Of a stretch of 24,451 nt of DNA, positions 1 through 24,451 are shown piece after piece. Source of the DNA: a virus; IMG/VR virus record IMGVR_UViG_3300025671_000512, positions 1 to 24,451 of that record; one strand, written 5' to 3'. The translations under genes were made by a program, and so were the position numbers. Each line of letters opens with the position of its first letter. Within the stretch, counting starts at the first letter, position 1. The notes beneath the pieces are model-generated. The model saw only the letters and a program-made list of their open reading frames with translations, searched no databases and was not told the origin of the DNA.

Positions 1-463
1 ACGGATTCCAACCGACACGCACTTGTCCATCGCTGTAGATATCCGGCGTAGACGCCTTCTTGATCCAATATTCAATATCTCGCGCGGTGGGTGTTTTTCC
101 TGCGGCAGCAAACGCGGCACGGATCTGCTGTTCAAGATACGCCGGGTCGAGATTGGCACTGTTGCCAAACTGGTTTTGGCCGCCGGTCGACCCTCCCGAG
201 GGAGGCTGGGGTGTCGTGGGTGGCACATACGGCGGCGGCGGAGCGTCAATTGGCGGGGGACCGTCTTCACGCGGCGGACGTGGGCGCGCCATGGCGACCT
301 GCTCCTGCTGCCCACTCACATCAGGCGTATAAAAGTCATACGTCGGCTGAGGCGTATAAAAGTCATACGTCGGCTGAGGCGTATAGGGGGCATACGCCGA
401 GTAGTCGGCGTTGTTCTCGCGAGACAACTCTGGCGTGAACCCGTTATCTTCAAACCATCCCAT
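1..463 (-). CDS. Pro-rich virion-module protein, N-terminal part (runs off the left edge)
   Basis: This is the first 154 codons of a gene whose 3' end lies beyond the window. It starts at ATG 463, behind a strong GGAGG ribosome site, and overlaps the end of the preceding gene by 14 nt. The product begins MGWFEDNGF. It then has a Tyr/Pro/Gln-rich stretch with two exact copies of a nine-residue repeat (YTPQPTYDF), a long proline-rich linker (residues about 65-90), and a more ordinary segment with LEQQIRAAFAAAGKTPTAR and DIEYWIKKAS. I recognise no family. Its place after the gp10-like hub and an Ala-rich small virion protein fits the ejection-protein position of P22-like phages, but that is inference from order only. 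The rest of the gene would be needed to decide. Confidence 0.8.
   Translation of the reverse strand, partial: MGWFEDNGFTPELSRENNADYSAYAPYTPQPTYDFYTPQPTYDFYTPDVSGQQEQVAMARPRPPREDGPPPIDAPPPPYVPPTTPQPPSGGSTGGQNQFGNSANLDPAYLEQQIRAAFAAAGKTPTARDIEYWIKKASTPDIYSDGQVRVGWNP
323..384 (-). repeat. 27-bp in-frame tandem repeat
   Basis: Two perfect 27-bp copies (323-349 and 350-376) are followed by a third truncated start (377-384). In the minus-strand gene they encode the nonapeptide YTPQPTYDF twice, preceded by a diverged copy (YAPYTPQ). The copies are identical at nucleotide level, including third positions, which points to recent slippage or duplication. Confidence 0.9.
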
Positions 464-986
464 AAGCCCCTCCAAACGCATTCCGACGTGACTGTTTCGG
501 CAACACAATCGCCCCTTTCGCAATCAGGGCTGACGCTTGCGCAATCGGCACGTCGGTCACTTCACCGGTCGGAGCTTGCAACGTCACCATCTCCCCCGCA
601 AACTGTGGAGTATTCGAGCTCATCGCAAGGTCAAGGGACTGCCTCATCGGTCGACCACTTGGCGACGGTCGCCCACCCGGCAACGGCTGCCCCCCGGGCG
701 AGGGCCGCTGGGCATCCGGGTCCACAACCGTGTCGCTGGGCCCAACATACGGCGGTTCCTCGGGCTGCTGTATGCCATACCGCCCGAAGATGTCTCGACG
801 CGCACTGCGCTTCCGTCGTTCTTCGGCCTGCTCAAGGTCATACACCCGGCGTTGTTCATCAAGGGCCATCTGCGCTGCATTGGACTGAATGCGCGCCGAT
901 GCCTTCGCGGCATCGGAGCCTTTTTTTGAGCCAAACAACGAGCTCACGGCAGAAATAGCAGCGGGGATGATAATTTCAGCAGCCAT
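450..986 (-). CDS. Putative internal virion or ejection-type protein, 178 aa
   Basis: The chosen start is the ATG at 986, beginning MAAEIIIPAAISAVSSLFG, because TAGGAGA lies 5 nt upstream. A longer reading to 1082 adds 32 residues without a ribosome site. The N-terminus is a hydrophobic Ala/Ile stretch followed by GSKKGSDAAKASARIQSNAAQ and a charged helix rich in E, R and Q (residues about 28-65), then a Pro/Gly/Arg-rich middle and a compact C-terminal segment. A short hydrophobic Ala-rich start plus a long amphipathic helix is usual for phage internal or DNA-ejection proteins, and the gene lies where P22-like phages carry them. No catalytic motif is visible. Function is inferred from composition and position. 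Confidence 0.75.
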   Translation of the reverse strand: MAAEIIIPAAISAVSSLFGSKKGSDAAKASARIQSNAAQMALDEQRRVYDLEQAEERRKRSARRDIFGRYGIQQPEEPPYVGPSDTVVDPDAQRPSPGGQPLPGGRPSPSGRPMRQSLDLAMSSNTPQFAGEMVTLQAPTGEVTDVPIAQASALIAKGAIVLPKQSRRNAFGGAYGMV

Positions 987-1091
987 AGAATCTCCTACAG
1001 ATGTACCAGAGGTGTTATACGCCCCGGCGGTATATGGCCCAGTCGAGGGCGACATGAACGGGTGTGTGCTAGGTCGTCGCATACATCACCC

Positions 1092-1427
1092 CTACGGCTT
1101 CCACGCGAAGTGCTGCCCAGGCAACAATTCCGCACCTAACCGCGTTAAGAAATTTCCTACCACGGGATTCTGGGCCCACGACACCACCGCCGGAAGCGTC
1201 TGTGTGTGGGCGCGAATCGATTCCAACAAGGGACGAGTCGCGGCCATCTGTCCAATCCACAAGCCTTCCAAGTGCCACATCGGATAGAGGGCCACACACG
1301 CGACAATCGCGTCTCCCGACTCCACCACTAATACCTGTGCCTCAGACGGCAGAATCGGCACCACCGTCTCCAGTTGCGTGCCGGTGAGGCGGCTCCATTC
1401 CTCCGGTGGTAACACCCGGGTTGTCAT
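1092..1427 (-). CDS. Small GNAT-like (acetyltransferase-fold) protein, 111 aa
   Basis: The ATG at 1427 overlaps the previous stop by 4 nt (ATGA), so it is translationally coupled. The sequence runs VVESGDAIVACVALYPMWHLEGLWI, then MAATRPLLESIRAHTQ, then NPVVGNFLTRLGAELLPGQHF. This resembles the core of GNAT proteins: a central beta hairpin, an acceptor helix, and a final 'NxxVxNFLxRLGAxxxPGxxF' segment like the end of N-acetyltransferase folds. The canonical acetyl-CoA loop (Q/RxxGxG/A) is not evident, and it is shorter than most GNAT enzymes (about 150 aa). GNAT-like folds occur in phage internal virion proteins such as T7 gp13. A structural role is therefore as likely as catalysis. Confidence 0.7.
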   Translation of the reverse strand: MTTRVLPPEEWSRLTGTQLETVVPILPSEAQVLVVESGDAIVACVALYPMWHLEGLWIGQMAATRPLLESIRAHTQTLPAVVSWAQNPVVGNFLTRLGAELLPGQHFAWKP

Positions 1428-1915
1428 GGAGCCACTCCGAGCCGCAGCATCAACTGATATTGCATCGGCGTGCCGCCCACACTCGCATACGTCGTGCTAT
1501 AGCGCACCACAGACCCACTATCAATCTGAATCAGGAGAAACCCACTCTGCTGTGTCGAGGTCGTATTCCCCGTCAAGGCCACGCCTGACTGGCTACAACT
1601 CACCCCATTATCGGTCCAACTGACCGTCACCACTAACGAGCTTGAGGTTGACGCAGCTTGAGTCACGCGCGTCGTATAGCTCACCTGATACAACCCCTGC
1701 GGCAACGACGGCGTCTCAATGTCGGTCGCCGCAATCGACGCGGCGTGATCTTCAACATTCACGTAGCCCACATTGCGCACGACCGCCTTGAGAGCCGTAT
1801 ACACCCCAGTGATCCACTGAATCCAGGTCAGGGCGAGCTTCTTGACGGATAAGACATCATCCCGAATGGGAGCCGGGGCGACGGTCGTTGAGGTGACATT
1901 CACCGGCAGATGCAT
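1424..1915 (-). CDS. Putative beta-rich virion protein, 163 aa
   Basis: ATG 1915 shares its last base with the TAA of the gp10-like gene (TAATG), so I prefer this start (MHLPVNVTS) over an in-frame ATG at 1966 that would extend into the upstream gene. The protein has an N-terminal region with VKKLALTWIQWITGVY, followed by a Thr/Ser/Val-rich segment of alternating hydrophobic strands (residues about 70-160). That pattern suits a beta-sandwich virion surface or neck protein. No family is recognised. It lies directly downstream of the tail hub in a cluster of structural genes. Confidence 0.75.
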   Translation of the reverse strand: MHLPVNVTSTTVAPAPIRDDVLSVKKLALTWIQWITGVYTALKAVVRNVGYVNVEDHAASIAATDIETPSLPQGLYQVSYTTRVTQAASTSSSLVVTVSWTDNGVSCSQSGVALTGNTTSTQQSGFLLIQIDSGSVVRYSTTYASVGGTPMQYQLMLRLGVAP

Positions 1916-3357
1916 TAACTCACTCCGATCTGCGCGCCAGGAAGTTCCGCGCCCACCAATCGCCACGGCACGGGGTCACTTGCGGACCATTCAAACACCC
2001 GCCGGCCCCCTCGAGACTGTCCCAAGCGATTGAACAAGACCCGCGTGGAGAACTGCCCCTGCCGGCCAGCGGACACCGTCAGTTCATTGCTCCAGGTCTG
2101 ACCCGCATCGTTAGAATAGCGCAACATACACTGCGGGTTAGACCCCTGCCCTGTCCCAGACAGGCCAATGCCGGTCTGCAGCAACACAATCATCTGCGGA
2201 TAGGTCACTTGTCGCTGGTCGCGCACAATATGAGGACAAGCGCGGAGACGGCGAATGCCCGTCCCATCCACCTCGGTGTAGAGCGCATTGGACATCTCGT
2301 ATATCGTGCCGGTCGTGCGGTCGCCAACTAAATGTCGGTTGAAGACCGCGACTTGGAACGCAACACGATACGCCTCGAATCGGTTCGTCGCAGTATTCCA
2401 ATAACCACGCTGATGCCACGTATTCGTCGAAGCGTCAAACACCCACGTCACATTCGCCGACGGGAACGTCAAGACGTAGAATTCATGCCCATCCATCTGA
2501 TACGTCATGGCTAATGCGTCCGACACCTGTGCATAGCCCTGTATCGCGAATTCCACCGCATGGGTGCTGATCCGCACGCCGGTCAACCCATCCGACCGCA
2601 ACACCATCGCGTCCCCTTGCGTGTTCGCCTGCAACCACAACACGGAGGTGCCGAGCGTGGCCGCCGAAAACGACGCCGCGGTGCCATTGGTCAAAAAGCC
2701 ATTCGGGACCGGCGCAAAGGGAAACGGAAAGGTCCCTAGGTTCTGCCACACTTCGGTGGTTTGTGACCCCCACAACCAAATGTAGGAGTAGTTGACCGCC
2801 ATGGCTTGCCACTTGTCTGCGCCTTGCGTGCGCTGGGCAATCTGCGTCGGGTCCCAAGTGGTGCCATCCAACAAGCCAGAGACTTTCAACGTCGAGGTGG
2901 CCGCATCTAACGCGAGGAAATACCCATCCAGATACGCGCCCATCGTCACGCCGGTCAAGACCGACGCACTGAGCGTATCGGTCGCCAAGGTGAAGATGTA
3001 GCCGTTATCGCCAGAGGTGATAAAGAGTTCCCCTCCGGCATCCCCGGAACTCGAGATGGTCGCGGGATTGGTGTCCAAGGCCACTTCGCCGTGTTCGGTC
3101 AAGGTGCCATCCGAGAACACTTCGTAAAACTTGAACCCCACGACCGCAAAACACCGGCCGTCCTGCGCAAACATGCCCCGAATGGGCCCTTCCGCAAACG
3201 TGGTGAACGTCGAGAACCCCGGGCACGGATACAAGGCAGTGGGCTGCGCTGCGCCGGCCGACTCAAGCACCTCGGGATACAGATTCACGCACCGTTCGCT
3301 GTCCGCCAACGGGCTTTGACTCTGATACGACGGACCGACAAAAGAGGAGAAATTCAT
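1915..3357 (-). CDS. P22 gp10-like tail hub / packaged-DNA stabilization protein
   Basis: This 480-aa product resembles the P22 gp10 family of packaged-DNA stabilization proteins, which form the hub below the portal, close the channel after packaging and carry the tail spikes. Visible features are the family-type N-terminus (SYQSQSPLADSERCVNLYPE), many repeated beta-strand units such as GTWDPTQIAQRTQGADKWQ, WLWGSQTTEVWQNLG and WVFDASTNTWHQRGYW suggesting a beta-propeller-like body, and a C-terminal RYSNDAGQTWSNE segment. The length is close to P22 gp10 (472 aa). It follows the gp4-like gene, as in P22, with two small structural genes inserted between them. The ATG is preceded by GAGG at about 9 nt. 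Confidence 0.9.
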   Translation of the reverse strand: MNFSSFVGPSYQSQSPLADSERCVNLYPEVLESAGAAQPTALYPCPGFSTFTTFAEGPIRGMFAQDGRCFAVVGFKFYEVFSDGTLTEHGEVALDTNPATISSSGDAGGELFITSGDNGYIFTLATDTLSASVLTGVTMGAYLDGYFLALDAATSTLKVSGLLDGTTWDPTQIAQRTQGADKWQAMAVNYSYIWLWGSQTTEVWQNLGTFPFPFAPVPNGFLTNGTAASFSAATLGTSVLWLQANTQGDAMVLRSDGLTGVRISTHAVEFAIQGYAQVSDALAMTYQMDGHEFYVLTFPSANVTWVFDASTNTWHQRGYWNTATNRFEAYRVAFQVAVFNRHLVGDRTTGTIYEMSNALYTEVDGTGIRRLRACPHIVRDQRQVTYPQMIVLLQTGIGLSGTGQGSNPQCMLRYSNDAGQTWSNELTVSAGRQGQFSTRVLFNRLGQSRGGRRVFEWSASDPVPWRLVGAELPGAQIGVS

Positions 3358-3395
3358 CAGTCGGCCTCATAAGCCGAGACAAAAGCCATGGCTCA

Positions 3396-3911
3396 CTACA
3401 CCTCCACCCACGACACGCCCACGCCCACTGTCGCACTATGCGTCGAGCCCATCGACAGCGTCATCGTGTCGCCCGGGTGCAAAACAATATCCAGCGGTGT
3501 CATGTCAATCACCGACGAATTATCGACCGCCACAATGGCGTTGTATTCCACCGTGCCGCCGGTCAGAGTCGTCCCGGCTGTGTCGTAACTGATCACACTG
3601 GTACCGCTGGTGATCGTCACGCCATTGTCAGCCGTTGTTCCGCCGATCGCGGTGTAACTCGGCGTGCCGCCCAGTGTTGCATTCCGCACCATACGCATAG
3701 TCGCAATCCCACTTGCCGCCCCGCCCGTGCTTGCGCCAAAGGTCACCGTGCTGATATGCACCTCAGACCGATTCGCCACACCATTGAATGTCGTGCAGTT
3801 CTTGAGCGTGAGGATATTCGTTGAAGTCGTGATCGTGCTTTTGTTGTTGTCGACACCATGCGTGGGCCCGAGGAACTGGTGGATATTCCCGAGGAAGACG
3901 CTGGTCGCCAT
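3396..3911 (-). CDS. Putative beta-rich virion structural protein, 171 aa
   Basis: The protein is rich in Thr, Ser, Gly and Val, with alternating-strand segments throughout (for example SEVHISTVTFGAS and VEYNAIVAVDNSSVIDMTPL). It ends in GDTMTLSMGSTHSATVGVGVSWVEV, a pattern like the tail of immunoglobulin-like or jelly-roll surface domains. It has no membrane segment and no enzyme motif. It starts 3 nt after the stop of the 114-aa gene upstream and lies between the gp4-like and gp10-like genes, where P22 itself has no gene. A neck or head decoration role is inferred from position and composition. Confidence 0.75.
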   Translation of the reverse strand: MATSVFLGNIHQFLGPTHGVDNNKSTITTSTNILTLKNCTTFNGVANRSEVHISTVTFGASTGGAASGIATMRMVRNATLGGTPSYTAIGGTTADNGVTITSGTSVISYDTAGTTLTGGTVEYNAIVAVDNSSVIDMTPLDIVLHPGDTMTLSMGSTHSATVGVGVSWVEV

Positions 3912-3914
3912 ACG

Positions 3915-4259
3915 TTACGCCGCGACCAATCGTGCAGTGATCGACCCGCCTCCAGAAATCGCCGTCGAGACCCGCGCACGCACAAACGCATACGCGCCCA
4001 CCGTGAGATGCACCGCTTTCTGCACGCCACCGGACACGTCGGACGCATTCACCGTACTGATGACGCTGGGAGTCGCCGCCCACACGTTCTCTTTCGTGGG
4101 GAATCCTTCCTCAATCGTGATCACCCCGCCAGAGGTCGTGCCAAGCCCACTAATATAGAACACGATATGCGTATAGCTTCGCACATCCACCCACGGACTG
4201 GTGGTTCCATCGTTAATGGCGGCTGTGAGTACATCCGCCTGTAAGTAGCCCTGTGTCAT
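3915..4259 (-). CDS. Small beta-rich virion protein, 114 aa
   Basis: The start MTQGYLQADVLTAAINDG leads into VDVRSYTHIVFYISGLGT and ends QKAVHLTVGAYAFVRARVSTAISGGGSITARLVAA. This layout, with a hydrophobic strand near a YTHIVFYI motif and a final aromatic/Arg-containing strand pair, is common in small phage structural proteins of unknown role. It sits immediately after the gp4-like gene (3 nt from its stop) and immediately before another beta-rich protein, which it may accompany in the virion. No specific family is claimed. Confidence 0.75.
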   Translation of the reverse strand: MTQGYLQADVLTAAINDGTTSPWVDVRSYTHIVFYISGLGTTSGGVITIEEGFPTKENVWAATPSVISTVNASDVSGGVQKAVHLTVGAYAFVRARVSTAISGGGSITARLVAA

Positions 4260-4262
4260 GGA

Positions 4263-5006
4263 TTAACTCCCTGTTCCTGTGCGGATGTTATAGCCATACC
4301 GACTGTTCGACGTAATCGCAATGTCGGTCGGCATATCACTGATTTGCAGATTCCCACGCTTGAAGATCGCCAGAGACTGACGCGCCATGCGGAGGGTCTC
4401 TGGGTCCACGGGACGCCCAAACGGCTTACAGAGGCGCACCGCCAGATTGTAGAGCAACGCTTCCTGACACCCCGGCGGTAAGTCATAGTTCGTCGCCAAA
4501 TCGGCAAACGTCGACAACTGCTTTCTTAGATACAACACGATCTTGTAGGCCGTTGACGTGGGAATCGGCCACAAAATAATTGTGCCCAACCCGCCAGAAA
4601 ATGACGGGATGTAATAGCAGTCCGTGAAAAACACGTTCGTGAGTTGCTTGACCTGATTGACCGCATACGCGTCGACGGTAAACAACGCCCGGGGAATTTC
4701 TACCTCAGACGCCGTGCCAGGGTTCTGCAACACCGCCACCGCATAGATGCTGTTCGGACGAGCGGTGTCGAAATCGCCCCCTGGGCCAATGGTATACGGG
4801 TTGTCGGGCCCCCCTTTGTTCGCCGTAAGGGTAAATGTTTCACGGGCCGTCACCGGAATCGTGCCCGGTTGCAACGACCAGCCCCCCAGCATCAGATTGA
4901 GACGCGACAACCCCAAGGCGGCATCATTACTGTTGGGGGTTTCCCCCGCACCAATCGCGCCTATCTCCTGCAGGGCGTCGGTGATGATGTCAAGTGCTGC
5001 CGCCAT
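4263..5006 (-). CDS. P22 gp4-like tail accessory factor, 247 aa
   Basis: The N-terminus (ALDIITDALQEIGAIGAGET, then DAALGLSRLNLMLGGWS) and the middle segment (LRKQLSTFADLATNYDLPPG followed by CQEALLYNLAVRLCKPFG) match the pattern of P22 gp4-type packaged-DNA stabilization or head-completion proteins, which bind under the portal ring and extend the neck. P22 gp4 is 166 aa; this one is longer, through an inserted beta-rich region at about residues 60-150. It precedes gp10 in order, as in P22. ATG 5006 follows a GAAGAGGGA ribosome site. Some family members have been linked to peptidoglycan hydrolysis; no such catalytic motif is evident here. Confidence 0.85.
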   Translation of the reverse strand: MAAALDIITDALQEIGAIGAGETPNSNDAALGLSRLNLMLGGWSLQPGTIPVTARETFTLTANKGGPDNPYTIGPGGDFDTARPNSIYAVAVLQNPGTASEVEIPRALFTVDAYAVNQVKQLTNVFFTDCYYIPSFSGGLGTIILWPIPTSTAYKIVLYLRKQLSTFADLATNYDLPPGCQEALLYNLAVRLCKPFGRPVDPETLRMARQSLAIFKRGNLQISDMPTDIAITSNSRYGYNIRTGTGS

Positions 5007-5092
5007 GGTCCCTCTTCGTCAGAAAGCCGGACGCCCCACTGCAAGACTCAGACACACACAGGTCAAGCGCGCGTGGAGCGTTCAGCCCGAGG

Positions 5093-5725
5093 TTAAGAAC
5101 CCGAAGGAACCGCAGCCGACACTTCGCCGACCGAATAGGTCACGCTCATAAACGTGCGCCCTGCTGTTGTGGCTGGCGTGCCCACGGTGATCGTGCCGAG
5201 GATGCTCGAACCCGCGGCGTAATACTGGCCGAAGTTGCTTGAGGTCGGACCCCGTCGTCCAGTGGCCGCCACCAAATATGCGCCTTCCTTGCCGCCCCAC
5301 TGACTGCTGCCGTTAATTGCCAGCACTTCGCCCACAAGCAGGTCAGTCGCCTTGAGGTTAATCGCCTCAAAATAGCCGTTCGGATCGTCCGTATCACCCA
5401 CATCCATAACCGCGCTGCCACCCGTCCACAGCACGGAGGAAGTAATGCGCACATCATGCAGCCACGCGCCAGCCGGAATCGTTACCGTGCCGGTGTGGGT
5501 CGTGTTGGTGGCATTTTCAGTGAAACTGACAACCTTCGTAACCATCACTCCGGTCGGGCCGGTGCCCGTAAAGGCTCCACCCGTCACTGACGGACTCGTC
5601 AACGTCTTGTTGGTGAGAGTCTCAGTGCCAGTCAGTGTGACACTGGCCGCGGCGTTGTCGTTGATGATATCAATGGTCTCCTGAATCAGAGCCCCACCAG
5701 AACTGGTTATTGCCGTCAATGCCAT
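5093..5725 (-). CDS. Putative head-surface or fiber-like virion protein, 210 aa
   Basis: Residues about 10-45 carry a Thr-rich repeat of the type TLTGTETLTNKTLTSPSVTG, a pattern widespread in phage tail-fiber and virion surface proteins. It is followed by a predicted beta domain (VTIPAGAWLHDVRITSSVLW, VMDVGDTDDPNGYFEAINL) that ends near YSVGEVSAAVPSGS. The second part resembles small receptor-binding or decoration domains, but I cannot assign a family. It is encoded between the 146-aa charged protein and the gp4-like gene, so an exposed structural role is likely. It is the last gene before an 86-nt gap. Confidence 0.75.
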   Translation of the reverse strand: MALTAITSSGGALIQETIDIINDNAAASVTLTGTETLTNKTLTSPSVTGGAFTGTGPTGVMVTKVVSFTENATNTTHTGTVTIPAGAWLHDVRITSSVLWTGGSAVMDVGDTDDPNGYFEAINLKATDLLVGEVLAINGSSQWGGKEGAYLVAATGRRGPTSSNFGQYYAAGSSILGTITVGTPATTAGRTFMSVTYSVGEVSAAVPSGS

Positions 5726-5755
5726 CGTGCCCCCTTGTCTCGCCCGAGATGGGCC

Positions 5756-6196
5756 TTACTGCGTCTTCGCCGGCCGTCCCCGCTTTTTGACGGGGGTCAC
5801 CGGAATTTCAGCGACGTGCTCGTCGACACTGGCCTCATAGTCCTGTGCCTCCGCACGCGCCGACTCACTCATGGTCCGTTCCTGATACGCCCGATTGGCG
5901 GCCAGCTTCGCGAGGTCACGATCTTCCCGCTGGAACAGGTCCAACGCCTCCTGCTGGGTCGCCAGAAATCCACGCGACTGCAGGTTGCGCTCCTCCTGCT
6001 CGTCATGGACGATGTGCCGTTCCACAACCTCAATCTTGCCGACCTCGTTCCGGCCAGCCTTGTAGACCATCTTCGGGAATTCTTTGAACAGGCGAGGGCC
6101 CCGCTTGCCACGGTCAGTGCCGATGCGGAAATCGTCAAACTCATGCTTGAGCACTTCTTCGGCGTATTTCGTGCCGGGGGCGACTACTACGGCCAT
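5756..6196 (-). CDS. Charged helical phage protein with basic tail, 146 aa
   Basis: It begins MAVVVAPGTKYAEEVLKHEFDDFRIGTDRG. Residues about 55-115 are strongly charged and predicted helical (QEERNLQSRGFLATQQEALDLFQ and onward). It ends with a lysine/arginine tail, VKKRGRPAKTQ, which contains a GRP core like an AT-hook, so nucleic-acid contact is conceivable. The ribosome site AAAGGAGAG lies a few bases upstream, just after a strong hairpin (6218-6249). Many P22-like relatives have uncharacterised genes at this spot between coat and neck proteins. No family is recognised. Confidence 0.75.
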   Translation of the reverse strand: MAVVVAPGTKYAEEVLKHEFDDFRIGTDRGKRGPRLFKEFPKMVYKAGRNEVGKIEVVERHIVHDEQEERNLQSRGFLATQQEALDLFQREDRDLAKLAANRAYQERTMSESARAEAQDYEASVDEHVAEIPVTPVKKRGRPAKTQ

Positions 6197-6217
6197 GTCA
6201 CTCTCCTTTAAGAGTCA

Positions 6218-6249
6218 CTCCGGGTGAGAGGACATTCTCCCACCCGGAG
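6218..6249 (-). other. mRNA hairpin between structural genes
   Basis: A 9-bp perfect inverted repeat (CTCCGGGTG / CACCCGGAG) with a further 3-bp inner match closes a short loop in the 66-nt gap between 6196 and 6263. There is no T-run after it on the minus strand, so it is not a classical terminator. Its position directly before the ribosome site of the next gene suggests an RNA-stability, processing or attenuation element after the coat and decoration genes. Confidence 0.6.
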
Positions 6250-6262
6250 GTCGTGCAAGGTG

Positions 6263-6901
6263 CTACGCAATCGCGACCGACACCGACGTGGACGTGCCGG
6301 TGATGGTCGGTGCGCCGATGATCACCCAGATGCCGTTGCAGGCCATCAGAGTGAAGCCGACCTGGCCGCCGGTCTGCAGCGTGATCACGTCGTAGCCCGA
6401 CCCGGCATTGCCAAACCCCGCGGTGTAGGTCACCGTGGAGGCCGACTTGCCGTTGCCGATGATAATCAGGCAATCCCCGTCCATGTCTTTCGTGGGGTTC
6501 GCCAGCGTCATCGCCAAGGTCGAGGTGCCATTGATCACCGCGACCGCGTCGGTCCCCGGCGTGGGCAGCGCAATCGCGCCGGTCGCCGAATAGCTGGTCA
6601 TCGTGCGCGCCCGACCCGCAATCGGATACCCGGGGACCACCTGGGCCGCCGGATCCCCAAATTCCGAGGGGGTGCCATGCGTCACGTTCGCGCTGGAGGC
6701 GTGCGCCTGCGCCACGGTGCCACTCTGGCCCCGCAGAACCGGCACCACCGTGGAGCCCGAGACATAGCCCTTCGTCACGCGCATCAGTTCTTGATCCACG
6801 CGGACGATGTCGCCAATCACCAATCCCGTGGCCGAAGTCACGGTGATTTTGCTGGCATCTGCCGCACACGCGGCTGCAAGTGTCGTGGTTGTCAATGCCA
6901 T
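6263..6901 (-). CDS. Putative head decoration/fiber protein, 212 aa
   Basis: The N-terminal third matches a pattern frequent in phage head-associated structural proteins: alternating Ala/Thr start, then SKITVTSATGLVIGDIVRVD, QELMRVTKGYVSGSTVVPV, then LRGQSGTVAQAHASSANV. The C-terminal half (from TPGTDAVAVINGTSTLAMTL) is a beta-rich domain ending in VIIGAPTITGTSTSVSVAIA. The gene starts 3 nt after the coat-protein stop, the usual place for a decoration or cement protein expressed with the capsid. There are no membrane segments and no enzyme signature. Confidence 0.8.
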   Translation of the reverse strand: MALTTTTLAAACAADASKITVTSATGLVIGDIVRVDQELMRVTKGYVSGSTVVPVLRGQSGTVAQAHASSANVTHGTPSEFGDPAAQVVPGYPIAGRARTMTSYSATGAIALPTPGTDAVAVINGTSTLAMTLANPTKDMDGDCLIIIGNGKSASTVTYTAGFGNAGSGYDVITLQTGGQVGFTLMACNGIWVIIGAPTITGTSTSVSVAIA

Positions 6902-6904
6902 GAT

Positions 6905-8131
6905 TTAGCTCCAGGCTCGGACGGCGAAGTAAGGAAGAATGGTCGCGACCCCGCCGATGGTGTCGCACCGTGAGGGCTGCTGGTCCGTCTGGATGTTATA
7001 CTGCTCCACCCAACGCATCGACAGCTTCTGCTTTTTGGAGTTCACCCGCTTGGCGTTCGCGCCAGCGAGGTTGTCGGGCAGGTCCACCATCACGAAGGCA
7101 AACGCCGCCGGGTTGAAGATCAGCGACTGGTTCGACACAATCGCCGACATCGTCGCACTCACCGTGCCCGTCGAGCCCACGAACGTGATCGCCGCGCCAT
7201 TCGCCGGAGACGCCGTCACCGTCTGCAACTGCCCCGTGGTGATAATCGACGGGGAGATGCTCAACGTCGCCGTCGACGAACCCGAGGCATCCGCCGTCAG
7301 CACAAACTGCTGCAGGATGCGCGTGTTGGTGTAGGACACCGGGTTGACCGCATACACCCCGGCAATCGTGAACACGTCGCCTTCCTTTAGCGCATACGTG
7401 CCCATGCCTGAGATGGCAAGTGTCGACCCCGTCTGGTCTGCGCCAGACACCACCGGCGTGGACGTCGTGAACGTGCCGGTCGTGTGCGCCGGCATCAGGG
7501 CGTCCGTATACCAATCCTTGATCGACAGCGCGTTGGACGCCACGTAGCCCTTTTCAAACATCTCGCCGATCTTCTTCGACGGGTTGAACAGGGCGAAGTT
7601 GGCATTCGCGATGTCCGCCATGGCATCGGGCTCCATGACCGCGCAGAACCCATCCGGCACGGCCACCTTGCGCAGCAACGCCGACGCCCCGAGGAACGAC
7701 CGATTGCTGGTGTTCGGCACGCCCGGAGACCCGATGGAGAAATACGCCGTCTTGTAGAGCTCATTGGCGGCGAAGCTGTCCCACTTGGACGCCTGCGCCT
7801 GCCCGGCTGGAATGGTGTAGCGTTCCTGCACCTCTTCCACTTCCAAGGCCGTCTGCGCACTCGACCAGCCCATGCCCACCTGGAACTGCTTGTTCACCGT
7901 GATCGGCACCGTCTGGTTGAGAATGCTCTGCTGCTGCAGGGCCTGTCCTTCGGAGACTTCCCACCGCTGCTGGATACGCACATTGATCGTGTCGCCGATC
8001 TGCGCGCCCTGCGGCTTGTTCATGAACGAGTCGTCCCACTGACGATCACACTGGTTCAGGAACGTCAGTTCGTTGTTGAAATTGAGTGCAGTGTCCTTTG
8101 TAACCCACGTAGGGGTGATGAACGTATTCAT
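6905..8131 (-). CDS. Major capsid protein, P22 coat (gp5) type, 408 aa
   Basis: The product builds the icosahedral shell around the scaffold. It resembles P22 coat-like proteins: an N-terminal QWDDSFMNKPQGAQIGDTIN segment, then IRIQQRW-type strand (VRIQQRWEVSEGQALQQQS), the VTVNKQFQVGMGWSSAQTAL region, a P-domain helix region with CAVMEPDAMADIANANFALF, then an inserted beta-rich domain (about residues 215-320), and the C-terminal IQTDQQPSRCDTIGGVATIL. P22 gp5 has 430 residues, so size fits. The gene follows the scaffold with a 24-nt gap and a strong AGAGGAAGG ribosome site, as expected for the most abundant virion protein. Confidence 0.92.
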   Translation of the reverse strand: MNTFITPTWVTKDTALNFNNELTFLNQCDRQWDDSFMNKPQGAQIGDTINVRIQQRWEVSEGQALQQQSILNQTVPITVNKQFQVGMGWSSAQTALEVEEVQERYTIPAGQAQASKWDSFAANELYKTAYFSIGSPGVPNTSNRSFLGASALLRKVAVPDGFCAVMEPDAMADIANANFALFNPSKKIGEMFEKGYVASNALSIKDWYTDALMPAHTTGTFTTSTPVVSGADQTGSTLAISGMGTYALKEGDVFTIAGVYAVNPVSYTNTRILQQFVLTADASGSSTATLSISPSIITTGQLQTVTASPANGAAITFVGSTGTVSATMSAIVSNQSLIFNPAAFAFVMVDLPDNLAGANAKRVNSKKQKLSMRWVEQYNIQTDQQPSRCDTIGGVATILPYFAVRAWS

Positions 8132-8155
8132 ACGCCCTTCCTCTTCTGTCCCGGC

Positions 8156-9190
8156 TTACCCGCGTCGTCGCTTGTCGAGTCTGAGGTGCCCATACCGGGA
8201 CGCGTGGTCCTCGAGGCTTTCCTCATCACTCGGCGCGGAATCGCCGGATCGCATGGGACCTGTCCGCACCGGAGTGGGCGGCCTGGGCACCTTTATCGAT
8301 GATGGAGATGACGTTGTCGCTCCGGTCGTGCCGACAGACATCATCCGATGCAGCTTGCGTCGGATAATCTCGACGTTCTGTTGCGTGACCGGCTGCGAAG
8401 CAGTCAGCAACGTGAGTTCCTCGAGTTCATCGGGGTGACTCGCGAGGAAGAGTGCCATGTCGGCCCCGCGGTTGTCAAGCATGATGCTGACATCCAACAA
8501 GGGCGGGGGCTGCACCTTGACCGACTGCAGCACCTGGGCCATCTGGGGATTCGCTTGCACGGCGGCCTGTAACCGCTGCTGATGCGTCTCGCGCACCGTC
8601 GACCAGTAGTGTTCAGCTTCCTGCGTGGTTTGCTGAAACCGCGCCTGCTGAGCGCGCATTTCCGCCTCCCGCTGTTCCTGCTGCCGGTCCCACTTCGCCA
8701 ACGCACGCTGCCACGCCCCATACGGGTCGTCCCGGTCGGCGAAATCCTCAATCGTCGGTTCAGGGTCGCCCACCACCGGCCGCGGGGCTGGCGGCAACAC
8801 AAAAATCGGCTCCTTCGCCTTCGGGGCGGACTCAGCCTCCGCCAGTTGGTCCTGAATCGCGATCTGTTCGCGCGCCAGCTTCTGCACCCGCGGGGAGCCG
8901 GTCTTCGCCAACTGCTCGAGGCGTTCCCGTCCCTCGCGATTGGCCTTGCTCAGTTCCCGAATCACCGGCACATCTTCAGGCGTGGCCTGCTGACTCCGGG
9001 CCCTAGTGCGTTTCTTGAATTTCCCGTCTTCATCCCGTTCAACGTCATCAAACGCCGACGGCGGCTCCGCGGTTGACGCGGCCGGGGCGTCACTGACTAG
9101 GGTTGACGGGTCACTTTCCACTGCCACTGGCGGCAGGGTGGGCTCAGACGGCGTGCTCTCAACACTCGGAATACCGTAGTCGTCACTCAT
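8156..9190 (-). CDS. Scaffolding protein, P22 gp8-like by position, 344 aa
   Basis: This is a low-complexity, highly charged, predicted helical protein placed between portal and coat, the scaffold position in P22-like genomes. It has an acidic Pro/Ser-rich N-terminus, a basic patch (KFKKRTRARSQQ), and a long Gln/Ala/Glu/Arg coiled region (residues about 150-240). The C-terminus is basic (RYGHLRLDKRRRG), comparable to the coat-binding basic tail of P22 scaffold. P22 gp8 is 303 aa. Its ATG abuts the TAA of the portal gene with no spacer. Assignment rests on composition and gene order rather than sequence identity. Confidence 0.82.
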   Translation of the reverse strand: MSDDYGIPSVESTPSEPTLPPVAVESDPSTLVSDAPAASTAEPPSAFDDVERDEDGKFKKRTRARSQQATPEDVPVIRELSKANREGRERLEQLAKTGSPRVQKLAREQIAIQDQLAEAESAPKAKEPIFVLPPAPRPVVGDPEPTIEDFADRDDPYGAWQRALAKWDRQQEQREAEMRAQQARFQQTTQEAEHYWSTVRETHQQRLQAAVQANPQMAQVLQSVKVQPPPLLDVSIMLDNRGADMALFLASHPDELEELTLLTASQPVTQQNVEIIRRKLHRMMSVGTTGATTSSPSSIKVPRPPTPVRTGPMRSGDSAPSDEESLEDHASRYGHLRLDKRRRG

Positions 9191-11518
9191 TTAGAGGGTC
9201 TCCGGACCTATAGCCTGTTGGGCGAGTAGTTCTTGATACCGTCGTTGGTCTTCGCGCTCTTCGGCCTCGGCATCCACCGCGGCCCTCAGGATCTGCGCTT
9301 GTTGCTCACTCGCCATGCGCTGCCCATGCCGGCTGTCTTCGTGCCCCTGGCGCAGTTCCTGAATTTCCCGCTCCAGCTTCGCCTTCTCTAACGCCACTTG
9401 CGCTTTCAACTGCTCAATCTGGAGCTTGTTCTCGGCTTCCAGTTGCGCAATCTGCATCCGGGTCTGGGCCTCAAGTTGTTTCTCCGCCATGCCCGACTGC
9501 GCCTGCTGCAGAGCCTGACCCATTTCCTGCATCTGCATCTGCATCTGCTGCATCTGCCCCTGCACTTCCGGTGACAGCGGCGTCTGCCCCGACTTCTTCG
9601 ACTCAATCATCTGCTGAATGGGCGGAGCCAACATTACCTTCGCCCGTTCGGACATCTGCTTCGAGCCCGGGCCATCCTGCGCGGCAAAGAACAAGTCACC
9701 AAACCACGTCATCAATGCGGGATTGGCGGCAATCATTTCTCCTGTGATCTGCGCTTCCTGGTCTCGGCGGGTGCCTTCCGATTTCGCCACCTTCACCACG
9801 ACGTTGAACCGCGCATTCTCCGTCAGGCGATACGTCTTGGCTTCCGGCACCGGCATCGGGCCATTCGGCCCCATCAGTGGCTGTCCATCTGGACCCATCT
9901 GCGGCGGGGCCGGCACGGGCCGGTTGTTCTGGCTCACAAACGGCTGCCCAATCATAATTGTTTCGGCCTCGTTCTCACCGTTGATGATGCGCGCAATCCG
10001 TCCCGGGGTCTGGCCGTAAATCGGGAATAACAACGAGTTGATAATCCGGCCTTCGTGGCGCACCGACCGCACCAGGTTGTCCATGTAGTTCGCGGTGCCC
10101 TTATTCGCTTGCGCAATCAGACTGTCTGCGAGTTTGCCCGACCGCACCGACTTGTCGACAATCCCCATCGTGGGGTCCGTCGCGCCGATGGAGTTCTGCA
10201 CCATCTCGTTGAACATCTGCGTGGCGGCCATGGTCGGCTGGATCTGCGCATCACGGGGCGCACTCTTCGGCGGCCCCACCATGTCCCCATTCGCATCACG
10301 GTTGTTATACGGCAGATACGGCAGGGTGCGCGTGTTGTAGGCGTTCCAGAAGGCTTCAAACCCTTCCGTCTGCCCATCCGCCACCATTAGGGGGGTGATC
10401 ACCGACAGCCCGATGTTCTCCACCGACTTACTCACCATGAAGTTGATCCCCATGGCAGGGTCCCTTACAGGCCGAATGACACCTTCCACCCTACGCTCTT
10501 TGTCGTAGGGCTGCAGTTCGTTCCCTAGCACCTTCACGATGGGGATAAACGGGGACGGCCAGTCGGTCTCTTCAAGCACCTGACAGCCGTCAATCTTCGC
10601 CCACTTGATCTTTTTGTCGACGACGGTGCGCCGGTCGAGAATCTGGGACTTGTCCTCGACTTCATCAGCCCAAGCCGAGGTCCCATCCGCCACTCGACAG
10701 AGTTCCCGGGAGGTGTAGTCGGTGTAGTAATACTCCACCACACGCACCGTGCGGCCTTCGCCTTCGGTCGCAAACCATTCCGGGGTCTGCTCACAACAGG
10801 ACTGCCATTCATCGTCGGTCATGTCGCACACGCTGTTGTGCTGGCCGGCGGCATTCTTGGGATATTCCGCTTGGTATTGCTCCCACGGCATATCCACCCC
10901 AATGAACGCATACTCGGCGTCACTGCCATCGGGCTGTTCGTGGAACGGGTCAAGCGTCACGCTAGCTTGGTCGTAGAACCGATGGACGTAGACTTCTTGG
11001 TCCCACGTCTTCCCCGGCATATACCGGGTAAGCACGGCGTAATAGCCGCTGCCGGCAATCACCGCACGCTGGAAGGCCCAGCTTCGCGCATCGCCTGCTT
11101 CAGACTCCCGCTGAATTCGACGCGTGAGCCCCTCGCGGATTTCAATCTCTTTGTCATCGACCGGGTCGGCAATCCCGCCCCAGTCATCCGCGGGGACGAG
11201 CTCGAACCCGATGTCCGACTGCCGCTCTTGGTTCACGATCATGTCCACCGGCTTGCGCACGGTGTCAATCGTGAGACAAGGTCTCGCGGGAACCGGGGGC
11301 AACCCATTCGACGCATTCTGCCCTGCTCTGGAGGCGCGCACATCCGCCGGCCACTGGTCAAGAGCGTAGAACCGGAGGTCTTCCCGTTCACGCTCCCGCT
11401 GTTTCTTGGCGGCGTCGTTCGCCAGTTTGAACCGGGCTTTTGCCGCGACGATAAACGGAGACTCAGCCCGAGATTCAGGCCGATTAGGCTGTCGCTGTTT
11501 GCGAGACGTGCGCGGCAT
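9191..11518 (-). CDS. Portal protein, P22 gp1-type, 775 aa
   Basis: The portal is the dodecameric DNA gate at one vertex of the head. The product has the features of P22-like portals: an N-terminal basic segment, then DLRFYALDQWPADVRASR and PCLTIDTVRKPVDMIVNQER (clip/wing start), the WAFQRAVIAGSGYYAVLT region, VYVHRFYDQASVTLDP, a stem region with RPVRDPAMGINFMVSKSVE, and GATDPTMGIVDKSVRSGKLA. A long Gln/Glu/Met-rich coiled-coil barrel tail follows (residues about 640-765), a hallmark of P22-type portals. P22 gp1 is 725 aa. It follows small genes after large terminase and directly precedes the scaffold. Confidence 0.95.
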   Translation of the reverse strand: MPRTSRKQRQPNRPESRAESPFIVAAKARFKLANDAAKKQREREREDLRFYALDQWPADVRASRAGQNASNGLPPVPARPCLTIDTVRKPVDMIVNQERQSDIGFELVPADDWGGIADPVDDKEIEIREGLTRRIQRESEAGDARSWAFQRAVIAGSGYYAVLTRYMPGKTWDQEVYVHRFYDQASVTLDPFHEQPDGSDAEYAFIGVDMPWEQYQAEYPKNAAGQHNSVCDMTDDEWQSCCEQTPEWFATEGEGRTVRVVEYYYTDYTSRELCRVADGTSAWADEVEDKSQILDRRTVVDKKIKWAKIDGCQVLEETDWPSPFIPIVKVLGNELQPYDKERRVEGVIRPVRDPAMGINFMVSKSVENIGLSVITPLMVADGQTEGFEAFWNAYNTRTLPYLPYNNRDANGDMVGPPKSAPRDAQIQPTMAATQMFNEMVQNSIGATDPTMGIVDKSVRSGKLADSLIAQANKGTANYMDNLVRSVRHEGRIINSLLFPIYGQTPGRIARIINGENEAETIMIGQPFVSQNNRPVPAPPQMGPDGQPLMGPNGPMPVPEAKTYRLTENARFNVVVKVAKSEGTRRDQEAQITGEMIAANPALMTWFGDLFFAAQDGPGSKQMSERAKVMLAPPIQQMIESKKSGQTPLSPEVQGQMQQMQMQMQEMGQALQQAQSGMAEKQLEAQTRMQIAQLEAENKLQIEQLKAQVALEKAKLEREIQELRQGHEDSRHGQRMASEQQAQILRAAVDAEAEEREDQRRYQELLAQQAIGPETL

Positions 11519-11755
11519 TTACAGGTGGCCTGTCAACAGCCACCAAAGGCGACCGCGGAGGGACAACGCGAGGAGGGACTGCGTCTGCGCAATCACCGGA
11601 CTGGTGAGGGTGCCTTCGTGGAGTTCCCCACGAACCGCCTCTTTTAAGGCGTCGCAGTTGGAATACACCTGCTGCAAAGACTGATTATGCGCGTCGAGAA
11701 GAACCCTGACTTGCGCCCATGACAATGACATCTTGCGGGGTTGTTTTACGGTCAT
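11519..11755 (-). CDS. Small helical phage protein, 78 aa
   Basis: It starts with ATG at 11755 in a 4-nt ATGA overlap with the upstream gene, and its TAA abuts the portal ATG. Sequence highlights are SWAQVRVLLDAHNQSLQQVY, a helical region with ALKEAVRGELHEG, and a C-terminal hydrophobic stretch LLALSLRGRLWWLLTGHL that could be membrane-associated or simply amphipathic. No family is recognised. Its coupling between the 74-aa zinc-type protein and the portal makes it part of the packaging/head transcript. Confidence 0.7.
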   Translation of the reverse strand: MTVKQPRKMSLSWAQVRVLLDAHNQSLQQVYSNCDALKEAVRGELHEGTLTSPVIAQTQSLLALSLRGRLWWLLTGHL

Positions 11756-11976
11756 GGCACCTCACACACATGAGATTGGCGGCACGATGCCGACAACCGA
11801 TATCCCGCGGGATACGATGTCTGCGCGCCAGGGCCCGTCACATACGGCCGGCACCCGGCGGCGGTCACCATGGTGCCTCGTTCCGCCGCAGCCCCAGCGG
11901 ACGCCACAGCCCACACGGCCACCACGCCTTTACAGGAGGGGCAGCACGCATACATACGAAACACAGGGTCACTCAT
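11752..11976 (-). CDS. Small Cys-rich (possible zinc-binding) protein, 74 aa
   Basis: Residues 9-14 carry YACCPSC, and the C-terminus has CRQSHVC, so one CxxC pair and a later C/H pair could bind zinc. Between them is a Gly/Ala-rich stretch. The ribosome site at ATG 11976 is weak, but the stop overlaps the next start by 4 nt (ATGA), the standard arrangement here. I cannot assign a family. The alternative, that this is only a spacer between terminase and portal, is less likely given the coupling. Confidence 0.6.
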   Translation of the reverse strand: MSDPVFRMYACCPSCKGVVAVWAVASAGAAAERGTMVTAAGCRPYVTGPGAQTSYPAGYRLSASCRQSHVCEVP

Positions 11977-12007
11977 CGTGCAACCGACACTAGCGTAGCA
12001 CAGGGTG

Positions 12008-13417
12008 TCAACCCATCCATGCGAGGTCCCCTCCCGGGGTCCGCATCGACCCAGCTACTCGCTCACGTTTCTTCACAAACGCCGCCCCGAAATTCGCTTC
12101 AAGGTATTCGGCGCAGTTCTGACCGTGCTCATACCAGCCGTCTTTCTTCGGCTTACGGACCTGCTTGTTCGCCACTGAGACCATATGCTCATCCCACACG
12201 TAGCCAGCTTCAAACCCATCAGCGAGGAACCGATCCGGCACGGTCGACTTCTCACTGATCGTCAGCCACCGGTCGGGGTCAGAGTTCACCACGAACGCTT
12301 CAGACCGGTCAGCCGCGCGCTTGCGCATCTGGCTAGCCAGACGCTCCACCATCGCGAGACGCACTGCGGGGGAGTTGCTGTCGGGCACATAGACCGGCTT
12401 GATACCATGCTCTCGGAGCGTCTTAATTGCACCCGTCGTGCCGTGTGAGGTATCCGCCGCGCCGGCCGGGTCGCAGCATTCCTTAATCTCAACTGGGTTC
12501 GGGAACCACTGCCGGCGGTGTGTTAACACGATGTCGAGGAAATCATCTAGGTAGAGGTTCTGGCCGAGAATCCCTCCTAGAAACCTCACCTGTCCTAAGG
12601 GACTCACTTGTCGGAAGATGGCGCACGGGTGGTGCTTGCCGAAGTCGAGGGCCATTTCGAGGGCCAGCCGCGGGTCATACTCCACCGGCACTTCATGCAC
12701 CGACCGCAGGAACGCTCCCTTGTAGACCGGTTCGCCCTGCACATTCATACCGCGCTTGCCCAAAATAACACTGCGGTGTTTGGCGTGGGACTCGGGATAT
12801 GCCGCCAAGGCCGCACTCAGAAGGCTCTCAGGCAGGTTGTGGGCGTTGTCGTAAATCGAGATGGCGTAATACTTCCGGTTTGGAAGGTGGTTGCTCTCAG
12901 GGAATTGCTGGGCCAGCCAATGGGTCACATTCGGCGGGTTGGGGCTGAAGATGAGTTGATGCGGGAATCCCGGCTGCCGCAGTCGTAACCGAAGCTCAAG
13001 GCTGAAATCCTCGGGAAGTTCTTCGGTCTGGTCGTTGTAGATTCCCGCCACGCCCATACCGCGCATTTTGCTGTAGCGGCTCAACGCATCGGGGCTTTTC
13101 AGTCCGTAGCTGTAACACTTGGACCCGTTCGGGAAGTCATAGCTGAGTTCTTTGGCGTTCCAGGCGGGGATACTTCCCGCGGTCTGGCATACGGATTCAA
13201 ACGCCGGCCGGATTTTGGTCTGGGTTTCCCCGTCCCCATAACGCCCAATCCACCATTGGATGCCGGGATACTTATGCAGGGAGTTGAAAACCTTCCACAG
13301 GCAGGCCGTGGTCTTGCCGCTTGACAGCGCGCCTTCCAAATCTATCTCAGGGGTCTCATCGAGGAGAAACTCGCTGATGGGGCCCCGCCAGCGCATCTCC
13401 ACCACCCTACTACTCAT
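12008..13417 (-). CDS. Terminase large subunit, 469 aa
   Basis: This is the packaging ATPase-nuclease. The Walker A motif is GALSSGKTT (residues 29-37, Lys35). A Walker-B-like segment GVAGIYNDQTEEL lies at 122-134, where the usual hydrophobic-DE is changed to ND...EE. The coupling segment FSPNPP is at about 157-162. The RNase-H-like nuclease starts near ALDFGKHHP (Asp258), with a second acidic site at CCDPAGAADTSHG (Asp316); a further acidic residue near the C-terminus is expected but not pinned down. Its start overlaps the end of the small-terminase candidate by 8 nt. The length fits the family (about 450-550 aa). Confidence 0.95.
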   Translation of the reverse strand: MSSRVVEMRWRGPISEFLLDETPEIDLEGALSSGKTTACLWKVFNSLHKYPGIQWWIGRYGDGETQTKIRPAFESVCQTAGSIPAWNAKELSYDFPNGSKCYSYGLKSPDALSRYSKMRGMGVAGIYNDQTEELPEDFSLELRLRLRQPGFPHQLIFSPNPPNVTHWLAQQFPESNHLPNRKYYAISIYDNAHNLPESLLSAALAAYPESHAKHRSVILGKRGMNVQGEPVYKGAFLRSVHEVPVEYDPRLALEMALDFGKHHPCAIFRQVSPLGQVRFLGGILGQNLYLDDFLDIVLTHRRQWFPNPVEIKECCDPAGAADTSHGTTGAIKTLREHGIKPVYVPDSNSPAVRLAMVERLASQMRKRAADRSEAFVVNSDPDRWLTISEKSTVPDRFLADGFEAGYVWDEHMVSVANKQVRKPKKDGWYEHGQNCAEYLEANFGAAFVKKRERVAGSMRTPGGDLAWMG

Positions 13418-13655
13418 GGATATGGTTCACCGTGGTGGGCGGGACCTTCGGGTCGTCGTTGCTCTCCTTGATCTGCAGAGGAAGGACTTTGCCCACCAAG
13501 GACAGGAACGCGGTGGGATTGGCGGCCGCTTGGCTCTTGAGGTAGTCCACCCCGCCGCTGTCGGCCAGAGCCTGCAGGATCATGTCCTTCAGAGCCCCGG
13601 TCACCTTGTTGGGCACTCCCTTTTTCCGGCCGCCGGTAAATTTACCTTTTGCCAT
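13410..13655 (-). CDS. Candidate terminase small subunit, 81 aa
   Basis: The basic start MAKGKFTGGRKKGVPNKVTG matches the 'FxxGxKKGxPNK' opening common in small phage proteins encoded just before large terminase. It is followed by helices MILQALADSGGVDYLKSQAA and LSLVGKVLPLQIKESND. A short basic DNA-binding N-terminus plus helical body fits a minimal small terminase, although P22 gp3 is larger (162 aa). The stop lies inside the terminase start region. No Shine-Dalgarno precedes ATG 13655; instead a -10 box ends 7 nt upstream, suggesting a very short or absent leader. Confidence 0.75.
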   Translation of the reverse strand: MAKGKFTGGRKKGVPNKVTGALKDMILQALADSGGVDYLKSQAAANPTAFLSLVGKVLPLQIKESNDDPKVPPTTVNHIHE

Positions 13656-13662
13656 GGAAATA

Positions 13663-13691
13663 AGTCTATTTTAGATGTTTTATGGTGTCTA
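13663..13691 (-). promoter_or_regulatory. Candidate promoter for the packaging/head operon
   Basis: On the minus strand, -35 TAGACA (13686-13691) and -10 TAGACT (13663-13668) are separated by exactly 17 bp of A/T-rich DNA. The -10 box ends 7 nt before ATG 13655, so the transcript would start at or next to the start codon. It lacks the 18-bp dyad seen in the upstream promoters, so it is probably regulated differently. Confidence 0.5.
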
Positions 13692-13693
13692 GC

Positions 13694-13885
13694 CTAACAA
13701 GTGAGCTTTTCGCGCCCTGAGTGGACAAGGCTCACATCCGTAAGGGGGGCCGAGGTGAAAGTGTCAATCGCTGGAGGGGTTACCTTCGGTAGGGCATAGG
13801 CAGGGCTCCAGGGATGCTCCGAGGCCCACTGGGGGTTCGGGCACTGACAGGTTGGGGAGGTTTCATTGCATAGGATGCAACGCAT
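13694..13885 (-). CDS. Small zinc-finger-like protein, 63 aa
   Basis: The N-terminus MRCILCNETSPTCQCPNP contains two CxxC/CxC pairs (Cys3, Cys6, Cys13, Cys15), a plausible zinc site, followed by a Pro/Trp-rich segment with no clear domain. ATG 13885 lies about 9 nt after a GAGGTAG ribosome site and 14 nt after the stop of the FmdB-like gene. It is the first of a run of four small Cys-containing products, counted leftward to rightward. Function is unknown. Confidence 0.65.
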   Translation of the reverse strand: MRCILCNETSPTCQCPNPQWASEHPWSPAYALPKVTPPAIDTFTSAPLTDVSLVHSGREKLTC

Positions 13886-13899
13886 GGCCGCAGTCTACC

Positions 13900-14088
13900 T
13901 CATTTCTTGGGTTTCGTGTAGCGGTCTGCCGCCCACCCGCGGCCAGCCAGAATAAATCCCGTATGGGTGGCAGGGAGTTGTTCGGGGTCAGGACGGGCGC
14001 ACACCGGGCAGGGCGGGTTAGGGGCACTCATGGGGCGGGAGGCTTCCCAAGTGTGTCCACAGGGGCACCGAAGGTCATAGCGGGGCAT
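13900..14088 (-). CDS. FmdB-type zinc-ribbon protein, 62 aa
   Basis: The start MPRYDLRCPCGHTWE and the second knuckle CPVC (residues 27-30) match the FmdB/zinc-ribbon pattern (MPxYxxxCxxCGxxxE ... CPxC), ending with FILAGRGWAADRYTKPKK, also typical of that family. The first knuckle is CPCG, one residue shorter than the usual CxxCG. The ATG at 14088 is chosen over one at 14127 because the family begins with MPxY and because GAGGAG lies about 9 nt upstream. These proteins are small nucleic-acid or metal-binding regulators; the precise role is unknown. Confidence 0.8.
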   Translation of the reverse strand: MPRYDLRCPCGHTWEASRPMSAPNPPCPVCARPDPEQLPATHTGFILAGRGWAADRYTKPKK

Positions 14089-14089
14089 C

Positions 14090-14302
14090 CTAGACACACT
14101 CCTCGAGATGGCGGCCATCGGTGACATACAGGCGCCCGGTGGATTGAATCACGACCCCCACCGCTCGGTCCATTACGGCTTGCCGGCAGCCCTGACAGGC
14201 TCTCACACCGTCAGGGAGCCCGTTGAGGGCGTTCTGGTCGGTGGTGGGGATGGCAGGGATAGCCCCGCATATCTCGCACCAGGTAAAGAGTGGGAGGCTC
14301 AC
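14090..14302 (-). CDS. Small CxxC/CxxC protein, 70 aa
   Basis: GTG 14302 overlaps the previous stop by 4 nt (GTGA) and gives VSLPLFTWCEICGAIP. An upstream ATG at 14356 is possible but would lie well inside the previous gene. Two Cys pairs, CEIC and CQGC, are separated by about 30 residues, a spacing compatible with a zinc ribbon. The C-terminal half (DRAVGVVIQSTGRLYVTDGR) looks like a small beta unit. No named family is recognised. It ends 1 nt before the FmdB-like start. Confidence 0.7.
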   Translation of the reverse strand: MSLPLFTWCEICGAIPAIPTTDQNALNGLPDGVRACQGCRQAVMDRAVGVVIQSTGRLYVTDGRHLEECV

Positions 14303-14604
14303 CACTGGGACCGCCAGGTGCGCTTGCGGGGCCGCCGGTAGACCAGATACGGCCAATCACTGAATCCCTCGTAGGACCGGTCTCGAGGGGCCACGATGGC
14401 GTAGTCAGAAGGGGGATTGAGGCCGGCGTTGCCGGTATCCGGCATACCACAGGTATCAGTCCGCATAATCTCCGGGAACAGCCACTCCACGCAGGAGTGG
14501 CAGTAGCGGCCACCGTCCATGGCGGGGCGGGGGCAGGGGGAGTAATTGACCTGTGTCCAGGTGCCAAATCTCCACCGCTTACTGCGACACTTCTGAGGGG
14601 GCAT
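14299..14604 (-). CDS. Cys-containing small protein, 101 aa
   Basis: The ATG at 14604 shares its T with the TAA of the 40-aa membrane protein upstream (TAATG) and the stop overlaps the next start. It begins with MPPQKCRSKRWRFGTWTQ and carries CPRPAMDGGRYCHSCVEWLF, a C-x10-C-x2-C group that could be a zinc knuckle, and a later CGMPDTGNAG. The C-terminus is basic (YRRPRKRTWRSQW). I do not recognise the family; a small nucleic-acid-binding role is a guess from composition. Confidence 0.7.
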   Translation of the reverse strand: MPPQKCRSKRWRFGTWTQVNYSPCPRPAMDGGRYCHSCVEWLFPEIMRTDTCGMPDTGNAGLNPPSDYAIVAPRDRSYEGFSDWPYLVYRRPRKRTWRSQW

Positions 14605-14726
14605 TACCGCTTCCGTCCCCGCTCAGTGTCTATGCCCCAAACAAATCCAAAACAGACACAGAAGGCGCCAAAGATAAGCGCAAGGATGGTCAGGATCACA
14701 AGGTCGCGCGGGGCGCAGTGCAGCAT
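14604..14726 (-). CDS. Small single-pass membrane protein, 40 aa
   Basis: ATG 14726 is preceded by GGAGA at about 7 nt. The product starts MLHCAPRDL, has one continuous hydrophobic helix (residues about 8-31, VILTILALIFGAFCVCFG), and ends in a charged tail DTERGRKR. The positive-outside or positive-inside orientation cannot be fixed. The stop TAA is fused with the next ATG, and the start lies 2 nt after the methyltransferase stop, so it is embedded in the operon. Its function is unknown; similar-size phage membrane proteins often act in superinfection exclusion or lysis, but nothing here proves that. Confidence 0.75.
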   Translation of the reverse strand: MLHCAPRDLVILTILALIFGAFCVCFGFVWGIDTERGRKR

Positions 14727-14728
14727 TA

Positions 14729-15526
14729 CTATTCTCCTGTCTGAATGTCCATGTAAGCCGCGATCACTTCGGCCGCGACTTGCGGGACAATGGCGTTACC
14801 GTAGCCGCGCAGGCGTCCCACTCTGGCGGATACCCCATGAGCCAGCGGCTGAAGGCCGGATTGAGTTGGCCTGGCTTTGCCGTCGCGGCAGGGGAGCCAG
14901 ACGAGGTCGTTCCATGATGGGAAATCATCCTCACGTCCCGACCGAGATCCTTGTTCTTGCTGGCTGGACCCGTGGCTCCTCTGCCATCGGCTACTTGTGG
15001 CGTGGCCCAACTCGTCAACATTGGCTTCGGCCACGAACCAAAGCCGTTGTCGGATGTGCGGTGCGCCGACGCTGTGTGCGCCCAATACGGTCGCCCCGAT
15101 GGCGTAACCTTCACCTTCCAAGTCTGTCGAAACAAGGTCGAGCCAGCCGTGCCCAACTGCGCTTGCAACTTGTTCGCCAAACACTGGGCCAGGGCGACAC
15201 TCGCGGATGAGCCTGAACCACTCAGGCCAGAGGTGGCGGGAGTCAGCAGCTCCTTCGCCTTTCCCCGCCGCCGAGAACGGCTGGCAGGGGCAACTACCCG
15301 TCCAAACAGGTCGGTCGTCGGGCCACCCGGCAAGTCGGAGGGCGAGACTCCATCCGCCGATGCCGGCGAAGAAGTGGCACTGTGTGTAGCCAACGAGATC
15401 TGCTGGTTGGACTTCGGTAATGCTGCGCTCATCCACATCTCCCGGCGCGATTAGATCGGCCTTAATCAGTTCCCGCAACCATGCGGCGGCTTTGGGGTCA
15501 AATTCGTTGTAGTAGGCGGCCGTCAT
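14729..15526 (-). CDS. DNA (cytosine-5) methyltransferase, 265 aa
   Basis: This enzyme adds a methyl group to C5 of cytosine in DNA, using S-adenosylmethionine. Motif I is FFAGIGGWSLAL (residues 52-62), motif IV GSCPCQPFS with catalytic Cys81, motif VI reads FGEQV (Glu118, where ENV is usual), motif VIII is IRQRLWFVA, and motif X ends RGYGNAIVPQVAAE. The target-recognition stretch (about 170-210) is short. At 265 aa it is smaller than most bacterial relatives but typical of compact phage enzymes. It is ATGA-coupled to the upstream gene. No restriction partner is visible, so protection against host restriction or regulation is likelier than a complete R-M system. Most of its codons also overlap another long frame. 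Confidence 0.9.
   Translation of the reverse strand: MTAAYYNEFDPKAAAWLRELIKADLIAPGDVDERSITEVQPADLVGYTQCHFFAGIGGWSLALRLAGWPDDRPVWTGSCPCQPFSAAGKGEGAADSRHLWPEWFRLIRECRPGPVFGEQVASAVGHGWLDLVSTDLEGEGYAIGATVLGAHSVGAPHIRQRLWFVAEANVDELGHATSSRWQRSHGSSQQEQGSRSGREDDFPSWNDLVWLPCRDGKARPTQSGLQPLAHGVSARVGRLRGYGNAIVPQVAAEVIAAYMDIQTGE
14764..15438 (-). CDS. Overprinted protein inside the methyltransferase gene, 224 aa
   Basis: A second open frame (+1 relative to the methyltransferase) spans 675 of its 798 nt. The translation is not random-looking: it carries TDLFGRVVAPASRSRRRGKA, LTPATSGLSGSGSSAS, a GTAGSTLFRQTWKVKVTPSG block, then RTSDNGFGSWPKPM and a C-terminal LNPAFSRWLMGYPPEWD unit. I recognise these blocks from uncharacterised phage proteins often annotated beside or across DNA-methyltransferase genes. 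Function is unknown. The ATG at 15438 has no obvious ribosome site, so translation may depend on coupling, or the real start may differ. The overlap itself is certain; expression is inferred from the apparent conservation. Confidence 0.6.
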   Translation of the reverse strand: MWMSAALPKSNQQISLATHSATSSPASADGVSPSDLPGGPTTDLFGRVVAPASRSRRRGKAKELLTPATSGLSGSGSSASVALAQCLANKLQAQLGTAGSTLFRQTWKVKVTPSGRPYWAHTASAHRTSDNGFGSWPKPMLTSWATPQVADGRGATGPASKNKDLGRDVRMISHHGTTSSGSPAATAKPGQLNPAFSRWLMGYPPEWDACAATVTPLSRKSRPK

Positions 15527-15807
15527 GCGGTATAGGTCTCCAGCGTGGCGGCAATCAGGCTGGGGTCGGATGCGAGGGCAAGGATCTTCTGGCTCTCTTT
15601 GTCCCTGAAGTGCTGCAGAATTTCTGCTTCGGGTGTGCCGTAGTGCCGACGCAGGATAACGGTTTCCGCAGCATGACGCCGACGCTCGGCCACCCAGTTC
15701 TTGGGGCCGGCCTCAGGCTGGGCACGATGCCATGCAAGACGTTCCTGCAGACGGCGGGTAATCAGGGCGGCGGGAAGGGAGACGCTGAAGCCGTATGAAG
15801 TATCCAT
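15523..15807 (-). CDS. Small phage protein with leaderless-type start, 94 aa
   Basis: The product starts MDTSYGFSVSLPAALITRRL. It is mainly helical and basic in the middle (RLAWHRAQPEAGPKNWVAER, RRHAAETVILRRHYGTPEAE) and ends ALASDPSLIAATLETYTA. The AEILQHF segment resembles a helix-turn-helix opening but is not convincing. No Shine-Dalgarno is present: a sigma-70 -10 box (TAATCT) ends 6 nt before ATG 15807, so the mRNA probably begins at the start codon. The stop overlaps the methyltransferase ATG. As first gene of an operator-bearing promoter it may be regulatory; this is inference. Confidence 0.7.
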   Translation of the reverse strand: MDTSYGFSVSLPAALITRRLQERLAWHRAQPEAGPKNWVAERRRHAAETVILRRHYGTPEAEILQHFRDKESQKILALASDPSLIAATLETYTA

Positions 15808-15813
15808 ACAGAG

Positions 15814-15842
15814 AGATTAATCCCAACCGGTCAGGATTGCAA
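15814..15842 (-). promoter_or_regulatory. Sigma-70-like promoter with 18-bp operator in the spacer
   Basis: -35 TTGCAA (15837-15842) and -10 TAATCT (15814-15819) are 17 bp apart. The spacer holds ATCCCAACCGGTCAGGAT (15820-15837), a near-palindrome that recurs at 17399 and 18847. A protein bound here would block the polymerase. The start point falls at the ATG of the 94-aa gene. Confidence 0.75.
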
Positions 15843-15851
15843 CAAAATAAT

Positions 15852-16055
15852 TCACAGCCGAATATCCTCGCCACATAGCCGCGCCAGAACAGGGTCTTCC
15901 CCTTCAGGTTCCCGGTGCTCGTTGCGCAGGAACGCCCGGTATCGGGCCATGCAATAGGCCGTGCGGTCCTCGAGTCTTGGGACCTGTTCGTAGGCTTCCC
16001 GAAGAATCGCCACAATAGGGTCTTCCGCTTTGGACTTGGCGTAATGGGGTCTCAT
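15852..16055 (-). CDS. Small charged protein, 67 aa
   Basis: It starts MRPHYAKSKAEDPIVAILRE at ATG 16055, overlapping the winged-helix gene's stop by 4 nt (ATGA). The sequence is helical and Arg/Glu-rich (EAYEQVPRLEDRTAYCMARY, then RAFLRNEHREPEGEDPVLAR). No motif identifies a function. The operon with the winged-helix protein upstream and the operator-bearing promoter downstream suggests a regulatory or host-takeover small gene. Confidence 0.7.
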   Translation of the reverse strand: MRPHYAKSKAEDPIVAILREAYEQVPRLEDRTAYCMARYRAFLRNEHREPEGEDPVLARLCGEDIRL

Positions 16056-16342
16056 GGGGTCACCCGATATTCATAGAGTCCCTGCCCGAGATGGCGCCGG
16101 TCAACCTGGTATTCCCCGAATCGGGGTTTCCGGAGATGCCTGAGTTGGGCTGAGACACTCGCGGCCGGCGCGCCCGTGGCCTCAGAGATAGCCTCCAGAC
16201 TGCGCCATTGCCCATCCAGCATCAATCGCTTGATGCGTTCGTGCTGTCCGTCCAGACGGGTGTGGTCATCAGGGGTCAGGTCAGGGCCATCAAACAGGCG
16301 CACCTTAGCGGGGGCCACACCAAACAAATCGGCTTGTCTCAT
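16052..16342 (-). CDS. Winged-helix DNA-binding protein, 96 aa
   Basis: Residues about 35-85 form a helix-turn-helix with a wing: HERIKRLMLDGQWRSLEAIS (helices 1-2), EATGAPAASVSAQLRHLRKP (recognition helix), and RFGEYQVDRRHLGQGLYEYR (wing). This pattern recurs in small phage transcription factors and replication-region proteins. The N-terminus (ADLFGVAPAKVRLFDGPD) is short and variable. It is ATGA-coupled on both sides. It is a candidate for the protein that binds the 18-bp dyads in this window, though nothing links the two directly. Confidence 0.85.
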   Translation of the reverse strand: MRQADLFGVAPAKVRLFDGPDLTPDDHTRLDGQHERIKRLMLDGQWRSLEAISEATGAPAASVSAQLRHLRKPRFGEYQVDRRHLGQGLYEYRVTP

Positions 16343-16569
16343 CGGTCCTCCTTCGCGGGTCCCTTGCGGTAGAGTTCAGTCCCCGTCGTCCACCGTAGAA
16401 TGACACCACGCCCGTCTGCATCGACGCAGCGCACCGTCTCGCCGGTCGTCGGCCCCAGTTGCAGCGTCCGGGCCTGTGGGCGCAACGCGGGATGTAACAC
16501 CCGCCAGCCCATCGACAGGCACCAGCCAGCCGCGAAAAACCACAGACAGGCAAGAAGGATGCGGGTCAT
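16339..16569 (-). CDS. Small membrane or secreted protein, 76 aa
   Basis: An N-terminal hydrophobic segment (residues about 4-24, ILLACLWFFAAGWCLSMGW) follows a short Met-Thr-Arg start, typical of a membrane anchor or uncleaved signal. The remaining 50 residues form a small soluble part with CVDADGRGVILRWTTGTELY, suggesting a beta strand pair. Both ends overlap neighbours by 4 nt. Function unknown; a periplasm-facing anchored protein is the simplest reading. Confidence 0.7.
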   Translation of the reverse strand: MTRILLACLWFFAAGWCLSMGWRVLHPALRPQARTLQLGPTTGETVRCVDADGRGVILRWTTGTELYRKGPAKEDR

Positions 16570-16781
16570 CGCTGGGCCTCTAGGTCGGTTGCCCTCCGCA
16601 ACAGTTTCCGACGGTCATCTCGCGCCATCTGTCGCCGTTCCGCAGGGGTGCGCCACCGGGGGCCCTCCCACCCGACCTTGGTTTCGGTCGCGGCGTGTGC
16701 ATCAAGCCACGCCCCGCTGACAGTATCCTCGCGCGTGAACCACTGCCTCGGTGCCGTCCACCAGCGTGACAGAATCCACAT
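16566..16781 (-). CDS. Small Trp/Arg-rich protein, 71 aa
   Basis: ATG 16781 is chosen because it is fused with the upstream TAA (TAATG); a longer start at 16811 would lie inside the upstream gene. The N-terminus MWILSRWWTAPRQWF is strongly aromatic and amphipathic, then a helical basic half with ERRQMARDDRRKLLRRATDL. It could be a peripheral membrane or RNA-associated protein. No known family is recognised. Confidence 0.65.
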   Translation of the reverse strand: MWILSRWWTAPRQWFTREDTVSGAWLDAHAATETKVGWEGPRWRTPAERRQMARDDRRKLLRRATDLEAQR

Positions 16782-17347
16782 TATCGCTCTGCTCCCAGAA
16801 ACAGCGTCCATCGGGCAATCTGGGCCTCAAGCACCGCGATGCGCGCGGGGTCCGAGGGCCCATCTTCAATCAGGTCACGGTCAGAGGGGTCTTTGTGGGC
16901 GTCGAGTTCACGCTGGGCGCAGTCGCGATAGTGTCGCACCCAAGCACTGATTTCCCGGGCGGCATGGTCCCACTTCGCCGCCGAGGGCTGCGAGGTGCGT
17001 GTGTAGCAGAGGGCCAGCACCACGACATCCGTCAGCCGCTTCCATGGGTCCTTACCCCACGCCCCCACGGTGGCCGGCAACTGCACCGGAGTGATCCCCA
17101 CAACAGCCGACAGCCGCACCCACGCGTCGATCAGGTCAGGGAGGCACTTCCGGTCGAGGGCGTGCAACACATCTCCCGCGGCCGTCAGGGCCGTCTGGAC
17201 GGGGGTGTCGAATGCAGGGCCGGATTTCTGGGTCACCACCCGCACGGGGCCACGGTAGCCCGTCTGGGGGAGGTCGTCGGTCGCCCATGCCGCTTCGCGG
17301 TGTTCGGCGTCTTGAATCGCGTCGAGTTCTTGGTCGGTCCAGGTCAT
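16781..17347 (-). CDS. Uncharacterised phage protein, 188 aa
   Basis: ATG 17347 is preferred over the adjacent GTG 17350 because GAGGTGA is well spaced for the ATG. The protein begins MTWTDQELDAIQDAEHREAA and has a mixed helical body with VLHALDRKCLPDLIDAWVRL and KRLTDVVVLALCYTRTSQPS, ending in a charged helix and IARWTLFLGAER. There is no recognised motif. It is the first gene after an operator-bearing promoter and heads a five-gene coupled chain (to 15852). Its start carries the 15-bp initiation cassette shared with two other genes. Confidence 0.75.
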   Translation of the reverse strand: MTWTDQELDAIQDAEHREAAWATDDLPQTGYRGPVRVVTQKSGPAFDTPVQTALTAAGDVLHALDRKCLPDLIDAWVRLSAVVGITPVQLPATVGAWGKDPWKRLTDVVVLALCYTRTSQPSAAKWDHAAREISAWVRHYRDCAQRELDAHKDPSDRDLIEDGPSDPARIAVLEAQIARWTLFLGAER

Positions 17348-17357
17348 CACTCACCTC
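17343..17357 (-). promoter_or_regulatory. Shared translation-initiation cassette, copy 1
   Basis: The minus strand reads GAGGTGAGTGATGAC: a Shine-Dalgarno, a GTG and the start ATG. The same 15 bp recur exactly at two other promoter-proximal genes. Confidence 0.8.
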
Positions 17358-17392
17358 GTATTTGGGCCGGCACCATACCGGCCACACCTTAG

Positions 17393-17422
17393 AGTCTAAT
17401 CCCAACCGTTTGGGGTTGTCAA
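17393..17422 (-). promoter_or_regulatory. Sigma-70-like promoter with 18-bp operator
   Basis: -35 TTGACA (17417-17422) overlaps the stop codon of the upstream gene; -10 TAGACT (17393-17398) follows after 18 bp. The spacer is the dyad ATCCCAACCGTTTGGGGT (17399-17416), with perfect CCCAA/TTGGG half-sites. It drives the 188-aa gene. Confidence 0.75.
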
Positions 17423-17691
17423 CCCCGCGCCCGATACGGCCCCAGCATCCGGGCCCACTCCGTATACGCCTCGTCCACGTCCGGCGTCAACCACTGCAGC
17501 CGGAACCGCTGCGCCTTGCCCAGGTCGCACTGGGCGGCGGCCTGTTCAATCACCCTGACCGGAATAGTCACAGGCATATCGGTCTCGGCCCACCCCGCCA
17601 CCACGCTGTAGTCCACCGGGCTGAGATGCAGCCGGTGGAACTGCTGTTGAAACGTGTCCAGCACGGTCGTGATGAAATCAGGGTTGCTCAA
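17419..17691 (-). CDS. Small phage protein, 90 aa (TTG start favoured)
   Basis: I favour the TTG at 17691, which gives MSNPDFITTVLDTFQQQFHR. It lies 8 nt after AGGAG and overlaps the stop of the 39-aa gene by 4 nt (TTGA). The alternative ATG at 17733, with a GAGGAGG site 10 nt upstream, adds 14 residues. The product is mixed alpha/beta with VAGWAETDMPVTIPVRVIEQ and a Trp/Tyr-containing C-terminus (EAYTEWARMLGPYRARG). No family is recognised. Its stop lies in the -35 box of the next promoter. Confidence 0.65.
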   Translation of the reverse strand: MSNPDFITTVLDTFQQQFHRLHLSPVDYSVVAGWAETDMPVTIPVRVIEQAAAQCDLGKAQRFRLQWLTPDVDEAYTEWARMLGPYRARG

Positions 17692-17807
17692 AACAAAGAC
17701 TCCTGAATAGGAGGGATACACAACACGCCGCATTCAATGGGGGCCTCCTCTGGATACTGACCGACATCTGGGGGGAGTTCATCAAGAAACCTCACAGCGG
17801 TCACCAT
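17688..17807 (-). CDS. Mini-gene, 39 aa
   Basis: ATG 17807 lies within the end of the 35-aa gene; the stop overlaps the next TTG start. The product reads MVTAVRFLDELPPDVGQ then YPEEAPIECGVLCIPPI, a proline-rich peptide with two Cys. Translational coupling on both sides supports it. No homology is claimed, and chance in a compact genome remains possible. Confidence 0.5.
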   Translation of the reverse strand: MVTAVRFLDELPPDVGQYPEEAPIECGVLCIPPIQESLF

Positions 17808-17889
17808 ACTTGTCTACCGCCAGTTTGGCAGCGACAGCCGATGCGTCCCCGCACGAAAACCACGCTAAAACACGGTTATTGACTGGCAT
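17782..17889 (-). CDS. Truncated PP-loop/PAPS-reductase-like N-terminus, 35 aa
   Basis: The ATG at 17889 shares its A with the TGA of the upstream mini-gene (TGATG). The core VLAWFSCGDASAVAAKLA continues to VDKYGDRCEV, which I recognise as the opening beta strand, PP-loop (SCGxxSA in place of SGGxDS) and first helix of phage PAPS-reductase-like adenine-nucleotide alpha hydrolases, normally 200 or more residues. Here a TGA follows at residue 36 and no downstream frame restores the domain. It is either a decayed gene fragment or a retained micro-protein. Clean coupling and an intact reading frame argue that it is still translated. Confidence 0.55.
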   Translation of the reverse strand: MPVNNRVLAWFSCGDASAVAAKLAVDKYGDRCEVS

Positions 17890-18011
17890 CACGACACCTT
17901 TTTCGGTCTCCCACCTTTTTTGCCGTTCGCGCGCGCGGCGGCCGCCTTCTTGTCCGTCTTCGCCTTACCGCCCATGCGTCCGAGGGCGACGGCGTGTTTG
18001 TTCTTCTTCAT
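17889..18011 (-). CDS. Small basic Lys/Ala/Gly-rich protein, 40 aa
   Basis: It starts at ATG 18011 (MKKNKHAVALGRMGGKAKTD) behind GGGG spaced about 7 nt. An in-frame ATG at 18017 would add two residues. The remainder reads KKAAAARANGKKGGRPKKVS. This matches a widespread pattern in small bacterial and phage proteins: AxxLGxxGGKA followed by ARANGKKGGRPKK. The charge suggests nucleic-acid binding, but the function is uncharacterised. It ends in a TGATG junction with the PP-loop mini-gene and begins 11 nt after the stop of the 179-aa gene upstream. Confidence 0.75.
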   Translation of the reverse strand: MKKNKHAVALGRMGGKAKTDKKAAAARANGKKGGRPKKVS

Positions 18012-18021
18012 AATCATCCCC

Positions 18022-18561
18022 CTACTCAACACTCCACGTTTCAGTCTGACGCTTCAACCGAGGCCACTTCACTGATGATGTAAAAGACTTATCTTGCACA
18101 AGTATGTGATTTGTGGGCTGTGCCGTGAACCGGCCATTGTCCAATTTTATAAAATAAAACTCCTTGGCTTGTTCAGGTTCTGAACTGAACCCGTCACACA
18201 TTGGTATCAACGTAAACATGTATCGACCACTGAGTTCTTTTTTATTTCGGAGCCTGACAAGCACAGGCGCGGCCTCAAGAAACGGATATTCCACCACACT
18301 AAATTGATGACCATAGCAATCCCACGTTTGTCCGTCAGATGGCTCCCAACAATCAATATTCATAATGTGTGACAACTTGTGCAGCGGAACATTCCGGTAG
18401 ACCGCTCCGGATTCCAGCATCACATGGCATCCAAACGTGCGACCCGGAATACTCACAACGCCAAACCACACAACACGCTCCCAAAACCTATTTCCAAACG
18501 TGTTAGCCTGAACGTAGCAATAGTTGTGACGTGGCAACGGCCCCGCGCCCGAATAAATCAT
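18022..18561 (-). CDS. Uncharacterised protein, visibly more A/T-rich gene, 179 aa
   Basis: A GGAG about 9 nt before ATG 18561 supports this start, which overlaps the stop of a 13-codon frame. The product starts MIYSGAGPLPRHNYCYVQANT and contains FWERVVWFGVVSIPGRTFGC, HVMLESGAVYRNVPLHKLSH, then WDCYGHQFSVVEYPFLEAAP and a lysine-rich C-terminus. It looks like a compact mixed alpha/beta protein rich in aromatics and Cys. Base composition is clearly lower in G+C than its neighbours, which suggests recent acquisition. No family is recognised with confidence. Confidence 0.75.
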   Translation of the reverse strand: MIYSGAGPLPRHNYCYVQANTFGNRFWERVVWFGVVSIPGRTFGCHVMLESGAVYRNVPLHKLSHIMNIDCWEPSDGQTWDCYGHQFSVVEYPFLEAAPVLVRLRNKKELSGRYMFTLIPMCDGFSSEPEQAKEFYFIKLDNGRFTAQPTNHILVQDKSFTSSVKWPRLKRQTETWSVE

Positions 18562-18599
18562 TTTTTACTACTCCGCGCCAACTGTCTAAATAAACTCAT
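18558..18599 (-). CDS. Possible 13-residue leader micro-ORF
   Basis: The frame reads MSLFRQLARSSKK. Its ATG overlaps the stop of the 75-aa gene (ATGA), and its TGA overlaps the next ATG (ATGA), so ribosomes could pass through all three. Such double coupling in 42 nt is uncommon by chance, but too short to prove. Confidence 0.35.
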   Translation of the reverse strand: MSLFRQLARSSKK

Positions 18600-18823
18600 C
18601 GCGTCACCGCCTTCAGAAGATGCCCACGGTTGGTAATCTTACCGGTCGTCACCAGCGCGCTTATGATCGCGTTGTAAATATCAAGGTTCATTGCGCCCTG
18701 CAGCACCGCATACAGATGACCACTGGGCAGCCCATTGGGGGACGCCTTAATCGCGTCATACACGGCCTCGGATATTTCCACCAACACGTCGAGTTTCTCA
18801 GCCCCTGCTTTCTTAACAGTCAT
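18596..18823 (-). CDS. Small helical protein, 75 aa
   Basis: The ATG at 18823 is chosen over GTG 18826 because GAGGTGA is correctly spaced. The product starts MTVKKAGAEKLDVLVEISEA and continues VYDAIKASPNGLPSGHLYAV, MNLDIYNAIISALVTTGKIT, then NRGHLLKAVTR. The second half resembles a winged-helix arrangement (helix, helix, short wing), so it may bind DNA. It is the first gene after an operator-bearing promoter. Family not recognised. Confidence 0.75.
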   Translation of the reverse strand: MTVKKAGAEKLDVLVEISEAVYDAIKASPNGLPSGHLYAVLQGAMNLDIYNAIISALVTTGKITNRGHLLKAVTR

Positions 18824-18833
18824 CACTCACCTC
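18819..18833 (-). promoter_or_regulatory. Shared translation-initiation cassette, copy 2
   Basis: The 15 bp GAGGTGAGTGATGAC are identical to those at 17343 and 21952, here serving the 75-aa gene directly downstream of its promoter. Confidence 0.8.
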
Positions 18834-18840
18834 CTTCACA

Positions 18841-18869
18841 AGCATAATCCCAACCGGATAGGATGTCAA
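18841..18869 (-). promoter_or_regulatory. Strong sigma-70 promoter with 18-bp operator
   Basis: A consensus -35 TTGACA (18864-18869) and -10 TATGCT (18841-18846) are 17 bp apart. The spacer is the dyad ATCCCAACCGGATAGGAT (18847-18864), symmetric at 14 of 18 positions. The promoter reads into the 75-aa gene and the A/T-rich 179-aa gene. Confidence 0.8.
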
Positions 18870-18873
18870 CTGC

Positions 18874-19146
18874 TTAATTAATCGGGGGCTTCCCGCCGAA
18901 TTTGTTGTGGCACTGACGGCACAGGCACACAAGGTTCTCGAGGGTGGTCCGGTCGCCGGCCGGGTTCCCGCCCATGCCCCGGTGCCTCAGATGGGCCGCA
19001 TCCGTCCCAGGTTGCCCACAGACGCGACAGCGGTAGCCGTCCCGTGCCTTTGCTTGGGTCATGATTTGCCGCTCTCTACGGGCCCCCTGCGCCTTTCGAC
19101 GACGTTTGGCCTTCAGGGCTGACCCCTTAGCGGGTTTGGGCAGCAC
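18874..19146 (-). CDS. HNH endonuclease-type protein, 90 aa
   Basis: The GTG at 19146 follows AGGAGG at 7 nt, overlapping the NinB-like gene's end by 20 nt. A basic N-terminus (KAKRRRKAQGARRERQ) precedes an HNH core: RDGYRCRVCG (Cys40, Cys43), DAAHLRHRGMGGN (His52), TLENLVCLCRQCHNKFGG (Asn71, Cys76, Cys79, His80). The two CxxC pairs would hold a structural zinc. The short size fits phage-encoded HNH nucleases in the Nin or recombination region, where a NinG-like role in resolving or nicking DNA is plausible. Confidence 0.85.
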   Translation of the reverse strand: MLPKPAKGSALKAKRRRKAQGARRERQIMTQAKARDGYRCRVCGQPGTDAAHLRHRGMGGNPAGDRTTLENLVCLCRQCHNKFGGKPPIN

Positions 19147-19591
19147 GCCGCACCTCCTTCGCCTTCCTAATCCGATACTCGTTAGGAGCCTCGAGAATCA
19201 CCCCGCACACCTCCGCGGCAATCTGCAGGGTGCGTTCAATCAGTTCCGAGTATTGGGCCCGGGAGAGTTTCGACGTGTGGGGTTCCCGTAGTTCCATCGT
19301 CACTTCCCCAGTCAACGGGTTGGTGTGTTCGATTTCCCCAAACACTTCCCGCAGGAGGTCTCGCTTCAGGTCCTCGATACGGTGCCCTTCGGACTTCGCC
19401 CACGGCGTGATCATGGCGTGAAACCCAGACTCCTGCAGTCGAGACTTCAGGAGCCCCTGCGGAGCCACCAGCACGTCCACACACTGCCCCGCCCACTTGC
19501 GCTTACAGTAGGCGCGCTGCGCTTGGGGAAACTCGAGGTGGATCTTGCCGTCCTCATCCACCGTGCCGGCAAACACCGCAGGGTCTCTCAT
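19127..19591 (-). CDS. NinB-like recombination protein, 154 aa
   Basis: Lambda NinB (Orf) is an ssDNA/SSB-binding recombination mediator. The order of segments matches that family: KSRLQESGFHAMITPWAKSE, a GHRIEDLKRDLLREVFGEIE helix, LSRAQYSELIERTLQIAAEV then CGVILEAPNEYR. The N-terminus (MRDPAVFAGTVDEDGKIHLE) is a strand-rich extension. Length 154 is near NinB (146). It is next to an HNH protein as NinB is next to nin-region nucleases, and downstream of an SSB-like protein. Identity is by pattern; low overall similarity is possible. Confidence 0.7.
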   Translation of the reverse strand: MRDPAVFAGTVDEDGKIHLEFPQAQRAYCKRKWAGQCVDVLVAPQGLLKSRLQESGFHAMITPWAKSEGHRIEDLKRDLLREVFGEIEHTNPLTGEVTMELREPHTSKLSRAQYSELIERTLQIAAEVCGVILEAPNEYRIRKAKEVRRAAQTR

Positions 19592-19848
19592 CGTCGCCGC
19601 CGGCCCAACTGACGCTTCAGGTCGTCATTCTCCCGCTGGAGACGCACCCGGGCACTGGCCGCCCGTTCGAGGTCTTGACTACGTAATGGGTCAGTGTGCC
19701 TCGCTTCCACGTCACGGCACCATTCACGCAATCCCAGCATCACTAGAGCTTCACGCTCAGGCGTTTTGCAACAGACCGCCATGATGCCGTCGCCGGTCAC
19801 TTCCCATTCGATGTCGTTTACATGGGGCGTGATGTCTTTTGGCGTCAC
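19588..19848 (-). CDS. Small protein with C-terminal coiled coil, 86 aa
   Basis: GTG 19848 (VTPKDITPHVNDIEWEVTGD) is chosen since it overlaps the exonuclease stop by 4 nt (GTGA) and has GAGGAG 8 nt upstream; a longer start at 20049 would run through the exonuclease frame. A beta-rich N-terminus carries MAVCCKTPEREALVMLGLRE. The C-terminus is a charged heptad-like helix (RSQDLERAASARVRLQREND, then a basic tail). No family is recognised. Confidence 0.75.
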   Translation of the reverse strand: MTPKDITPHVNDIEWEVTGDGIMAVCCKTPEREALVMLGLREWCRDVEARHTDPLRSQDLERAASARVRLQRENDDLKRQLGRRRR

Positions 19849-20519
19849 AGCACTGACTCCTCGCGCGCCTCCGGCGTAATCACCCCCAACCACAAAGCGA
19901 GACGGTAGGTAATCTGGGCGTCCACCTTGGCATGGGCCGCGATGTCCTCCCATCGACCGTCCTTGGCGGCCTGTGCCACGTCGGCCCCGCCATCCGTCAG
20001 CGGGTCCGCGTCGAGCAGGTCCGTCCACCCGTGCCGGCGCGCATACCACCGGAGCCCGTGGGCCCTGACTGCCCCCTTCAGGGTGAGCTCTTCGTAGAGG
20101 TCGATGTGGGGACTGCGGTAGCGGTCCAGGTTGATGCGCGGGAAATCCACCCCGAGATACCGCGCCCGACGCTGAATCAGCGGGAGGTCATACTTGAACC
20201 CGTTGAACGTCACCAGCTTGAGGAATTCATCCTTTCGCAATTGGTCCGCGATCAGTGAAATCATCGCCGCTTCACTCTGACCCTCTGGGGTCCAGACGCT
20301 GGCCGCCCCATCGCCGTCGCAGAGCCCAATCGCGATGATCTGCGCGAGGTCGAGGTCAAGGGCCGCGGCCTCGATGCGCTTAACGCGTTCAGCCTCGACG
20401 TAAGCGGCGATCTTCTCGGGGTCCTTGTAGTTGCTCGGGGCCGAGATGTCGTCCAGGGTCACAAAGTCTGCCGCATTAGTGATCGGCAGGGTTTCCAGGT
20501 CGAGGATTAGGTATCGCAT
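19845..20519 (-). CDS. DnaQ-like 3'-5' exonuclease, 224 aa
   Basis: The enzyme removes nucleotides from 3' ends of DNA (or RNA). Exo I is LDLETLP with Asp7 and Glu9; Exo II is VTFNGFKYDLPLI with Asp111; the third motif is AHAKVDAQITYRL with Asp200, the usual H/YxxxD arrangement. A helical insert lies at about 35-60. The pattern resembles predicted polymerase-B-type 3'-5' exonucleases. It starts in a TAATG junction with the upstream gene. Placed with SSB-like, NinB-like and HNH proteins, it probably acts in replication or recombination. Confidence 0.85.
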   Translation of the reverse strand: MRYLILDLETLPITNAADFVTLDDISAPSNYKDPEKIAAYVEAERVKRIEAAALDLDLAQIIAIGLCDGDGAASVWTPEGQSEAAMISLIADQLRKDEFLKLVTFNGFKYDLPLIQRRARYLGVDFPRINLDRYRSPHIDLYEELTLKGAVRAHGLRWYARRHGWTDLLDADPLTDGGADVAQAAKDGRWEDIAAHAKVDAQITYRLALWLGVITPEAREESVL

Positions 20520-20725
20520 TAGAGTTCGTCCATTGCCTTGAGGGCGCGTTTGGCCTTATCAACCTGCTGCTGGTAGCCGTCAATCAGGTGCCGTAGTGTG
20601 GTGCCTGATTCACCATACGGCGCGTTCACGTCCGCATGTCTCGCGGCCGCCTTCGCACGGTGGAGGTTGTCTTCCGCGCAGCCGAGGTCGCCCTTGATGA
20701 GTTGTTCGATATATCTAGTGTCCAT
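20519..20725 (-). CDS. Small helical protein, 68 aa
   Basis: ATG 20725 (MDTRYIEQLIKGDLGCAEDN) is favoured over a distant 20884 start by GAGG 7 nt upstream and by a clean 7-nt gap after the SSB-like stop. The product is mostly helical with KAAARHADVNAPYGESGTTL and ends QQQVDKAKRALKAMDEL. It may work with the exonuclease it precedes, since its stop is fused with that gene's start. No family is recognised. Confidence 0.75.
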   Translation of the reverse strand: MDTRYIEQLIKGDLGCAEDNLHRAKAAARHADVNAPYGESGTTLRHLIDGYQQQVDKAKRALKAMDEL

Positions 20726-20732
20726 ATCAACC

Positions 20733-21269
20733 TCAGAAGGGAACCGGCGCGTCATCATCGGTCGGCGGCACGTAGTCTTCGTCGTCGTGCGTCGGCGTTC
20801 GGTCGCACACCCGCACGTAGTCGCCGGAGGGACGGAGCTTCTCCATGCCCCTGACCAATGGTGAGACACTGGCGACGTTCGCAAACGTCCCGCCCTTGCT
20901 GCCGGTCTTGTGGACGACGTTCAAGAGGGCTGACACGCCGAGAATGGTCTCCACGTCAAACCCGCGGAGTTCGTCGTCGGTGAACGGCCGGCCGCGCCAT
21001 GACTCGAGGTCGTGCCGCAGAGTGGCCTTGTCGCCGAGTGAAAGCGTGTAGCGTTTGCTGACGAGGAAGGGACGCCCGTTGTCCATCGTCTCGGACGACT
21101 CCCACACGATGTTGATCTTGTGCTGCCACTTGTCAGTGCCATCGGGGTTCTTGAAGAGGTCATTCTTGATGACCCCCAGATCCACGACATCCACACACAC
21201 CCCGGCCTGTGTGCCGGCGGGGCACGGCACGAAATTCCCAGACGACGATCCTTTGGCGATGATGCTCAC
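20733..21269 (-). CDS. Phage SSB-like ssDNA-binding protein, 178 aa
   Basis: GTG 21269 follows AAGGAG at 7 nt. The N-terminus SIIAKGSSSGNFVPCPAGTQ and the middle NGRPFLVSKRYTLSLGDKAT, then WRGRPFTDDELRGFDVETIL and GVSALLNVVHKTGSKGGTFA, match a conserved phage protein type considered single-stranded-DNA-binding (an OB-like fold). The C-terminal 20 residues are strongly acidic and end in DDDAPVPF, like the DDDxPF tail with which bacterial SSB recruits partners. Neighbouring nuclease and recombination genes support a replication role. Confidence 0.8.
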   Translation of the reverse strand: MSIIAKGSSSGNFVPCPAGTQAGVCVDVVDLGVIKNDLFKNPDGTDKWQHKINIVWESSETMDNGRPFLVSKRYTLSLGDKATLRHDLESWRGRPFTDDELRGFDVETILGVSALLNVVHKTGSKGGTFANVASVSPLVRGMEKLRPSGDYVRVCDRTPTHDDEDYVPPTDDDAPVPF

Positions 21270-21526
21270 TTCTTTGCTCCTTGGTTGATTGGAAACTGTT
21301 GGTCGAGGACGCGGTTCACGGCGTTCACAGGGTTGGCGCAGTCGAAGGCCAACGCGTCAAGACGCGCAAGTTCGACGGCATACAACGCGTCGAGTTTCTC
21401 GGCCACATCGCAGTCAGGGCAGACCCATGCGCCAGCATCGCGGTGTTCACGCACATGCGGGTTGCAGTCCTTGCTGCAGACGCGGTAGTCACCGCAGATA
21501 CAGTAGTGCTTGTGTGTGGTCGCCAT
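21266..21526 (-). CDS. Cys-rich small protein, 86 aa
   Basis: ATG 21526 shares its T with the upstream TAA (TAATG). The N-terminus MATTHKHYCICGDYRVCSKD and the later CPDCDVAEKLDALYAVELAR carry five Cys plus two His near a CxC / CxxxC / CxxC group, suggesting a zinc ribbon. The C-terminal half is a helical, neutral segment (CANPVNAVNRVLDQQFPINQ). Longer upstream starts would overlap other genes. No named family, but such proteins are frequent in phage early regions. Confidence 0.75.
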   Translation of the reverse strand: MATTHKHYCICGDYRVCSKDCNPHVREHRDAGAWVCPDCDVAEKLDALYAVELARLDALAFDCANPVNAVNRVLDQQFPINQGAKK

Positions 21527-21702
21527 TACGCCTTCTCCTCTTGCTTCAGAATGACCGCCAGCCGGTCTAGCACAATCCGCAACGCTGCGGGGTCGTTCGC
21601 CAGCAGTTGATTGACCTTGGCGTTCTGGGCCTGCCCATACGCCGTGGTCGCCCACTTGCCCGTTGTCTTGTCGTAGGTTGCACAGGGTTGCAGGTTGGTC
21701 AT
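21526..21702 (-). CDS. Small protein, 58 aa
   Basis: ATG 21702 (MTNLQPCATYDKTTGKWATT) follows AAGGAG at 5 nt and overlaps the upstream stop (ATGA). The remainder is a short helix pair, AYGQAQNAKVNQLLANDPAA then LRIVLDRLAVILKQEEKA. Length and coupling support a real gene; function unknown. Confidence 0.7.
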   Translation of the reverse strand: MTNLQPCATYDKTTGKWATTAYGQAQNAKVNQLLANDPAALRIVLDRLAVILKQEEKA

Positions 21703-21956
21703 TTTGACTCCTTGCAATCGTGGCACGCGCAGGGACGCTGTAGCACGACGGACGAGGCATGCCACACACACTCACCGGTCGCCAGAATACGCTCGACGGT
21801 CTTGTCAATCGCCCACCACGCCAACGCGTTATGGTCATCACACGCCTGCCCCTGACCCGCCTTGTAAACCAAGAACGCGCCAGACGCACGCACTAGTCGC
21901 TCGACTTGCTGCTGATTGCTCTGTGAATTTGGAAACGCCGTTGCTGTCTGTGTCAT
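21699..21956 (-). CDS. Small early protein, 85 aa
   Basis: ATG 21956 is preferred to GTG 21959 because of the spaced GAGGTGA. The product begins MTQTATAFPNSQSNQQQVER and contains VYKAGQGQACDDHNALAWWA, a helical core, and a C-terminal Cys-rich end (CVWHASSVVLQRPCACHDCK). It is the first gene of the operon that includes the SSB-like and exonuclease genes, so probably an early product. No family identified. Confidence 0.7.
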   Translation of the reverse strand: MTQTATAFPNSQSNQQQVERLVRASGAFLVYKAGQGQACDDHNALAWWAIDKTVERILATGECVWHASSVVLQRPCACHDCKESK

Positions 21957-21966
21957 CACTCACCTC
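21952..21966 (-). promoter_or_regulatory. Shared translation-initiation cassette, copy 3
   Basis: The same 15 bp as at 17343 and 18819 (GAGGTGAGTGATGAC) set the ATG of the 85-aa gene; extended identity stops outside this block. Confidence 0.8.
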
Positions 21967-21973
21967 ACGAATG

Positions 21974-22002
21974 ATCCTATCTGAACCCAAGCGATAAGTC
22001 AA
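21974..22002 (-). promoter_or_regulatory. Sigma-70-like promoter of the SSB/exonuclease operon
   Basis: -35 TTGACT (21997-22002) and -10 TAGGAT (21974-21979) are 17 bp apart. The spacer contains AACCCAAGCGATAAG, a degenerate relative of the 18-bp dyad in the other promoters. The -35 overlaps the stop codon of the 56-aa gene. Confidence 0.65.
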
Positions 22003-22169
22003 GCGGTCTGGTTTTTCACCAGCCGGGGCCGTAAATCTTGCGCGGCGGCGAGGCGCTTGGAAATGGCCTTCGCTCTGGTCCGGTTCTTCTGTTGCAGTCG
22101 CGTGGGTTTCGGGTTCGGCGGCACGGCTTTCTCGAACCGCCACGTTATCGCACTCTTGTCTCGCATCAT
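21999..22169 (-). CDS. Small basic protein, 56 aa
   Basis: Two adjacent ATGs (22169, 22166) follow AAGGGGA; either start is possible. The product MMRDKSAITWRFEKAVPPNP continues with KPTRLQQKNRTRAKAISKRL and AAAQDLRPRLVKNQTA. It is arginine/lysine-rich and mostly helical, like small nucleic-acid-binding or host-takeover peptides. It is the first plausible gene downstream of the 22608 promoter, after a leader of about 430 nt. A competing frame at 21838-22143 crosses the next promoter and is rejected. Confidence 0.6.
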   Translation of the reverse strand: MMRDKSAITWRFEKAVPPNPKPTRLQQKNRTRAKAISKRLAAAQDLRPRLVKNQTA

Positions 22170-22489
22170 CGTTCCCCTTTCAGATACACGCGCCCTATTC
22201 CCCCATCATGGTGGCTTGGCTCATTAGCCCCTACACGCGGATCAGGCAAGTCTCGGTCCCCCGTAGCGTCTGTGGTCGAGCCGCAGACAAACGCGAATCT
22301 TTCCGAGACGATTTACCCACCGTGCGACTCTTGCCCCCTGCGAGGGGCCATGGCTTGTCCCGGGTTGTCGGCGCGTAAACAGCGCCCGGTTGCCGCACAG
22401 TAGTCCTTCCGGGTCCGGGTTGATGGTAGGAGCCCGTCTCCTCACCCCTGGCATACAGTCCATGTCCGGGTGCGTGGATGAAACAGGGA

Positions 22490-22519
22490 TTGACGGGAAC
22501 AGGGCGAGGGTTGTAGGCT
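22490..22519 (+). promoter_or_regulatory. Weak rightward promoter candidate
   Basis: -35 TTGACG (22490-22495) and -10 TAGGCT (22514-22519), spaced 18 bp, face a strong rightward terminator about 70 nt on. The -35 is good, the -10 only fair. Confidence 0.35.
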
Positions 22520-22525
22520 GAAGGC

Positions 22526-22596
22526 CACCTCGCAATTTCCAGACTCTACCTGGACTTGCTGCCTCGCTCGGTTCATCACCCGGGCGGGGCTTTTTT
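22526..22596 (+). ncRNA. Possible short rightward RNA of about 70 nt
   Basis: A transcript from the promoter at 22490 would begin near 22526 and end at the terminator T-run. It has no coding frame. It would lie antisense to the leader made by the leftward promoter at 22608, so it could act as an antisense or attenuating RNA. The start is inferred; the end is well supported. Confidence 0.4.
22561..22596 (+). terminator. Rightward intrinsic terminator
   Basis: An 11-bp stem (GCCTCGCTCGG with CCGGGCGGGGC) closes an 8-nt loop and is followed by six T. Two of the pairs are G-U only when read rightward; read leftward they become C-A mismatches, and the T-run is on this strand. The rightward direction is therefore supported. 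Confidence 0.8.
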
Positions 22597-22601
22597 CTTA
22601 C

Positions 22602-22636
22602 CGGACGAATCTACGTCCGCGTTCATAGAAAGTCAA
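22602..22636 (-). promoter_or_regulatory. Leftward promoter with inverted repeat around the -10
   Basis: -35 TTGACT (22631-22636) and -10 TAGATT (22608-22613) are 17 bp apart. The -10 is the centre of a perfect 6-bp inverted repeat CGGACG/CGTCCG (22602-22619), a natural operator. A transcript would start near 22601 and run through the complement of the rightward terminator toward the 56-aa gene. Confidence 0.65.
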
Positions 22637-22705
22637 GGCCCGTGGCACCACCGGGTCGCACGGTGCGGTCCTCGAGGAAGAACCGTCCCAGCACCACGGG
22701 CCCTT
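22635..22705. other. Foldable three-way-junction element
   Basis: An outer 11-bp stem with one bulge (AAGGCCCGTGG with CCACGGGCCCTT) encloses two hairpins, at 22649-22665 (5-bp CACCG/CGGTG) and at 22666-22685 (4-bp CGGT/ACCG). It lacks tRNA landmarks such as a T-arm, so it is not a tRNA. It could be an RNA structure, or at DNA level a binding site or hairpin near the promoter. The transcribed strand is undetermined. Confidence 0.4.
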
Positions 22706-22783
22706 CAGACTCTACACCCAGACGGACCCCCGCTGTCTCCGTGTCGCTGTTCTGCTTCGGGAGACATAAGCGGGTGAAACAGC

Positions 22784-22801
22784 AAAAACCCCGCGGCGGG
22801 G
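22784..22801 (-). terminator. Leftward terminator of the lysis operon
   Basis: On the minus strand CCCCG-CCG-CGGGG is followed by TTTTT, 8 nt beyond the stop of the 37-aa gene. The stem is short (5 bp) but pure G-C. It insulates the operon from the control region to the left. Confidence 0.7.
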
Positions 22802-22808
22802 GCCCATC

Positions 22809-22922
22809 TCAGCGTTTCGTCTTGACCTTTTCCGCTTCCTTGATCACGACGTTAGCGACATCATCCTTGTGTTCCTTCCAGAACCAGCGCGCGGCTTTCT
22901 TGAGGAGCTTCTTAAAATTCAT
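22809..22922 (-). CDS. 37-aa basic amphipathic peptide at the end of the lysis operon
   Basis: ATG 22922 begins 1 nt after the stop of the holin-like gene. The peptide MNFKKLLKKAARWFWKEHKD continues DVANVVIKEAEKVKTKR. The N-terminal half forms a strongly amphipathic, cationic helix with aromatic residues, as in membrane-active peptides; the C-terminal half is a charged helix. A lysis or membrane-perturbing role is inferred only from composition and place. The terminator follows directly, so it is the last gene of the transcript. Confidence 0.7.
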   Translation of the reverse strand: MNFKKLLKKAARWFWKEHKDDVANVVIKEAEKVKTKR

Positions 22923-22923
22923 A

Positions 22924-23118
22924 CTACTCGTCCTTTCCTTTGAGGGGCGAATTCCCCAAGTGTCCCGTCACGGTGCCGACAATCGTCAACACCGCCAACG
23001 ACCACCGCATCTGCACTTCCGTCAGCCCGTAATCGGCCGCACTGCCGGCCAACGCCAACATCCCCGCCAACACCGCGGCGGCCTGTCCCAACTTCAGTAT
23101 CAGAGAGTCTCTGGTCAT
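22924..23118 (-). CDS. Holin-like membrane protein, 64 aa
   Basis: ATG 23118 overlaps the nuclease stop by 4 nt (ATGA), so I choose it over a much longer start at 23358. It has two hydrophobic helices, about residues 6-26 (LILKLGQAAAVLAGMLALAG) and 37-53 (MRWSLAVLTIVGTVTGHLG), separated by AADYGLTEVQ, and a short charged tail SPLKGKDE. A two-helix protein under 100 aa with a charged tail in the same transcript as a peptidoglycan lytic enzyme is the usual profile of a class II holin. Sequence identity is not established. Confidence 0.65.
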   Translation of the reverse strand: MTRDSLILKLGQAAAVLAGMLALAGSAADYGLTEVQMRWSLAVLTIVGTVTGHLGNSPLKGKDE

Positions 23119-23366
23119 GTCACGTCCTCCACAGTTCGCACCACGCGCACCGGCCAGCCTTTGGCCACAAACGCCTCCTGCTTGTGGCGTAACTTCCCCT
23201 TGTCGGTTTTGACTTCCACCAACACCACCCCAACATCCGGCCGGAAACACACTAGGTCTGGAAACCCCTCCCCGACCATTGCGGTGGATTTCACCAGATA
23301 GCCCAGTCGCTTGAAGGCCTCCCGAATATCCTGATGGTTTCCGTCGTTCCGCGACCACTTCGCCAT
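23115..23366 (-). CDS. PD-(D/E)XK nuclease of VRR-NUC/resolvase type, 83 aa
   Basis: ATG 23366 is fused with the transglycosylase TAG/TAA junction, and gives MAKWSRNDGNHQDIREAFKR. The nuclease core is GEGFPDLVCF (Pro36-Asp37) followed by VGVVLVEVKTDKGKL (Glu51-Val-Lys53), the PD...ExK pattern, then Gln63 in KQEAFV. Residues 10-30 supply a first helix that often carries a further acidic ligand (Asp13 or Glu16). The length fits small stand-alone VRR-NUC domains that cut branched DNA. Its location in a lysis cassette is unusual. Confidence 0.8.
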   Translation of the reverse strand: MAKWSRNDGNHQDIREAFKRLGYLVKSTAMVGEGFPDLVCFRPDVGVVLVEVKTDKGKLRHKQEAFVAKGWPVRVVRTVEDVT

Positions 23367-23890
23367 TAGCCCCTCAAACCCGCCAGAATCGCTTCTACCT
23401 TGCGCGCATAGGCCGCCGTCTGTGAGGTCGCCAGCCCCCCTAATCCCCCGTTGTAGGCCCTCAGGGCCTGTCCAATGTCCCCCTGGAACCGAGTGAGATA
23501 CCGCTTGAAGTGCGCACACCCAATTTCAAGGTTAATCGTGGGGTCTGACAGACTCGCCAGATACGGATGCGGATACCCATGCTCCCGGGCCACCGCACCC
23601 ATGACCTGCATCAACCCCCAACTGGTCTGTTGCCCCCACCATTCCTGAATTGGGCTGCCCGCAAGGCACGGAAAGTCTCCCGGGGGCTGTTTAGAGGCCG
23701 CTTCGTGCGCGGTGAGCCGACGGAAGGGCTTGCCAGTTTGCACGTCCCACAGCCAGCGGTAGGCGTATTCAGGTCGCGTGGCGAAGTGATTCCCCCCCGA
23801 CTCGACTTGGACAATGGCTTGCACGACGAGGGGGTCAAGCCCGGCCCGGTCGGCGGCCTGCTCAATCGCCGAGACCACCGCTCGAGTCAC
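23366..23890 (-). CDS. Lytic transglycosylase (SLT-type), 174 aa
   Basis: It cleaves the glycan strands of peptidoglycan to form an anhydro-muropeptide end. The catalytic Glu is Glu30 in IVQVESGGNHFA; the second motif is SWGLMQVMGAVAREHGYPHP (about 90-109), the third SDPTINLEIGCAHFKRYL, and the fourth ALRAYNGGLGG. These are the four soluble lytic transglycosylase motifs. It starts at GTG 23890, in a GTGA overlap, behind a G-rich ribosome site. An insert at about 40-85 is family-variable. It lacks a signal peptide, so release through a holin or service as a virion enzyme are both possible. Confidence 0.9.
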   Translation of the reverse strand: MTRAVVSAIEQAADRAGLDPLVVQAIVQVESGGNHFATRPEYAYRWLWDVQTGKPFRRLTAHEAASKQPPGDFPCLAGSPIQEWWGQQTSWGLMQVMGAVAREHGYPHPYLASLSDPTINLEIGCAHFKRYLTRFQGDIGQALRAYNGGLGGLATSQTAAYARKVEAILAGLRG

Positions 23891-24451
23891 ACCGGCCCCC
23901 CATCCCCATAGCCGCCAATACCCTCCACGTCGAGGAGTTGACGCCCCATCTCCACCGAACCTTCCGCGGCCGCCGGAAACGTCCCAAACCGGCCCGGGCC
24001 GACGCCAGGGGTCAGCAGATAAGCCCCGTATTCAAACATGACCATCGAAATCGGCGTGCCGTCCGCGCCGGCGGTCGGCCAATTCCCCGGTTCGCCCGTT
24101 TGGAACCGCCGAATGAAATCCCACGCATCGTAGAGCACTTGCTCATCCGGCGTGCGGCCGTCATCCGTCTCGCCCATGAATGAATAGGTATCCTGCTGCA
24201 GGAACCCATGAATGTAGGGCGCAATCGGCCACCACATGGCCCCTTCATTTTCATACGGGCCGTTGGGGGCCAGTTCACTGCCCCACCCCGGCGCGCCATG
24301 CCCTGACTGAAAATGCACATACCGCAGGGCATTCGGAAACACGCGCGCCATCCACTCACACACCCACTGCCAATCCGCCGCGCAGTAGTTGTGCTCCCAG
24401 CCATTCACGACAATCCGGCTCCGCTGCTGAAACCACGGCTGCGAGTAAAGG
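23887..24451 (-). CDS. C-terminal part of a large protein, right-edge partial
   Basis: The frame is open to the window edge, through LYSQPWFQQRSRIVVNGWEH. It contains WQWVCEWMARVFPNALRYVH, FQSGHGAPGWGSELAPNGPY, then WWPIAPYIHGFLQQDTYSFM and GADGTPISMVMFEYGAYLLT, and ends in a Gly-rich tail (VEGIGGYGDGGPV). The aromatic content and the WEHN...W...HF pattern suggest a glycoside-hydrolase-like or receptor-binding domain such as a tail spike, but I recognise no specific family. It overlaps the transglycosylase start by 4 nt and is the promoter-proximal gene seen in this operon. Confidence 0.75.
   Translation of the reverse strand, partial: LYSQPWFQQRSRIVVNGWEHNYCAADWQWVCEWMARVFPNALRYVHFQSGHGAPGWGSELAPNGPYENEGAMWWPIAPYIHGFLQQDTYSFMGETDDGRTPDEQVLYDAWDFIRRFQTGEPGNWPTAGADGTPISMVMFEYGAYLLTPGVGPGRFGTFPAAAEGSVEMGRQLLDVEGIGGYGDGGPV

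Follow-up and report, generated by a model that had tools for sequence, protein, structure and literature searches.

Motif IX usually resides in the same chain as the other motifs of C5 methyltransferases, the known two-chain enzymes being the exception. In M.EcoHK31I, one such enzyme, the beta gene is reportedly found in an alternative frame within the alpha gene, and both chains are said to be required. According to the published description (PMC3404938), this two-polypeptide C5 methyltransferase (YGGCCR; Lee 1995) carries motifs I–VIII and X on its large chain and motif IX on its small chain, and M.AquI, also a two-subunit C5 methyltransferase, carries both motifs IX and X on its small subunit. 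Here we describe a phage locus at which a methyltransferase gene (A) and an open reading frame nested within it (B) very probably encode, to judge from their sequences and those of their relatives, the two subunits of a single DNA cytosine-5 methyltransferase that is anatomically similar to M.EcoHK31I.

The window analyzed here, a stretch of 24,451 bases that constitutes a single IMG/VR virus record, bears portal, scaffold, major head, and terminase genes on its minus strand, according to the neighbor annotation that was sampled; an open reading frame at 18022–18561 (minus strand) matches a phage ferredoxin family (phrog_3704, E 3e-24). Gene A (15526..14729, minus strand) starts 11 bases after a Shine-Dalgarno-like GGAG (15538..15541, minus strand; read from the sequence) and encodes a 265-residue C5-cytosine DNA methyltransferase, the putative large subunit, which belongs to PF00145 (E 5e-17) and to phrog_363 (E 3e-85). 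Its assignment to PF00145 is borne out by an M.HhaI-like fold, the AlphaFold model (mean pLDDT 79) having matched M.HhaI with a Foldseek E of 3e-8, and by a series of motifs on the minus strand, whose named residues are invariant in alignment A2: motif I (FAGIGG, 15353..15370; F53, A54, G55, and G57), motif IV with the catalytic PCQ (15281..15289; P80 and C81), motif VI (GEQV, 15167..15178; G117 and E118), motif VIII (QRLWFV, 15032..15049; R159 and R161), and motif X (GYGNAIVPQ, 14780..14806; G243, N244, and A245, the assignment of this motif being further supported by hhalign). By alignment and hhalign, motif IX is absent from A, and the columns that represent it in single-chain enzymes align with B instead.

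B (15438..14764, minus strand; 224 residues from its first ATG) lies entirely within A, in the +1 frame relative to it. The original prediction had called attention to this long second frame and to peptide blocks within it that seemed to recur in phage proteins; the frame is indeed present over 224 codons and contains the quoted blocks, and its phage relatives form the families phrog_1008, phrog_31772, and phrog_27243. The match to phrog_1008 has an E of 1e-24 (with B 7–159 as the best stretch) and that to phrog_31772 reaches E 8e-11, while Pfam and NCBIfam, searched with B, returned no relevant model. A small correction concerns the start codon, which is likelier to be the second in-frame ATG (15430..15432, minus strand) than the first, for a predicted product of 222 residues. 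A Shine-Dalgarno-like GGGAG, read from the sequence within the A coding region (15439..15443, minus strand), sits six bases upstream of this second ATG at 15432, and no other combination of Shine-Dalgarno sequence and start codon in the B frame of the window scores better than these two (−7.4 kcal/mol). Across 101 loci, the mean for the best B-frame combination is −5.8 kcal/mol versus −2.6 kcal/mol in a synonymous null (z = −11, p 8e-14), and B in this respect has a conserved ribosome-binding site of its own.

Modeled alone, B folds poorly (pLDDT 62, pTM 0.28), and its comparison with solved structures gave no match, a result that carries little weight given the low quality of the model. The N-terminal third is poorly conserved and predicted to be disordered. 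The best-predicted part of the model (pLDDT 74–89 by block) is a conserved block, GSTLFRQTWKVKVTPSGRPYWAHTASA (15064..15144, minus strand), a predicted beta-hairpin encoded over A motifs VI–VIII, with column identities of 0.44–0.50 versus 0.22–0.28 in the null. Further downstream, at the end of B, its motif IX (LNPAFSRWLMGYPPEW; 14818..14865, minus strand) is recognized from its block identity and from an hhalign match to the C-terminus of single-chain methyltransferases (E 9e-8).

A single open reading frame of this length, taken by itself, is unremarkable, the +1 run of the window having a p of about 0.045 when the null preserves the A protein and codon usage; the evidence across relatives is decisive. 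Among the best 80 IMG/VR loci chosen by A alone plus the window copy, every one (81/81) has a +1 frame that runs open over 208 codons or more. In a second set, of 80 GTDB loci chosen by B, the overlap with A recurs with an unchanged +1 offset (80/80); the frequency of B among A loci is not readable from this set by itself because it was selected on B. When the codons of A are resampled according to local usage and its protein is left unchanged, 274 stops are expected within the +1 open region of 53 non-redundant A-selected loci; none is seen, and stops in that frame of close relatives were part of what the original prediction gave as its refutation. As the region so counted is the longest open run, we added a statistic over the full length, by which the mean +1 run is 266 codons versus 120 in the null (p<0.05 in 96% of loci), and the mean +2 run, serving as control, is 69 versus 77.

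The same picture emerges from conservation across 41 loci that are less than 68% identical in A, whose +1 translations reach a mean column identity of 0.380 versus 0.249 expected from a synonymous null. A codons 11–50, an internal control, remain near the null by blocks (0.25 to 0.33 vs 0.24 to 0.31), an indication that the excess conservation of B does not stem from common descent. At A codons 221–230, which encode B motif IX in the second frame, column identity is 0.78 in B, 0.63 in A, and 0.27 in the null; the +2 frame rises there as well, to 0.60, less than B, as frozen synonymous sites would cause it to do. B is conserved above chance and locally above A. The possibility had been raised that both frames are under selection and that the evolution of B is locked to that of the enzyme, with the rate of synonymous change in A as a check; this rate is far from normal, the overlap being under strong synonymous constraint, and together with the stop counts it bears out selection on both frames and ties the evolution of the second frame to the methyltransferase.

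Relatives that hold the entire enzyme on one chain reveal what B corresponds to. In the actinophage proteins Hamulus gp68 and Jabberwocky gp4, motifs I–VIII, a variable region of PTP repeats, a WMM block equivalent to motif IX, and motif X follow one another in one frame, and in Gordonia Upyo 54/53, Peaches 77/76, and RemusLoopin 34/35 the methyltransferase parts are distributed over two successive chains. Columns 39–58 of the single-chain C-terminus align by hhalign with B 191–210 (motif IX, E 9e-8) and columns 60–92 with A 230–263 (motif X, E 2e-4); since the columns go to B and then to A, meeting at 58/60, the two frames share out what is a single conserved C-terminus. Single-chain C-termini also match the phrog_1008 profile. 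The label "motif IX" rests on the position before motif X, a WLMGxP pattern, and PHROG membership, as a search of the single-chain C-terminal profile against the PDB recovered neither the M.HhaI nor the M.HaeIII motif IX by sequence. In 14 distinct single-chain relatives, all with an in-frame motif IX, the +1 frame contains 131 stops versus about 153 expected, a rate near expectation, with at least two in each, and no overlap is maintained in them. One high-GC single-chain relative still has a +1 run of 354 codons, an indication that single cases mislead. In Propionibacterium phage B22 gp50 (L254:76-2175), motif IV has an intein-like insert of ~300 residues at its catalytic PCQ.

The comparisons show dual coding, the conserved start signal of B, a partition that puts motif IX in one frame and motif X in the other, and the lack of a maintained overlap in single-chain relatives. 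In the two-subunit enzyme that we propose, the domain for AdoMet binding and catalysis, with motifs I, IV, VI, VIII, and X, would come from A, while B, presumably initiated from its own ribosome-binding site within A, would contribute motif IX together with what is probably a portion of the small DNA-reading domain. Once assembled, the two chains would form the active enzyme, whose most likely role is to methylate the phage genome against host restriction. Of the roles initially envisaged for B, namely a partner, an inhibitor, or an anti-restriction protein, the evidence points to the first, a subunit with motif IX and probably target-recognition elements, and the latter two find no such backing, given that B holds at a collinear position the motif that A lacks. 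A broader and more speculative idea, which we consider possible though rather less probable than its opposite, is that a large family of phages has shifted motif IX and the PTP-repeat variable region of a single-chain methyltransferase into an overlapping frame, making B a separately evolving specificity subunit and letting catalysis and target reading evolve in two frames of the same DNA.

Several other accounts of the second frame deserve consideration. B could be a true second protein that is not a subunit, such as an inhibitor, a regulator, or an anti-restriction protein encoded over a complete methyltransferase; dual coding by itself is compatible with this, as are the poor conservation and predicted disorder of the N-terminal third of B. 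We regard it as unlikely, because motif IX is missing from A and present at the collinear position in B, and because the single-chain relatives that have motif IX in frame contain +1 stops. Programmed frameshifting might instead fuse B to A, yielding one long chain with motif IX and no free B, a scenario to which the known single-chain homologues and the canonical motif order on the DNA, with IX in frame B followed by X in frame A, lend some appeal. A single chain with motifs I–VIII, IX, and X would, however, require two shifts in opposite directions, and B has a conserved Shine-Dalgarno sequence and start codon of its own, making such fusion very improbable.

The least credible account, to which we assign a negligible probability, holds that GC-rich codon usage and the conservation of A leave the frame open as a by-product, and that the similarity of B to database entries is a shadow of A. 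The p of about 0.045 for the window run by itself would suit it, and shadow similarity does exist, the B profile matching the DNA of the single-chain Graduation gp47 across a stop; as the entire explanation, shadow similarity is ruled out by the codon nulls. The absence of all 274 expected stops, +2 run lengths that behave like the null, conservation of B in excess of A at motif IX, and the enriched B start signal all speak against a by-product.

Across phages, the A/B overlap is strikingly widespread, yet neither Pfam nor NCBIfam has a model for B. The hosts of named phages with the pair are Escherichia, Burkholderia, Xanthomonas, Rhodobacter, Klebsiella, and Erwinia; phages of Paenibacillus and Lactobacillus hold overlapping pairs that are more distant and that also match the B profile. 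The "C-specific methylase" and "Mte8-like protein" of Kagunavirus K1ind1 and gp56/gp57 of Paenibacillus phage Jacopo share the nested +1 arrangement and the match to the B profile, and in both cases the annotation states no relation between the two proteins. B is variously recorded in public databases as "Mte8-like protein" (K1ind1) or "DNA methyltransferase" (Jacopo), or is left unannotated (BcepC6B). Two loci, L061:1794-3290 and L047:1233-2789, contain long inserts with both frames kept open; the B-frame insert of the former has weak HNH matches (E 0.003, below the curated cut-off), that of the latter looks HNH-like by eye without a Pfam match, and Rfam introns at gathering score were not found in the long-insert loci. 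In three further loci (L041, L043, and L046), A matches occur in different frames, which suggests methyltransferase frameshifts or sequencing errors.

With A and B, two functionally linked proteins share one DNA segment in an overlap that is long, widespread, and very well sampled, and a natural control exists in the one-frame homologues of the enzyme, where the second frame is not kept open; the locus is therefore a good test bed for the origin and upkeep of overlapping genes. A further suggestion is that many phage genes annotated as "DNA methyltransferase" cover only part of an enzyme, such that cloning of the single gene may yield inactive protein.

How, then, does this locus compare with the described systems? 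A small-chain gene nested in another frame of a large-chain gene, as reported for M.EcoHK31I, is present in the window. The overlap put forward in the original prediction is real and widespread; it is not unprecedented, since by the published description M.EcoHK31I divides its motifs between two polypeptides in the same way as A and B, with I–VIII and X on the large chain and IX on the small one (PMC3404938), and because of this precedent the novelty is modest. A literature search for a described phage overlap of the A/B kind found none, which does not show that none exists. M.EcoHK31I belongs to a bacterial restriction-modification system, whereas A/B is a phage gene, beside which no endonuclease was recognized among the neighbors sampled; and the target-recognition domain was placed in the large subunit of M.EcoHK31I, a point against the proposal that B carries part of it here. 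The single-chain actinophage methyltransferases (phrog_363 plus phrog_1008) are homologous to A in their N-terminal part and to B in their C-terminal part with motif IX and the PTP repeats, and differ in having all of it in one frame, with no overlap maintained. M.AquI resembles A/B in that the catalytic and C-terminal parts are on separate chains, yet its motif layout is that of Gordonia Upyo 54/53, unlike the window, where motif X stays on A.
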